NCBI GenBank assembly: GCA_904374485.1
Contig: CAJFFX010000004.1
Span: 1 to 51,784, forward strand
DNA from: Candidatus Pseudoscillospira falkowii
GTDB lineage: Bacteria; Bacillota; Clostridia; Oscillospirales; Oscillospiraceae
DNA length: 51,784 bases
Direction of reading: 5' to 3'
Shown: piece by piece, positions 1 through 51,784 of the stretch
How the letters are laid out: the number at the start of each line of letters is the position of its first letter
Position numbering within the stretch: the first letter of the stretch is position 1
The notes under the pieces: model-generated
Seen by the model: the letters and a program-made list of their open reading frames with translations, nothing else
What the model was told of the DNA's origin: nothing
Databases searched by the model: none
Program-made: the position numbers and the translations under genes

Positions 1-57
1 TTATGGTAACATATTTCCGGAAAACTGTCAATTTCTTGTCCATTGATGGAGGTCATG

Positions 58-1785
58 ATGAAAAGAACGATTTCCCTGATCGCTGCGCTCTGTCTGTGCG
101 TGCCGCTCTTATCCGCCGCAGCGCCCGCGGCCACGGCGGAGGACACGGTGCGCGTGGGCCTTTATTACAGCGGCGGAAGCAATGGCGCGCTGGTTTCCGC
201 CAACCTGGAAAATTACAGCGGCACCGGCAGCGGCTATGATTTCGGCTATTACGACGGGAACCGGCAGTTCGTCCGCCTGGGCGGCACCGCCGAAACCCAG
301 ATCTCCATGTCCCAGGACCTGAATCTTTATATCAGCAACGACGGTAGCTATACGACTGCCGCCCAAAGCGGGGCGGAGGTCATCGGCTGCTTCCATCTGC
401 AGCTGAACGAGCATTACGGTTCCTTTGACCAGGCGGCCAGCAAAGCGGCTTCGCTGAAAAATACGTACGGCACCGCGTTCCCCGCCTATGTCGACGGAGG
501 CTTTGTCGTGCGCGTTGGCAGCTATACCTCCCGCGCGGATGCGCAGGCCGCCCTGGACCGGGGCGTGCTCGACGCCTATGTGGAAAGCGGTTCCAGCTAT
601 ACCGTGACCGTGACAAAAACCGGCACGGCAGAGATCCTGTTTGAATACGACGGTGACGGAGATACATACCTCGCGGTGGAGCCCCGGGCCACAGGATCCC
701 AGGAACCCCAGACCTGGTTCAAGGGCTATCGCTATTACGGCGGATTCGAATACGACCGGTCTCCTTCGCTTTCCGGCGGCATGATCAATGTGATCAACGT
801 GGTGGATCTGGAGGATTATGTCAAAGGCGTCATCACCTATGAAATGAGCTCCTCCTGGCCCCAGGAAGCGCTCAAGGCCCAGGCCATCTGCGCCCGCACC
901 TTCGCCATGTACCAGACAAAACACAACAGCCGCAATTTTGACGTATGCGCCTCGACAGACTGCCAGGTCTACCGCGGCACCTCCGCTTCCACCAGCGCTT
1001 CCGACGCGGCGGTGGAAGCCACGGCGGGACTGCTGCTGTATTACGGCGGAGAGCTGGTGGAACCCTATTATTACTCCTCCAACGGCGGCGCGTCGGAAAA
1101 TTCCGAAAACGTATGGACTGCGGCGCTGCCCTATCTACGCGGCAAAGCAGACCCCTATGAGGCCTCCATCACCATTCCCAACTACAGCTATGAAAAGACC
1201 TATACCGCCGACGAATTAACGTCGCTGCTGCAGAAAAAGGGGTATGATATCGGGACCGTCGCATCGGTCAAGCCAACCTATACTGCCATGGGCAATATTT
1301 ATACCATCGAATTCACCGACACGGCAGGGAAGAGCGTGACTGTACGCAAGGAAAGCTGCCGGCTGCTGTTCTCGGTGCCCAGCATGCGCTTTACCATCTC
1401 TGCCGGCGGCAGCGCCCCGGTCCAGCCCGGCGCGCCCGGTGCGTCTGCGTCCGGCGGTCCCTATTATATCAACAGCTCCGGCAGCCAGGTCTCGTCCCTC
1501 GACGGGCTTTATCTGATTTCCGGGAACGGGAGCGTTTCGCAGTACAACGGGGCGGAGGACCTCTATGTGCTCACCTCTGCCGGAAAAGCCGCCCTCGGCA
1601 GCGGTGAAAGCGGCGGCACAACGACCTCCGGCGCATCCGTATCCGGAAACACCTATGTGATCCAGGGCACCGGCAGCGGCCATAACGTGGGCATGAGCCA
1701 GTACGGCGCCTATGCCATGGCCCAGCAGGGAAAGACCTTCCGCGATATTTTGACTTTCTATTATACCGGCGTTGCCATTCAATAA
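58..1785 (+). CDS. spoIID: Stage II sporulation protein D with SPOR-like domain
   Basis: Lytic transglycosylase that works with SpoIIP and SpoIIM during forespore engulfment. A signal peptide opens the protein (MKRTISLIAALCLC, cleavage near AAPAATA). Around residues 115-185 is a SPOR-like stretch (FVVRVGSYTSRADAQAAL), which in this family binds denuded peptidoglycan. The SpoIID core follows: INVVDLEDYVKGVITYEM, whose Glu in YEM is the presumed catalytic acid, then two cysteines in VCASTDCQVY that with histidines probably bind zinc. The C-terminal signature GSGHNVGMSQYGAYA is separated from the core by a Gly/Ser-rich insertion of about 100 residues. I start at 58 because GGAGG at 48-52 gives 5-nt spacing; an ATG at 55 is too close. 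The gene sits 33 nt before queA. Confidence 0.93.
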   Translation: MKRTISLIAALCLCVPLLSAAAPAATAEDTVRVGLYYSGGSNGALVSANLENYSGTGSGYDFGYYDGNRQFVRLGGTAETQISMSQDLNLYISNDGSYTTAAQSGAEVIGCFHLQLNEHYGSFDQAASKAASLKNTYGTAFPAYVDGGFVVRVGSYTSRADAQAALDRGVLDAYVESGSSYTVTVTKTGTAEILFEYDGDGDTYLAVEPRATGSQEPQTWFKGYRYYGGFEYDRSPSLSGGMINVINVVDLEDYVKGVITYEMSSSWPQEALKAQAICARTFAMYQTKHNSRNFDVCASTDCQVYRGTSASTSASDAAVEATAGLLLYYGGELVEPYYYSSNGGASENSENVWTAALPYLRGKADPYEASITIPNYSYEKTYTADELTSLLQKKGYDIGTVASVKPTYTAMGNIYTIEFTDTAGKSVTVRKESCRLLFSVPSMRFTISAGGSAPVQPGAPGASASGGPYYINSSGSQVSSLDGLYLISGNGSVSQYNGAEDLYVLTSAGKAALGSGESGGTTTSGASVSGNTYVIQGTGSGHNVGMSQYGAYAMAQQGKTFRDILTFYYTGVAIQ

Positions 1786-1818
1786 GACTATGCTTGAGAA
1801 CAGGATGAAGCCATTTTC

Positions 1819-2844
1819 ATGAAGACCCATGATTTTTATTACGATCTGCCCGAAGAACTGATCGCCCAGACGCCCCTGGAACGGCGCGACACCTCGCGGC
1901 TGATGACGCTGGACCGCCGCACTGGCGCGACGTCTCACCGCCGCTTTTATGATTTACCCAAGCTGCTCCGCCCGGGCGACTGCCTGGTCATGAACGATTC
2001 CCGCGTTCTGCCGGCGCGCCTCCTGGGCCATCGGGAACCGGGCGGCGGCGCCTGTGAGGTCCTGTTGCTGCGCGACCGAGGCAACAAGACCTGGGAATGC
2101 CTGGTGCGGCCAGGCAAAAAAATGAAGACCGGCGCGCATTTAAATTTCGGCGACGGGGAACTGACCGCCGAAGTGACCGAGGAACTGCCCGGCGGCAACC
2201 GCCTGGTGCAGTTCCATTACGAAGGCATTTTTCTCGAAGTGCTGGAGCGGCTGGGGAAGATGCCGCTGCCGCCTTATATCAAGGCGGAACTGCAGGACCC
2301 TGAGCGGTATCAGACTGTCTATTCCCGGGAAGTCGGCTCCGCCGCCGCGCCGACAGCAGGGCTCCATTTCACGAAAGACCTGCTTAAAACCATTGAAGAA
2401 ATGGGCGTCAAGCTGTGCTATGTCACGCTGCACGTCGGTCTCGGAACGTTCCGTCCTGTAAAGGAAAAGGACATTACAGACCATGAAATGCATAGCGAAT
2501 TCTGCATGATTTCCCAGGAAACCGCAGACGCGATCAATGAAACGAAGAAAAACGGCGGCCGCGTCATTTGCGTGGGCACCACCTCCTGCCGGACCATTGA
2601 AAGCTGGGCTGCCGAGGACGGAACATTGCGCCAATCCTCCGGCTGGACCGATATCTACATCTATCCGGGCTATCGCTTCAAAGTCATGGACTGCCTGATC
2701 ACGAATTTCCATCTGCCCGAGTCTACGCTGATCATGCTGGTTTCGGCGCTGGCAGGGCGGGAGCATGTGCTGGCTGCTTATGAAGAAGCCGTGAAGGAGC
2801 GCTACCGTTTCTTTAGCTTCGGAGACGCGATGTTCATTTACTGA
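1819..2844 (+). CDS. queA: S-adenosylmethionine:tRNA ribosyltransferase-isomerase QueA
   Basis: Transfers and isomerises the ribosyl part of S-adenosylmethionine onto 7-aminomethyl-7-deazaguanine in tRNA, giving epoxyqueuosine. The full-length 341-aa protein shows the family hallmarks: [21 protein letters not shown] at the N-terminus, [34 protein letters not shown] and [10 protein letters not shown] near the C-terminus. The next gene is tgt, the preceding enzyme of the same pathway, only 29 nt downstream, so the pair is co-transcribed. The SD is weak (AGGATG before the ATG). Confidence 0.97.
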
Positions 2845-2873
2845 GTTATTTTTGCGAGTAAGGGAGATTTTCC

Positions 2874-4004
2874 GTGTTTGAAATCATCAAAAAAGAAGGA
2901 AAGGCGCGCCGCGGCGTTTTTACCTGTGCCCACGGCGTCGTGCAGACGCCGGTTTTCATGAACGTAGGCACCCAGGCAGCCATCAAGGGCGGCGTGTCCG
3001 CGCTGGACCTCAAGGAGCTGGGTTGCCAGATCGAGCTTTCCAATACGTACCATCTGCATGTGCGTCCTGGGGACGATGTGGTCCGCCAATTGGGCGGCCT
3101 GCACCGGTTCATGCACTGGGACGGCCCCATCCTCACCGACAGCGGCGGCTTCCAGGTTTTTTCCCTGGCAAAGCTGCGCCAGATCAAAGAAGAAGGCGTC
3201 ACCTTCGCCTCCCATGTGGACGGGCGGAAGATCTTTATGGGACCGGAAGAGAGCATGCGTATCCAGAGCAACCTGGGTTCCGACATCGCCATGGCCTTTG
3301 ACGAATGCGTGGAGAACCCCGCGCGCTATGAATATGCCAAGGCGTCCACGGAACGGACGACCCGCTGGCTGGAGCGGTGTATCGCCGAGCACAAGCGGCT
3401 CAACGCCCTGCCGGACACCGTCAATCCGCAGCAGTTGCTCTTCGGCATCAACCAGGGCTGCACTTATCCGGATCTTCGCGTCCGCCACATGCAGCAGATC
3501 GCCCAGCTGGACTGCGACGGCTATGCCGTCGGCGGCCTGGCCGTGGGCGAACCCACCGAGGTGATGTACGAGATCCTGGACGCGGTGGAACCCTATGCGC
3601 CGGCGGATAAGCCGCGCTATCTCATGGGCGTCGGCACGCCGTCCAATATCATCGAGGGCGTGGCCCGCGGCATCGATTTCTTCGACTGCGTGATGCCTGC
3701 CCGCAACGCCCGGCACGGGAAGCTCTATACCTGGAAGGGCGCCATCAATCTGAAAAACGAAAAGTATAAGCTCGACGATACGCCCATCGACGAAACCTGC
3801 ACCTGCCCGGTGTGCAGGAATTTCTCCAAGGCCTATCTCCGCCATCTGATGAAGGCGGAAGAAGTGCTGGCCCTGCGTCTGTGCGTCATGCACAACCTGT
3901 ATTTTTACAACACGCTGATGCAGCGCATCCGCGACGCGCTGGACGCCGGCGCCTTCGCCGCCTTCCGCAGCGCCTACAGCGGCCTTCTGGACGAGCGGAT
4001 CTGA
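2874..4004 (+). CDS. tgt: Queuine/preQ1 tRNA-guanine transglycosylase
   Basis: Exchanges guanine-34 of tRNA(GUN) anticodons for the queuosine precursor preQ1. Visible features are the substrate-binding loop ILTDSGGFQVFSL, the nucleophile region FDCVMPARNARHG, and the zinc site near the C-terminus (CTCPVC followed by a downstream His in LCVMHNLYFYN). The 376-aa length is normal. The start is GTG with AGGGAG at 2861-2866. It follows queA, with the yajC promoter after it. Confidence 0.97.
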   Translation: MFEIIKKEGKARRGVFTCAHGVVQTPVFMNVGTQAAIKGGVSALDLKELGCQIELSNTYHLHVRPGDDVVRQLGGLHRFMHWDGPILTDSGGFQVFSLAKLRQIKEEGVTFASHVDGRKIFMGPEESMRIQSNLGSDIAMAFDECVENPARYEYAKASTERTTRWLERCIAEHKRLNALPDTVNPQQLLFGINQGCTYPDLRVRHMQQIAQLDCDGYAVGGLAVGEPTEVMYEILDAVEPYAPADKPRYLMGVGTPSNIIEGVARGIDFFDCVMPARNARHGKLYTWKGAINLKNEKYKLDDTPIDETCTCPVCRNFSKAYLRHLMKAEEVLALRLCVMHNLYFYNTLMQRIRDALDAGAFAAFRSAYSGLLDERI

Positions 4005-4023
4005 GGGGAATGCAAAAATTAGC

Positions 4024-4052
4024 TTGCAATCCATAGCAATATCCGATATACT
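4024..4052 (+). promoter_or_regulatory. Sigma-A-type promoter for yajC
   Basis: TTGCAA at 4024-4029 and TATACT at 4047-4052 are separated by 17 bp. This gives yajC its own transcript, starting near 4059. Confidence 0.65.
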
Positions 4053-4077
4053 ATATAGCTGTCAATGCATCACGCAA

Positions 4078-4096
4078 TGCAATGCAGCGCATTGCA
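4078..4096 (+). repeat. Small hairpin and GCAATGC repeats in yajC leader
   Basis: TGCAATGC (4078-4085) and GCATTGCA (4089-4096) form an 8-bp stem with a 3-nt loop. AATGCA also recurs as a short direct repeat from 4063 on. No T-run follows, so this is not a classical terminator. It lies in the predicted 5' leader of yajC. Confidence 0.5.
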
Positions 4097-4131
4097 GTAA
4101 AATTTGATTTGATACAAAGGAGTTTTGAAAA

Positions 4132-4497
4132 ATGCCTGGAGGAAGCGGAAGCACATATACACTGATTATGATCGTGGTCCTGATCGCGGTGTTCTATCTG
4201 TTCATGATCCGTCCCGAAAACAAGCGCAAAAAGCAGCAGGACGAGATGCGCAGCAGCCTGCGCAAGGGTGACCAGATCACCACCATCGGCGGCGTTGTGG
4301 GCCGCATCGTGAAGGTGGATGACGACACCATCATCATCGAGACCAGCGAGGACCGCGTGCGCATGGAGTTTGCCAAATGGGCTGTGTCCACGGTGGGCGT
4401 CCAGAAAAAGATCGAAGATACGAACAACAACAAGAAGAACCGCAAGAACCAGACGCCCGAGGAGCGCGCCGAAGCGCAGAGTCTGGACGCGGAATAA
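4132..4497 (+). CDS. yajC: Preprotein translocase subunit YajC
   Basis: Accessory Sec translocon subunit. One N-terminal transmembrane segment (about residues 9-26, LIMIVVLIAVFYLFMI) is followed by RPENKRKKQQDEMRSSLRKGDQITTIGGVVGRI, the YajC signature, and a charged cytoplasmic tail of 121 aa in total. SD AAGGAG at 4117-4122. In related Clostridia secD/secF commonly lie nearby, but none is present in this window. It ends at a strong terminator. Confidence 0.95.
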   Translation: MPGGSGSTYTLIMIVVLIAVFYLFMIRPENKRKKQQDEMRSSLRKGDQITTIGGVVGRIVKVDDDTIIIETSEDRVRMEFAKWAVSTVGVQKKIEDTNNNKKNRKNQTPEERAEAQSLDAE

Positions 4498-4534
4498 TCC
4501 CGCCGAAAAAGTTTTCCCATCGTTCTGATTCGTT

Positions 4535-4574
4535 CCCCCTCTGCATACGCTGTATGCGGAGGGGGGATTTTTTT
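4535..4574 (+). terminator. Terminator after yajC, containing the next gene's SD
   Basis: A 14-bp stem (4535-4548 with 4552-4565, 3-nt loop) is followed by seven T at 4568-4574. The right arm contains GGAGGGGGG, which is the only SD for the ATG at 4575. Confidence 0.88.
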
Positions 4575-5012
4575 ATGGAAAAAAAGCTGCGCCTGCGCTT
4601 GCAGGATCTGCCGCAGAAGCTGTGGCTCTTTCTTTTGCTGCAGGCCGTTTTCTTTATTGCGGGCGTCCTTCTGGCCGCGGCGCTGATCCATCGGGAGGCG
4701 CTCCCGATCGATTTTGACGCGCCGGCGGTCCCGGTGCTGGCCGGCGCCGCCGCATTCTGCGCCGCCGCTGTTTTTTCGCGCTTTGCCCGGCAGGACCTCT
4801 TTTTGAAGGGTCTTCTGACCCAAGCGCTGTTCTGGACGGTCATGCTCCTGCTCGGCGCGGCGCTGCTTGGCGGCGAAACGGCCTGGCCGCGCTTTTTTGC
4901 CGCCCTGGCCGTCGCCGCGGCGGGAACGGCGGCGGCAGCGTTGCTCTGCGGCGGCGGAAAACGAAAAAAGAAATTTCAGAAAAATGCGCCCATCCGATTG
5001 AAAAGAAAATGA
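4575..5012 (+). CDS. Small four-helix membrane protein, TIGR04086-like
   Basis: A 145-aa hydrophobic protein with about four predicted membrane segments (around residues 17-39, 50-66, 77-96 and 102-122) and a basic tail (GGGKRKKKFQKNAPIRLKRK). Its position between yajC and scfA, together with size and topology, fits the Clostridial TIGR04086 family of unknown function. I identify it mainly by context. The ATG at 4575 directly follows the yajC terminator's T-run, and its SD is the 3' arm of that hairpin. The 3' end carries the scfA promoter. Confidence 0.7.
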   Translation: MEKKLRLRLQDLPQKLWLFLLLQAVFFIAGVLLAAALIHREALPIDFDAPAVPVLAGAAAFCAAAVFSRFARQDLFLKGLLTQALFWTVMLLLGAALLGGETAWPRFFAALAVAAAGTAAAALLCGGGKRKKKFQKNAPIRLKRK

Positions 5013-5026
5013 TATTGTGTTAGAAT
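4998..5026 (+). promoter_or_regulatory. Sigma-A-type promoter for scfA
   Basis: TTGAAA at 4998-5003 and TAGAAT at 5021-5026 with a 17-bp spacer. The -35 overlaps the last codons of the preceding membrane-protein gene. Confidence 0.75.
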
Positions 5027-5061
5027 ATGCAATATCTACAGAACAGAGGAGGAGAACATCG

Positions 5062-5205
5062 ATGAAGCATATCAAGACTCTGAACGGCGCAACCCTGAAG
5101 AACAGTGCGGCAAAGGGCGGCTGCGGCGAATGCCAGACTTCCTGCCAGTCTGCCTGCAAGACCTCCTGCACCGTTGCAAATCAGAAGTGCGAAAATAAGC
5201 AGTAA
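5062..5205 (+). CDS. scfA: SCIFF ribosomally synthesised peptide precursor
   Basis: A 47-aa precursor of the 'six cysteines in forty-five' RiPP family. It starts MKHIKTLNGATLK and has the conserved core GCGECQTSC, then QSACKTSCTV, with six cysteines in all. In the studied family member the maturase builds a thioether bridge from a Cys to a nearby Thr, and a candidate Thr lies in KTSCTV. A long SD (GAGGAGGAG, 5046-5054) and its own promoter suggest high expression. The maturase gene follows. The biological role of SCIFF is unknown. Confidence 0.96.
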   Translation: MKHIKTLNGATLKNSAAKGGCGECQTSCQSACKTSCTVANQKCENKQ

Positions 5206-5224
5206 TCTGTTTTTATGAAACCGT

Positions 5225-5283
5225 AAGGACGGACTGCGGATCTGCCGGCAGAAGCATCGCCGGCAGCCGCCGAGTCCGTCCTT
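5225..5283 (+). promoter_or_regulatory. Two-part hairpin between scfA and scfB
   Basis: The outer stem pairs 5225-5235 with 5273-5283 (11 bp, AAGGACGGACT). GCGG 5236-5239 pairs with CCGC 5267-5270, and an inner stem pairs 5242-5249 with 5259-5266 (CTGCCGGC). No long T-run follows. It probably attenuates transcription or stabilises the scfA message, so that peptide is made in excess over enzyme (inference). Confidence 0.7.
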
Positions 5284-5322
5284 TCTACTGTTATTTGTGA
5301 TTGAACGAAGGAGACAATGTCA

Positions 5323-6678
5323 ATGGTACATACCTTTTCTCTGCTGGGACAAAACATCGCAGTGGATGTCAACAGCGGCGCCGTCCATATCCTGGACGAC
5401 ACCGCCTATGCGGTGGTACAGGCCATGGAGAACAAAACCACACCCCTGGACGCAGTCTGCGAAAAACTGCCGCAGTACAGCCGCGCGGCGCTGGAAGAAA
5501 GCTATCGGGAGCTGCAGGAGCTCATTGCCCGCGGCGAATTGTTCGCCGACGCGGACTATATCGATCCCGCTATGGCGGTCATCCGGAACGCGCCCATCAA
5601 GGCGCTGTGCCTGCACGTATCCCACGACTGCAATCTCCGCTGCAAATACTGCTTTGCCTCCACCGGCGATTTCGGCACCGGCCGCCTTCTGATGGATGCG
5701 GACACCGCCAAAGCCGCCATCGACTTCGTCATCGAGCGCTCCGGCGCGCGACGCAACATTGAAATCGATTTCTTCGGCGGCGAGCCGCTGATGGCCATGG
5801 ATGTGGTGAAAGAAACGGTGGCTTACGCCCGTTCCAGGGAGGCCGAAAGCGGAAAGCATTTCCGCTTCACCATCACGACGAACGGCGTCCTGCTGGACGA
5901 CGATACCATCGATTATATCAATCGTGAAATGGACAACTGCGTTTTGTCCCTGGACGGCCGCAAAGAGGTGAACGACCGCTTCCGCGTGTCGCCCAACGGC
6001 AAAGGCAGCTACGATGTGATCGTGCCGAAATTCAAAAAGCTCGTGGCCGAGAGAGGGGATAAAGACTTTTATCTCCGCGGCACGTTTACCCGGAAAAATC
6101 TCGACTTCGCAAAGGATGTCCTCGCCATTGCAGACGAAGGCTTCCGCCAGATCTCCGTCGAACCCGTGTCGGCGGAAGATCAGTACGACTACGCCCTGCG
6201 GGAGGAAGATCTGCCCGCCATCTGCGCAGAATATGAAAAGCTGGCGCAGATCATGATGGACCGCCGCGATTTCAATTTCTTCCATTTCAACGTCGATCTG
6301 TCCCAGGGGCCCTGCGTTATCAAGCGGATCCGCGGCTGCGGCGCCGGGTGCGAATACGTGGCCATCACGCCGGAGGGCGATATCTATCCCTGCCACCAGT
6401 TCGTGGGCAAGGAGGAGTACCGCATGGGCAATGTTCACGATAAGGGATTCAATTTGGAGATCGCCGAAAAATTTGCCGGGCTCAATGTCTACACCCGGAA
6501 CGAATGCGCGGACTGCTGGGCGAAATTCTACTGTACCGGCGGCTGCAGCGCTTCCAATCTGCTCGTCAACAACGACATAAAAACGCCCAACCACATCGCC
6601 TGCGAAATGGAGCGCAAGCGGCTGGAATGTGCAATTGCACTAAAAGCGGCGGCCCTCGGCCGTGAGGTAGCCGACTGA
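5323..6678 (+). CDS. scfB: SCIFF maturase, radical SAM/SPASM enzyme
   Basis: Radical SAM enzyme that installs thioether crosslinks in the SCIFF peptide. An N-terminal peptide-recognition region is followed by the radical SAM motif SHDCNLRCKYCFAS (CxxxCxxC) near residues 100-115, the SAM-binding GGEP, and a cysteine-rich SPASM domain near the C-terminus (GCGAGCEYVAI, IYPCHQF, NECADCWAKFYCTGGCSAS) that binds auxiliary 4Fe-4S clusters. I prefer ATG 5323 (MVHTFSLLG) over ATG 5317. AAGGAG at 5308-5313 is 9 nt upstream of 5323 but only 3 nt from 5317, and family members begin this way as I recall them. Confidence 0.95.
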   Translation: MVHTFSLLGQNIAVDVNSGAVHILDDTAYAVVQAMENKTTPLDAVCEKLPQYSRAALEESYRELQELIARGELFADADYIDPAMAVIRNAPIKALCLHVSHDCNLRCKYCFASTGDFGTGRLLMDADTAKAAIDFVIERSGARRNIEIDFFGGEPLMAMDVVKETVAYARSREAESGKHFRFTITTNGVLLDDDTIDYINREMDNCVLSLDGRKEVNDRFRVSPNGKGSYDVIVPKFKKLVAERGDKDFYLRGTFTRKNLDFAKDVLAIADEGFRQISVEPVSAEDQYDYALREEDLPAICAEYEKLAQIMMDRRDFNFFHFNVDLSQGPCVIKRIRGCGAGCEYVAITPEGDIYPCHQFVGKEEYRMGNVHDKGFNLEIAEKFAGLNVYTRNECADCWAKFYCTGGCSASNLLVNNDIKTPNHIACEMERKRLECAIALKAAALGREVAD

Positions 6679-6731
6679 ACAGCACCGGAATATACAAAAT
6701 GTAATACCAGCGCAGACGTTGTCTGACCGCC

Positions 6732-6777
6732 TATATGGGTCTATATTTGGAACACGTTTCCAGTATAGGCCCATATA
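6732..6777 (+). repeat. Long near-perfect hairpin after scfB
   Basis: TATATGGG (6732-6739) pairs with CCCATATA (6770-6777), CTATA (6741-6745) with TATAG (6764-6768), and GGAA (6749-6752) with TTCC (6758-6761). The loop is CACGT and one T is bulged. No T-run follows, so it is at best a poor intrinsic terminator. Confidence 0.75.
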
Positions 6778-6829
6778 TCTTGTGTCCGCAGCAGGGCAGG
6801 GCGTCACAGGTCGCTTTTCTTGTTTATGT

Positions 6830-6857
6830 AGTTTACATAATATTATTTACATAAGTT
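6830..6857 (-). other. dif-like 28-bp site (XerC/XerD type)
   Basis: Read on the minus strand, the site is arm AACTTATGTAA, 6-bp centre ATAATA, arm TTATGTAAACT. The last arm is identical to the Firmicutes dif XerD half-site (TTATGTWAACT as I recall it). The first arm agrees with the XerC half-site consensus at about 7 of 11 positions. It lies in an AT-rich island of the 330-nt gap 6679-7008, upstream of the spoIIM-xerD pair. The rest of that gap holds only the hairpin at 6732-6777; I see no gene there. Confidence 0.4.
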
Positions 6858-7008
6858 TTCGGCATAACTGCCAAAAATCGTCCCTACCTCTTGCGCAGCG
6901 GGCGTTCTTGCATTATTATTTTTATAAAGTTCCCGCGCGCCGAAAACCTGCCGCCCCGCTTCTAAGCGTCTCTGCCGCCGCATACTATGAAGCGAGGTGA
7001 AGCCGAAA

Positions 7009-7620
7009 GTGAACAACAAATTTTTTCATGGACGAGTCGTGATTGCGGACCGTTCCACTTTTTTTCTTCTGCTGCTATCTGTTTGCTTTCTGGCTGGCGC
7101 GCTGATCGGCCACCGCTTTGCATATACGCAGGCGGTCTGCAGCGACGCAGGGCTGCAGGCCTATCTGGCCTCTTTTTTCTCCCTGCTGGAGCGCGGAGAT
7201 CTGCCGGGCGCGCCCTTTGGCGCTTCGCTGATCTCCTACTGCAAATACCCTGTCCTGATTTTTGTCCTTGGCTGTTTCGCGCCGGGGCGGGCCTTTTTTC
7301 CGATACTCTTTTTTTATCAGGGTTTTTCTGCCTCTTTTGCAGTTTCCGCCTTTTTATACGCCGCAGGGGAGCACGGCATCCTCCTGGCCTTTCTTCTTTT
7401 CGGTCTGCGCTGGGCGTTGGTGCTGCCGTGCTGCTTTTTCCTGGCGGCCGGCGCCGTATCCGCACCCTCACCGCCGCCGCACCGCCGCCACGAGGCGCAT
7501 CCCGCCGCGCCGGAGGGGCTGTACCGCGTTTCTCGCTTTGCGTTCTGCATCCTGCTGCTGGGCGTGGGCGCATTTTTTGAGCATTTGTTCCTGCCAGAAT
7601 GGCTCTGCATCGTTTCATAG
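7009..7620 (+). CDS. SpoIIM-like membrane protein
   Basis: A 203-aa integral membrane protein with about five hydrophobic segments. The segment LFFYQGFSASFAVSAFL resembles the conserved 'RGFxxGF' region of SpoIIM, which recruits SpoIID and SpoIIP for engulfment. The proline-rich loop SAPSPPPHRRHEAHP is unusual. Clostridia often carry spoIIM just upstream of xerD, as here. I choose GTG 7009: AGGTGA at 6995-7000 is 8 nt upstream, whereas the in-frame GTG at 6997 would lie inside that SD. The sequence is divergent, so the call rests on topology, one motif and context. Confidence 0.65.
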   Translation: MNNKFFHGRVVIADRSTFFLLLLSVCFLAGALIGHRFAYTQAVCSDAGLQAYLASFFSLLERGDLPGAPFGASLISYCKYPVLIFVLGCFAPGRAFFPILFFYQGFSASFAVSAFLYAAGEHGILLAFLLFGLRWALVLPCCFFLAAGAVSAPSPPPHRRHEAHPAAPEGLYRVSRFAFCILLLGVGAFFEHLFLPEWLCIVS

Positions 7621-7661
7621 GAAAAGAGAGCATTTCACCAAGAGAGAGAGGGAAAAGGCCG

Positions 7662-8549
7662 ATGACAGATTACATAGACGGCTACAAGCAATATCTGTCC
7701 GAGGAGCGCCACGCGTCCGCCAACACGCTGAGTTCCTACCTGCGCGACGTCCGTCAGTTCCTGGCGTATCTCCAGTCCGTCGGAACGCGCTCCGTGCTGC
7801 AGGCAGCCGCGTCGGACATCGAAGAATATATGCGCTGGATGACGGGGCGGGGCAAATCCGCCGCCACGGTGACGCGCTCTGTCGCATCGCTGAAGTCTTA
7901 TTATCATTACCTCGTGCTGGAAGGCCGGCTGAAGAAGAATCCCGTCCAGGACGTCACACCTCTGAAGGTCAAGCGCCATCTGCCGCAGATCCTCACCGGC
8001 AAGGAGGTGGAGCTCTTCCTGGAGCAGCCTCAGTGCGTCGACGCCAAGGGCTACCGGGATCACGCAATGCTGGAACTGCTCTACGCCACCGGGATCCGCG
8101 TCAGCGAGCTCATTGCCCTGGACGTGTCGGACCTCAATCTGAGCGCCGGCATCATCCATTGCGCCGGCAAATCAAAGGAGCGCGTCATCCCGCTGTACCC
8201 GGCCGCTATCAAGGCACTGCGCGACTATGTGGAGGAGATCCGTCCGAGCATGATCGCCGCGCCGGATGAAACAGCGCTGTTCGTCAATATGAACGGCGAG
8301 CGGATGAGCCGCCAGGGATTCTGGAAAATCATCAAGTATTATCAGCAGAAAGCGCAGATCGACAAGGATATCACGCCCCACACCCTCCGCCATTCCTTTG
8401 CGGCCCATCTTCTGGAAAACGGCGCAGACCTGCGCTCGATCCAGGAAATGCTGGGGCATGCAGACATCTCTTCGACCCAGATCTATGCGAATCTGATCAG
8501 CCAAAAGCTCAAGGACGTCTACAACAAAGCCCATCCCCGCGCCATATAA
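7662..8549 (+). CDS. xerD: Tyrosine recombinase XerD
   Basis: Site-specific recombinase that, with XerC, resolves chromosome dimers at dif. Of 295 aa, the N-terminal SAM-like core-binding domain (residues 1-90, SANTLSSYLRDVRQFLAYL) is followed by the catalytic domain with Arg in ATGIRVSEL, Lys in GKSKERVIPL, HTLRHSFAAHLL, and GHADISSTQIY containing the nucleophilic Tyr. The ATG at 7662 has an AGAGAGGG SD and fits the family N-terminus. It follows the spoIIM-like gene by 41 nt and ends at a bidirectional terminator. Confidence 0.92.
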   Translation: MTDYIDGYKQYLSEERHASANTLSSYLRDVRQFLAYLQSVGTRSVLQAAASDIEEYMRWMTGRGKSAATVTRSVASLKSYYHYLVLEGRLKKNPVQDVTPLKVKRHLPQILTGKEVELFLEQPQCVDAKGYRDHAMLELLYATGIRVSELIALDVSDLNLSAGIIHCAGKSKERVIPLYPAAIKALRDYVEEIRPSMIAAPDETALFVNMNGERMSRQGFWKIIKYYQQKAQIDKDITPHTLRHSFAAHLLENGADLRSIQEMLGHADISSTQIYANLISQKLKDVYNKAHPRAI

Positions 8550-8559
8550 CAAAACACGA

Positions 8560-8595
8560 GGCAGCCTGTCCGCACAACGGACAGGCTGCCTTTTT
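8560..8595. terminator. Terminator between xerD and ridA
   Basis: A perfect 13-bp stem (8560-8572 with 8578-8590) with a 5-nt loop, followed by TTTTT. It serves xerD on the plus strand and could also serve the convergent ridA. Confidence 0.85.
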
Positions 8596-8614
8596 GCTCT
8601 TTGATCCATGTATT

Positions 8615-8992
8615 TTATTTTGCGGCGATCAGTTCGATCTCGACTTTCGCCCCGGCGGGAAGGGCCGCGACCTGAACACAGGACCGGGCCGGCGGGGCAG
8701 AGGGGAAGCGGGTGCCGTAGATCCGGTTGACAACGGCAAAATCTGCCAGATCCGTCAAAAACACCGTCGTTTTCACAACATCCGCAAAGGTCATCTGATG
8801 GGCCGCGAGGACCGCTTCCAGATTTTTCAGGACCTGTTCCGTCTGCTCCTCGATGGTGTCGCCCGCCAGCGCGCCCGTTTCCGGCACCAGCGCGATCTGT
8901 CCGGAGGTAAACAGCAGGCCGCCGGCGGCGACGGCGTGAGAATACGGGCCGATGGCAGCGGGCGCACGCGCGGCCGTAACGATCTCTTTCAT
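8615..8992 (-). CDS. ridA: RidA family enamine/imine deaminase
   Basis: Hydrolyses reactive enamine/imine intermediates made by PLP enzymes. The 125-aa protein has the standard fold pattern: APAAIGPYSHAV, LLFTSGQIAL, VVKTTVFLTDLADF and, near the C-terminus, PARSCVQVAALPAGAKVEIE with the substrate-carboxylate-binding Arg. The start at 8992 has GGAG 8 nt upstream. It is convergent with xerD and divergent from ruvC, with its own promoter. Confidence 0.95.
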   Translation of the reverse strand: MKEIVTAARAPAAIGPYSHAVAAGGLLFTSGQIALVPETGALAGDTIEEQTEQVLKNLEAVLAAHQMTFADVVKTTVFLTDLADFAVVNRIYGTRFPSAPPARSCVQVAALPAGAKVEIELIAAK

Positions 8993-9022
8993 GAAGATCA
9001 CTCCTTGTATCACGTTTTTTCC

Positions 9023-9051
9023 AGTATACTCCCTTTTTCCCGCATCCGCAA
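9023..9051 (-). promoter_or_regulatory. Promoter for ridA
   Basis: On the minus strand TTGCGG (9046-9051) and TATACT (9023-9028) are 17 bp apart. Confidence 0.7.
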
Positions 9052-9058
9052 CAATGTA

Positions 9059-9087
9059 TTGCGTTTCCGGGAAAACACTGGTACAAT
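9059..9087 (+). promoter_or_regulatory. Promoter for ruvCAB
   Basis: TTGCGT at 9059-9064 and TACAAT at 9082-9087 with a 17-bp spacer, back to back with the ridA promoter. I found no SOS-type GAAC-N4-GTTC box beside it. Confidence 0.7.
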
Positions 9088-9144
9088 AGTACTATTCTGA
9101 GCAAGAAAACCGCGCCCGGCAGCGGGCGCGCAGGGAGGGCCATC

Positions 9145-9657
9145 ATGCGGATCTTAGGCATCGATCCCGGCATCGCCACAGTGGGCTTCGGGATCGTTGA
9201 TTCCGAGCGCGGCAGCGCGCTGCACATGGTGCAGTACGGCGCGATCCTGACCGAGGCAGGGCTGCCGCTGGCCACGCGCCTCTTTCAGATCAATCACGAC
9301 CTGGAGGAGCTGATCTGCCGCTTTCATCCGGACGCCATGTCCGTGGAAGAATTGTTTTTCAACACCAATATCACCACTGGTATCGCCGTGGCCCACGGGC
9401 GCGGCATCATCCTGTACACGGCGGAAAAGCTCGGCGTTCCGATTTTCGAGTATACGCCGTCCCAGGTCAAACAGGCCGTCGTGGGATACGGAAAAGCAGA
9501 AAAACGCCAGGTCATGGATATGACGCGCCGGCTTCTGAAGCTGCGTACCGTGCCCCGGCCGGACGACGCCGCCGACGCGCTGGCGCTGGCCATCTGCCAT
9601 GCCCGTAGCACCACGTCTCTGCTCAAGCAGAATCCCCAGGCAAAGCCCACAGTGTAG
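9145..9657 (+). CDS. ruvC: Holliday junction endonuclease RuvC
   Basis: Resolves Holliday junctions by symmetric cleavage. The 170-aa protein has the acidic catalytic residues in place: Asp in ILGIDPGIATVGFG, Glu in MSVEELFF, and Asp residues in RPDDAADALALAICHA. SD GGGAGGG is 7 nt before the ATG. Its stop codon TAG overlaps the ruvA SD (TAGGAGG), so the two are translationally close. Confidence 0.97.
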   Translation: MRILGIDPGIATVGFGIVDSERGSALHMVQYGAILTEAGLPLATRLFQINHDLEELICRFHPDAMSVEELFFNTNITTGIAVAHGRGIILYTAEKLGVPIFEYTPSQVKQAVVGYGKAEKRQVMDMTRRLLKLRTVPRPDDAADALALAICHARSTTSLLKQNPQAKPTV

Positions 9658-9667
9658 GAGGAATCCC

Positions 9668-10258
9668 ATGTTTTATTATGTTGCTGGAACCGTGGCATAT
9701 ATGGAGCAGAATCTGGCCGTCATCGACTGCGGCGGTGTTGGCTACGCCTGTTTCACCACAAACAACACCCTGTCCCGCCTGCAGCAGGGAGGCCAGGCAA
9801 AGCTTTATACCTATCTCAACGTCAAGGAAGACGCCATGGATCTTTTCGGTTTTTACACCCAAAACGAGCTCAACAGCTTCAAGCTGCTGATCGGCGTATC
9901 CGGCGTGGGGCCGAAAGCGGCCCTGGCGATCTTGTCCTCCAGCACGCCGGAGCAGCTGGCGCTGGCCATCGCCACCGGGGACGAGCGCGTGCTGACCGCC
10001 GCGCCCGGCATCGGCAAAAAAATCGCCCAGCGCATCATCTTGGAACTGAAGGACAAGCTGGCCAAGGAAGACCTGTCCGGCGTCCGGCCAGGGAGATCCG
10101 CGGCGCCCACCGGCACCAAGACCGCCGAGGCTGTTTCCGCACTGATGGTGCTCGGTTATTCTCAGCAGGAAGTCAGCGCGGCGCTCAAAGGCATCGACGC
10201 AGACGCGCTGCCCCTGGAAGACATTGTCCGCCAGGCGCTGCGCCGGATGGTCAAATAA
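9668..10258 (+). CDS. ruvA: Holliday junction DNA helicase subunit RuvA
   Basis: Tetrameric junction-binding subunit of the RuvAB branch-migration complex. The 196-aa protein starts MFYYVAGTVAYMEQNLAVIDCGGVGY (OB-fold domain), continues with helix-hairpin-helix motifs (GVSGVGPKAALAIL, APGIGKKIAQRIILELKDKL), and ends in the flexible domain III that contacts RuvB (EAVSALMVLGYSQQEVSAAL). ATG 9668 is chosen over upstream in-frame starts because AGGAGG at 9656-9661 precedes it and the family N-terminus matches. Confidence 0.97.
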   Translation: MFYYVAGTVAYMEQNLAVIDCGGVGYACFTTNNTLSRLQQGGQAKLYTYLNVKEDAMDLFGFYTQNELNSFKLLIGVSGVGPKAALAILSSSTPEQLALAIATGDERVLTAAPGIGKKIAQRIILELKDKLAKEDLSGVRPGRSAAPTGTKTAEAVSALMVLGYSQQEVSAALKGIDADALPLEDIVRQALRRMVK

Positions 10259-10303
10259 CACAGTGGCAGGGCCTGCTCCCTCTTTGCGAAAGGATGTGGC
10301 GAT

Positions 10304-11374
10304 TTGAGCATTGATTACGGGCACGATATCACTGAAGAGCCCCTGGTTACCAAAACACTGCTGAACGAAGATCTGCGCAACGAAGTTTCTCTGCGCCCCC
10401 ACACGCTGGAGGAATACATCGGCCAGTCGAAGGCCAAGGAGAATCTGCGCATTTTTATCGAAGCGGCCAAACAGCGGACCGAGCCGCTGGACCATGTGCT
10501 GCTCCACGGCCCCCCCGGTCTGGGCAAGACCACTTTGGCCGGCATCATCGCCGCCGAAATGGGCGTGAACATCCGCATCACCTCCGGCCCGGCCATCGAA
10601 AAAGCCGGCGATCTGGCCGCGCTGCTGACAAATCTGAACGAAAACGACATCCTGTTTGTCGACGAGATCCACCGCCTGAATCGCAGCGTGGAGGAGATCC
10701 TGTATCCCGCCATGGAGGACTATGCCATCGATATCATCATCGGCAAGGGCCCTTCCGCAAACTCCATCCGCCTGGATCTTCCCAAATTTACGCTGGTGGG
10801 CGCCACCACGCGGGCCGGACAGCTGTCGGCGCCGCTGCGGGACCGCTTCGGCGTCACGCTGCGCCTGGAGCTCTACACCCCCGAGGAATTGGCCCTCATC
10901 GTCACCCGCAGTGCCGGGATCCTGGACGTGCCCATCGAGCCCCAGGGCGCCTTTGAGATCGCGTCGCGCTCCCGCGGCACGCCGCGTATCGCCAACCGGA
11001 TGCTCCGGCGGGTGCGCGATTTTGCGCAGGTGCGCGGCAACGGCGTGATCACAAAGGAGATCGCCGACCTGGCGCTGACGGCGCTGGAGATCGATTATCT
11101 GGGTCTGGATGCGGTGGACCGCCGGATGATGCGCGCCATCATCACCAATTACGGCGGCGGCCCCGTGGGCCTGGAAACGCTGGCGGCCACCATCGGCGAA
11201 GAAGCCGTAACGCTGGAAGACGTATATGAGCCTTATCTGATGCAGATGGGCTTTTTGACCCGCACGCCCCGGGGGCGCTGCGTGACGCACAAAGCCTATG
11301 AGCATCTGCACATTCCGCTCAGCGGCGGAAGGGAAGGGGCCATGGATCAGCTGTCCATCGACCGCGAGCTTTAA
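10304..11374 (+). CDS. ruvB: Holliday junction branch migration helicase RuvB
   Basis: AAA+ motor of branch migration, 356 aa. Motifs are Walker [10 protein letters not shown], Walker [11 protein letters not shown], sensor region [18 protein letters not shown], and the C-terminal winged helix ([33 protein letters not shown]). It starts with TTG (SD AAGGAT at 10289-10294). It is the last gene of ruvCAB, and glmM follows after 43 nt. Confidence 0.97.
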
Positions 11375-11417
11375 GAAACAAAAACGTAAAATCCAACACA
11401 GAAAGGGTTATGCAATT

Positions 11418-12776
11418 ATGGGCAAACTATTCGGCACCGACGGGATTCGCGGCATCGTGGGCCAGACGCTGACCGCCGATATGGCGTACCGCGTCGGCCA
11501 GGCGGTGGCCGCCGTTCTGGCGGAGGAAAAGCAGGGAAGACCCGAGATCACCCTGGGAAAGGACACCCGCATTTCCTCGGATATGCTGGAATCCGCGCTG
11601 ATCGCCGGCATCTGCTCCGTGGGCGGCAATGTGGTGCCGCTGGGTGTGATCCCCACGCCCGCGGTGGCATACCTGACGGTCCAGCGCAGGGCGGACGCCG
11701 GCATCGTCGTCTCCGCTTCGCACAATCCCTATGAGCACAACGGCATCAAGGTCTTCAACTGCCAGGGCTACAAACTGCCCGACGCGACAGAGGCGAAGAT
11801 CGAAGCCCTCATCCTCGGCGAAGATCCGATCCCGGAGAAGAGCGGGAGCGATATCGGTACCATGATCCGCGGCATGAAGGAGGCCCGCACGCAGTATATC
11901 GAGCATCTGTGCTCCACAATCGAAGACGACCTCTCCGGGTTGCGGATCTGCGTGGACTGTGCCAACGGCGCGGCGTCCGCAACGGCGCCGGAGTTGTTTT
12001 CCCGCTTCAAGGCCCGTTCCGACATCATGCACGCCGTGCCCAACGGCGTCAATATCAACAAGCGCTGCGGTTCTACCCACCTGGAATCCCTGCAGGAGAC
12101 CGTGGTAAACGACGGATACGATATCGGCGTCGCTTACGACGGAGACGCCGACCGCTGCCTGCTGGTCGACGAGACCGGCGCCGTGATCGACGGCGATAAG
12201 ATCATGGCCGTCTGCGCCATGGATATGCGCGCGCGAGGCAAGCTGGACGGAAACGCCATTGTCGCCACCGTCATGTCCAACCTGGGACTGCATGAATTCT
12301 GCGAAAACGAGGGGATCCAGCTCGTCTGCACTGATGTGGGGGACCGCCATGTGCTGGAAAAAATGCTGGAATGCGGCTACCGCATCGGCGGCGAGCAGTC
12401 CGGCCATATGATCTACAGCGAATACGCCACCACCGGCGACGGCGAGCTGACCAGCCTGCAGTTCCTGCAAATCCTGAAAAAAAGCGGGAAGAAGGCCTCT
12501 GAGCTCATCGCTTGCTGCGCCCAGTATCCCCAGGTCCTGATCAATGTGCCCGTATCGCCGGAGCGCGGTGTCAAGGAGCGGATCATGGAATCGGCTTTGC
12601 TGCGCCGGGCGGTGGCGGAGGAGGCCCAGCGGCTCGGCAGCGCCGGGCGGATCCTGCTGCGTCCCTCCGGAACGGAAGCCTTGATCCGCGTTATGGTGGA
12701 GGCCAAAACAGAGGAGATGGCCCAAAGCTATGCCGAGAAACTCGTCAATGTGGTAAAATCACTAAAAATTGTCTGA
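11418..12776 (+). CDS. glmM: Phosphoglucosamine mutase
   Basis: Interconverts glucosamine-6-P and glucosamine-1-P for peptidoglycan precursor synthesis. The 452-aa protein has all four family signatures: LFGTDGIRG at the N-terminus, the phosphoserine loop VVSASHNPYEHNGIKVF, the Mg-binding loop VAYDGDADRCL, the sugar-binding GGEQSGH, and the C-terminal phosphate-binding RPSGTEALIRVMVE. ATG 11418 has an AAAGGG SD. A sigma-A promoter for the next gene begins just after it. Confidence 0.97.
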   Translation: MGKLFGTDGIRGIVGQTLTADMAYRVGQAVAAVLAEEKQGRPEITLGKDTRISSDMLESALIAGICSVGGNVVPLGVIPTPAVAYLTVQRRADAGIVVSASHNPYEHNGIKVFNCQGYKLPDATEAKIEALILGEDPIPEKSGSDIGTMIRGMKEARTQYIEHLCSTIEDDLSGLRICVDCANGAASATAPELFSRFKARSDIMHAVPNGVNINKRCGSTHLESLQETVVNDGYDIGVAYDGDADRCLLVDETGAVIDGDKIMAVCAMDMRARGKLDGNAIVATVMSNLGLHEFCENEGIQLVCTDVGDRHVLEKMLECGYRIGGEQSGHMIYSEYATTGDGELTSLQFLQILKKSGKKASELIACCAQYPQVLINVPVSPERGVKERIMESALLRRAVAEEAQRLGSAGRILLRPSGTEALIRVMVEAKTEEMAQSYAEKLVNVVKSLKIV

Positions 12777-12803
12777 AATTCCTAAAAAATTTCTCACTTT
12801 TCC

Positions 12804-12832
12804 TTGACGAGGCAGCATTTTCACGGTATACT
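12804..12832 (+). promoter_or_regulatory. Sigma-A promoter for the SigH-like gene
   Basis: TTGACG at 12804-12809 and TATACT at 12827-12832, with a 17-bp spacer. Confidence 0.8.
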
Positions 12833-12864
12833 AAAGCATGCAAAAGTTTATTGGAGTCTGTGTT

Positions 12865-13482
12865 ATGGATAAAATCGATGAATTGCCGGATGGCGCCCTG
12901 TGCAGCTTGGTGTCCAAGGGGGACAGGGAAGCAGAAGAGTTGTTGGTCATACGGTATCGTCGGTTGGTCCGCATCTGCGCGCGCCCCTTCTTCCTGGCGG
13001 GCGGCGACAGGGAAGACCTGATCCAGGAGGGGATGGTCGGATTGCTCAAAGCGATCCGCAGCTATGATCCCGGCAAAGAGGCTTCCTTCCGAACCTTTGC
13101 GGAAATATGCATTCGCAGCCGCTTATACAGTATCCTGCGCAGCCAGAAACTGGATAAGCATACAGCACTCGATCATTCCGTTAGAGTAGAAGCGCCCTTC
13201 TTTGATAGTAATTCCTACACCGTGGGCAGCTCCGACATCGCGCAGGCCAACCCGGAGGATCTTCTGATCCTGCAGGAAAGCTTCAACGAGATGTGGAAGC
13301 GCGTCCAGAAACAGTTGTCCGAGTTCGAAGCGAAGATTTTAGGGTTCTATTTGGATGGACTGTCTTATCAGGAGATCGCAGTCAAAGTGTGCAAATCTCC
13401 CAAATCGGTGGATAACGCCGTGCAGCGCATCCGGCGCAAGGTGGCACGGCAGATGCATCCCGGCGAAAACAGCGAAAGCTGA
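12865..13482 (+). CDS. sigH: RNA polymerase sigma factor, SigH (Spo0H)-like
   Basis: A 205-aa sigma-70 family factor. Region 2 contains GGDREDLIQEGMVGLLKAIRSYDPGKEASFRTFAEICIRSRL, very close to Bacillus SigH. Region 4 has FYLDGLSYQEIAVKVCKSPKSVDNAVQRIRRK, again the SigH pattern. SigH drives early sporulation and competence genes. ATG 12865 is preferred (TTGGAG at 12851-12856); the ATG at 12838 lies at the expected transcription start. The next gene encodes a zinc-ribbon protein 38 nt downstream. A SigH-like paralogue rather than the orthologue remains possible because the usual neighbours are absent. Confidence 0.85.
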   Translation: MDKIDELPDGALCSLVSKGDREAEELLVIRYRRLVRICARPFFLAGGDREDLIQEGMVGLLKAIRSYDPGKEASFRTFAEICIRSRLYSILRSQKLDKHTALDHSVRVEAPFFDSNSYTVGSSDIAQANPEDLLILQESFNEMWKRVQKQLSEFEAKILGFYLDGLSYQEIAVKVCKSPKSVDNAVQRIRRKVARQMHPGENSES

Positions 13483-13520
13483 GCGCATATATTTTTTCTA
13501 TCAAAGAGAGGGTAAAAATC

Positions 13521-13805
13521 ATGTACGAAGACAAGACATTGGTATGCAAAGAGTGTGGCCAGGAATTCGTGTTCACCGCCGGCGAGCAGGAGTTCTATGC
13601 CGAGCGCGGCTTCCAGAACGAACCCCAGCGCTGCAAAGCCTGCCGCGATGCACGCAAGAACGCTGCCCGCGGTCCCCGTCAGTATTTCACCGCTGTCTGC
13701 GCAGCCTGCGGCGGCGAGGCGAGAGTGCCTTTCGAGCCCAAGTCCGACCGGCCTGTGTACTGCAGTGAGTGCTTCGCCAAGATGCGCGAAGCGCAGGAAG
13801 GCTGA
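13521..13805 (+). CDS. Zinc-ribbon domain protein
   Basis: A 94-aa protein with two treble-clef zinc sites: CKEC paired with CKAC (residues about 9-41), and CAAC paired with CSEC (about 60-84). The motif FTAGEQEFYAERGFQNEPQRCKACR is that of a small zinc-binding family common in Firmicutes (zf-trcl type) of unknown function, probably binding nucleic acid or RNA polymerase. It follows the sigma factor gene, so a role with RNA polymerase is possible but unproven. SD GAGAGGG. Confidence 0.85.
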   Translation: MYEDKTLVCKECGQEFVFTAGEQEFYAERGFQNEPQRCKACRDARKNAARGPRQYFTAVCAACGGEARVPFEPKSDRPVYCSECFAKMREAQEG

Positions 13806-13834
13806 TTCGTTCCAATATCGTTTTGTGTTCAGAA

Positions 13835-13866
13835 AAGCGGCAGGTCAAAAGACCTGCCGCTTTTTT
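13835..13866 (+). terminator. Terminator after sigH/zinc-ribbon operon
   Basis: A 12-bp stem (13835-13846 with 13851-13862, AAAA loop) merging into a run of six T. Confidence 0.88.
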
Positions 13867-13891
13867 CGCAGAAACAGGCAGGGGAACACGC

Positions 13892-13920
13892 TTGACAATC
13901 TGCACGCACTGTGGTATCTT
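13892..13920 (+). promoter_or_regulatory. Consensus promoter of the second recombinase gene
   Basis: TTGACA at 13892-13897 and TATCTT at 13915-13920 are 17 bp apart. The -10 overlaps the inverted repeat at 13918-13955. Confidence 0.8.
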
Positions 13921-13955
13921 TAACTCGGTTAAATTAATGTTTAACCGAGTTAAAG
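13918..13955 (+). promoter_or_regulatory. Perfect 16-bp inverted repeat (operator or recombinase core site)
   Basis: The arm 13918-13933 (CTTTAACTCGGTTAAA) is an exact inverted copy of 13940-13955, with a 6-bp spacer TTAATG. Each arm is itself palindromic (TTTAAC-TCG-GTTAAA), so there are two 15-bp palindromes centred 21 bp apart. It covers the promoter -10 and the start of the transcript. Confidence 0.85.
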
Positions 13956-13990
13956 CTTATTTTTCCGCAGAAAAGGAGGCTGATCTGCCC

Positions 13991-14989
13991 ATGGCAGCCG
14001 ATTACCGCCACGAAGCGCCGGAATTGATCCGGGATTTCCTGCAGTATCACGAAACGATCCGCAACCACTCTGTGCGCACCGTCGACGCTTACTATGTCGA
14101 TCTGCGGCTGTTTTTCCGATACATCAAATGGGATCATGGTTTGGTTCCGCAGGATACGCCCTTTGAGGAAATTTTGATCGACGACGTCGACCTGGATTTT
14201 ATCCGTGCCATCAAAAAAGCCGATATTTATAATTTTCTTTCCTGGCTTTCCCGGGATCGTCCCGGCAAAAAACAGCCCGGCCTGGGTGTCGCCGCCCGGG
14301 CGCGCAAGCTTGTTTCCGTCCGTTCCTTTTTTTCTTATCTCGAATTGAAGCGCAATTTGCTGGCGGTCAATCCTGCGGCGGATATCGACCCGCCGCGCCT
14401 GCGCAAGAGCCTGCCGGTCTATCTGACGGAACCCGACGCCGAAAAACTCTTGGACGCCGTCCATGGGCCTTATGCGGAGCGCGATTTCTGCATGCTCCTG
14501 CTGCTGCTCAGCTGCGGCATGCGGGTCTCTGAACTGGTGGGCCTCGATATCACGGATATCACCGACGAAACGGTTCGCGTCCTCGGAAAAGGCAATAAAG
14601 AGCGTATTCTTTATCTGAATCCCGCCTGCAGGCAGGCCATCGCAGACTATCTCGCTGTTCGCGATGGAACAAATGTTCTCCAAAAGGATAAGAACGCTTT
14701 GTTTTTATCCCGCAACCACCGGCGCGTCAGCGTGGATACCGTGGAAAACCTGGTCAAAAAAGCGTCGCTGACCGCCGGATTGGATGCCAAGCGGTATTCC
14801 CCCCACAAACTACGCCACACCGCAGCCACACTCATGCTCCAGAACGGCGTGGACGTGCGCACGCTGCAGGAAGTCCTGGGCCACGAAAGCTTGAATACCA
14901 CCCAGATCTACACCCATATCGACAATGACGGCCTGCGCACGGCTGCCCGGGCTAATCCCATTGGAAAGTATAAAAAAAAGCGCGAATGA
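13991..14989 (+). CDS. Tyrosine recombinase (XerC-like)
   Basis: A 332-aa site-specific recombinase. The N-terminal core-binding domain (ELIRDFLQYHETIRNHSVRTVDAYYVDLRLFFRYI) carries a charged insertion around DDVDLDFIRAIKKADIYNFL. The catalytic domain has Arg in CGMRVSELVG, Lys in GKGNKERILYL, HKLRHTAATLML and GHESLNTTQIYTH with the nucleophilic Tyr. It is distinct from the XerD at 7662 and could be the XerC partner or a dedicated recombinase. ATG 13991 follows AAGGAGG (13973-13979). An upstream ATG at 13938 lies inside the operator and has no SD. The gene is monocistronic between two terminators. Confidence 0.88.
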   Translation: MAADYRHEAPELIRDFLQYHETIRNHSVRTVDAYYVDLRLFFRYIKWDHGLVPQDTPFEEILIDDVDLDFIRAIKKADIYNFLSWLSRDRPGKKQPGLGVAARARKLVSVRSFFSYLELKRNLLAVNPAADIDPPRLRKSLPVYLTEPDAEKLLDAVHGPYAERDFCMLLLLLSCGMRVSELVGLDITDITDETVRVLGKGNKERILYLNPACRQAIADYLAVRDGTNVLQKDKNALFLSRNHRRVSVDTVENLVKKASLTAGLDAKRYSPHKLRHTAATLMLQNGVDVRTLQEVLGHESLNTTQIYTHIDNDGLRTAARANPIGKYKKKRE

Positions 14990-15019
14990 TGTGCTTATAT
15001 TCATATTCACATATTATCA

Positions 15020-15052
15020 AAAAGTGTCCCGCAATCACTGCGGGACACTTTT
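15020..15052. terminator. Bidirectional terminator between recombinase and radA
   Basis: A 14-bp perfect stem (15020-15033 with 15039-15052, loop ATCAC) starts with AAAA and ends with TTTT, so it can end transcripts from both sides. Confidence 0.85.
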
Positions 15053-15059
15053 GTGCTTC

Positions 15060-16442
15060 TTATTTTCCGAGGACCGCCCGGAGCGCCTGACCCACATTTT
15101 TGACCCGGATCAATTCCAATCCATCGATCTGCAGCAGCTTGTCCGTCCGCTGGGCTGGAATGACACATTTTTGGAAGCCCAGGCGCCGGATCTCCGAAAG
15201 CCGCTGGCCGATATTCTGCACGCTGCGCAGTTCGCCGCTCAGGCCGACTTCACCGATGGCCGCCAGCGTATTCTCCACGGGTGCATCCAAATAACTGGAT
15301 GCCAGCGCAATGATCACGGCCAGATCCGCCGAAGGCTCGTCCAGCGTCAGACCGCCGACCACATTGAGATAGGCGTCGCAGTTGGAAAGCTTCAGCCCGC
15401 CGCGCTTTTCAAGCACCGCCATCAGCATGGCGCTGCGGTTATAATCCAGCCCGTTGCTCGTCCGTTTCGGATTGGAGTAGACCGTCGGCGCGATCAGCGC
15501 CTGGATCTCCGCCAGGATCGGCCGCGCGCCCTCCATAGCGCAGGTCACGCAGGTGCCCGGCGCATCCTCCGGCCGGCCGGACAGGAGCGTTTCCGACGGG
15601 TTGGGTACTTCGGCCAGGCCCCGGTCCGCCATTTCAAAAACGCCGATCTCGTTGGTGGCGCCAAAACGGTTTTTGGCCGCCCGCAGGATCCGGTAGCTCA
15701 TGTGTTGGTCGCCTTCAAAATACAGCACACAGTCCACCATATGCTCCAGGACCTTCGGGCCAGCAATGGAGCCTTCTTTATTGACGTGGCCGATCACGAA
15801 AACCGTAACCCCCTCCCCTTTTGCCAGCTGCATCAGCGCCATGGTGCAGTCCTTGACCTGGCCAATGCTCCCGGGCGGGGTGTCCAGCGTGTCGTTGCAC
15901 ATGGTTTGGATGGAGTCGATGATCAAAACGCTGGGCTGCAGGTCGTGGACCGCATCCAGAATATCCGCCAGATTCGTCTCCGACAAAACATAGAGATTAG
16001 GATTTGCGACCTGCAGCCGCTCGGCGCGCATTTTAAGCTGATGCTCCGACTCTTCGCCGGAAACATACAGCACGTCGCCCGTGCTGCAGAGCTGGGCGCA
16101 GATCTGCAGCATCAGCGTGGATTTTCCGATGCCGGGGGCACCGCCCACCAGTACCAGCGACCCTTTTACCGCGCCGCCGCCCAGTACACGATCCAATTCA
16201 CCCATGCCGGTCGGAAAGCGCAGCTCCCCCGCCGTCGTCAGCTCTGTAATAGGTTTTGCCTTGCGCAGGCCGAAGGACGCCGCCGAACCGCCGCGGTGGG
16301 CAGCGGAGCTTCCGCGGCGCTTTTCTTCCGCCGGGCGCTCCACAATGCTGTTCCAGGCGCCGCAGGCCGGGCACTTTCCGGCCCATTTCGGAAATTCGTT
16401 GCCGCATTCCGTACAGTAAAACGTTGTTTTATAATTCTTCAT
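15060..16442 (-). CDS. radA: DNA repair protein RadA
   Basis: RecA-like ATPase promoting branch migration in recombinational repair. The 460-aa protein has an N-terminal C4 zinc finger (CTECGNEFPKWAGKCPAC), Walker A GGAPGIGKST, Walker B SVLIIDSIQT, the RadA-specific KNRFG motif (KNRFGATNEIG), and a C-terminal Lon-protease-like domain (GGLTLDEPSADLAVIIALASS). I choose ATG 16442 (MKNYKTTFYC): GGAG lies 9 nt upstream, and the in-frame ATG at 16457 adds only MERRS. The start overlaps the end of cwlD by 14 nt. Confidence 0.96.
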   Translation of the reverse strand: MKNYKTTFYCTECGNEFPKWAGKCPACGAWNSIVERPAEEKRRGSSAAHRGGSAASFGLRKAKPITELTTAGELRFPTGMGELDRVLGGGAVKGSLVLVGGAPGIGKSTLMLQICAQLCSTGDVLYVSGEESEHQLKMRAERLQVANPNLYVLSETNLADILDAVHDLQPSVLIIDSIQTMCNDTLDTPPGSIGQVKDCTMALMQLAKGEGVTVFVIGHVNKEGSIAGPKVLEHMVDCVLYFEGDQHMSYRILRAAKNRFGATNEIGVFEMADRGLAEVPNPSETLLSGRPEDAPGTCVTCAMEGARPILAEIQALIAPTVYSNPKRTSNGLDYNRSAMLMAVLEKRGGLKLSNCDAYLNVVGGLTLDEPSADLAVIIALASSYLDAPVENTLAAIGEVGLSGELRSVQNIGQRLSEIRRLGFQKCVIPAQRTDKLLQIDGLELIRVKNVGQALRAVLGK

Positions 16443-17163
16443 GCTCCGCCGCTCCATTCGTTGTATTCAGGACCCCCGCCGCGATCACGACCGCCAGCTC
16501 GGTTTGATAGGACGCGCTCTTCAGCGCCTGTGTCTCCGCCGGATTGGACAGGAAGCCGCATTCAATCAAAATCGCCGGGCACCGGACCTGCTGCATCAGA
16601 TAGACCGAATCGTCGATCGCTTTCTCGTTTTTCTCGTTGCCCTGGTTGACCGCCTGATTAAGGGCCTCCTGTACCGCGCCCGCCATGGTTTCCGCCCCGT
16701 TCGCCGCATTGTAGAACACCTGGGCCCCGTGGACCGACGGCACGGCAGGAAGACTGTTCTGATGAATGCTGATCAGATACGCGTCGTCATAGCGATTGAT
16801 CTGCGCCGCCCGGTTCTTCAGATCGGAGCGCTTCTTCTCCCGCAGGGTGGCGGAACCCTCATCGTAAACGGCGTTTTCATTCCTGCGGGTCATCACGGTC
16901 TTCTTTCCGGCAAATGCCAGGACCCCTTCGACCCGCCGGGCTACGGCAAGATTCAGGTCGCTTTCGACGGTCCCGTCCTGCGCCACCGCGCCGCCGTCTT
17001 CCCCTCCGTGGCCGGCGTCAATGATATAAACTGCCGCCGCTTCTGCGCCCATCCGAAAAACAGGAACTAAAGTTCGATTACTGTATATGATGATACCGCC
17101 AATCGCCGCAATAGTCAAGCACAGAACCAGAAAAATCCGCTTTGCACGCACCACAAGAAACAT
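16429..17163 (-). CDS. cwlD: N-acetylmuramoyl-L-alanine amidase CwlD
   Basis: Spore-cortex amidase that starts muramic-delta-lactam formation, marking the cortex for germination enzymes. The 244-aa protein has an N-terminal membrane anchor or signal (RIFLVLCLTIAAIGGIIIY) and an Amidase_3 domain with zinc ligands in IIDAGHGGEDGG (His), TVESDLNL (Glu) and ISIHQNS (His), and the catalytic Glu in ILIECGFLSNP. SD GGGAGG. Its last codons overlap radA, so the two are co-transcribed. The family usually works with a separate GerS lipoprotein in Clostridia; none is seen here. Confidence 0.93.
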   Translation of the reverse strand: MFLVVRAKRIFLVLCLTIAAIGGIIIYSNRTLVPVFRMGAEAAAVYIIDAGHGGEDGGAVAQDGTVESDLNLAVARRVEGVLAFAGKKTVMTRRNENAVYDEGSATLREKKRSDLKNRAAQINRYDDAYLISIHQNSLPAVPSVHGAQVFYNAANGAETMAGAVQEALNQAVNQGNEKNEKAIDDSVYLMQQVRCPAILIECGFLSNPAETQALKSASYQTELAVVIAAGVLNTTNGAAEHEEL

Positions 17164-17214
17164 GATGTACCGCCTCCCTTCCTTTATGCTTATGACGCAG
17201 CTGGACCGGAAATG

Positions 17215-17249
17215 CGAAAACGGACGCGCCGCATTTGCGCGGCGCGCCC
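17215..17249 (-). terminator. Terminator of the cotJ operon
   Basis: On the minus strand an 11-bp GC-rich stem (17239-17249 with 17222-17232) is followed by GTTTTCG. Confidence 0.65.
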
Positions 17250-17284
17250 AGAATCAGGCTCTCAAGCTCTCAGGTTCTCGCTGT

Positions 17285-17881
17285 TTACCGGTCGAAAGAG
17301 GGATTGACATAGTAAACGTTCTTCTGGTCCATTTTTTCCTTGGCAATGCGCAGCCCTTCGCCAAAGCGCTGGAAATGAACGATCTCTCGCTCCCGCAGGA
17401 ATTTGATCACGTCGTTGACGTCCGGGTCGTCGCTCAGACGCAGGATATTGTCATAGGTGACCCGGGCTTTCTGCTCTGCCGCCAGATCCTCTGTCAGATC
17501 GGCGATCAGGTCGCCCTTGACTGCCATGCTCGCCGCATTGTAAGGGAAGCCGGCCGCCGCCGCGGGATAGATGCCTGCCGTATGGTCGACAAAATAAGAA
17601 TCAAAACCAGCCGTCTTGATCTGCTCATCCGTCAGATTGCGGGTCAGCTGATAGACGATGGCGCCGATCATTTCCAAATGGCCCAGCTCCTCCGTGCCGA
17701 TATCGGTCAAAAGGCCCTTCAGCTCCGGATAAGGCATGGAAAACCGCTGGCTGAGATAGCGCAGGGATGCGCCCAGTTCGCCGTCCGGCCCGCCGTACTG
17801 AGAAATAATCAGCGCCGCCAATTTGGGATTGGTCTGCTTGATCCTGACGGGATACTGCAGTTTCTTCTCATAGACAAACAT
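17285..17881 (-). CDS. cotJC: Spore coat protein CotJC (manganese-catalase family)
   Basis: A 198-aa ferritin-like coat protein of the Mn-catalase family. Metal ligands are visible as Glu/His in TDIGTEELGHLEMIGAIVYQL, Glu in DLAAEQKARVTYDNIL, and Glu/His in REREIVHFQRFGEGL. It probably binds two metals in the spore coat, with possible peroxide-detoxifying activity. ATG 17881 follows a GGGGAGAAATA SD and overlaps the stop of the upstream cotJ gene in TAATG, so the two are translationally coupled. Confidence 0.94.
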   Translation of the reverse strand: MFVYEKKLQYPVRIKQTNPKLAALIISQYGGPDGELGASLRYLSQRFSMPYPELKGLLTDIGTEELGHLEMIGAIVYQLTRNLTDEQIKTAGFDSYFVDHTAGIYPAAAAGFPYNAASMAVKGDLIADLTEDLAAEQKARVTYDNILRLSDDPDVNDVIKFLREREIVHFQRFGEGLRIAKEKMDQKNVYYVNPSFDR

Positions 17882-18339
17882 TATTTCTCCCCCCCTTCTG
17901 CGCCGTCCCAGGGCCACGGATCATTGACCCAGGTGTACTTCCCGTCCGGAGAGATATAGCGCTTGGCCAGAGGGCCGTACTGCGCCTCGTATTTCTGCCG
18001 CCCCTGCTGGGCCAGGCGCACATAGGAATTGAACAGGTCCAGCGCCTCGGCGTCATCGGGGTGGGTATCCAGATAAAGCCCCATCTCGTCGATAGCAAAG
18101 TCCAGCGCCATCAATTCGGCCATGGCCGCGGGGAGATTGGGGAAACGGGTCTGCATCTCGGCATGGAACGGCAGGCGCAGGCCAGGGAACAGCGTCCCGT
18201 TTTTCAGGGCTTCGCTGTTCTCATAGCGCTTGGACTGCTCTGCCTGCATGGCGATGAATGGGTAAGCCATCGCGGCGCAGTAGTCACCCGGCAGCTTCCC
18301 TTCCGTCACCGCGCACCCGGTTTCAGGTTTGTTGTTCAA
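17881..18339 (-). CDS. CotJA-CotJB fusion spore coat protein
   Basis: A single 152-aa ORF joins two coat proteins that are separate in Bacillus. Residues about 10-60 are CotJA-like (CAAMAYPFIAM, then EALKNGTLFPGLRLPF). Residues about 70-152 are CotJB-like (ALDFAIDEMGLYLDTHPDD, YEAQYGPL, then NDPWPWDG). The frame is open throughout, so this looks like a true fusion. The TTG start at 18339 has AAGGAGG 8 nt upstream; longer in-frame extensions run into a terminator. CotJC follows with a 1-nt overlap. Confidence 0.9.
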   Translation of the reverse strand: MNNKPETGCAVTEGKLPGDYCAAMAYPFIAMQAEQSKRYENSEALKNGTLFPGLRLPFHAEMQTRFPNLPAAMAELMALDFAIDEMGLYLDTHPDDAEALDLFNSYVRLAQQGRQKYEAQYGPLAKRYISPDGKYTWVNDPWPWDGAEGGEK

Positions 18340-18445
18340 AACAACTTCCTCCTTCAAACAAAGTGGTATCTGCGTGGGAAAGAGCATGAACAAGATGCTC
18401 ACTGTCAGTCTATGCGCCGCCGCAGCGCGCCGTGCCGAAAGAAGG

Positions 18446-18489
18446 CGAAAAAAGAGAGCGGGCTTTGAAACGCTCAAAGCCCGCTCTCT
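18446..18489 (-). terminator. Terminator of trmK-nif3-yebC
   Basis: A perfect 16-bp stem (18453-18468 with 18474-18489). On the minus strand it runs into TTTTTT. Confidence 0.88.
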
Positions 18490-18526
18490 GCAGTCCGTAT
18501 GGATCGATTGTGCATTACCGGGAAGA

Positions 18527-19261
18527 TCAATCCTGCTGCCAGTTGTGATAGACGTTCTGGACGTCGTCGTTGTCTTCCAGCATGTCGATCAGCTTCTCCA
18601 TGTTGGTGACGTCCTCTTCCTTTTCCAGCACGATGTAATTCTGGGGTACCATGGATATATTGGCTTCAAGGAAGGAATAGCCCTTGGCTTCCAGGGCGGC
18701 GCAGACGTCGTTGAAATCGTCGGGATCGGTGTAGATCTGGAACACGGGACCTTCGTTGGAGAAATCGGCCGCGCCGGATTCCAACGCATCCTCCATGACC
18801 TTGTCCTCGTCCAGCTCGCCCTCCTCGTTGTCGATGACCAACACGCCCTTGCGGTCAAAGGACCAGGACACGCAGCCGGTAGCGCCCAAGTTGCCGCCGA
18901 ACTTGTCGAAAGCGTGGCGCACGGCGGGCGCGGTGCGGTTGCGGTTGTCGGTCAGCGCTTCCACGATCACGGCGACGCCGGCGGGGCCGTAGCCCTCGTA
19001 AACGACGCTCTCGAAATTATCGGTGTTGCCGGCGCCCAGGGCCTTGTCGATGGTGCGCTTGATATTGTCGTTGGGCATGTTCACAGCCTTGGCCTTGGCG
19101 ATAACCGTGGCCAGGCGGGAGTTGTTGTTAGGATCGCCGCTGCCGCCCTCTTTGACGGCCACGATGATCTCACGGGCGATCTTCGTAAAAGCGGCACTGC
19201 GCTTTGCATCGGCCGCGCCCTTCGTCTTTTGAATATTGTGCCATTTCGAATGTCCGGACAT
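18527..19261 (-). CDS. yebC: YebC/PmpR family protein
   Basis: A 244-aa YebC-type protein (MSGHSKWHNIQKTKGAADAKRSAAFTK). Family members are described as transcriptional regulators or as ribosome-associated translation factors acting on proline-rich stretches, so the exact role is open. Signatures include GGSGDPNNNSRLATVIAKAKAVNMPNDNI, the acidic middle NEEGELDEDKVMEDALESGA and the C-terminal LEDNDDVQNVYHN. GAGAGG SD. It lies 30 nt after nif3 and is the last gene of its operon. Confidence 0.95.
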   Translation of the reverse strand: MSGHSKWHNIQKTKGAADAKRSAAFTKIAREIIVAVKEGGSGDPNNNSRLATVIAKAKAVNMPNDNIKRTIDKALGAGNTDNFESVVYEGYGPAGVAVIVEALTDNRNRTAPAVRHAFDKFGGNLGATGCVSWSFDRKGVLVIDNEEGELDEDKVMEDALESGAADFSNEGPVFQIYTDPDDFNDVCAALEAKGYSFLEANISMVPQNYIVLEKEEDVTNMEKLIDMLEDNDDVQNVYHNWQQD

Positions 19262-19291
19262 AAATAAAAACCTCTCTTTACTGATTAGAAT

Positions 19292-20074
19292 TTACAAAGT
19301 AAAATATTGGAACACTTCCCGATGGACGGCGGATTTCACCACTGGGAGCGTCGGATATTGGGCTTGCAGCAGCGAAACGATATAGGGGCAGACCAGATCC
19401 TCCGTCGGATAATGGCCGGCGTCGATCACGTTCAGGCCCGCCGCCTTCGCGTCCAGGAAGTCGTGATAGCCCAGATCAGACGTGACGAAGGTATCGCAGC
19501 CCGCTTCCAGGGCGTCGCGATAATAATCCCAACAGGCGCCGCCGCCGACGGCCACATGGTGCACCGGCCTGCCCGCAGACACATACCGCATCCCGCTGCA
19601 GTGCAGTGTCTTGTACACAAGGGCGAGATACTCCTCCAGCGGCATTTCCACCCGGAGCATCCCATGGCGGCCGCAGCCGTCCTCCCCCAGGGGCTGGGGA
19701 TTTTCCAGCTGCAGCGCCCGGGCCAGGATGTCATTGACGCCGCCCTGGGCGATATCCAGGTTCGTATGCATGCAGATCGCTCCGATGCGGTTCTGGATCA
19801 GCTTGGTCAGGACCCGGCCCTGGGGCGTATCGTCCCGCACGTTCTGCACCGCGTGCCATTTGCAGTTCATCACCGGATGATGGGCCACGATCAGCGACGC
19901 GCCGGAGGCGATGGCTTCCTCCACCACCTCTTCCGTGATGTCCAGCGCCACCAGGACGCGCGCGACCTCCTGCTCCGTCTGGCCCACCAGAAGCCCCACG
20001 TTGTCCCAGCTCATGGCCAGTTCCTTCGGCGCGGCAGAGAACAGGAACTGTTCAATTTCTTTCGTGGTCGGCAT
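19292..20074 (-). CDS. Nif3-like dinuclear metal centre hexameric protein
   Basis: A 260-aa member of the Nif3/YqfO family, which forms hexameric rings with a di-metal site. Some members hydrolyse cyclic compounds such as GTP's imidazole, but the cellular role is unsettled. Metal-binding motifs are IVAHHPVM, MHTNLDIAQGGVND and AGHYPTEDL. SWDNVGLLVGQ at the N-terminus is typical. It lacks the long inserted PII-like domain of Bacillus YqfO. It overlaps trmK by 23 nt, a pairing conserved in Firmicutes. Confidence 0.94.
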   Translation of the reverse strand: MPTTKEIEQFLFSAAPKELAMSWDNVGLLVGQTEQEVARVLVALDITEEVVEEAIASGASLIVAHHPVMNCKWHAVQNVRDDTPQGRVLTKLIQNRIGAICMHTNLDIAQGGVNDILARALQLENPQPLGEDGCGRHGMLRVEMPLEEYLALVYKTLHCSGMRYVSAGRPVHHVAVGGGACWDYYRDALEAGCDTFVTSDLGYHDFLDAKAAGLNVIDAGHYPTEDLVCPYIVSLLQAQYPTLPVVKSAVHREVFQYFTL

Positions 20075-20780
20075 GCGCCCACTCCTCCTTCATCTGCTGC
20101 AGCTGTGCGATCAATGGGCGCAGCTGCGCGGCTTTTTCCGCATTGCGCGCCAGAGCGGAGCGCTCCAGCCCCGCCAGCGCGCGGCCCATCTGCGCGATCA
20201 TCGCTTCCAGCGCTTTTCCCTGCAGCGGGTCCCGCTCCAGCAAAACGCCGCCCCAGCAGCGCGCCGGGTCCGGCGCTTCCGGCGCGCCGCCGCCGCGCAC
20301 CAGCATCACGGGAAAATAAGTATGATTCTCACACACCAGGCGCTCGTCCAGGAAGCGGTATCCGTGCTCCGCAAGATAAGCGCGCAGCAGCTCCGCCTTC
20401 GTCATCGGCTGAAGCAGCAGGCGATACGCCTCCGCGTTGACCCAGGGGGCGCTTTCCAGAATGGAGATCATGGTCTCTCCGCCCATGCCGGCGATCACAA
20501 CGGTGTCGGCTTCGCCGGGCGCAATGCAGGACAGCCCGTCCCCCAGGCGAAACTCCAGTTTCTGCGCCACGCCATATTCCTCCGCAGAGCGCCGCGCATG
20601 CTCCAGCGGCCCTTCCCGCACGTCGCAGGCGATCACGCGGTCCGCCGCGCCGTTCTGGACCAGCCAGACCGGCAGATACCCGTGATCGGTGCCGACATCC
20701 GCCACGCGGCTGTGGGCAGGGATCATGCGGGCGATCACAGCCAGCCGCTCAGAAAGGACGATTTGTTTTTCCTCCGGCAT
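20052..20780 (-). CDS. trmK: tRNA (adenine-22-N1)-methyltransferase
   Basis: SAM-dependent enzyme making m1A22 in tRNA. The 242-aa protein has a Rossmann methyltransferase core with VADVGTDHGYLPVWLV as SAM-binding motif I, IACDVREGPLEHA, RLGDGLSCI and the family-typical VVIAGMGGETMISIL, plus a C-terminal helical domain. I place the start at ATG 20780 (MPEEKQIV): the sequence GAGGTGGAGCGAG just before it is a good SD, whereas the in-frame ATG at 20795 lies upstream of that SD. It overlaps nif3 by 23 nt. Confidence 0.93.
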   Translation of the reverse strand: MPEEKQIVLSERLAVIARMIPAHSRVADVGTDHGYLPVWLVQNGAADRVIACDVREGPLEHARRSAEEYGVAQKLEFRLGDGLSCIAPGEADTVVIAGMGGETMISILESAPWVNAEAYRLLLQPMTKAELLRAYLAEHGYRFLDERLVCENHTYFPVMLVRGGGAPEAPDPARCWGGVLLERDPLQGKALEAMIAQMGRALAGLERSALARNAEKAAQLRPLIAQLQQMKEEWAHADHERN

Positions 20781-20809
20781 CTCGCTCCACCTCATACTGT
20801 GAACAAATC

Positions 20810-20846
20810 AAAGCACGGATCTTGTGCAAGACAAAAACCGTGCTTT
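20810..20846 (-). terminator. Hairpin between the DUF1858 gene and trmK
   Basis: AAAGCACGG (20810-20818) pairs with CCGTGCTTT (20838-20846), with an inner CTTG-TG-CAAG stem at 20821-20830. The T-run is weak, so it may terminate or attenuate. Confidence 0.55.
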
Positions 20847-20858
20847 GTTCTGCTTTTC

Positions 20859-21068
20859 TTACTTGGCAGGCTTGTTGGCTTCTTCGTTCACCAGCGCCAG
20901 GAGCTTGTCCACATCCACGCCGTGGACCATGCAGGCCTCTTCCACCGTTTCGCCGCGGGAAGACGGGCAGCCCAGGCAATGCATGCCGATGGAAAGGAAA
21001 ATGGGCGCCGTCTGGGGGGCGATATCAAGAATATCACCGATGACGGTGTCTTTCGTGATCTCGATCAT
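20859..21068 (-). CDS. DUF1858 redox-disulfide protein
   Basis: A 69-aa protein (MIEITKDTVIGDILDIAPQTAPIFLSIGMHCLGCPSSRGETVEEAC) of the DUF1858 family, often called hybrid-cluster-protein-associated disulfide domain. The CLGC motif is the likely redox or metal site. No hybrid-cluster gene is nearby, so partner and function are unknown. SD AAGGAGG precedes the ATG and a consensus promoter lies upstream. It is separated from trmK by a hairpin. Confidence 0.9.
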   Translation of the reverse strand: MIEITKDTVIGDILDIAPQTAPIFLSIGMHCLGCPSSRGETVEEACMVHGVDVDKLLALVNEEANKPAK

Positions 21069-21103
21069 CAGGAAATACCTCCTTCATTAAAACTTGCCTA
21101 AAT

Positions 21104-21132
21104 AGTATATCCCATCAAGCTACATTTTTCAA
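21104..21132 (-). promoter_or_regulatory. Promoter of the DUF1858 gene
   Basis: On the minus strand TTGAAA (21127-21132) and TATACT (21104-21109) have a 17-bp spacer. Confidence 0.75.
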
Positions 21133-21256
21133 TATGCATTTTCTGCTTTTTCGCTGAAAAAAACGCTTTGGCGCAACAAATTTGCAGCGCGCGGCGCTTT
21201 GCCGCCCCGCGGCCGGCCGCGGCGGCAGCAGCGGAGCGGCAGAGAGACGCCCCTCC

Positions 21257-21757
21257 TCAGGGCTTGTAGACCCCGGCGATATGGATATAGCGGACGGATC
21301 GATATTGATAACTGCTCAGGCGCTTATAATCCGTATCGTTGCTGTGGGCCGCCACCAGGATCCTGGACGGCGCGATGGGGTACCGCACCGCCACAATGAT
21401 CGGCGTGTGCTGATAATGGATCCCGTCGAAGGAGAGCTGCAGAAGATCGCCCGGCTCCATCTGGGACATGGACGCATCCTGTCCGACGGGACCGACGGAG
21501 CCGTCTGTTCTGGTCAGATAATCAAACAAATACGGGACCCCCGTCCACGAAGGGGATCTTTCGTTGACGTCGATATAATACCATCCGAATTCCGGCGTGA
21601 AATTCATGATCCCGCTGCCGGCGTAAAGGCATTGGGAAACAAAATTCGTGCAGTCTCCGCCGAGGTTTTCAAAATCGTAAAATTTCGGATTTCTGGCATA
21701 CGCCCACCGATGGGCATAATCCACCGCCGCCTGGCGGTCATAGGGATAAAGGGTCAA
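21257..21757 (-). CDS. Amidase_6-type cysteine hydrolase domain protein
   Basis: A 166-aa stand-alone domain of the putative amidase family related to NlpC/P60 enzymes. Its start is YDRQAAVDYAHRWAYARNPKFYDF, with the probable catalytic Cys in NLGGDCTNFVSQCLYAG and a His in AAHSNDT. It has no signal peptide, in contrast to most cell-wall hydrolases, so it may act inside the cell or mother cell (inference). The start is TTG 21757 with AAAGGTGG about 9 nt upstream; no in-frame ATG fits better. The 149-nt gap upstream to the permease gene shows no clear promoter. Confidence 0.85.
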   Translation of the reverse strand: MTLYPYDRQAAVDYAHRWAYARNPKFYDFENLGGDCTNFVSQCLYAGSGIMNFTPEFGWYYIDVNERSPSWTGVPYLFDYLTRTDGSVGPVGQDASMSQMEPGDLLQLSFDGIHYQHTPIIVAVRYPIAPSRILVAAHSNDTDYKRLSSYQYRSVRYIHIAGVYKP

Positions 21758-21906
21758 AACCGCATCGCCACCTTTCCTGCTCTTCAGTTTATGCAGAGAG
21801 CAAAGCCGGTGTGCGCCGCTGGTTTTCCGAAATAGCTGTAAAGCGATTATGCTTTATATACATTGCAAATCATCACTTATTGGACATACGTGTGATTCCA
21901 AAGCGC

Positions 21907-23037
21907 TCACAAGAACAGCGCCACGACTGCATAGAGCAAAGCAAGGAAGGCCACGTTCAGTCCCGTAAATATCGCCAGATACTTTCCGATCTGCGCATGG
22001 TCCGTCACGCTGTAGACCTTATAGGAGATCATGCTGGCCATTGATGCGATCAGTGTGCCCAATCCTCCCAGGTTCACGCCGTAAAGGAGCGCGACGTAAT
22101 TTTGGGAAAATCCCGACAGCAGCATGGCGGCGGGCACATTGCTGATGATCTGACTCAGCAGCACGCCGGCCGGCAGTTCCCGCCCGACCACCAGCGCGGA
22201 AAGGGCCGCGCTGACCGCCGGAATGTTCTTCAGGTTGCCGATGAAAATAAAGAAAAACAGGAACGTCAGCAGCAACCCATAGTCTGCATCCCACAGGATG
22301 GTATGATCCAGCAAGATCACCCCGGCAATCACGATCACCATGACGAGCCCATAGGGCAAAAGCCGCAGCACGGTGAGCAGACACAAAAAGAACAGCAGCA
22401 CCCACGGAAAGATCCTGCGCTTGCGGATGTGCTGCTGCCCTGTGTCCGCCGGAACAGCCAGAGGATCGGAGCGGATAAACAGCAGCGAGACACACAGCAG
22501 CGCAAACGCCGCGATCGTCGGCAGCGCCATCACCTTCAAAAACGCCAAAGCGTGCATGCCGGTGAGGGAATAAAGATACAGATTCTGCGGATTGCCCAAG
22601 GGCGTGAAGCTGCTGCCAAGATTTGCCGCAATGGTCTGAAGGGCCACCACCGGGATAAACAGGCGCTGCAGTTTCGCCTGGGTCAGCAGCATGACGGCCA
22701 GCGGCACAAAGGTGATCAGCGCCACGTCGTTTGTGATCAGCATGCTGCTGAAAAAGCAAACGCCCACCAGCACCGCCGCCAATGCGCGGGATGTATGCAC
22801 TGCCCGCAGCAGCGCCGCCGTCAGGATCGAAAACGCGCCGGAGCGTTTGAATCCTGCCACCACCAGCATCAATGACAGCAGCAGGGACAGCACGCGAAAA
22901 TCGATATAAGACAGATATTCTTTTGAGACCGGGACAAAAAACGCCGACAACACCGCCAAAAACAGCGACGCATACAGGATCGGGTCCTGCTTCAGCCGGA
23001 TCAGGACCGCCCGGGAAAGGGCATTCCATCGCATCAT
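21907..23037 (-). CDS. ArsB/NhaD-type anion permease (SLC13-like)
   Basis: A 376-aa membrane protein with about ten hydrophobic segments. The duplicated transporter-fold hallmarks are TNDVALITFVPLAVMLL with AANLGSSFTPLGNPQNLYLYS in the first half, and ISNVPAAMLLSGFS with GVNLGGLGTLIASMASMIS in the second. This is the pattern of the ArsB/CitM ion-transporter superfamily. The substrate (arsenite, dicarboxylate, sulfate or other) cannot be told from the sequence. No arsR or arsenate reductase gene is nearby. SD AGTAGGT before ATG 23037. Confidence 0.88.
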   Translation of the reverse strand: MMRWNALSRAVLIRLKQDPILYASLFLAVLSAFFVPVSKEYLSYIDFRVLSLLLSLMLVVAGFKRSGAFSILTAALLRAVHTSRALAAVLVGVCFFSSMLITNDVALITFVPLAVMLLTQAKLQRLFIPVVALQTIAANLGSSFTPLGNPQNLYLYSLTGMHALAFLKVMALPTIAAFALLCVSLLFIRSDPLAVPADTGQQHIRKRRIFPWVLLFFLCLLTVLRLLPYGLVMVIVIAGVILLDHTILWDADYGLLLTFLFFFIFIGNLKNIPAVSAALSALVVGRELPAGVLLSQIISNVPAAMLLSGFSQNYVALLYGVNLGGLGTLIASMASMISYKVYSVTDHAQIGKYLAIFTGLNVAFLALLYAVVALFL

Positions 23038-23107
23038 GGGGACCTACTCTTTTCTGGATCGTATTAAGGGCTCTGCAAAACTGCGCAGAACACGGGAAAA
23101 ACAGGAT

Positions 23108-23141
23108 AAATCCCGCGAAAACAAACGGTTTCGCGGGATTT
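23108..23141 (-). terminator. Terminator after purB
   Basis: A perfect 13-bp stem (23108-23120 with 23129-23141). On the minus strand a broken T-rich stretch follows. The rest of the 23038-23162 gap is unremarkable. Confidence 0.65.
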
Positions 23142-23162
23142 ATCGGGAAATTTGAACAAAGA

Positions 23163-24599
23163 TCAGACTTTCAAAGCCGTCGCTTCTTTTTCCAGTTCCG
23201 CTCTAAACGGCTCGATCGCCGGCATCACATCGTCCCGCAGGAATTCCTCCACCTGCTGCGAGCAGCGGCCGATATAAGCCTCCGGCTTCATGTGGACCAT
23301 CAGTTCTTCCTTCGTCATGCCGAATTTGGGATTCTGGGCAATGAGATCGATCAGATTGTTTTCCAGGCCCAGCTCTTTCACATTCTTTCCGGCTTCCAGG
23401 GACATTAGGCGGATCTCCTCGTGCAATTCCTGACGGTCGCCGCCGCGGAGCACCGCATCCATCATGATATTTTCAGAAGCCATGAACGGCAGCTCCGCCA
23501 TGATGTGCTTTTCGATCACCTTGGGATGCACGATCAGGCCGGAAGCCACATTCAGATAAATATTCAGGATCGCATCCACCGCCAAAAACGCTTCCGGCAC
23601 GGCGATGCGCTTGTTGGCCGAATCATCCAGCGTCCGCTCAAACCACTGCGTGGCCGCCGTGACGGCCGGGTTGGAGGCGTCTGCGATCACATAGCGCGCC
23701 AGGGAGCAGATCCGCTCACAGCGCATGGGATTACGCTTGTAGGGCATGGCAGACGAGCCGATCTGGTTCTTCTCAAAGGGTTCCTCCACCTCTTTGAGGT
23801 GGCACAGCAGACGCACGTCGGTCGCGAATTTGGACGCGCTCTGGGCAACGCCGGACAGCGTGGCCAAAATAGCCGCGTCGATCTTTCTCGAATACGTCTG
23901 GCCGGACACCGAGACCACTGCGTCAAATCTCATTTCCGCCGCGATCTTCTGCTCCAGCGCCTTGACCTTGTCGGTATCGCCGCCGAAAAGTTCCATAAAG
24001 CTGGCCTGGGTGCCGGTGGTTCCCTTGGAACCCAGCAGCTTCATGTGCTCGATACGGAAGTTGATCTCCTCGAGATCCATCAGCAGTTCATTCATCCACA
24101 GTGTGGCGCGCTTGCCCACCGTGACCATCTGTGCCGCCTGGAAATGGGTGAAGCCCAGGGTCGGCATGGCTTTGTATGCATCGGCAAATTTCGCCAGGGC
24201 ATCCAGAACGCGGACGATCTTGCTGCGCACCTGGATCAATCCCTCGCGCATGAGGATGATGTCCGTATTGTCGCCCACATAGCAGCTTGTGGCGCCGAGG
24301 TGGATGATGCCTTTCGCCTTGGGGCACTGCGCACCGTAGGCATGGACATGGGCCATCACGTCGTGGCGCAGCTTCTTTTCCTCTTCTGCGGCCACGTCAT
24401 AATTGATGTCGTCCACATGGGCCTCCATCTCCTCGATCATCTCGTCGGTGATCTGCGTCAGGCCCAGTTCCTTTTCCGCCCGGGCCAGGGCGATCCACAG
24501 CCGGCGCCAGGTCGTAAATTTCTTGTCCGGAGAGAAGAGATACAGCATTTCATCGCTGGCATAGCGGGATGCCAGCGGACTTTCATAGGTATTTTTCAT
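23163..24599 (-). CDS. purB: Adenylosuccinate lyase
   Basis: Cleaves SAICAR and adenylosuccinate in purine synthesis. The 478-aa protein belongs to the longer lyase subtype. The fumarase-superfamily signature is GSSAMPYKRNPMRCE near residue 285, and the second conserved region THFQAAQMVTVGKR lies earlier with its catalytic His. ATG 24599 (MKNTYESPLASRYAS) is chosen over 24623 because GAGG is 8 nt upstream and the family start matches. It follows the aminotransferase gene after 70 nt and is probably co-transcribed. Confidence 0.96.
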   Translation of the reverse strand: MKNTYESPLASRYASDEMLYLFSPDKKFTTWRRLWIALARAEKELGLTQITDEMIEEMEAHVDDINYDVAAEEEKKLRHDVMAHVHAYGAQCPKAKGIIHLGATSCYVGDNTDIILMREGLIQVRSKIVRVLDALAKFADAYKAMPTLGFTHFQAAQMVTVGKRATLWMNELLMDLEEINFRIEHMKLLGSKGTTGTQASFMELFGGDTDKVKALEQKIAAEMRFDAVVSVSGQTYSRKIDAAILATLSGVAQSASKFATDVRLLCHLKEVEEPFEKNQIGSSAMPYKRNPMRCERICSLARYVIADASNPAVTAATQWFERTLDDSANKRIAVPEAFLAVDAILNIYLNVASGLIVHPKVIEKHIMAELPFMASENIMMDAVLRGGDRQELHEEIRLMSLEAGKNVKELGLENNLIDLIAQNPKFGMTKEELMVHMKPEAYIGRCSQQVEEFLRDDVMPAIEPFRAELEKEATALKV

Positions 24600-24669
24600 A
24601 GATTCAACCTCATTCTGATTCATAGTAAAGCGCGATGCCCTGCGCCTCTTTTCCCGGCGGGACGGGCAG

Positions 24670-25866
24670 TCATTTCATGTCGGCGACAAACCGCTCCAGC
24701 CGATCCATGGCTTTGCGGATCGTGTCCATATCCGTCGCATAGGACCAGCGGATATACTGATCCGCGCCGAAGGCGCTGCCGGGCACGGTGGCCACCATTT
24801 CCTCCTGCACAAAAGCGGAGGCGAAATCCTCGGAGGTTTCGATCTTGTGGCCGCGGATCGTGTGACCGAAGATCTCCTGCAGATTCATCATCACATAGAA
24901 AGCACCCTCCGGCTTCAGGCAGCTGACGTGCGCAATGGCGTTCATGCGCTCTACCATATAGTTGCGGCGCTGCTCAAAGGCCTCGCGCATTTGATAGACG
25001 CTCTCCTGGCTTCCGCGGAATGCCTCGGCCGCCGCAGCCTGGGAAATGGTGCTGGGCGCCGCGGTGGAATGGCCCACGTAATTGCTTATGATCTTCGTGA
25101 TATGGGCGGGCGCCGCGGAATAGCCGATGCGCCAACCGGTCATGGCATAGGCCTTGGAAACGCCGTTGACCAAAACGGTGCGCGCGCGCACCTCGTCTCC
25201 CAGAGATGCCACGCTGGTAAAGGGCTTATGATCGTAAACAAGGCAGTAATAAATCTCGTCGGCCACGATATAGAGATCGTTCTCCACGCAGATATCGCAC
25301 AGCGCCTGCAGTTCTTCCCGGCTGTAGATCATGCCGGTGGGGTTGGAGGGATTGTTGAGGATGATCGCCTTGGTGCGGCCGGTAACGGCGGCGCGCAGTT
25401 TCTCCGGCGTGACCTTGAAGTCCTCCTCGTGGGTCGTGTTGATCACCACTGGAACAGCGCCGCACATGCGGATCATCTCGATATAGCTGACCCAGTAAGG
25501 CGCGGGCAGGATCACTTCATCGCCGGGATTGAGCAGGCACTGCAGCGCGATGTACAGGCTGTGCTTTGCGCCGCTGGCTACAGCGATCTCCGCAGGGGTA
25601 TAGGTCAGGCCAAAATCCTCCTGCATCCGCTGGCAGATGGCCTCCTTCAGTTCCTGGGTACCGGAGGCGGCGGTATAGCGGGTCTGGTTTTCCTCGATGG
25701 CGCGGATGCCGGCGGCCTTGATGTGCTCCGGTGTGTTGAAGTCCGGCTCGCCGACGCCAAAGCCCAGCGCGTCCTTCCCCTCGGCTTTCAGCTGCTTATA
25801 GAGATTATTGATCGCCAGCGTCTTGGACGGTGCAATAGCAGATGCGATCCTGGATAATTCCTTCAT
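24670..25866 (-). CDS. Class I aminotransferase (aspartate type)
   Basis: A 398-aa PLP-dependent aminotransferase of the AspB/Ib group. The PLP lysine is in NGVSKAYAMTGWRIGYSAAP. Other motifs are GVGEPDFNTPEHIK, ILNNPSNPTGMIYS, YIVADEIYY and the C-terminal carboxylate-binding Arg in YIRWSYATD. Aspartate is the likely donor, supplying nitrogen that purB-type steps use, but other substrates are possible. It has a strong promoter and a leader of about 31 nt. Confidence 0.92.
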   Translation of the reverse strand: MKELSRIASAIAPSKTLAINNLYKQLKAEGKDALGFGVGEPDFNTPEHIKAAGIRAIEENQTRYTAASGTQELKEAICQRMQEDFGLTYTPAEIAVASGAKHSLYIALQCLLNPGDEVILPAPYWVSYIEMIRMCGAVPVVINTTHEEDFKVTPEKLRAAVTGRTKAIILNNPSNPTGMIYSREELQALCDICVENDLYIVADEIYYCLVYDHKPFTSVASLGDEVRARTVLVNGVSKAYAMTGWRIGYSAAPAHITKIISNYVGHSTAAPSTISQAAAAEAFRGSQESVYQMREAFEQRRNYMVERMNAIAHVSCLKPEGAFYVMMNLQEIFGHTIRGHKIETSEDFASAFVQEEMVATVPGSAFGADQYIRWSYATDMDTIRKAMDRLERFVADMK

Positions 25867-25903
25867 AAGAGGTCCCTCCCTATTTCAGATCAAAAACATA
25901 TAT

Positions 25904-25932
25904 ATTATAATATCCTTCCGGCTGCTTTGCAA
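25904..25932 (-). promoter_or_regulatory. Promoter of the aminotransferase-purB unit
   Basis: On the minus strand TTGCAA (25927-25932) and TATAAT (25904-25909) are 17 bp apart. Confidence 0.82.
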
Positions 25933-25963
25933 GAAATATGTCCCTTTTTCCACCAAAGCCTCC

Positions 25964-26002
25964 AAAAAATATCTCCTGTATTCCGAAAAATACAGGAGAT
26001 AT
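25964..26002 (-). terminator. Terminator of leuCDB-coaX
   Basis: A perfect 14-bp stem (25969-25982 with 25989-26002). On the minus strand it is followed by a T-run. Confidence 0.9.
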
Positions 26003-26008
26003 CGGGGA

Positions 26009-26782
26009 TCAATTAGTCATATTTTTGCGATAGATCTGATAAAGGCCGTCCATCACGAGATTCTTGTCATAGGTGATCTCGTTCTTGCAGTACTGCACGA
26101 TCACCGGCGCGTTGGGACCGGTGATGACGAGGGAAGCCTTCTTCCCCGTTTGGGCCTGGATGCGCTCGATGATACCGTCCATCATGGCCGCCGTGCCGTA
26201 TACGATGCCGGACTGCATGCAGTCCTCGGTATTCTTGCCGATCAGGGAAACGGGTTTGACGAAGGATACGTCCGGCAGCTGGGCCGTGCGCTTGGAAAGG
26301 GCCTCCAGCGAGACCGTGACGCCCGGAAACAGCAGTCCGCCTTCAAAGCTCTTCTTCTCCGTGATATAGCAGAACACCGTCGCCGTGCCCATGACGATCA
26401 TGATGATGGGCGGCTCAAATTTCTGGATGGCCGCCACCGCGCCGCATACCAGATCCACGCCCAGCTGAGTATGGATCTCTGTGCGGATATTCAGTCCCGT
26501 TTTCACGCCGGGGCCCACCCGGATGGGCGCTTTGCCGAACAGCCGCGTCAGCGCCTTTTCGATGCCGAAATTCATCGGCGGCACAACGCTGCAAAAAATG
26601 CTGCCGCTGACGCTCTTCAAATCGTAACGATAAAGCTGAAATAAATTCATCAGATCGATCGCGATCTGGTCGGCCGTCTTTGATTTATCGGTATCGAGCA
26701 CCGCCAAAAACTTCAGCGCGCCCTGTTCGTCAAATAAGCCGACGGACATCGTCAGGTTGCCTACATCCAAAGCAAGCAGCAT
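26009..26782 (-). CDS. coaX: Type III pantothenate kinase-like protein, divergent active site
   Basis: A 257-aa ASKHA-fold protein aligning end to end with Bacillus CoaX, which phosphorylates pantothenate in the first step of CoA synthesis. Recognisable parts are LALDVGN at the N-terminus, SVVPP, VGPGVKTGLNI, a GVD motif with the presumed catalytic Asp, and GGLLFPGV. The usual 'VDFGTATT' reads here IVMGTATV, so an Asp conserved in the family is replaced by Val, and 'DVGNTN' reads DVGNLT. It may be a weakened or repurposed kinase. AGGAG is 6 nt before ATG 26782. It is the last gene of the leu operon. Confidence 0.85.
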   Translation of the reverse strand: MLLALDVGNLTMSVGLFDEQGALKFLAVLDTDKSKTADQIAIDLMNLFQLYRYDLKSVSGSIFCSVVPPMNFGIEKALTRLFGKAPIRVGPGVKTGLNIRTEIHTQLGVDLVCGAVAAIQKFEPPIIMIVMGTATVFCYITEKKSFEGGLLFPGVTVSLEALSKRTAQLPDVSFVKPVSLIGKNTEDCMQSGIVYGTAAMMDGIIERIQAQTGKKASLVITGPNAPVIVQYCKNEITYDKNLVMDGLYQIYRKNMTN

Positions 26783-26813
26783 ATCGGTCTCCTTTCCAGA
26801 TCTCACAAAAACG

Positions 26814-27896
26814 TTATTTTTCCAGTGCCTCGCAGATCAGCGCGCCCATTTTCCTGCAGCCCACCAGCTTTTCTGCGCTGCCCATGGTGTCGGCAGTGTG
26901 CCAGCCAGCGTCCAGGACCTCGTCCACCGCCTTTTCAATGGCGGCAGATTCCTCCGGCAGATCGAAGGAATACTTGAACATCATGGCAACGGACAGGATC
27001 GTGGCAATGGGATTCGCCTTGTCCTGACCGGCGATGTCGGGTGCGCTGCCGTGGATCGGCTCATACAGCGCCGGCGCGCTGCTGCCGATAGATGCGGAGG
27101 GCAGCAGGCCCAAGGACCCCGTCACCATGCTGGCCTCGTCGGAGAGGATGTCGCCGAACATGTTTTCGGTCACGATCACGTCGAATTGGGAAGGATCGCG
27201 CACGAGCTGCATGGCGCAGTTGTCCACCAGCACGTCCTCCAGCTCCACATCGGGATAATCCGCCGCGATGCGGTGCATGGTAGCGCGCCACAGGCGGGAG
27301 GTCTCCAGCACGTTGGCCTTATCCACGGAGGCGACGCGCTTGCGCCGCTTCCGGGCCAGCTCAAAGGCCCGGCGGCCGATGCGCTCGATTTCCATTTCGC
27401 TGTAGGCCATCAGGTCGGTGCATTCGACGCCGCGGTCCTCGGTTTCATAGCGGCCGCGCTTGCCGAAATAGATGCCGCCGATAAGCTCCCGCACCATCAT
27501 GATGTCGATGCCCTTCTCCGCGGTTTCCTTTTTCAGCGGAGAGGCGTCCACCAGGGCAGGACGCAGCGTGGCATGGCGCAGATTGGCATACAGGCCCAAA
27601 TCCTTGCGGATGGCCAGCAGCGCCGTTTCCGGCCGCTGCTCGGCCGGTTTGTCCGGTCCCCACTTTGGCCCGCCCACGGCGCCGAGCAAAACAGCGTCGC
27701 AGGCCCTGCACTTTTCAGCGGTCCCCTCTGGATAGGATACACCATATTTGTCCGTGGCGCAACCACCCAGATCCACTTCTGTATAAGAAATCGTATGTCC
27801 GAACTTTTTGCCCACGGCGTTCATCACGCCGACGGCCTGCTCCACGATCTCCGGGCCGATGCCGTCGCCGCGGATCAATGCGATTTTATATTCCAT
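26814..27896 (-). CDS. leuB: 3-Isopropylmalate dehydrogenase
   Basis: NAD-dependent oxidative decarboxylation of 3-isopropylmalate in leucine synthesis. The 360-aa protein has [37 protein letters not shown], the catalytic Lys in [11 protein letters not shown], and the metal-binding Asp pair in [14 protein letters not shown], then [13 protein letters not shown]. It sits between leuD (23 nt) and coaX. Confidence 0.97.
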
Positions 27897-27919
27897 GGTT
27901 TTTCCTCTTTTCGATGGTT

Positions 27920-28408
27920 TTATTTGGCAAGGCCTCGCTTTTTCAGCGAATTCATCAGTCCGCCCGCCGCGATGATCTCCTCCACAAAAGCGGGGAACGG
28001 CGCGCTCTGATACGTTTTGCCCTTCGTTTTATTCGTGATAACGCCGGTGGAGAAATCCACGTCGATCTCGTCACTGGCCGCAATGTCCTCCGCCGCCTCC
28101 GGGCACTCCATGATCGGGAAGCCGATATTGATGGCGTTGCGGTAAAAAATGCGGGCAAAGCTTTTGGCAATGACGCACTTCACGCCGCAAGCCTGGATGG
28201 CGATGGGCGCATGCTCCCGGGAGGAACCGCAGCCGAAATTCGCGCCGGCCACGATGAAATCGCCCTGCTGGACGGTCTTTGCAAAATCGAGGTCGATATC
28301 CTCCATGCAGTGCTTGGCCAGCTCGCTCTTCTGGGGCGCGTTGAGGTATCTTGCGGGAATAATCACATCGGTATCGATGTTGTCGCCGTATTTATAAACT
28401 TTTGCCAT
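27920..28408 (-). CDS. leuD: 3-Isopropylmalate dehydratase small subunit
   Basis: Swivelling small subunit of isopropylmalate isomerase, forming the active site with LeuC. The 162-aa protein has [16 protein letters not shown] at the N-terminus, [15 protein letters not shown] and [16 protein letters not shown]. It lies 15 nt after leuC and is part of the leuC-leuD-leuB order. Confidence 0.97.
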
Positions 28409-28423
28409 GGTCGTTTCCTCCTT

Positions 28424-29686
28424 TTATTCCACTTCCGCGGGCGAAGCCACACAGCCCTTGATGGCGGACGCCGCCGCCACGGCGGGGCTGGACAGAATGA
28501 TCATCGAAGACGTGGGACCCATTCTGCCCACAAAGTTGCGGTTCGTGGTGGAAATGGCCCATTCGTTGTCTGCCAGAACGCCCATATGGCCGCCGAGGCA
28601 GGGGCCGCAGGTGGGCGTGGAAACGGCGCAGCCGGCGTTGATAAACGTTTCGACCAGGCCCTCCTTTACTGCCTGGAGATAACACTCCTGGGTGGCCGGG
28701 ATCACAATGCAGCGGATGTTGGCGGCCACGGTCCGGCCCTTCATGATCTCCGCCGCTTCCCGCAGATCCTGGATGCGGCCGTTGGTGCAGGAGCCGATCA
28801 CGACCTGGTCGAGATGCATGCCGGCCACTTCGTCCACCGTTTTGGTGTTGGAGGGCAGGTGCGGCATGGCCACCGTGGGCTTGAGGGTATCCAGGTCGAT
28901 GGTGACCGTACGGGCATAAACGGCGTCTTCATCCGCTTCAAACGCCTGGTAGGCGCGGCTTGTGCGGCCGGAAAGGTAAGCGATTGTTTTTTCGTCCACC
29001 GGGAAAATGCCGTTCTTGGCGCCGCACTCGATGGCCATGTTGGAGATGGTGAAGCGGTCGTCCATGGAGAGGTCCGCCACGCCTTCGCCGGTAAATTCCA
29101 GGCTCTGATACAGCGCGCCGTCCACGCCGATCAGGCCGATCAGGTGCAGGATCACGTCCTTGCCGCTGACATAACGCTGCTTTTTGCCTTTCAGCACCAC
29201 TTTGATGGCCTGGGGCACCTTGAACCATGCGGTGCCCGTCGCCATGCCCGCCGCCATATCCGTGGAGCCGATGCCCGTGGAGAAGGCGCCCAGGGCGCCG
29301 TAGGTGCAGGTGTGGGAATCGGCGCCGATGATGCAGTCGCCGGGCAGCGTCAGGCCCTTTTCCGGGAGCAGGGCATGCTCGATGCCGACGGTGCCCACGT
29401 CAAAGAAATTCTTGATCTCATGCTTTTTGGCAAAATTCCGCGCCGTGGCGCACAACTGCGCCGCCTTGATGTCCTTGCAGGGCGTATAGTGATCCAGCAC
29501 GATGGCGATCTTGTTTTTATCAAATACCTCCGTCAATCCGGCATCCTCGAATACGCCGATGGCCACAGGGGTCGTGATATCGTTGCCCAGCACCAGGTCC
29601 AGCCTGCATTCGATCAGCTGCCCGGCCTCCACATGATCCAGCCCCGCGTGGGCTGCCAGGATCTTCTGGCTCATTGTCATTCCCAT
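28424..29686 (-). CDS. leuC: 3-Isopropylmalate dehydratase large subunit
   Basis: Aconitase-family subunit carrying a 4Fe-4S cluster. The 420-aa protein has cluster ligands in IGSCTNGRI and [13 protein letters not shown], plus [13 protein letters not shown] and [15 protein letters not shown]. The length is that of the bacterial/archaeal short type. The ATG at 29686 has GGGAG 9 nt upstream. First gene of leuCDB-coaX. leuA and ilv genes are not in the window. The predicted leader is only about 31 nt, leaving no room for a T-box or leader-peptide attenuator. Confidence 0.97.
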
Positions 29687-29723
29687 ATAAACACACTCCC
29701 GTTCACGTTCTTTTGATGTGTTT

Positions 29724-29732
29724 ATTATGGCA
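29724..29732 (-). promoter_or_regulatory. Extended -10 of the leuC promoter
   Basis: On the minus strand TGCCATAAT is an extended -10 with no good -35 at 17 bp. That suggests activator dependence. The predicted start is near 29717. Confidence 0.5.
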
Positions 29733-29739
29733 CAGTTCC

Positions 29740-29768
29740 TTGCGACAGAATGTAAACTATGTTACAAT
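29740..29768 (+). promoter_or_regulatory. Promoter of the Crp/Fnr-family gene
   Basis: TTGCGA at 29740-29745 and TACAAT at 29763-29768 with a 17-bp spacer. Confidence 0.65.
29751..29766. promoter_or_regulatory. Crp-type operator TGTAA-N6-TTACA
   Basis: TGTAA (29751-29755) and TTACA (29762-29766) form a palindrome with the same N6 spacing as the E. coli CRP site TGTGA-N6-TCACA. It overlaps the -10 of the regulator gene and is centred at -41.5 relative to the predicted leuC start. Confidence 0.6.
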
Positions 29769-29798
29769 TAAGAAAATTTCTCCAAAGCAGGTGGTTTT

Positions 29799-30461
29799 TT
29801 GCAGCATCAGTACGAGTATTTCATGTCCGACACGCTGGACCTGCCGAAGGATGTGTGGCTCCCCTTCTCCGCCGCGGGCCAGCCCCTATCCTACCCCAAG
29901 GGAAAGCTGCTCTACAGCCAGGGCGAACAGGCCGACTGCTTTTATTATCTGTGCGCCGGACGGATCAAAACATTCATCAGTTCCACAGACGGCAACGAGC
30001 GCTTGCTGACCATCTATAAGAAAGGCGATATCCTGGGCGAAGCCTCCTTTTTTGACGGCCGTCCGCGGGTATCCTCCGCCCAGCTGATGACCGACGCGCG
30101 CGTCGTCTCCATCGACCGCCCCGCTCTGGAGCGCTGCCTTCGCCAGTCCCCCGACCTGACCTTCTCCCTGCTCAAATACCTCTCCGCCACAGTGTGGATG
30201 CTCTCCACCCATCTGGACGCCGCCTCCTTCCTGCCGGCCGACGTGCGCATCGTCCGCCTGCTGCTGAACATGGACCCCGGCGGGGAGCACCGCATCGCCT
30301 GCACCCACGAGGAGCTGAGCTACACCCTGGGTTTGAGCCGCGTGACGGTCAGCCGCGTTCTGAGCGCCCTGGCAAAACGGGGTTGGATCCGCCCAGGCTA
30401 CCGGAGCGTCACGCTGACAGATCTTGACGCCATGGAGCGCATGGTCACGGATATCCAATAA
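29799..30461 (+). CDS. Crp/Fnr-family transcriptional regulator
   Basis: A 220-aa regulator with a cyclic-nucleotide-binding-like N-terminal domain (YPKGKLLYSQGEQADCFYYLCAGRIKTF, KKGDILGEASFFDGRPR) and a C-terminal winged helix (CTHEELSYTLGLSRVTVSRVLSAL). It has no cysteine cluster typical of oxygen-sensing Fnr, so the signal is unknown. The recognition helix SRVTVSR has Val182 where E. coli CRP has Glu181. It is divergent from leuC and may control both itself and the leu operon. The start is TTG 29799 with AGGTGG just upstream (spacing 4, short); ATG 29823 is an alternative. Confidence 0.88.
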   Translation: MQHQYEYFMSDTLDLPKDVWLPFSAAGQPLSYPKGKLLYSQGEQADCFYYLCAGRIKTFISSTDGNERLLTIYKKGDILGEASFFDGRPRVSSAQLMTDARVVSIDRPALERCLRQSPDLTFSLLKYLSATVWMLSTHLDAASFLPADVRIVRLLLNMDPGGEHRIACTHEELSYTLGLSRVTVSRVLSALAKRGWIRPGYRSVTLTDLDAMERMVTDIQ

Positions 30462-30467
30462 AAAGGG

Positions 30468-30506
30468 AAAAGGACGCGAGCGCCTGCGAATCTCGCGTCC
30501 TTTTTT
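30468..30506. terminator. Bidirectional terminator between regulator and S-layer gene
   Basis: An 11-bp stem (30470-30480 with 30492-30502), A-rich on the left and TTTTTT on the right, ends transcription from both converging genes. Confidence 0.85.
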
Positions 30507-30512
30507 GCGGAC

Positions 30513-33500
30513 TCAGCGCACCATCAGCCCCACGAGCCGCTGGAGCATCGCCGCCGCTTCCACCCGGGTGGCGGTCCCGGCGGGGTCCAGCGTCCCTTCC
30601 GGCCGGCCGGCAAGAATGCCGCTGTCCACGGTCCAGGCCACTGCATCCCGCGCCCAATCGGATACACTGCCGCTGTCGCTGAAGCTGCGCAGCGTATCCC
30701 TGCCGCCAGTGCGCATGCCCTGCGTTTTCGCATAGCGGTAAAGCATCACCGCCAGCTGTTCGCGGGTGATGGGCGCATCGGGCCGGAAGCTGCCGTCCGC
30801 GTAGCCCACAACGATCTCTTCCGCCGCGGCCCAGGCCACCGCTTGGGCATACCAGGCGTCTGCGCCGACGTCAGAAAAATCGCTCTGCCGCGTCTCCCCC
30901 TCCGCTCCTTCCAGGCGGCAGAGGACCGTGGCCAGCATACTGCGGCTCAGCGTCGTGTTTGGGGCAAAGCGATCCGCGGCCACACCGCGCAGCAGTTCCC
31001 GCCCGGCAACAAAATCCACCGCGTCAGCATACCACGCATCCTGCGCGACATCCGCAAAGGAATTCGTATATGTGACCAGCCGGACGGAAGCGTCCTCTTC
31101 CAAAAGGAAGCGGATCTTCCCGTCTTCCAGCGCCGATTTTTTCAAGACCTTTTCGGTTCCGTCCGCATACACGATGACCACAATCTGCCCCGGTTCGGCG
31201 GAAAGCGTCACGCGCTGGGGGCCGCTGCTGTTCTTGGGCAGCGTGATCTCATACACGCCCCTGCCGCTGTTCCACACCACTTCCGCCCCGGCCTCTTCCT
31301 CCCGGCCGGGCTGGGTCGAACTGCTCCAATCGTCGTTTTCATAGCCGTTTTCCTTCTCATAATCCTCGGTATAGAACACCTGGATCGTGTCCCCGTCATG
31401 GAGGCCGCAGGCGGCCATATACACGTTGGGGATAGTCCCGTTGACCCGGTAGAGCCAGCCGGAATTTTCACCCATGTCTTCTTCGGCCAGAATATCTCCA
31501 TTCGGTTTGGTAATGGAAACGATGTAAGTCCCCCGTTCCCGTGTGTAAGTATAGCCATTCTCCGAAAGCACCTGCTGGAATATATCATAAACCGTTTTCT
31601 GCTCATCCAGGCCGGTGAGCGTGACCGGCGCAATCCAGGTACCCTCCGGGCCAACAAGGGTAAAAGTCACATCAACGGTTTCCTCCACCGGAATTGTGCT
31701 GGCGGGATTTTTGGTGCCGCGCACCAGAACGGTGGCCGTATCGTTTTCCGAAACAGCACTGCCGGTTTTCGCCGCTGCAGCTGTTCTGGCCGATACAGCG
31801 GATTGGGACGCCGTTTCCGCCGTCACCGGCTGATAATACAGATCCTGCAGCGCTTCGTACTGTGCATATTTCACCGGGTCGCTCTGATACAGCTCCCCAT
31901 ATCGTCCCAGGGTTTCGCTGGAAAGATAACTGGTAATTGTCACCGCCTTGGCTTCGCTTTGACGCGTCACTTCCAGGGTTTCATGGGCAATAACGCCGGG
32001 GTTGCTGGATCGGAACAAGCGCCAGGCCTCCAGTTCTTCCCAGCCTTCAATCGGCGTGGGAACGATGCCGCTGCCTTTCATATCCTTTGCGTCCCGCACC
32101 CAGACCAGCTGTCCGCTTTCACCCTCGTAAACCTCAACAAAAGGCGTCAGGTCATAGCGCACATCATCTTTGGCCGCATTCGCGCCATTGTTCAGGCCGT
32201 TAAAATAGTTGGCTTTCACTTTTTCCATCAGCGCCAGTTCCGCGTCAATCTCCTCCTGCGTCAGCGCAGGCACATAGATTTTGAATTCTTTAGACGCCGT
32301 AATGCTGGTATCCCTGTCATGGAGGGTCACGGTAATGGTAGCGGAAGCTGCCTCCTGACCCACGCCGGGGCGATACACCCAGAACCGGGCGGCGTTGTTG
32401 ACATCAGGGGCTGTAATCACATCGGCACAATTGCTGGAAAGCGTAACCGGATAATATTTCCCATCCACGCCAAAATCCCGGGTAGTGGGCAGCTGAATGT
32501 CGTTGACAGCTGTGTAACTCCCGTCTGCATTGCGCTGCAGCTGTTCTCCGGTTACTGCATCGGTCAGGCCCTTAGTGGCAAAACCGGCGTCCAGTTTTGC
32601 CATCAGCGCAGCGCGGATGGTGTCTGCATCTTCCTCCGTCATCGCCGGAACGGTCACTTCATAGCTCTGATACAGCACAATCGGCCGTTCGTTTCCGCCG
32701 ACGTCGTTGGTCAGCTGAAACGTAAACGCAGCAGTCAGCGTGACCTTCTGTGCCGTCTCTCCCGGTTTGACAACACCGATATAAGGCGCAAACAACTCAT
32801 CGGAAGAAGACTGAGTTTCGCTGCTGATGGAAATCACATCTTCATTGGAAGATTCCCAGGAAATCAGCGTCCAGGTCTTCCCATCCACCGCACGGGGAAG
32901 TGTGAGATTCCCGGTAACGGAGGAAGCCGTATCTCCCTCTGCCAAAATGCTTTCCAGGGTGACCTGATTCAGAATTTCCTGTTTCATGGCCGTTTCCACT
33001 TTCTCCGCATCCCAGTAGAGGAGCACGGGGACAGGGCCAAAAGAAAGCTTTGCGCCGTCTTTTTCCAGCAAAAACGTCACCTGACAGCGGCCGAAATGAA
33101 TTGCCGGCGCAGCGTTGGGGTCCGTGTAAAAATAAGTGACGTCGCCGTTTTCCGCAATGCCTGCGCCGCCATACTCTTCAACGACCGATTGCACGGAAAC
33201 CTCGATGCCGTCAAAGCCTTCCGCTTTCAAATCGCTTTGCAGCATTTCGTTGAGATTGATGTCCTCGCCGTAAACCGGATAGAGTTTGTACCATTCTCCC
33301 AAAGACGCCGCAGCCTGTTGGAGCACAGACTGCCGATCCGCATCCACCGCCGCCTGGGACCAGACAACAACGGAAAACGCCTTGGTCTCTGTTTTCCCTC
33401 CATAGGACAGCGTCGCCGTCAGCGTGACGGTTTCTTTGCCCTCGTCAGGCAAGGTCACCGTGCCATCGGCGGAAATGACAAGCGGGTTGCTGCTTTCCCA

Positions 33501-35219
33501 TGTGATGGCAGAGCCATTTTTGCCCCGCTCAGGCAAAGTCAGCTTTGTATTGTCCGCCCGCAACTCTTCCGGAAGCGTCAGCGCATCCCGGTCGGCGGAA
33601 AGAATACCGTCCGCTTTTTCGGCAATCTGAATGGGCCGCGGCGGCGTTTTCTCCTCGCCGTTGTAGATACATTTGAAATACAAATAATCCCCCGCCAGAT
33701 TCTCCGGGACAACCAGCGTCCGCGCCGGCGATTCCAGCGGTACGAGCTTGTCGTAGTCCAAATAATCCTCTTGTTTCAGATAATACCACTGCACTTGAAC
33801 CTCGGGGAACTGGTCATAGTCGTATTCTTCTCCGCCCAACGTGTTGATTTGTGCCCAAACCGTCTGGCCGGCCGCCACGGTTCCTGCAATCTCCACGGTG
33901 GTGACAAAGGGCATCACTGTAAGTTCTATCTCATCCGAATAGTCTCCCGCCGTGGCCCGGACGGTCGCTTTGCCCGGCTGCAGCGCCTGAACGATGCGCA
34001 CATTGTCCGACGCGCCCGGATTCTGCACCTGGCGCAGCGCGACAACGCCCTCGCCGCTGATCAGCTCCCAGGTAACCGCGGGTTCTTCCTCCATATTTTT
34101 GTATGCGACAGTCAGCGTGCTCGTCGGCTTGTCGCCGCTGTTGGTATCATACAGCACAGCGGAGCCGGTGATCTCTATGGCGGGCTCCTGCTGCACAGGC
34201 CCTGTCCCCGCCTGCCAGGCCAGAATGGGCCAGCCGCCGTTGATGTTGCCGCTGTCGGCAGCAAAAGCGGAACCCAATTTTTCCGCCAGCCCATCGGCGC
34301 CGGAAATCTGCGCGCAATTTGTGACGGATCCTGTGCCCGCTCCGGTGGCCGTGTGTTGGTAATAGCAGTTGGTCAGGCTGGCGGATGTATATAAAAAGTC
34401 GCAGATATCTGCGGCGGTGCTGCTGCCGGTCACCGCGCCGATATTGTAACTGTTGGCTGCGGAGCAGTTGTTCTGCAGCTGCGCAGCAATGCCGCCGGCG
34501 CGGGAAGCGCCGCTGATTTCCCCGGTATGATAGCAGTCGGAGATTGCGGTATATTTGGCATAGCCAACGATGCCGCCGGCATAACCGCCGCTGGTGACGC
34601 TGCCCGCATGGAAGCAGCCTGTAATGGCCGCTGTCTGCGTCTTGGTGTTTCCGGCATAGCCGGTGATACCGCCGGCATAACCGCCGTTTTTCGTGCAGCT
34701 TACCGTTCCGGTAAACGAGCAGTTTTCAATCGTGCCCGACTGCACCTGACCCACAATGCCGCCCACATAATTGCCCGAGGAGGCCACGCTGCCCTCCACC
34801 TGCAAATTTTTGATGGTGGCGCCGTTGATCCGCCCGAACAGGCCCTGATACGATGCGCTGCTGTCGATGGACAATCCGCGGATGGTGTGGCCGTCTCCGT
34901 CAAAGGTGCCGGCATAAGCGCTGCTGACATACCCATCGGCCGGGGCAAAGGGCTCCCACGGTTCCTTTTGCAAATCGATGTCCGCCGTCAGTTTTGCGCA
35001 AAGCCCGGCGTTCGGGTTCTCTCCATCATCCGCCGCCCCTCCTGCGACCAGGTCCCGAAACGCCTTCAAATCCGCTGCGTCTGCAATCAGGTACGGTTCT
35101 CCCGCCGTCCCGCTGCCCTGCAGCGCGCCTTCTGCCGCCCAGGCCGTTCCGGGAAGCAGTCCCAGCATCAGGGTCAGGGCCAGCAAAAGGCTCAGGCATC
35201 TGTGTTTGCGTTGTTTCAT
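30513..35219 (-). CDS. Giant S-layer-anchored surface protein with DUF4430 (transcobalamin-like) domain
   Basis: A 1,568-aa secreted protein. A signal peptide (MKQRKHRCLSLLLALTLMLGLL, cut near AWA-AEG) leads to a beta-helix region with GLUG-type repeats (GGIVGQVQS, GGITGYAGN, GGIVGYAK, GGIAAQLQN; about residues 70-330). Several Ig-like or atrophied-Ig domains follow (for example ITWESSNPLVISADGTVTLP; about 350-1150). A DUF4430 domain spans about 1180-1285 (ENSGWLYRVNGTIPNVYMAACGLHDGDTIQVFY). Three SLH domains close it (about 1384-1568: SFADVAQDAWYADAVDF, DFSDVGADAWYAQAVAW, DSGSVSDWARDAVAW). DUF4430 resembles the C-terminal domain of transcobalamin. With the upstream B12 riboswitch this suggests surface capture of cobalamin. 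ATG 35219 has GGAG at 8 nt. Single-gene transcript. Confidence 0.9.
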   Translation of the reverse strand: MKQRKHRCLSLLLALTLMLGLLPGTAWAAEGALQGSGTAGEPYLIADAADLKAFRDLVAGGAADDGENPNAGLCAKLTADIDLQKEPWEPFAPADGYVSSAYAGTFDGDGHTIRGLSIDSSASYQGLFGRINGATIKNLQVEGSVASSGNYVGGIVGQVQSGTIENCSFTGTVSCTKNGGYAGGITGYAGNTKTQTAAITGCFHAGSVTSGGYAGGIVGYAKYTAISDCYHTGEISGASRAGGIAAQLQNNCSAANSYNIGAVTGSSTAADICDFLYTSASLTNCYYQHTATGAGTGSVTNCAQISGADGLAEKLGSAFAADSGNINGGWPILAWQAGTGPVQQEPAIEITGSAVLYDTNSGDKPTSTLTVAYKNMEEEPAVTWELISGEGVVALRQVQNPGASDNVRIVQALQPGKATVRATAGDYSDEIELTVMPFVTTVEIAGTVAAGQTVWAQINTLGGEEYDYDQFPEVQVQWYYLKQEDYLDYDKLVPLESPARTLVVPENLAGDYLYFKCIYNGEEKTPPRPIQIAEKADGILSADRDALTLPEELRADNTKLTLPERGKNGSAITWESSNPLVISADGTVTLPDEGKETVTLTATLSYGGKTETKAFSVVVWSQAAVDADRQSVLQQAAASLGEWYKLYPVYGEDINLNEMLQSDLKAEGFDGIEVSVQSVVEEYGGAGIAENGDVTYFYTDPNAAPAIHFGRCQVTFLLEKDGAKLSFGPVPVLLYWDAEKVETAMKQEILNQVTLESILAEGDTASSVTGNLTLPRAVDGKTWTLISWESSNEDVISISSETQSSSDELFAPYIGVVKPGETAQKVTLTAAFTFQLTNDVGGNERPIVLYQSYEVTVPAMTEEDADTIRAALMAKLDAGFATKGLTDAVTGEQLQRNADGSYTAVNDIQLPTTRDFGVDGKYYPVTLSSNCADVITAPDVNNAARFWVYRPGVGQEAASATITVTLHDRDTSITASKEFKIYVPALTQEEIDAELALMEKVKANYFNGLNNGANAAKDDVRYDLTPFVEVYEGESGQLVWVRDAKDMKGSGIVPTPIEGWEELEAWRLFRSSNPGVIAHETLEVTRQSEAKAVTITSYLSSETLGRYGELYQSDPVKYAQYEALQDLYYQPVTAETASQSAVSARTAAAAKTGSAVSENDTATVLVRGTKNPASTIPVEETVDVTFTLVGPEGTWIAPVTLTGLDEQKTVYDIFQQVLSENGYTYTRERGTYIVSITKPNGDILAEEDMGENSGWLYRVNGTIPNVYMAACGLHDGDTIQVFYTEDYEKENGYENDDWSSSTQPGREEEAGAEVVWNSGRGVYEITLPKNSSGPQRVTLSAEPGQIVVIVYADGTEKVLKKSALEDGKIRFLLEEDASVRLVTYTNSFADVAQDAWYADAVDFVAGRELLRGVAADRFAPNTTLSRSMLATVLCRLEGAEGETRQSDFSDVGADAWYAQAVAWAAAEEIVVGYADGSFRPDAPITREQLAVMLYRYAKTQGMRTGGRDTLRSFSDSGSVSDWARDAVAWTVDSGILAGRPEGTLDPAGTATRVEAAAMLQRLVGLMVR

Positions 35220-35275
35220 ATTTTTTCTCCTTTCTTCCAATCAGCGCCGCCTGCCCTTGTGCCCCTTGTTTGCAG

Positions 35276-35313
35276 CAAAAAGCCGCGGCAGAGAAGGTTT
35301 TCTCTGCCGCGGC
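35276..35313 (-). terminator. Riboswitch-linked intrinsic terminator
   Basis: On the minus strand GCCGCGGCAGAGAA, loop AACC and TTCTCTGCCGCGGC form a 14-bp stem followed by TTTTT. It lies between the cobalamin riboswitch and the SD of the S-layer gene and is the natural off-switch. Confidence 0.9.
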
Positions 35314-35360
35314 CGACTTTTCCACGGGCATTTTCGGGCATGCTGACGCAAGCCCAACGC

Positions 35361-35566
35361 GATTCATCATAGGTCTTCCGGCTCGTGCGGTGTGGGGCAC
35401 AGGATGCTCCGCGGCCGACGCTCCGCCTTCTCAGGACTGCTCCCAATGACCGGCTCACGCCACGAACGGCAGCCTCCCGCACATACGGCAACGGGTATTG
35501 CTCCGGGTTCTCACCGGATTCCCTCATCCCCGCCTCTGCCGCGGGGCAGACACGAGGTCATGATGC
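35361..35566 (-). ncRNA. Cobalamin riboswitch
   Basis: Read on the minus strand, the conserved core GGGAATCCGGTGAGAACCCG corresponds to the B12-box region GGGAA..GGTGnaAatCC. It is followed by an ACCCG..GCCGTAtGTG segment, CCTGAGAAGGC, and GAGCCGGAAGACCTATGATG, which matches the AGCCAGGAGACCT 3' element. The ends CATGACC and CCTATGATG can close the P1 region. It lies between a consensus promoter and a terminator, so adenosylcobalamin or another cobalamin should switch the S-layer gene off. Boundaries are approximate. Confidence 0.9.
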
Positions 35567-35583
35567 TGTTTGGACAGCATTCT

Positions 35584-35612
35584 ATTATAGAGAACTGTCC
35601 CGCCATTGTCAA
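35584..35612 (-). promoter_or_regulatory. Consensus promoter of the riboswitch transcript
   Basis: TTGACA (35607-35612) and TATAAT (35584-35589) on the minus strand have a 17-bp spacer, a full sigma-A consensus. Confidence 0.92.
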
Positions 35613-35669
35613 TCTCTCCCAGAAGGCCGCATTCCGCATGGTGCAGGCGCATTTCCGGCCTCCGCCGGC

Positions 35670-35716
35670 AAAAAAGCGCTCCGGCGGCAGGCGCAGAACG
35701 CCTTGCCCCGGAGCGC
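35670..35716 (-). terminator. Terminator of sipL-spoIVA
   Basis: On the minus strand GCGCTCCGG and CCGGAGCGC (35708-35716 with 35676-35684) are followed by TTTTTT. The interior adds a second GC-rich stem. Confidence 0.82.
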
Positions 35717-35721
35717 TGGAT

Positions 35722-37203
35722 TCACAAAATGATGCAGATCAGGCCGCCGCTGCCTTCGTTGATGATGCGCTGCAGTGTTTCCTGCAGCTTTTTCCGGGCA
35801 TCCTCCGGCATGCGTTTGAGCTTGCCCTGCAGGTCCTCGCTGACCAGCTCATGGAAGGACCGCCCGAAAATGTTGCTCTGCCAGATCTTGCTGGTATCCC
35901 CCGCAAATTCCTCCAGCAGGTAGTTCATCATCTCCTCGCTCTGCTTCTCATTGCCGATCACCGGCGAAACGGAGGTCTCGATATCGGCGCGGATCATGTG
36001 GATCGAAGGCGCGCTGGCCTTCAGGCGCACGCCGTAGCGGCCGCCCTGCTTGACGATCTCCGGCTCCTCCAGCTTCAACTCGTCGATGCTGGGAGAAACG
36101 ATGCCGTAGCCCGTTTCCCGCACATCGCGCAGGGCGCCCCGGACCTTGTCGTACTCCGTTTTGATCCCGGCAAGCTCCGTCAGAAGGTTCATCAGGTCGC
36201 CGTCGTCGGCCACCGAAAAGCCGGAGCGCTCGCTGAGGGTCTGATAAAACAGTTCCTTCGGCAGCGTGACGGACGCCTTCACCACGCCGATCCCCAGTGA
36301 AATGCCCGTGATCTCGGAGGCGCTGATGTGCTCGCCCTCCGCCAGCAGGCGCACCGCCCGCTCGGCGTCGCGGATCTTGTGGATCCCCTGAGTGCCGGTT
36401 TTGATGGCGGCGAACAGGTCGCTTTTGATGGGATGGGACGATTCCAGCGTATCGATCCAGGCTGGCAGAAACAGATCCAGCTCACGCATGGGGAATTCAT
36501 ATAGGACCGCTTTCAGGATCGCGGTCACATCCTCGTTGCCCAGCGTCTGGCAGTTGACCGGCAGACAGCGCACGCCGTAGCGCTTCTGGATCTCTTCGGC
36601 GATGGCGGCCGTCTCCGGGTCTTCCGGGTGGGCCGAATTCAGCAGCACCAAAAAGGGCTTCCCGATCTCCTGCAGTTCCGAGATCACCCGCTCTTCCGCT
36701 GGCGCATAGTTGGCGCGGGGGATGTCGGTGATGCTCCCGTCCGTCGTCACCACAATGCCGATGGTGGAATGCTCCGCAATGACTTTCCGAGTGCCCACCT
36801 CCGCCGCTTCCGTCATGGGGATCTCGTGGTCAAACCAGGGCGTCGTCACCAAGCGCGGTTTATCCTCTTCCTCCATCTGGCCCACGGCGCCCTCCACCAG
36901 ATAGCCCACGCAGTCGATGAGCCGGACCGCGCACACCGCGCCGCCGTCCAGTTTAATCTCCGCGGCCTCCTCGGGAACAAATTTTGGCTCCGTGGTCATG
37001 ATCATCCGGCCGGACCCGCTCTGGGGCAGTTCATCCTTCGCCCGTTCGCGGCGGTACACATTTTCGATATTCGGCAGCACCTGCGTTTCCATGAACCGCT
37101 TGATAAATGTGGACTTCCCGGCCCGCACGGGCCCCACGACGCCGATATAGATATCCCCGTCGGTCCGGAGGGCGATATCCTCATAAATCTTTTCCGTTTC
37201 CAT
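35722..37203 (-). CDS. spoIVA: Stage IV sporulation protein A
   Basis: ATPase that polymerises on the forespore surface to form the coat basement layer. The 493-aa protein has an N-terminal TRAFAC-type domain with Walker A GPVRAGKST and the region IDCVGYLVEGAVGQMEEED. A long middle domain and a hydrophobic C-terminus (GGLICIIL), needed for membrane targeting, follow. ATG 37203 (METEKIYEDIALR) follows AGGAGGG; the in-frame GTG at 37209 overlaps that SD. It lies 11 nt after sipL, whose product binds it. Confidence 0.97.
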   Translation of the reverse strand: METEKIYEDIALRTDGDIYIGVVGPVRAGKSTFIKRFMETQVLPNIENVYRRERAKDELPQSGSGRMIMTTEPKFVPEEAAEIKLDGGAVCAVRLIDCVGYLVEGAVGQMEEEDKPRLVTTPWFDHEIPMTEAAEVGTRKVIAEHSTIGIVVTTDGSITDIPRANYAPAEERVISELQEIGKPFLVLLNSAHPEDPETAAIAEEIQKRYGVRCLPVNCQTLGNEDVTAILKAVLYEFPMRELDLFLPAWIDTLESSHPIKSDLFAAIKTGTQGIHKIRDAERAVRLLAEGEHISASEITGISLGIGVVKASVTLPKELFYQTLSERSGFSVADDGDLMNLLTELAGIKTEYDKVRGALRDVRETGYGIVSPSIDELKLEEPEIVKQGGRYGVRLKASAPSIHMIRADIETSVSPVIGNEKQSEEMMNYLLEEFAGDTSKIWQSNIFGRSFHELVSEDLQGKLKRMPEDARKKLQETLQRIINEGSGGLICIIL

Positions 37204-37214
37204 ATCCACCCTCC

Positions 37215-38756
37215 TCAGCGCTTTCTCGGGATCAGGAGCATCTGGCCGGCGGCGCAGCCGCAGTCCTCCGCCAGATCATTGGCCGCCCGAATGACCTCCG
37301 TTGTGGTCGAATACTGCTTGGCGATCTCCCACAAGCTCTCATCTTCGTCAAATACCTTCAAAACGATGGACGGCAGCTGGCTGGTATCCTTTGGGTGCTC
37401 CGTATCTACGCTCAGTTCCGTGAGCCCCAGCAGCTGCCGCCGCTCGGCGGATTCGGCGGCGAAATCCGCCGTGAAGCGCACCTCGATCCCGCCGGAGGAA
37501 AGGGCGGTGGACAAGTCCCCTCCGTAGCGCACCCGGGCGCTGCACCCGCAATCCGCAGGCACCTCCGCGCGGCAGGAGCACTCGATCTGCCGCTCCGCGA
37601 TCAGCGGAACGCCTCCCTCATCCAGGAACAGCAACTTCACATGGGCCATCGTCTGCAAAACCGCCGTGTTTTCCTCCCGGCTGACGGCGACTTCATCGAA
37701 GTGTACCGCGGCGGACAATACCGCCGACGGCACGACGCCCACTTCGACGACCTGCCGCACCGATTGGCGGCAGTGAACGGCGCTGACTTTTCCGGTACAC
37801 TGCAGCGTTTCCATCCTGGGCGACACGTTATACACCGTGCTGTACACATCGCAGATACAGTGGGCCGTCACCTGGCAGCGCATACAGGCCTGCGCCATGA
37901 GGTAAACGGCCACGGTCACGCGATGACGGTCGTCCGGGTTTTCATCGCTGCCGATGTGATAATCCATGCCGGACAGCTGCAGCGTCACCGCCGCATCGGC
38001 GTCCTCCGGCGTTTCCTCGATCTCCAGAATCTGCGAAAAGGGCAGCTCCGCCGCCGCCGAGGCGATGCCCTGCTGCTCGGTGCGGTAAAGCAGCTCCGTC
38101 AGCAGCACGCCCTTCACGATCAGCTTGGTGCCGAAGATCTTGGTCTCCTGCACGCTTGGGATCACGCTGGAGGTCAGGATCTCCTGGATCGCCTCTTTTC
38201 CGGACGGGATCGCGATCTCATCTGTAAAGGCAAAATCCTTTTCGGCATACGATGTGATCAAGTGCAGCTCCTCGTTCCGCGCCATCTGGGCGATCCCCAG
38301 AGCGGGATCGGATACGATCTGGCTGCTGAAATCCGCCGTACACCGCCGCAGTCCCTGCAGCTGCACCGTCAGCAGGACCCGGGTGAAGATCTTGCGCGGG
38401 TTCAGGCTTTTGGTCTCAATGGTCTGGATCGCCGCCTTGACAAACAGGGATTGACAGGATTCAAATTCCGGATTGGATAAAGACGTGTTGAAAGGAAGCA
38501 CAAATTCCAGATTGCGGATGCCGGTCTCTTCCTCGGGCGTGAAGAGGACCGTCACCTTGACCGAGCCGGTCACAATCGCCTTATCGCCCTGGATATCCTT
38601 GCTCCGCAAAAACACTTTCCCGTCCGAATCGATGATCCTGGCGATATCCGGGCAGTAGTCCGGAACGATCGTTTCCGTGGATTCCTCGTGAACAGTCGTC
38701 GAGACCGTGCTGAACTCATAAAAGCGCAGCAGTTCCTTTTTTAGTTCAAGTTCCAT
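37215..38756 (-). CDS. sipL: SipL-like protein: DUF3794 repeats plus LysM
   Basis: A 513-aa protein with DUF3794 modules (MELELKKELLRFYEF, VPDYCPDIARIIDSDGKVFL, then further repeats such as VVVGVVPSAVLS-type segments) and a C-terminal LysM domain (about residues 465-511, DEDESLWEIAKQYSTTTEVIRAAN). This is the architecture of Clostridioides SipL, whose LysM binds SpoIVA to seat the coat on the forespore. The adjacent spoIVA gene strongly supports this. ATG 38756 follows GGGGAGG. A sigma-E-like promoter lies 33-61 nt upstream, so expression should be in the mother cell. Confidence 0.92.
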   Translation of the reverse strand: MELELKKELLRFYEFSTVSTTVHEESTETIVPDYCPDIARIIDSDGKVFLRSKDIQGDKAIVTGSVKVTVLFTPEEETGIRNLEFVLPFNTSLSNPEFESCQSLFVKAAIQTIETKSLNPRKIFTRVLLTVQLQGLRRCTADFSSQIVSDPALGIAQMARNEELHLITSYAEKDFAFTDEIAIPSGKEAIQEILTSSVIPSVQETKIFGTKLIVKGVLLTELLYRTEQQGIASAAAELPFSQILEIEETPEDADAAVTLQLSGMDYHIGSDENPDDRHRVTVAVYLMAQACMRCQVTAHCICDVYSTVYNVSPRMETLQCTGKVSAVHCRQSVRQVVEVGVVPSAVLSAAVHFDEVAVSREENTAVLQTMAHVKLLFLDEGGVPLIAERQIECSCRAEVPADCGCSARVRYGGDLSTALSSGGIEVRFTADFAAESAERRQLLGLTELSVDTEHPKDTSQLPSIVLKVFDEDESLWEIAKQYSTTTEVIRAANDLAEDCGCAAGQMLLIPRKR

Positions 38757-38788
38757 ATTTGTCCTCCCCCGATGTTCAGTTCCAATGG

Positions 38789-38817
38789 AATGTATGAACC
38801 GCCGGGGGGATTTATTC
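38789..38817 (-). promoter_or_regulatory. Sigma-E-like promoter of sipL-spoIVA
   Basis: On the minus strand GAATAAA (38811-38817), 14 bp, then CATACATT (38789-38796). It matches the sigma-E pattern KMATATT-N14-CATACAMT at 5/7 and 7/8 positions with exact spacing. Confidence 0.7.
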
Positions 38818-38911
38818 ACGCCATGTGGAAAATCCTCTTGAGAATGCCGCACAAAAACTTCGGGGACTTGACAATCACGATCTTCATACCTTGCTACGCG
38901 CTCCTTTCCCG

Positions 38912-39058
38912 TTACCGCTGCATGCAGCCCAGGCCGCAGGCAATCAGCAGAAATGCAATCACGAACAGCAGTGCGCCCACCGGAAATATGGCTGTGATCA
39001 GAATCCCAAGGCCCAATGCCAGCGCACAAATGCCAATGAAAGTGTTTTTACCACACAT
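38912..39058 (-). CDS. Small hydrophobic membrane protein
   Basis: A 48-aa protein starting MCGKNTFIGICALALG, with two hydrophobic stretches around a short FPVG turn and four cysteines, two of them near the C-terminus. I start at ATG 39058, which has AAAGAGG about 8 nt upstream. An in-frame extension to 39196 runs through the terminator of the neighbouring gene and is unlikely. Function unknown. Similar tiny membrane proteins occur in Clostridia. Confidence 0.6.
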   Translation of the reverse strand: MCGKNTFIGICALALGLGILITAIFPVGALLFVIAFLLIACGLGCMQR

Positions 39059-39150
39059 AACAGCTACCTCTTTCCTGCGCATCTCCGTTCTGTACCAGTA
39101 TATACATCGCCGCGCGCCGATGTTCCGCCGTGTCTCTGTCCGCAAACGAG

Positions 39151-39183
39151 AAAAGCCCGCGGAAAGCAGGTGCTTTCCGCGGG
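39151..39183 (-). terminator. Terminator of the sugar-kinase gene
   Basis: A 12- to 13-bp stem (39156-39168 with 39171-39183). On the minus strand it runs into CTTTTCTC. Confidence 0.82.
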
Positions 39184-39216
39184 TCCTGTTTGTCATTTCG
39201 ATCGATCGGGCGGCCC

Positions 39217-40101
39217 TCAGGCCCCTTCCACTTCCGCGATCGTCGGGATGGAGTTCGCCGCGCCGGGGCGGGAGACGGTGATGGAGGAAGCCTTGGCGGC
39301 CAGGGCCAGGGCCGCGCCAGGCTCCTGCCCTTCCAGATAGGCTTTCAGGAAAAAGCCGGTAAACGTATCGCCTGCCGCAGTGGTATCCACCGCCTTCACC
39401 GGGATGATCCCCTGGCGGTAGATCTCCCCGTCTTTCATGCAGCAGGAGCCTGCGCTGCCCAGCGTCAGCACCACCAGCGCCTTGGGATGGTTCTCCCGGA
39501 ACCAGGCGAGGATCTCGTCAGCCGATTCATGGCCGCTGATCTGGGCGCCTTCCACTTCATTGATAAAGAACACATCGATCTTGCCCCAGTCGCAGCTGTC
39601 GAGGTAGGCGTCGAAAGGTGAGGGATTCAGCACGATCTTCATGCCCTTTTCATAGGCCTTGTCGATGATCTTGTCGAGGTCGTTGATCTCATTCTGCAGC
39701 ACGATCACATCCCCTGCGCCAAAATGGGAGAACACTTCCTCCCGATATTCCGCGCTGATGCAGCGGTTGGCGCCGCCGAAAAGCAGGATGCAGTTCTGGG
39801 CGTGCTTGTCCACCTGGATAAAGGTATGGCCGCAGGGGCCGTCGATCTTCCGCACCAGCGAAGTGTCCACGCCGTTGTCCGAAAGCACGCGCAGCAGCAT
39901 CTCGCCGTCGTTGTCATTGCCGACCTGGCCGGCGTGATAGGTGGGCAGGCCGGCCTTGGCCAGGGCGACAGACTGGTTCAGCCCCTTGCCGCCGGCAAAT
40001 ACGTTGCGCCGGGTAGAACTCTGCGTTTCGCCGGGCACCAGAATATGGTCCACATTGTAAACATAGTCGACATTCAGCGATCCAAAATTCAAAACTTTCA
40101 T
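39217..40101 (-). CDS. Ribokinase-like PfkB-family sugar kinase
   Basis: A 294-aa PfkB-fold kinase closest in pattern to ribokinase. It has FGSLNVDYVYNVDHILVPGET, the substrate GG motif in NVFAGGKGLNQSVALAKAG, GQVGNDNDG, and the catalytic/anion-hole DTTAAGDTFTGFFL with Asp as base, plus GAANSIPTIAEV at the end. There is no transporter or isomerase gene nearby, so the sugar is uncertain. It has its own promoter and terminator and is monocistronic. Confidence 0.88.
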   Translation of the reverse strand: MKVLNFGSLNVDYVYNVDHILVPGETQSSTRRNVFAGGKGLNQSVALAKAGLPTYHAGQVGNDNDGEMLLRVLSDNGVDTSLVRKIDGPCGHTFIQVDKHAQNCILLFGGANRCISAEYREEVFSHFGAGDVIVLQNEINDLDKIIDKAYEKGMKIVLNPSPFDAYLDSCDWGKIDVFFINEVEGAQISGHESADEILAWFRENHPKALVVLTLGSAGSCCMKDGEIYRQGIIPVKAVDTTAAGDTFTGFFLKAYLEGQEPGAALALAAKASSITVSRPGAANSIPTIAEVEGA

Positions 40102-40134
40102 AGTTCCCCTCCTGAACGTAAGTTTTCTATGCCC

Positions 40135-40163
40135 ACTATACCAGAGGACACCGCCCAGCGCAA
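40135..40163 (-). promoter_or_regulatory. Promoter of the sugar-kinase gene
   Basis: On the minus strand TTGCGC (40158-40163) and TATAGT (40135-40140) are 17 bp apart. Confidence 0.7.
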
Positions 40164-40233
40164 GCGTCCGCTGTCCCGTAGCGCAAGATTTTGCTCTCTT
40201 TGAAAAAAAGTAAAATTTTTAGGAGAAAAATGC

Positions 40234-40262
40234 TTGCTTTTCGGAAAATGTTGTGCTAATAT
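40234..40262 (+). promoter_or_regulatory. Promoter of rpmB
   Basis: TTGCTT at 40234-40239 and TAATAT at 40257-40262 with a 17-bp spacer. Confidence 0.72.
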
Positions 40263-40318
40263 ATAAAAGCTGTCTGCATATGCAGGCAAATCAAGGTTCC
40301 AGCAAGGAGGTGCAACGG

Positions 40319-40507
40319 ATGGCTAAGTGCGAGTTTTGCGATAAGGGTGTTACTTTCGGTATCCAGGTTTCCCACTCCCACAGACGTTCCAATCGTCCCT
40401 GGAAGCCCAATGTGAAGCGCGTTAAGGCAATTGTTAACGGCACGCCCCGCCATGTATATGTTTGTACCCGGTGTTTGCGTTCCGGCAAAGTTACCAGAGC
40501 GGTCTGA
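40319..40507 (+). CDS. rpmB: 50S ribosomal protein L28
   Basis: A 62-aa ribosomal protein of the zinc-binding (C+) type: MAKCEFCDKG at the N-terminus and VCTRCLRSGKV near the C-terminus give four cysteines. The family core VSHSHRRSNRPWKPN is present. SD AAGGAGGTG precedes the ATG. It stands alone with its own promoter and terminator. Confidence 0.97.
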   Translation: MAKCEFCDKGVTFGIQVSHSHRRSNRPWKPNVKRVKAIVNGTPRHVYVCTRCLRSGKVTRAV

Positions 40508-40527
40508 TCAAACAAACATAAAGCATC

Positions 40528-40558
40528 AAAAATCCCACTCGGCTGAGTGGGATTTTTT
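40528..40558 (+). terminator. Terminator of rpmB
   Basis: A 13-bp stem (40528-40540 with 40545-40557, GGCT loop) ending in TTTTTT. Confidence 0.9.
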
Positions 40559-40580
40559 ACTGCACTTTTTCAAATTTTTC

Positions 40581-40620
40581 AAAAAGCAGCCGGCGTCTCC
40601 TTCTCGGGAGCGCCGGCTGC
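40581..40620 (-). terminator. Terminator of DUF512-der-plsY-gpsA
   Basis: GCAGCCGGCG...CGCCGGCTGC (40586-40600 with 40607-40620) is followed on the minus strand by TTTTT. Confidence 0.85.
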
Positions 40621-40633
40621 CGCGCTATAAGGA

Positions 40634-41635
40634 TCACCAGCTGGCGTCCTCGATCTCGTGCTTCTTGTCCCGGCACATCAGCTCCCGCAGGACCTCTTTG
40701 GGAGCGCGGCCGTTGTAAAGGACCTGGTATGCGCCTTCCGAGATCGGCATTTCAATGCCGTATTTCCGCGCCAGCGTGCGCACGGTATCCGTGGCGTAAT
40801 AGCCCTCCACTACGCCGCCGACTTCTTTCAGCGTCTGCTCGATGGAAAGGCCCTTGCCGATCATGATGCCCGCCCGGTGGTTGCGGGAGTGCATGGACGT
40901 ACAGGTGACGATCAGGTCACCCACGCCGGCAAGGCCCGCGAAGGTCTCCTTCTTGCCACCCATGGCGACGCCCAGGCGCGCCGTTTCCGTCAGGCCGCGG
41001 GTCATGAGCAGGGCACGGGTATTGTCTCCGTAGCCCAGGCCGTCGCACACACCGTAGCACAGGGCGATCACATTTTTCAGCGCCGCCGCCAGCTCCACGC
41101 CCACGATGTCGGGGCTGGAATAGATCCGGAAACGTTCGTTCATAAAGATATCCTGCACCTGTTCGGCGGCTTCCCGCTCCACAGAGGCCGCGACACAGCC
41201 CGTCGGGACGTGCCGCCCCACCTCTTCGGCGTGGGAAGGGCCGGACAGGGCCACGATCCGGCAGCGATGGCCGGTCTCTTCATCGATGACCTGGCTCAGC
41301 CGCAGGGAGGTGTCCTTTTCGATGCCCTTGGAAACAGAGACCACCAGCGTGCCGCTGCGGAGATGAGGCGCGGCCTTTCTGGCCGTTTCCCGCACCGCGA
41401 AGGACGGTGTGGCAAACACCACCAGCTCCTTGTCCGCCACGCAGGAGATGTCCGACGTACACTCCAGCCGTTCCGGCAGCGGGACCCCTTTCAGAAGCGG
41501 ATTCTCGCGCTTTTCCCGGAGGGTCTCCGCCTCCTCTTCAGAAAAGGACCACAGCGTTACATCGTGGCCGTTATCCAGCAGCACCAGGGCCAGAGCCGTG
41601 CCCCAGCCGCCGCTGCCCACAACTGCAGCTTTCAT
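40634..41635 (-). CDS. gpsA: NAD(P)-dependent glycerol-3-phosphate dehydrogenase
   Basis: Makes sn-glycerol-3-phosphate, the substrate of PlsY, for phospholipid synthesis. The 333-aa protein has VVGSGGWGTALALVL as the nucleotide-binding motif, VVSVSKGIE, the catalytic Lys in VELAAALKNVIALCYGV, and GDLIVTCTSMHSRNHRAG. The ATG overlaps the plsY stop in ATGA, so translation is coupled to the gene supplying the next step. Confidence 0.97.
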   Translation of the reverse strand: MKAAVVGSGGWGTALALVLLDNGHDVTLWSFSEEEAETLREKRENPLLKGVPLPERLECTSDISCVADKELVVFATPSFAVRETARKAAPHLRSGTLVVSVSKGIEKDTSLRLSQVIDEETGHRCRIVALSGPSHAEEVGRHVPTGCVAASVEREAAEQVQDIFMNERFRIYSSPDIVGVELAAALKNVIALCYGVCDGLGYGDNTRALLMTRGLTETARLGVAMGGKKETFAGLAGVGDLIVTCTSMHSRNHRAGIMIGKGLSIEQTLKEVGGVVEGYYATDTVRTLARKYGIEMPISEGAYQVLYNGRAPKEVLRELMCRDKKHEIEDASW

Positions 41636-42345
41636 TTCTTTTCCGCTTCCTTTCTATGTAGACTGAATTTATTTTCCGTTCCGTGGAGCAGGCGCACGAT
41701 ATTGGCGCGGTGGGCAAAAAACACCAGGCCGCCCGCCACGGCGCCCAGGCATTCATAGGCGACATTGTGGTAAACAAACCACAGTACGACGACAAAGGTG
41801 ACGACCGCGCCGATGGAGCCGAGGGATACATAGCGCGTCAGAAATACGAGAACGAAAAAGACGCCCAGGGCAATCAGCGCGACCCGCCAATCCACCAGGA
41901 GCAGGGCCGACACGCCGGAAAGCACGCCCTTCCCGCCCTTGAACTGGAACGTGATGGGATACATATGCCCCAGCAGGACAAAAATCGTGGCCCAGATCTT
42001 TCCAAGCATCGCCAATTCTTCCTGGGAAACGCCGCTCGAAAACAGATTGATCAGAAACACGTTGAGGTCGCTGCCAAACAGCACGCCGCCTGCGATCACC
42101 GCCAGCATCGCCTTGAGGATATCGCAGGCCAGAACGCCCACGACGCCTTTCGTCCCGTAGGTCCGATAGAAATTCGTCAGCCCCGCGTTTCCGCTGCCGT
42201 GGGTGCGGATATCGTCGCGGAAAATATATTTGGAGACCAGGATCGAACCGTTAACACAACCCAGAAGATAGGCCAGAGCCGCCGTACCGATAACGAGCAT
42301 GACCGGTCCCAAAACCGACACATGCAGTTCCATTTCGACCGACAT
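41632..42345 (-). CDS. plsY: Glycerol-3-phosphate acyltransferase PlsY
   Basis: Membrane enzyme that moves an acyl group from acyl-phosphate to glycerol-3-phosphate, the first step of phosphatidic acid synthesis. The 237-aa protein has about five membrane segments and the conserved loops LGCVNGSILVSKYIFRDDIRTHGSGNAGLTNFYRTYG, GHMYPITFQFKGGKGV, and a third near the C-terminus. ATG 42345 overlaps the der stop by one base (TGATG). It is slightly longer than typical because of a basic C-terminal tail. Confidence 0.95.
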   Translation of the reverse strand: MSVEMELHVSVLGPVMLVIGTAALAYLLGCVNGSILVSKYIFRDDIRTHGSGNAGLTNFYRTYGTKGVVGVLACDILKAMLAVIAGGVLFGSDLNVFLINLFSSGVSQEELAMLGKIWATIFVLLGHMYPITFQFKGGKGVLSGVSALLLVDWRVALIALGVFFVLVFLTRYVSLGSIGAVVTFVVVLWFVYHNVAYECLGAVAGGLVFFAHRANIVRLLHGTENKFSLHRKEAEKK

Positions 42346-43670
42346 CAGCCTTCCTCGCCTTTCTGCCGAATCGACAGCACGATGGGCGTCCCCTCCAGGC
42401 CGAATACCGCTCGGAGCTGATTTTCAATATAGCGCTGATAGGAATAGTGGAACAGACGGCTGTCGTTGCAGAAGCACACGAAATGGGGCGGCTTGACGCC
42501 CACCTGGGTCATATAATAGATCTTCAGGCGGCGGCCCTTGTCCGTGGGCGGCTGGACGCGGGTCTGGGCATCGGCCAGGACATTGTTCAGCATGCCGGTG
42601 GTGATGCGCATGGCGGACTGCTCGTTCACATAATTGATCAGGTCAAACAGCCACTCCACCCGCTGCCCCGTCAGGGCGGAGATGAACACCACCGGGGCAT
42701 AGGTCATATAGGCGAGGTCGCGGCGCACCTGCTCGCGGTAGGTGTCCATGGTCTTGTCGTCCTTGTCCACCGCGTCCCACTTGTTGACTACGATGATGCA
42801 GGCCTTGCCCGCGTTGTGGGCCATGCCGGCCACCTTTGTATCCTGCTCGGTCACGCCCTCCTGCGCGTCGATCATAATGAGGCACACATCCGAACGCTCG
42901 ATGGCCATGGTGGCGCGGAGCACGCTGTATTTCTCCACATTCTCCTCGATCTTGGACTTGCGGCGCATGCCGGCCGTATCGATGAAGATGTATTTTCCCT
43001 TGCTGTTGCGGAACTTGGAGTCGATGGCGTCCCGGGTCGTGCCGGCGACATTGCTCACGATCACGCGCTGCTCTCCCAGGATGCGGTTCACCAGGGAGGA
43101 TTTTCCCACGTTGGGCTTGCCGATCAGCGCGACCTTGATATACTCGCTGTCCTCTTCCTCCTCCGATGGCTCCGGGAAGTAGCGGACGCAGGCGTCCAGC
43201 AAATCGCCGGTGCCGTGGCCGTGGACGGCGGACACCGGGATGGGGTCGCCCAGGCCCAGGTTGTAAAACTCGTAAATATCCGGATTCAGCGCGCCGGTGG
43301 AATCCATTTTGTTCACGCCCAGCACCACGGGTTTCCCGCTGCGCAGCAGCATATTGGCCACTTCCTGGTCCGAAGCCGTCAGCCCCGTCTTGATATCGCA
43401 CAGGAAGATGATCACCGTGGCGTTGTCAATGGCGATCTGGGCCTGCTCGCGCATAAAGCTCAGGATCTGATTGTCCGTATTGGGCTCGATGCCGCCGGTA
43501 TCCACCAGAGTGAAATGGCGGCCGTTCCAGTCGGCCTCGCCGTAGATGCGGTCCCGCGTCACGCCGGGCGTATCTTCCACGATGGAGAGCCGCTGGCCCA
43601 CCAACTTATTGAATAACAGGGATTTTCCCACATTGGGGCGTCCGACGATCGCAACGATCGGTTTTGCCAT
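42345..43670 (-). CDS. der: GTPase Der (EngA)
   Basis: Double GTPase needed for 50S ribosome assembly. The 441-aa protein has two G domains: GRPNVGKSLLFNKL with DTGGIE and NKMD in the first, and GKPNVGKSSLVNRIL with DTAGMRRKSKI and NKWDAV in the second. A KH-like C-terminal domain follows (TQVGVKPPHFVCFCNDSRLFHYSYQRYIENQLR). It lies 22 nt after the DUF512 gene and is coupled to plsY. Confidence 0.97.
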   Translation of the reverse strand: MAKPIVAIVGRPNVGKSLLFNKLVGQRLSIVEDTPGVTRDRIYGEADWNGRHFTLVDTGGIEPNTDNQILSFMREQAQIAIDNATVIIFLCDIKTGLTASDQEVANMLLRSGKPVVLGVNKMDSTGALNPDIYEFYNLGLGDPIPVSAVHGHGTGDLLDACVRYFPEPSEEEEDSEYIKVALIGKPNVGKSSLVNRILGEQRVIVSNVAGTTRDAIDSKFRNSKGKYIFIDTAGMRRKSKIEENVEKYSVLRATMAIERSDVCLIMIDAQEGVTEQDTKVAGMAHNAGKACIIVVNKWDAVDKDDKTMDTYREQVRRDLAYMTYAPVVFISALTGQRVEWLFDLINYVNEQSAMRITTGMLNNVLADAQTRVQPPTDKGRRLKIYYMTQVGVKPPHFVCFCNDSRLFHYSYQRYIENQLRAVFGLEGTPIVLSIRQKGEEG

Positions 43671-43692
43671 AAGGATCCCTCTCCCTTCTATG

Positions 43693-44997
43693 TCAGTATT
43701 CGATCTCGAAGATCGTATCGATCAGGGAAAAGCCGTCCGATTCCGAAACCATGACCGGAACGCCCAGCTGCTTTTCCACATCTTCTACCGTATAATCATC
43801 CAGGAAAACGTTTCCGCCGTGGCGGAGCATATTGGCCGGGATCAGCAGACGCTCGCCCAGGGGCCGTCCCTTCAGCTGCGCCATGATATCCGTGGCCGTC
43901 ACCAGTCCGGCCACATCGATGGTCGTGCCGAAATAGTGGTTCTCGATAGCATAGACCGTGCCCTGTACCGCCGGGCAGCGGGTCCGGGCCGTTTCGATCA
44001 GCTCCCGCAGAAACGGCGCCGCCAGACAGCCCGTAGCGATGGAAAAGGGGCGGCAGGGCGCGTCGGGCTCCATCTGCGCCAGAGCGCTCATAAATTCGTT
44101 TTCCATGCTCCGCAGCATGCCCACGCCGTTTTCCAGCTGGGCGTACCCTTCGTAGTACGCCTCCTCCGGCAAAGGCCGGTTCGCCTTGATAAAAAGCTCG
44201 TCGGCGCAGAAAAATAGGCGCGTGCCGTATTTGCGCAGGCATTCTTCGCTGAAGGGGAGCACGCAGTCCAGGATCTCGCCGGCGATTTTTTCCGTGACCG
44301 GGGGCATTTGATAAAGGCCCTTGCGGTATTTTGTGATGCCCACAGGCACGATGGCGCAGGTAGCCACACCCATGTCCGCCAGATCCTCCATCGTGCGGCG
44401 CAGCTGGCTGCCGTCGTTCAGGCCGGGGCACACCACGATCTGGCAGTTCATCACGATGCCGGCCTGCGCAAAGGCCTTCATGTATTCCAGCCCCTTTGCC
44501 GCCGCCTTGTTGCCCAGCAGGATGCTGCGCAGTTTCGGATCGGTGGCGTGAACCGATACATTGATGGGACTGATGCGCAGATCAATGATCCGCTGGGCCT
44601 CCCGTTCGCTGAGATTCGTCAGTGTGGTATAATTTCCCATCAGGAAGGAAAGGCGCGCATCGTCGTCTTTGAAATAGAGCGTATCGCGCATATTGGGCGG
44701 CATCTGGTCCACAAAGCAGAACAGACAGTGATTGGAGCAGCTGCGCTCCTCGTCCATCAGGTACGTTTCAAAATTCAGCCCGATGTCCTCGCCCTCCGCC
44801 TTGCGGATGTGGACGGTGCGCTGCGCGCCGGACGGCTCCTGCACGACCAGCGTCAGCTTGGGATCATAGCCGTAAAACCGGTAATCCAGCACATCCGCGA
44901 TCTCCCGGCCGTTGATGGACAGCAGCGTTTCCCCCACCCGGAGCTTCGCCCGCTCCGCCGGCGAATGCGGATCAATGGATGTGATTTTTCCGGCCAT
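43693..44997 (-). CDS. PDZ-radical SAM-DUF512 protein
   Basis: A 434-aa protein common in Clostridia next to der. An N-terminal PDZ-like domain (SIDPHSPAERAKLRVGETLLSINGREIAD) precedes a radical SAM-like core with the cluster motif RSCSNHCLFCFVDQMP (CxxxCxxC), and DUF512 fills the rest (PVGITKYRKGLYQMPPVT). The biochemical role is unknown; conserved linkage with der hints at translation or ribosome assembly (inference). SD GGGGGAG. It is the first gene of an operon ending with gpsA. Confidence 0.93.
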   Translation of the reverse strand: MAGKITSIDPHSPAERAKLRVGETLLSINGREIADVLDYRFYGYDPKLTLVVQEPSGAQRTVHIRKAEGEDIGLNFETYLMDEERSCSNHCLFCFVDQMPPNMRDTLYFKDDDARLSFLMGNYTTLTNLSEREAQRIIDLRISPINVSVHATDPKLRSILLGNKAAAKGLEYMKAFAQAGIVMNCQIVVCPGLNDGSQLRRTMEDLADMGVATCAIVPVGITKYRKGLYQMPPVTEKIAGEILDCVLPFSEECLRKYGTRLFFCADELFIKANRPLPEEAYYEGYAQLENGVGMLRSMENEFMSALAQMEPDAPCRPFSIATGCLAAPFLRELIETARTRCPAVQGTVYAIENHYFGTTIDVAGLVTATDIMAQLKGRPLGERLLIPANMLRHGGNVFLDDYTVEDVEKQLGVPVMVSESDGFSLIDTIFEIEY

Positions 44998-45052
44998 CTT
45001 GTTCTCCCCCTCGGATCCTCTGCGCCAGGGCGCGCCTTGTCTCTTTTATTAT

Positions 45053-45081
45053 ATTATATCCGGTTTTCACCGCCGCCGCAA
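45053..45081 (-). promoter_or_regulatory. Promoter of the DUF512-der operon
   Basis: On the minus strand TTGCGG (45076-45081) and TATAAT (45053-45058) with a 17-bp spacer. Confidence 0.78.
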
Positions 45082-45085
45082 TGCA

Positions 45086-45121
45086 AAAATAAAGAGGGGA
45101 AGAATTCTGTTCTTCCCCTCT
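45086..45121 (-). terminator. Terminator of DUF177-rpmF
   Basis: A 12-bp stem (45093-45104 with 45110-45121). On the minus strand it runs into TTTATTTTT. Confidence 0.85.
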
Positions 45122-45139
45122 GCATTTCACAAAGCAAAC

Positions 45140-45334
45140 TTACTTTTCAGCGTCAGCCTGGACTGCCTTGACCTGACGGCCATTGTAGTAACCGCATTCA
45201 GGGCACATTCTGTGCGGCATATGCAGCGCGCCGCACTTGGGGCACTTGACCAGCGCAGGAGCGGTCAGCTTCCAGACGGAGCTGCGTCTCTTGTCGCGTC
45301 TTGCTTTGGATACTTTTCCCTTAGGTACTGCCAT
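45140..45334 (-). CDS. rpmF: 50S ribosomal protein L32
   Basis: A 64-aa zinc-type L32: MAVPKGKVSKARRDKRRSS is the family start and CPKC with CPEC gives the four zinc ligands. It follows the DUF177 gene by 58 nt, the common rpmF arrangement. Confidence 0.97.
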   Translation of the reverse strand: MAVPKGKVSKARRDKRRSSVWKLTAPALVKCPKCGALHMPHRMCPECGYYNGRQVKAVQADAEK

Positions 45335-45392
45335 TTTCGTGACACCTCCTTGGTAAGTAACTGCACGGAGCAGTGTATTTTTTCAGAATTTT

Positions 45393-45911
45393 TCAGCTTT
45401 GTTCGCCGTCCTGCTGCAGCAGCTTGGCCAGCACGGCCAGCCGCGGATCCGCTTCCTTTTTGCAGCCGCAGGGTCCCTCGTTCAGGTCCGCGCCGCAAAT
45501 CGGGCACAGGCCCCTGCAGTCTTCCGAACAAAGTATTTTTGTATCCATATTGAGGATGAATGCCGTGCGGGCCAGATCCTCCGCGTCCACTTCGTCATCC
45601 TGCAGCAGGATGATCTCATCGTCATCCGCGTCGTCCTCATTGGCCAATTCCCGGGCGAGCATATGCTCAAAGGAAACCGTTTTGGGACGGAGCAGCGCTT
45701 TGCCGCAGCGGTCGCAGAATGCGTGGAGCGTTGTTTCGGCCTTTCCTGTCAAAACCAGAACGCCTGCCATATTGCGGATCTCACCCGTCACCACAACAGG
45801 CTCCGCAACTGGGCAATACCCCCCGAATTCCACAGAAGAAAGATCCATCGAGAACTGGAAACTTATCTTTTTTCCGGGGGTATTGATAATTTCACGAACT
45901 GATAAGCGCAT
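45393..45911 (-). CDS. DUF177 (YceD-like) protein
   Basis: A 172-aa protein of the YceD/DUF177 family linked to rpmF across bacteria and associated with rRNA or ribosome metabolism. Two cysteine pairs (FCDRC near the middle; LCPICGADLNEGPCGC near the C-terminus) could bind zinc. A strongly acidic stretch NEDDADDDEIILLQDDEVD lies between them. ATG 45911 (MRLSVREI) has GAGGTG just upstream; the longer in-frame start at 45971 lies upstream of the promoter -10. Confidence 0.92.
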   Translation of the reverse strand: MRLSVREIINTPGKKISFQFSMDLSSVEFGGYCPVAEPVVVTGEIRNMAGVLVLTGKAETTLHAFCDRCGKALLRPKTVSFEHMLARELANEDDADDDEIILLQDDEVDAEDLARTAFILNMDTKILCSEDCRGLCPICGADLNEGPCGCKKEADPRLAVLAKLLQQDGEQS

Positions 45912-45938
45912 AGTACACCTCACAATGGTACGGGTAGT

Positions 45939-45967
45939 ATTATAGTGGAGATGGCATGAAATGTCAA
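45939..45967 (-). promoter_or_regulatory. Consensus promoter of DUF177-rpmF
   Basis: TTGACA (45962-45967) and TATAAT (45939-45944) on the minus strand, 17-bp spacer. Confidence 0.92.
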
Positions 45968-46054
45968 ACATTTTTTGATGGATTTTTTCATTTTTTATCC
46001 TGCGGCCCGCGCCGCAGCCTTTTTGCCGGCGCTTTTCCTATTTTGCAATAGAAT

Positions 46055-46083
46055 TTGCTTTTTATGACCGAATCCTCTATAAT
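46055..46083 (+). promoter_or_regulatory. Promoter of the pseudouridine-synthase gene
   Basis: TTGCTT at 46055-46060 and TATAAT at 46078-46083 with a 17-bp spacer. Transcription would start near 46090. Confidence 0.8.
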
Positions 46084-46119
46084 TATTTTGTGATATTGTC
46101 TGGATATGGAGGGAACGGT

Positions 46120-47076
46120 TTGAAAGAGGTTCTCATCGGGAAAAATGACGCTGGGCAGCGCCTGGACCGTTTCGTTGCAAAAACGGTGCCCCTGCTGCCT
46201 TCTTCCCTGCTGCAGAAGTATATCCGCCTGAAGCGGATCAAGGTCAACGGCAAGGGCAGCAAGCGCGACGTGCGCCTTAATCAGGGAGACCTGGTGCAGC
46301 TGTATATCAACGACGAATTTTTCGAGCGGCCCAGCGCGGAAAACGCTTTTCTCACCATCGCCAACCCCACGCTGGACATCGTATATGAAGACGAACACAT
46401 CCTTCTTGTGAACAAGCGGCCCGGCCAGGTGGTCCATGCCGACGACCGCGACAGCGCTGGCACCCTGATCGACCACATCAAGGCCTATCTCTACCAGAGC
46501 CGCCAGTGGAACCCCAAATGGGAAAACGCCTTTGCGCCGGCCCTGTGCAATCGCATCGACCGCAATACGGGCGGCATCGTCATTGCCGCGAAAACGGCCG
46601 AGGCCTTGCGCATCATGAACCAGAAGATCCGCGACCGGGAGCTTCTGAAGTATTACCTCTGCATCACCGTGGGCCGGCCCACCCCGCCGGAGGGAAGGCT
46701 GCAGAACTACCTGCGCAAGGACGAGGAAAAGAAGCAGGTCTTCGTCTATTCCGCGCCCGTCCCCGGCGCCAGGACCGCCGTCACCTATTATAGGACTCTG
46801 GAGAGCCGCGGCGGCCTCAGTCTGGTGGAATGCGAACTGCTGACCGGCCGCACCCATCAGATCCGCGCCCAGTTTGCCGCGGCGGGCCACCCTTTGCTTG
46901 GTGACGGGAAGTACGGCCGCGGCGAGATCAACCGCCGCTACGGCATAGACAAGCAGGCCCTTTATTCCTATAAACTGGTCTTTGCCTTCAAAACGGACGC
47001 CGGCGTTCTGAACGATTTGAACGGTCGGCAGTTCGAAGTGAAAACAGTGCCCTTCCGGGAGGAATATTTTTCATAA
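46120..47076 (+). CDS. RluA-family 23S rRNA pseudouridine synthase
   Basis: A 318-aa RluC/RluD-type enzyme. An N-terminal S4 RNA-binding domain (QRLDRFVAKTVPLLPSSLLQKYIRLKRIKVNGKG) is followed by the synthase domain with catalytic Asp in NRIDRNTGGIVIAAK, and LTGRTHQIRAQFAAAGHPLLGD. Which uridines it modifies is not evident. The TTG start at 46120 has GGAGGG at 46108-46113; the in-frame GTG at 46090 would be at the transcription start and is unlikely. Confidence 0.93.
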   Translation: MKEVLIGKNDAGQRLDRFVAKTVPLLPSSLLQKYIRLKRIKVNGKGSKRDVRLNQGDLVQLYINDEFFERPSAENAFLTIANPTLDIVYEDEHILLVNKRPGQVVHADDRDSAGTLIDHIKAYLYQSRQWNPKWENAFAPALCNRIDRNTGGIVIAAKTAEALRIMNQKIRDRELLKYYLCITVGRPTPPEGRLQNYLRKDEEKKQVFVYSAPVPGARTAVTYYRTLESRGGLSLVECELLTGRTHQIRAQFAAAGHPLLGDGKYGRGEINRRYGIDKQALYSYKLVFAFKTDAGVLNDLNGRQFEVKTVPFREEYFS

Positions 47077-47083
47077 ATTTTCA

Positions 47084-47112
47084 TTGACTTTTCAGTTCAT
47101 TTCTTTTATTAT
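47084..47112 (+). promoter_or_regulatory. Promoter of potABCD
   Basis: TTGACT at 47084-47089 and TATTAT at 47107-47112 with a 17-bp spacer. It leaves a leader of about 140 nt before potA. Confidence 0.75.
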
Positions 47113-47177
47113 GTGTTTCGATTTCTTTTGACAGAAACTATATTTATATAAATAGGTACCTGTCGGGAAAGGAGGGA

Positions 47178-47246
47178 ATGTTACGCGTAGCCATCGAAAA
47201 TCCGATCGTTCCGATCATGCACAGCATTTTAAGTAACTTTATTTGA
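47178..47246 (+). CDS. Possible 22-aa leader peptide of the pot operon
   Basis: ATG 47178 opens a 22-codon frame (MLRVAIENPIVPIM, then HSILSNFI) ending 15 nt before potA. It is preceded by AAAGGAGGG, but that SD is only 1-2 nt from the ATG, which is shorter than usual. It could be a translated regulatory leader or chance. No similar peptide is known to me. Confidence 0.35.
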   Translation: MLRVAIENPIVPIMHSILSNFI

Positions 47247-47261
47247 AACGGGGGAGGATAA

Positions 47262-48416
47262 ATGTCCAAAGAGTTGATTCGCCTTGTGGATTGCTGCATG
47301 GCGTTTGACGACGAGCTTGTTCTCGATCACCTGAACCTTACAATTGATGACAGTGAATTTCTGACGCTGCTCGGTTCCAGCGGATGCGGAAAAACGACGA
47401 CGCTGCGTATTATCGGCGGCTTCCTGACACCCACATCCGGCGCGGTGTATTTCGATGGCGCAGAGATCACGCATGTACCGCCCCATAAGCGACAGATCAA
47501 CACGGTATTTCAGAAATACGCCCTGTTCCCGCATCTGGACGTATACGAAAATATCGCGTTCGGTCTCCGCATCTCCAAAACGCCGAAAGACGAGATCGAC
47601 CGGCGCGTCAGGGAGATGCTGGATATTGTCAGCTTACGGGGCTTTGAACATCGTAAGACCAACGCTTTGTCCGGCGGCCAGCAGCAGCGCGTGGCCATTG
47701 CCCGCGCCCTGGTGAACCGTCCCAAGGTGCTGCTGCTCGACGAACCTTTGGGCGCGCTGGATCTCCGCCTGCGCAAGGATATGCAGAACGAACTCAAGCG
47801 GATCCAGCAACAAACCGGGATCACATTCATCTATGTGACCCACGATCAGGAAGAGGCCCTGGCCATGTCCGACACCGTCGTCGTGATGGACAAAGGGCAT
47901 ATCCAGCAGATCGGTACCCCGGAAGATATATACAATGAACCGCAAAACGCCTTTGTGGCCGATTTCATCGGCGAATCCAACATTCTCGACGGCTGCATGC
48001 ACGAGGATTTTGTGGTGGAGTTCCTCGGCTGCAAATTCCCCTGCGTGGACAAGGGATTTGCCAAACAGGAAGCCGTGGACGTGGTCATCCGCCCGGAGGA
48101 CATCGACATCGTCCCCAAAGAGGAAGGCCGGCTGAGCGGCATCATCACCTCCATCACCTTCAAAGGCATTTATTACGATATCATCGTCGATATCAACGGC
48201 TACAAGTGGCTGATCCAGACGACGGATTTTCACCCCCTGGGCAGCCACATCGGCATCGTGATCCCGCCGGACGATATCCATGTGATGAAAAAGAGCACAT
48301 ATTCCGACCAGGTGGGCGACTATAGCTCCTACAGCGATGAATACGAGGAGATCAACGACCCCGACTTTGCCGAAAAAGAGGAGGCGGATGAGGAGGACAA
48401 AGCCCATGAATTCTAA
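47262..48416 (+). CDS. potA: Spermidine/putrescine ABC transporter ATP-binding protein
   Basis: A 384-aa ATPase powering polyamine import. It has Walker [11 protein letters not shown]-loop [15 protein letters not shown], signature [15 protein letters not shown], Walker [17 protein letters not shown], and H-loop [15 protein letters not shown]-terminal OB-type regulatory domain (about residues 245-350) and an unusual acidic tail follow. SD GGGGGAGGA. potB starts inside its last codons. The regulator gene potR sometimes found upstream in Firmicutes is missing. Confidence 0.95.
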
Positions 48417-49266
48417 AGCTTTTGTCCGCATTGCCGCGGCGCCCTATGTGGTCTGGATGGCGATTTTCGTCATCATTCCCCTGCTGTTCATCGTCGGCTA
48501 CGCCTTCACCAACGCCAGCGGATCCTTTACGCTGGAAAACTTTTCAAACCTCGGCGTCTATGCGCCGGTCTTCAAAAACTCCTTCCTCCAGGCGGGCATC
48601 GCCACCGGCGTCTGCCTGCTGATCGGCTACCCTTTCGCCTATATCCTTTCCAACGAGCGGCCCGCCGTTCAGAAAGTGGCAATTCTGCTGATCATGCTCC
48701 CCATGTGGATGAACTTCCTGCTGCGCACCTACGCCTGGATGACGATCCTGGAAAACAACGGCTTTCTCAACCAGTTTTTCCGGGCCATCGGCCTGGTAGA
48801 TTACCTCAACAGCATCGGCATGCTGAGCACGGATTATATCCCCATGATCAACACCAGCTTTGCCGTGGTGCTGGGCATGGTCTACAACTATCTTCCCTTC
48901 ATGATCCTGCCGATTTTCACGGTGCTCAGCGGCATCGACCGCCGCTATATCGAGGCGGCCCAGGATCTGGGCGCCAACCGCCGGCAGATCTTCCGGCGGC
49001 TGATCCTGCCCCTCTCCCTGCCGGGCGTGCTGTCGGGCATCATGATGGTGTTCATCCCCTCGGTCAGCACCTTTGCCATTTCCCGCCTGCTGGGCGGCGG
49101 GCTTCACTGGCTGCTGGGCGATGTGATCGACATGCAGTTCCTGGGCGGCACCTACAACCCTCATCTGGGCAGCGCCATCTCGCTGATCATGATGATCGTG
49201 GTCGTGGTGTGCATGGGCATTATGAACCGCTTCGGCGACGGTGAAGACGAGGCGGTGCTGCTATGA
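48406..49266 (+). CDS. potB: Polyamine ABC transporter permease PotB
   Basis: A 286-aa permease with six predicted membrane helices and the EAA loop [25 protein letters not shown] that docks on PotA. It begins [24 protein letters not shown] 48406 has AGGAGG about 9 nt upstream and overlaps potA by 11 nt. Its stop overlaps the potC start (ATGA). Confidence 0.95.
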
Positions 49267-50147
49267 GAAAAGCCCTCGGTATTTCCAGGATCTACAACAT
49301 CCTCGTCTATATTTTTCTATATGCGCCCATTCTGGTGCTGATCATCTTTTCGTTCAATGATTCGAAGAACCGCGCGGTCTGGTCTGGTTTCACCCTGCAC
49401 TGGTATGTGGACCTGCTGCACAACGACGCCATCATCAACGCTTTTATCGTCACCCTGGGCGTATCTGTTCTGGCGGCCCTCGTGGCTACCGTATTCGGCA
49501 CGCTGGCAGCCATCGGCTTTTTCTCCATGCGCCGCAAGCCCCGGGCCTTTTTCATGGGCGTCAACAACATCCCCATGACCAATGCCGATATCATCACCGG
49601 TGTTTCCCTGATGCTGCTGTTTGTCTTCTTCACCCAGATTTTGAACGATCTCGTTTATTTTGTGGGCATGCAGACCGGCTTCTGGCTGCCGGTGGACTTT
49701 CACCTGGGCTTCATTACCCTTTTGCTGGCCCACATTACCTTCGACACGCCCTATGTGATCCTGTCCGTGCTCCCCTGCCTGCGCCAGCTGGATAAAAACC
49801 TGTCGGAAGCAGCCCAGGATCTGGGCGCCACGCCGATGCAGGCCTTTACAAAAGTCGTGCTCCCGCAGCTGCGGCCGGGCATCATCAACGGCGCCATCAT
49901 CGCCTTCACCATGTCGGTGGACGACTTCGTCATTTCCTATTTCACCGCCGGCGCCGACGTGTCCAACCTGGCGATGGAGGTCTACTCCATGGCGCGGCGT
50001 CACATCAGTCCGGAGATCAACGCGATCTCCACGATCCTGTTCACCATCGTGATGATCCTGCTGATCGTCATCAACGTCCGCTCCATCCGCCAGGAACAGG
50101 CGGAGGCAAAGCGGCTTCACGCGCTGCAGCGGGACGCTTCCCGCTGA
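49263..50147 (+). CDS. potC: Polyamine ABC transporter permease PotC
   Basis: The second permease, 294 aa, with six helices and EAA loop [28 protein letters not shown] 49263 is coupled to potB by a 4-nt overlap. The charged C-terminal tail (RQEQAEAKRLHALQRD) is cytoplasmic. Confidence 0.95.
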   Translation: MRKALGISRIYNILVYIFLYAPILVLIIFSFNDSKNRAVWSGFTLHWYVDLLHNDAIINAFIVTLGVSVLAALVATVFGTLAAIGFFSMRRKPRAFFMGVNNIPMTNADIITGVSLMLLFVFFTQILNDLVYFVGMQTGFWLPVDFHLGFITLLLAHITFDTPYVILSVLPCLRQLDKNLSEAAQDLGATPMQAFTKVVLPQLRPGIINGAIIAFTMSVDDFVISYFTAGADVSNLAMEVYSMARRHISPEINAISTILFTIVMILLIVINVRSIRQEQAEAKRLHALQRDASR

Positions 50148-50179
50148 GCAGCCATCGAATCGAATAAGGAGTGATATCA

Positions 50180-51253
50180 ATGAAAAAACGAATCTCTGCA
50201 TTTCTCTGCGCCGCACTGATGCTCTGCACCCTGCTGGCGGGCTGCGGCAGCAACAGCGCCCCCAACGGCATTGTGCGCGTGTATAACTGGGGCGAATATA
50301 TCGACATGGACTTGCTGGATGAATTTACAGAGGAAACCGGCATCAAAGTCCTTTACAGCACCTATGACAGCAATGAAAACATGTACACCAAGCTCAAGAG
50401 CGGCAGCGTCAATTATGACGTGATCATCCCCTCCGACTATATGATCAGCCGCCTGATCGACGAGGACATGCTGATGAAGCTGGACTTCTCCCAGATCCCC
50501 AACTACGCCAACATCGATGAGCAGTACAAAAACATGATCTACGACCCCAACAACGAATATTCCGTCCCCTACACCTGGGGCACCACCGGCATCATTTACA
50601 ACCCCACCATGGTGGACCGCCCCATCACCAAGTGGGCGGACCTGTTTGACACGGATCTGCTGGATTCCCACAGCGTGCTGATGTTTGATAATTCCCGCGA
50701 CTGCATCGCCATCGCCCTGATGGCCCTAGGCTATGACATCAACACCACCAATCCCGACGAGATCATCGAAGCCGTGGACCTGCTGGTGGAGCAGAAGGAA
50801 AACGGCCTGGTGCAGGCCTACGTCATGGACCAGATCTTTGACAAGATGGCCAACAACGAAGCCGCCGTGGGCGTGTACTACGCCGGCGACTACCTGATCA
50901 TGCTGGAGGACAACCCGGATCTGGTGTGGGTGCAGCCCGAAGAAGGCGCCAACCTGTTCCTGGACGCCATGTGCGTGCCCACCACCTGCCAGAATTATGA
51001 CAACGCCATGGCGTTCATCAACTTTATGTGCTCCAACGAAGCCTATGTGAAAAACTTTGACGTCATCGGCTACGCGCTGCCCTCTTCCGGCGCCACGGCC
51101 ATGCTGGACGAGGAATATCGCGACAGCGACGTGCTCTACCCCTCCCAGGAGTATCTGAACACCTGCACGCCCTTTATCAATTTGGATCAGCCCTCCCTGG
51201 AGCTTTACGACAGCGAATGGCTGCGCCTGGGTATGGCGTCCAGCGGAAATTGA
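50180..51253 (+). CDS. potD: Polyamine-binding lipoprotein PotD
   Basis: A 357-aa extracellular substrate-binding lipoprotein. A lipoprotein signal peptide (MKKRISAFLCAALMLCTLLAGCGS) has lipobox LAGC. The mature part has the PotD pattern VRVYNWGEYIDMDLLDEFTEETGI, YDVIIPSDYMISRLI, YTWGTTGIIYN and VGVYYAGDYLIM, whose aromatic and acidic residues line the polyamine site. ATG 50180 follows AAGGAG by 8 nt. Whether spermidine or putrescine is preferred cannot be read off. Confidence 0.95.
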   Translation: MKKRISAFLCAALMLCTLLAGCGSNSAPNGIVRVYNWGEYIDMDLLDEFTEETGIKVLYSTYDSNENMYTKLKSGSVNYDVIIPSDYMISRLIDEDMLMKLDFSQIPNYANIDEQYKNMIYDPNNEYSVPYTWGTTGIIYNPTMVDRPITKWADLFDTDLLDSHSVLMFDNSRDCIAIALMALGYDINTTNPDEIIEAVDLLVEQKENGLVQAYVMDQIFDKMANNEAAVGVYYAGDYLIMLEDNPDLVWVQPEEGANLFLDAMCVPTTCQNYDNAMAFINFMCSNEAYVKNFDVIGYALPSSGATAMLDEEYRDSDVLYPSQEYLNTCTPFINLDQPSLELYDSEWLRLGMASSGN

Positions 51254-51269
51254 CAGGAGGTTTTCCCCA

Positions 51270-51665
51270 ATGCTTGAGATCGGAATGAGACACGCGGTCG
51301 AAATGACCGTCACAGACGAAGTCACCGCCGCCAAGGCCGGTTCCGGCGCCCTGATGGTGTTTGGCACGCCCTATATGGTGGCCCTGATGGAAAACGCCGC
51401 CCTGACGCTGATGGCCCCGCGCCTGCCCGCAGGCAAGGGCAGCGTGGGCACCGCCATGAACATCACCCACAGCGCGCCCACCCCCGTGGGGATGAAGGTA
51501 CGCGCCGAGGCGGAGGTCGTCAATCTCTCCGCAAACGGCAAGATCGTGGATTTCAAAGTGGCCGCCTACGATGAATGCGGTCTGATCGGCGAAGGCACCC
51601 ACCAGCGCGCCGTCATCGATAACGAACGCTTTATGGCGAAGGCCAACGGCAAGCTGCAGAAGTAA
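51270..51665 (+). CDS. FlK-type thioesterase family protein
   Basis: A 131-aa hot-dog-fold thioesterase similar to fluoroacetyl-CoA thioesterase FlK. The likely catalytic triad is Thr and Glu in FGTPYMVALMENAAL and His in MNITHSAPTPVGM. Anaerobe homologues are probably general acyl-CoA housekeeping enzymes, not tied to fluoroacetate. It starts 16 nt after potD with an AGGAGG SD, so it seems to be the last gene of the pot transcript. Confidence 0.88.
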   Translation: MLEIGMRHAVEMTVTDEVTAAKAGSGALMVFGTPYMVALMENAALTLMAPRLPAGKGSVGTAMNITHSAPTPVGMKVRAEAEVVNLSANGKIVDFKVAAYDECGLIGEGTHQRAVIDNERFMAKANGKLQK

Positions 51666-51678
51666 CAAGTATAACGGA

Positions 51679-51717
51679 AAAAGGAGCGCCTGTCCCGGTG
51701 GGACAGGCGCTCCTTTT
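51679..51717 (+). terminator. Terminator of the pot operon
   Basis: GGAGCGCCTGTCCC (51683-51696) pairs with its complement at 51700-51713, followed by TTTT. A-rich flanks allow bidirectional use. Confidence 0.88.
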
Positions 51718-51732
51718 CATTTTCTGCCGCGC

Positions 51733-51784
51733 TCAGGTACACACGGCTTCCTGGTAGAAGGAGTTCCCGGCAGCGCCCTGTGTT
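51733..51784 (-). CDS. C-terminal fragment of an unknown minus-strand gene
   Basis: A minus-strand frame enters at the window edge and ends ...TQGAAGNSFYQEAVCT with TGA at 51733-51735. It is too short to identify. Its placement behind a bidirectional terminator is what a convergent gene would show. Confidence 0.4.
   Translation of the reverse strand, partial: TQGAAGNSFYQEAVCT

Follow-up and report, generated by a model that had tools for sequence, protein, structure and literature searches.

A probable dif site with mirror-image arms beside a diverged Xer recombinase gene in Candidatus Pseudoscillospira falkowii and its relatives

The inverted repeat at positions 13918–13955 of the window (the whole 51 784 nt stretch of Candidatus Pseudoscillospira falkowii DNA that was analysed) very probably holds the dif site of the chromosome, with the Xer-like tyrosine recombinase encoded at 13991–14989 taking part in the reaction. 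This recombinase is rather likely to act without XerD. The first-pass annotation had offered two readings of the repeat, a double operator for a dimeric repressor or an Xer-type core site. The second is strongly supported by the single copy, a switch in GC skew at the site, the 6 bp spacer, the arms of about 12 bp and the occurrence of the site away from the gene in 10 relatives; further support at the sequence level comes from co-variation of the arms, the usual linkage to the recombinase gene and the presence of an FtsK gamma domain. The features concerned are as follows.

13892–13920, forward strand: sigma-70-like promoter TTGACA-N17-TATCTT, of which the −10 hexamer runs into the inverted repeat
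13918–13955, no strand assigned: whole inverted repeat with the proposed dif site inside, CTTTAACTCGGTTAAA-TTAATG-TTTAACCGAGTTAAAG, perfect 16 bp arms
13922–13933, forward strand: putative left recombinase half-site of 12 bp, AACTCGGTTAAA, delimited by the symmetry in relatives, which fades after about 12–13 bp
13934–13939, no strand assigned: 6 bp central region TTAATG, the putative strand-exchange region
13940–13951, reverse strand: putative right recombinase half-site of 12 bp, inverted, with the same symmetry limit of about 12–13 bp
13991–14989, forward strand: Xer-like tyrosine recombinase of 332 aa, nearest to the XerC and XerD models and below every curated NCBIfam Xer cut-off
7599–8549, forward strand: canonical XerD, the second Xer of the genome and a possible partner (346.7 bits, cut-off 329.6)

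The perfect 16 bp arms and 6 bp spacer previously described were confirmed, as were the overlap with the −10 hexamer (the first three bases of the left arm are shared with TATCTT), the palindrome TTTAAC-N3-GTTAAA within each arm and the 21 bp distance between the two palindrome centres. The repeat ends 35 bp ahead of the recombinase gene start at 13991. When the window was simulated 60 times under a first-order Markov model, no perfect repeat with arms of at least 16 bp and a spacer of 3–20 bp appeared; the real window holds four of them, that at 13918–13955 included, so that the length of the repeat alone is not special. Its special features are its position, geometry and conservation. The genome-wide motif count that had been proposed as a check gave no second exact match to TTTAACNNNGTTAAA in the 1.89 Mb genome.

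Among 99 genomes (own genome included), the full double motif with at most two mismatches was found only in the own genome and in G002, a sister species of the same genus. Comparison with related genomes had also been proposed, and in G002 the orthologous gene, the product of which is 81 % identical to the 13991–14989 protein, is likewise preceded closely by the repeat and by the two promoter hexamers. The central hexamer there is TTAATA, compared with TTAATG in the window, the 17 bp promoter spacer has diverged and the DNA further upstream, judged by eye, looks unrelated. Retention of the repeat and the hexamers while their surroundings diverged indicates that the element is under selection.

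In the family as a whole, the site usually takes the form NNNNNAACAAAA-TAAAAA-TTTTGTTNNNNN, with 12 bp inverted arms around a 6 bp spacer; the present genus departs from the family core in having GGTTAAA in place of AACAAAA. The exact core AACAAAATNNNNATTTTGTT occurred in 78 of 120 Oscillospiraceae genomes, whilst a reversed-core control was found in one of the 120. As expected of a dif site, there was one copy per chromosome, the core being single in all 78 genomes and the window's own motif being unique. An orthologue of the recombinase (E ≤ 1e-40) was present, once per genome, in 50 of 61 family genomes, which together with G002 gave 51 orthologue loci. The site lay within 1.5 kb upstream of the recombinase gene in 37 of these loci (35 from an automated scan for inverted repeats with a 6 bp spacer, plus two imperfect sites). 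For 10 of the 14 loci lacking an upstream site the exact core was located elsewhere in the genome, at 76 kb from the recombinase gene in G009, at 32 kb in G017 and on other contigs in G004, G007, G011, G026, G027, G042, G044 and G059. No site was found for the remaining four loci (G008, G013, G037 and G100, the last of these being XerD-free). The canonical Firmicutes dif carries the XerD-arm pattern TTATGTNAA. This arm was absent at the site, and a search of the 120 family genomes for the canonical Firmicutes-type dif found TANAANNNNNNTTATGTNAA 43 times, compared with 44 matches for the control.

The replication terminus coincides with the maximum of the cumulative GC skew, so that skew to the left of it exceeds skew to the right in either contig orientation. 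GC skew was higher on the left of the site than on the right in all 22 genomes compared, which had been picked for long contigs and unlinked sites, with the window and the sister species added, and of which three had short right flanks (5.2–8.1 kb). Five of these sites were unlinked from the recombinase gene (G009, G011, G017, G042 and G044). The same comparison elsewhere in three of those contigs gave left above right at 47 of 105, 45 of 80 and 38 of 73 positions. Around the repeat of the sister species the values were +0.103 (left) and −0.091 (right). In two chromosomes assembled as one contig, sampled skew was mostly positive before the site and mostly negative after it, with the change of sign at or near it, weak values in its vicinity and some exceptions. 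The distance from the peak of cumulative skew to the site was 18 kb in G006, 8 kb in G017 and 41 kb in G009; in the last of these, the local switch in skew falls at the site (+0.060/−0.032), and the recombinase gene, 76 kb distant, shows none (−0.060/−0.024). The switch in skew indicates that the site marks the replication terminus. In the window itself the values were −0.012 (left) and −0.061 (right), a difference in strength with no change of sign, and the GC skew of the window taken by itself is uninformative about the terminus.

Pairing between the two arms was examined in 55 distinct sites for which the inner core was the sole selection criterion, an earlier set having been chosen partly for symmetry. 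That earlier set had left out 10 of 55 named loci at which no convincing site was seen (L165, L171, L187, L192, L197, L202, L203, L205, L214 and L218). At arm positions 8–12, 264 of 275 cells were paired (53, 55, 55, 53 and 48 of the 55 sites at positions 8, 9, 10, 11 and 12, respectively), compared with a mean of 167.9 and a largest value of 193 in 5000 whole-arm shuffles; the sites are related by descent and the paired cells are not independent events. Each of these positions showed three pair types, and the occurrence of several complementary pair types per position implies that the two arms changed in concert on more than one occasion. Pairing was still raised at position 13 (33 of 55 sites, expectation 26 %) and was near chance from position 14 on. 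Co-varying arms are what a recombinase binding both of them would impose, and the 12–13 bp limit of symmetry would correspond to the footprint of one recombinase protomer, or Xer half-site. In a dif site, a 6 bp centre separates two inverted half-sites, each about 11 bp long, a layout matched here by symmetry that fades after 12–13 bp. G006, L195, L196 and L199 are among the few sites that are asymmetric near the spacer. In the less symmetric sites of L195, L196, L199, L200 and L016, one side reads GCATAA and the opposite one TTTAAC or TTTAGC, which resembles a canonical XerC arm; these sites perhaps represent a transition between two-protein and one-protein sites.

The 13991–14989 product carries a phage-integrase catalytic domain, and what we take, by eye against the known motif, to be the tyrosine-recombinase residues R, K, HxxR, H and Y. 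It scored 229.7 bits against the XerC model TIGR02224 (cut-off 335.15) and 215.2 bits against the XerD model (cut-off 330). The idea that it is the sole Xer of this genome was rejected, canonical XerD being encoded at 7599–8549. XerD above the cut-off was found in 44 of the 61 family genomes (window included), often within tens of kb of the site, and XerC above the cut-off in none of the 61. Four genomes of 95–100 % completeness (G046, G048, G100 and G106) possess the recombinase and have no XerD above the cut-off; three of them have the site, and none was found in G100. In a tree of 35 proteins the five XerD rows stood apart from the rest with 100/100 support, the tree having been built without XerS, XerH and XerA and with long branches that meet, so that it gives no placement against those families. 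An FtsK gamma domain was present in all 11 genomes searched, this genome included.

These results bear directly on the strongest alternative, that the site is dif and that a diverged XerC (13991–14989) and the canonical XerD (7599–8549) bind one arm each. The frequency of XerD in the family and its proximity to the site in many genomes speak for such a pair, as does the lack of any XerC above the cut-off, which would leave the 13991–14989 protein as a possible XerC counterpart. Against this, changes in one arm are matched by complementary changes in the other, the pattern to be expected when a single protein recognises the two, whereas the dyad symmetry of the E. coli and B. subtilis dif sites is described as partial or imperfect, and the four near-complete genomes have the recombinase and no XerD above the cut-off. 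A two-protein site is considered rather unlikely. Because the arms co-vary and near-complete genomes without XerD exist, the favoured reading is that both arms are served by a single recombinase, as they are in XerS/difSL, XerH/difH and XerL; this appears more likely than a pair of XerC-like protein and XerD.

The dif site would consist of a 6 bp exchange region at the terminus, flanked by a pair of inverted half-sites each about 12 bp long, and under the favoured single-recombinase reading the 13991–14989 recombinase would most likely bind both half-sites as identical protomers, acting alone. In a dimeric chromosome, the two dif copies would synapse at the septum, FtsK would be expected to activate the recombinase tetramer and two strand exchanges would convert the dimer to monomers. 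Recombination at the site would resolve chromosome dimers between sister copies; no sign of promoter inversion was seen. Since the site overlaps the promoter, the bound recombinase may plausibly also repress its own gene in this genus, and if so its expression there would be coupled to occupancy of the terminus site.

Regulation as the main function, with a dimeric repressor (or the recombinase purely as regulator) occupying the self-palindromic arms as a double operator, is highly improbable. The site directly follows the −35 and −10 hexamers in both species of the genus, and the spacing of 21 bp between the arm centres would suit such an operator. However, self-palindromic 6+6 arms (13919–13933 and 13940–13954 in the window) are confined to this genus (two of 90 distinct sites), as is the 21 bp centre spacing, the motif has no second copy in this genome and a promoter directly precedes only six of the 32 linked sites, compared with one to five of 32 for slid controls, so a promoter ahead of the site is not a general feature. 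Many copies upstream of unrelated genes had been named as the observation that would favour an operator; none was seen, and in the 10 genomes in which it is unlinked from the gene the site is still present once only, and it coincides with the skew switch wherever this was examined. A site that remains single after parting from the promoter does not serve that promoter as its operator, and the unlinked terminus copies refute an operator as the sole function. Arm symmetry reaches 15–16 bp in this genus, past the usual 12–13 bp, and this extra symmetry, with the self-palindromy of the arms, possibly reflects an added operator function. A transcribed hairpin that would attenuate or terminate transcription within the recombinase mRNA leader is likewise highly improbable and was rejected as the main function, for although a terminator scan rated 13918–13955 as terminator-like (17 pairs, five of them G-C), the stem is AT-rich, the spacer is fixed and symmetry limited to 12–13 bp in relatives, sites are found outside the leader and the central hexamer can lie either way round (TAAAAA in 40 and TTTTTA in 20 of the 90 distinct sites).

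Among known systems, the XerA of archaea is a single recombinase; the 13991–14989 protein scored 202.6 bits against its model, under the cut-off of 220. XerA has been described as an Xer acting at dif (PMC2958812). In the XerS/difSL system of streptococci and lactococci, described as one module, the recombinase gene adjoins a dif-like site (PMC5357621), and the gene studied here likewise lies immediately beside its site. The difSL site is reported to be 31 bp long with an 11 bp centre and imperfect arms (PMC5357621), unlike the 12-6-12 layout with symmetric co-varying arms found here; furthermore, canonical XerD is also encoded in this genome, and the protein reached 150 bits against the XerS equivalog NF003462 (cut-off 267). 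The Helicobacter XerH is described as a single recombinase with a cognate dif, difH (PMC3325230), and is remote in sequence from the 13991–14989 protein (66 bits in a PDB sequence search, compared with 129 for E. coli XerD). For the XerL/dif system of Legionellales, a lone, divergent recombinase that had escaped homology searches is described, together with a palindromic site at the terminus (PMC9765430); this system belongs to another phylum and the likeness is one of description. The canonical dif of XerC/XerD in E. coli and B. subtilis, as described, shares with the present site two half-sites around a 6 bp centre, a single copy at the terminus and the presence of FtsK gamma, and differs from it in that the XerD-arm pattern is unenriched in this family, the arms here are mirror images and the protein falls below both cut-offs.

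The site extends beyond the family. In Tissierellia, whose orthologues are about 44 % identical, TTAGTCACAAAA-N6-TTTTGTGACTAA or a near form precedes the gene by 28–58 bp in eight of nine loci, the locus without a symmetric site being L214 of Peptoniphilus. A scan of the 55 named loci placed 41 above the score threshold, with L197, L201 and L218 doubtful by eye. No title or abstract in the literature searched dealt with dif, or with a lone Xer recombinase, in Oscillospiraceae or Tissierella, and the main text of a dif survey (PMC3025954) has no word starting with Oscill or Faecalibacterium. There is about an even chance that Oscillospiraceae and Tissierellia share a separate single-recombinase system for dimer resolution, with a diverged Xer, a mirror-symmetric co-evolving dif, XerD freed for other tasks or lost and, in the present genus, a role of the site as the operator of its own recombinase gene. 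The proposal would supply a dif site and its likely recombinase for a large family in which the canonical dif pattern is at control level. The 90 distinct sites, with arms that change together and mostly beside the gene, form a data set for recombinase–target co-evolution, and in draft assemblies from uncultured bacteria the site would serve as a terminus marker. It is also a possible landing place for Xer-exploiting elements.

Viral contigs contained at least 120 stretches with the family core, a 16-base AT-rich palindrome that is too common there to be evidence of integration at dif; the window-specific pattern had no match in them. G014 (about 95 % complete) had no match to the recombinase (E ≤ 1e-40) or to XerD/XerC (E ≤ 1e-50), and FtsK gamma was present. 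A cluster of recombination genes lies at the terminus within 9 kb of the dif site, comprising XerD (7599–8549), RuvA (9599–10258), RuvB (10304–11374) and an ATPase (15060–16457) that, from its domain layout, is presumably RadA/Sms-like.

Follow-up and report, generated by a model that had tools for sequence, protein, structure and literature searches.

A predicted CRP/FNR-family class II activator of leuCDB, with related branched-chain amino-acid targets, in Clostridia

The window, by which we mean the whole stretch of 51,784 nucleotides that was analysed, contains three leucine genes on the minus strand and, divergent from leuC, the gene of a putative transcriptional regulator. The intergenic region between the regulator gene and leuC contains an operator-like palindrome. 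The genes and the regulator's own features are as follows.

26,814–27,896, minus strand: leuB (TIGR00169, above cut-off)
27,920–28,408, minus strand: leuD (TIGR02084, above cut-off)
28,424–29,686, minus strand: leuC, 3-isopropylmalate dehydratase large subunit (TIGR02083, 704 bits, above cut-off; ATG at 29,686)
29,789–29,794, plus strand: ribosome-binding site AGGTGG of the regulator gene, from the sequence
29,799–30,461, plus strand: CRP/FNR-family regulator of 220 aa, TTG start at 29,799 (Pfam cNMP_binding and HTH_Crp_2; homologues of equal extent)
30,339–30,356, plus strand: codons of the recognition helix, Arg181-Val182-Thr-Val-Ser-Arg186

Membership of the CRP/FNR superfamily is indicated by an N-terminal cNMP-binding fold (PF00027, E 2e-21) and a C-terminal HTH_Crp_2 domain (PF13545, E 3e-16). 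The AlphaFold model of the regulator (pLDDT 89.6) has its best fold match in M. tuberculosis CRP, and the sequence profile likewise. With its relatives it makes up a set of 77 regulators, which group together as a single clade (support 0.84) when placed in a tree with the sampled paralogues. Two better-known identities were rejected: the NCBIfam CRP model scores 59 bits against a cut-off of 266, and the N-terminal 4Fe-4S cysteine cluster of FNR is absent, with no Cys in residues 1–45 of the window protein.

The window also contains a gene (30,513–35,240, minus strand) whose 1575-aa product combines DUF4430, bacterial Ig and S-layer homology domains. A cobalamin riboswitch (RF00174, 58.6 bits; 35,351–35,564, minus strand) is found directly 5' of it, and the product is possibly a B12-controlled surface protein.

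Between the divergent genes, the following elements were assigned.

29,717, minus strand: predicted leuC transcription start, inferred from the −10; the operator centre falls at −41.5 and the leader to the ATG at 29,686 is about 31 nt
29,724–29,729, minus strand: leuC −10 hexamer CATAAT, from the sequence, 20–22 bp from the operator in 63 loci
29,730–29,732, minus strand: TGN extension (TGC) of the leuC −10, from the sequence; TG at this gap in 46/63 loci
29,740–29,745, plus strand: regulator −35 TTGCGA, from the promoter scan
29,748–29,750, plus strand: conserved GAA beside the operator (TTC on the leuC strand), in 62–63 of 63 loci
29,751–29,766, no strand assigned: predicted operator TGTAAACTATGTTACA, core TGTA-N8-TACA, from the sequence; all 63 homologous loci keep at least 7/8 core bases
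29,763–29,768, plus strand: regulator −10 TACAAT, from the promoter scan, overlapped by the operator; TG at 29,760–29,761

The operator TGTAAACTATGTTACA is a perfect TGTAA-N6-TTACA palindrome with its centre at 29,758.5, and it occupies positions −34 to −49 relative to the predicted leuC start. On the plus strand, TTGCGA-N17-TACAAT (29,740–29,768), with a TG before the −10, is the sole promoter-like match between 29,600 and 30,600; the operator overlaps the spacer and −10 of this regulator promoter. The earlier note had placed a palindrome at 29,751–29,766, centred at −41.5 of leuC and lying over the regulator's own spacer and −10, and both placements were confirmed in the sequence. A genome scan for exact TGTAA-N6-TTACA, which the same note had proposed, returned a single copy in 1.89 Mb, the one at leuC. 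With up to one mismatch allowed, the window contains one match against 0.27 expected.

Of 300 genomes searched in the window's family, 68 have this regulator or one related to it. We compared 63 divergent regulator/leuC loci, two public contigs included; these derive mostly from MAGs and are related to one another, and their counts are not counts of independent events. At the other divergent loci the regulators are 31–70% identical to that of the window. When the 63 intergenic regions are aligned without gaps, the operator, both hexamers of the regulator promoter, the GAA and the leuC −10 all remain in register. The TGTA-N8-TACA core is complete (8/8) in 54 loci and has 7/8 bases in the remaining nine. 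Presence of the palindrome upstream of orthologous leuC/regulator pairs had been set beforehand as the test on which the proposal could fail, and the palindrome was present at 7/8 or better in 63/63, a conservation that excludes a chance origin. The form of the core needs refining: strict TGTAA-N6-TTACA occurs in 18/63 loci, both halves are variable at their fifth base and the core is better written TGTA-N8-TACA.

The distance from the palindrome to the leuC −10 is nearly fixed, at 21 bp in 54/63 loci, 22 bp in eight and 20 bp in one. Among bases placed 16–18 bp upstream of the −10, the best match to TTGACA is 1/6 in 59 loci and 2/6 in four, which is below random expectation, while the hexamers of the regulator promoter are good across the 63 loci. 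The lack of a −35, as the earlier note had read the leuC promoter, is common to all 63 loci. The note's assignment of the class II activator position was likewise supported: a site at about −41.5, a recognisable −10 and no −35 recur at all 63 leuC loci with gaps of 20–22 bp, and four leuC genes unlinked to a regulator keep the site. No T-box or other Rfam leader was detected at the tested leuC loci, whether the regulator was present or absent. Near the leuC/regulator region of one relative, a Gut-1 sRNA (RF01706) was found at L018:1092–1169.

This layout suggests that a regulator dimer bound at the palindrome would activate leuCDB as a class II activator, the dimer at −41.5 substituting for the missing −35 beside the extended −10, with leuC as the conserved core target. 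A protein at −34 to −49, centred at −41.5, could in principle repress leuC instead, and some CRP-family proteins are repressors. However, the reading in which the regulator represses leuC and other targets by blocking RNA polymerase at the −35 region appears unlikely, since there is no −35 to block in the 63 loci (1–2/6 matches) and the near-fixed gap of 20–22 bp, together with an extended −10 at several targets, is the signature of class II activators, as at NtcA promoters (PMC3898017). In that system a site GTAN8TAC near −41.5 is combined with a −10 of the form TAN3T and no −35, matching class II promoters, and NtcA boxes located downstream of a −35 repress (PMC3898017).

The regulator was also found in a second family of the same order, where it lies away from leuC in four genomes. 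Each of these leuC genes has an 8/8 site with a 21-bp gap to the −10, and the upstream region of the regulator itself carries no site in any of the four. In one genus (L142, L143) leuC, leuD and the regulator gene run in one direction; in this rearranged unit leuC has a 7/8 site and the gap is 20 bp. Conversely, in 14 genomes of the window's family where no regulator was detected, a site of at least 7/8 within 320 bp was found for none of the leuC copies (0/15).

These arrangements also bear on a purely autoregulatory role, in which the site would mainly control the regulator gene and leuC would be constitutive from its extended −10. The site over the regulator −10 and spacer is in a classic repressor position, and the regulator promoter is strong by consensus; yet leuC keeps the site in the unlinked genomes while the regulator lacks one, and an identical site and gap precede ilvE, ilvC and leuB, none of which adjoins the regulator, so that we give this explanation very little credence. 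With activation of leuC as the preferred reading, the same bound dimer would still lie across the −10 and spacer of the regulator promoter and should hold down production of the regulator. From the sequence layout, autorepression is probable where the genes are divergent; for the regulator at large it is plausible yet apparently not essential, because no site precedes the regulator gene where it is unlinked to leuC.

When whole genomes were scanned with the bare operator and the leuC sites were set aside, matches barely exceeded those of the reversed control, and a composite pattern (operator, NTC, 19 bases, ATNNT) was therefore used, with the reversed pattern as control. Across 75 regulator-bearing genomes it gave 73 matches versus three for the control. 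Twenty-five of these places lie away from leuC: 15 before ilvE, the gene of a class IV branched-chain aminotransferase, five before ilvC, two before leuB, and three random-looking ones without such a gene. A sixteenth ilvE site was recovered by the plain operator scan, giving ilvE sites in 16 genomes, ilvC sites in five and leuB sites in two, all in relatives. The ilvE promoters have the 21-bp gap in all cases (16/16), and the operator-adjacent TTC is kept before ilvE and ilvC. Pfam confirmed the identity of one ilvE product (Aminotran_4) and one IlvC (KARI_N, KARI_C); the remaining products were named from near-identical N-terminal sequences. The pattern also matched four times in 75 genomes of the family where no regulator was detected, two of these matches being random-looking and two before ilvC; the latter two sit in MAGs that are 73% and 83% complete, from which the regulator may simply be missing.

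Recurrence of the composite operator and −10 before ilvE, ilvC and leuB points to a branched-chain amino-acid activator. A regulon broader than leuC is supported in the relatives by this shared promoter, and there the protein would also drive the promoters of ilvE, ilvC and, where it is separate, leuB by the same arrangement. For the window's own genome the comparison supports leuC alone, the sole site found; in its genus the nearest ilvE homologue, about 40% identical to the regulon ilvE, has no site.

Relative to the leuC promoter the operator is asymmetric, with a distal half-site TGTAWCAY on the leuC strand versus a proximal TTTACATTC. The conserved TG in the operator centre might be ascribed to the regulator's extended −10 alone, and this was rejected: the C at operator position 6 (positions 6–7 being 29,761–29,760 on the leuC strand) is kept in 63/63 leuC and 16/16 ilvE sites. 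As the ilvE sites have no divergent regulator, part of the asymmetry belongs to the operator.

The recognition helix of the regulator reads S180-R-V-T-V-S-R186, with Val182 aligned to Glu181 of CRP. In E. coli CRP, changing Glu181 to Val, Leu or Lys shifts the preference at the G of TGTGA towards A. The earlier note had paired the Val at this position with the G-to-A change in the operator, and the pairing survives comparison, since residue 182 is Val in 73/77 family members and Ile in 4/77 and the TGTA core is present at 7/8 or better in 63/63 loci. Arg181 is invariant among the 77, and residue 186 is Arg or Lys. CRP uses Arg180 for contact with G2, and Arg185 together with Glu181 to read the G4:C4 pair (PMC11253593), so that A at position 4 is what loss of the Glu would fit. 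Arg181 and Arg186 presumably touch the DNA as their CRP counterparts do, and Val182 would remove the contact of Glu181 to the C opposite G4, fitting A there. Residues 180 and 181 are reported to correlate with operator bases across the family, HcpR2 with Pro181 included (PMC1274295), and the R-V-T-V-T-R helix of NtcA, with its GTAN8TAC site at −41.5, gives the altered helix a natural precedent. TGTTA/TGTAA palindromes also lie upstream of two distant paralogues whose helices are of the RV type (L117, L123), a comparison too sparse to count.

Likeness to NtcA extends to the CRP-family fold, the R-V-T-V-[ST]-R helix (R-V-T-V-S-R here), the operator core (GTA-N8-TAC at 29,752–29,765 in the window) and the class II layout, but NtcA, a cyanobacterial regulator with 2-oxoglutarate as its effector, has a nitrogen regulon whereas the regulator here has a small predicted branched-chain amino-acid regulon and fails the NtcA model (TIGR03697, 28.9 bits against a cut-off of 244.95). 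HcpR2 of Clostridia, a CRP/FNR-family protein of anaerobes, has a nearly identical palindrome, GTAACnnnnGTTAC, and Pro at 181 (PMC1274295); it carries Pro, Ser or Gln there, not Val, and its targets are hcp and frdX, in contrast to the Val or Ile at 182 and the composite sites at leuC, leuB, ilvE and ilvC, not hcp, of the present family. Despite the similar operator cores and the NtcA-like helix, it is extremely improbable that the regulator is an NtcA or HcpR2 homologue, serving nitrogen control or nitrosative stress with the leuC site as one among many, a reading that the NtcA model score and the predicted targets largely refute, the nearest solved relatives by sequence and fold being actinobacterial CRPs. 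Those proteins (M. tuberculosis CRP, GlxR), with E. coli CRP, share class II geometry with the regulator, which keeps the equivalents of Arg180, Arg185, Glu72, Arg82 and Ser128; it differs in the change of Glu181 to Val, in the replacement of Ser83, Thr127 and Arg123, and in TGTA instead of TGTGA.

From the comparisons of sequence we consider it highly probable that the divergent CRP/FNR-family regulator has the palindrome as its operator, activates leuCDB from a class II position and limits its own synthesis, and that the same protein drives ilvE, ilvC and separate leuB promoters in related genomes.

Residues of CRP that contact cAMP are Glu72, Arg82, Ser83, Arg123, Thr127 and Ser128 (PMC11253593). 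The equivalents of Glu72 and Arg82 are invariant in the 77 regulators and Ser128 is kept, but the full set is absent from the family: the Ser83 equivalent is V/I/M in 77/77, that of Thr127 is L in 76/77 and that of Arg123 is T/S in 71/77. A class III cyclase, the one cyclase class covered, was found in 1/20 regulator-bearing genomes. The ligand is probably not cAMP, and one with acidic and hydrophobic parts would fit the pocket; a leucine-pathway acid or keto acid is our guess. More tentatively, with the odds leaning somewhat against it, this separate clade of the CRP family, found in two families of one Clostridia order, may be a dedicated leucine/valine activator that senses a metabolite of the branched-chain amino-acid pathway, such as a branched keto acid or 2-isopropylmalate. 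The sensing site would be a cyclic-nucleotide pocket in altered form, in which Glu81 and Arg90 are invariant and hydrophobic residues are new.

Bacterial branched-chain amino-acid genes are controlled by CodY, Lrp, T-box leaders and the IclR-type NdgR, and in Firmicutes the usual explanations for this control are CodY, T-box leaders or attenuation. These systems, among them NdgR (PMC4340878) and CodY (PMC5794164), share the target pathway but belong to unrelated protein or RNA families. A search of part of the published papers found no CRP-type regulator of leuC or ilv genes, and a member of the CRP family dedicated to activating the synthesis of leucine and related amino acids is apparently undescribed so far. 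If the interpretation is true, a CRP-type activator devoted to branched-chain amino-acid genes, acting at a compact promoter of near-fixed design, would mean that a central pathway is controlled in a new way in this bacterial group. The conserved pocket makes the question of the ligand approachable by a simple binding screen. Furthermore, the family provides a large natural data set in which Val or Ile at the position of CRP Glu181 is linked to A/T at the fourth operator base.
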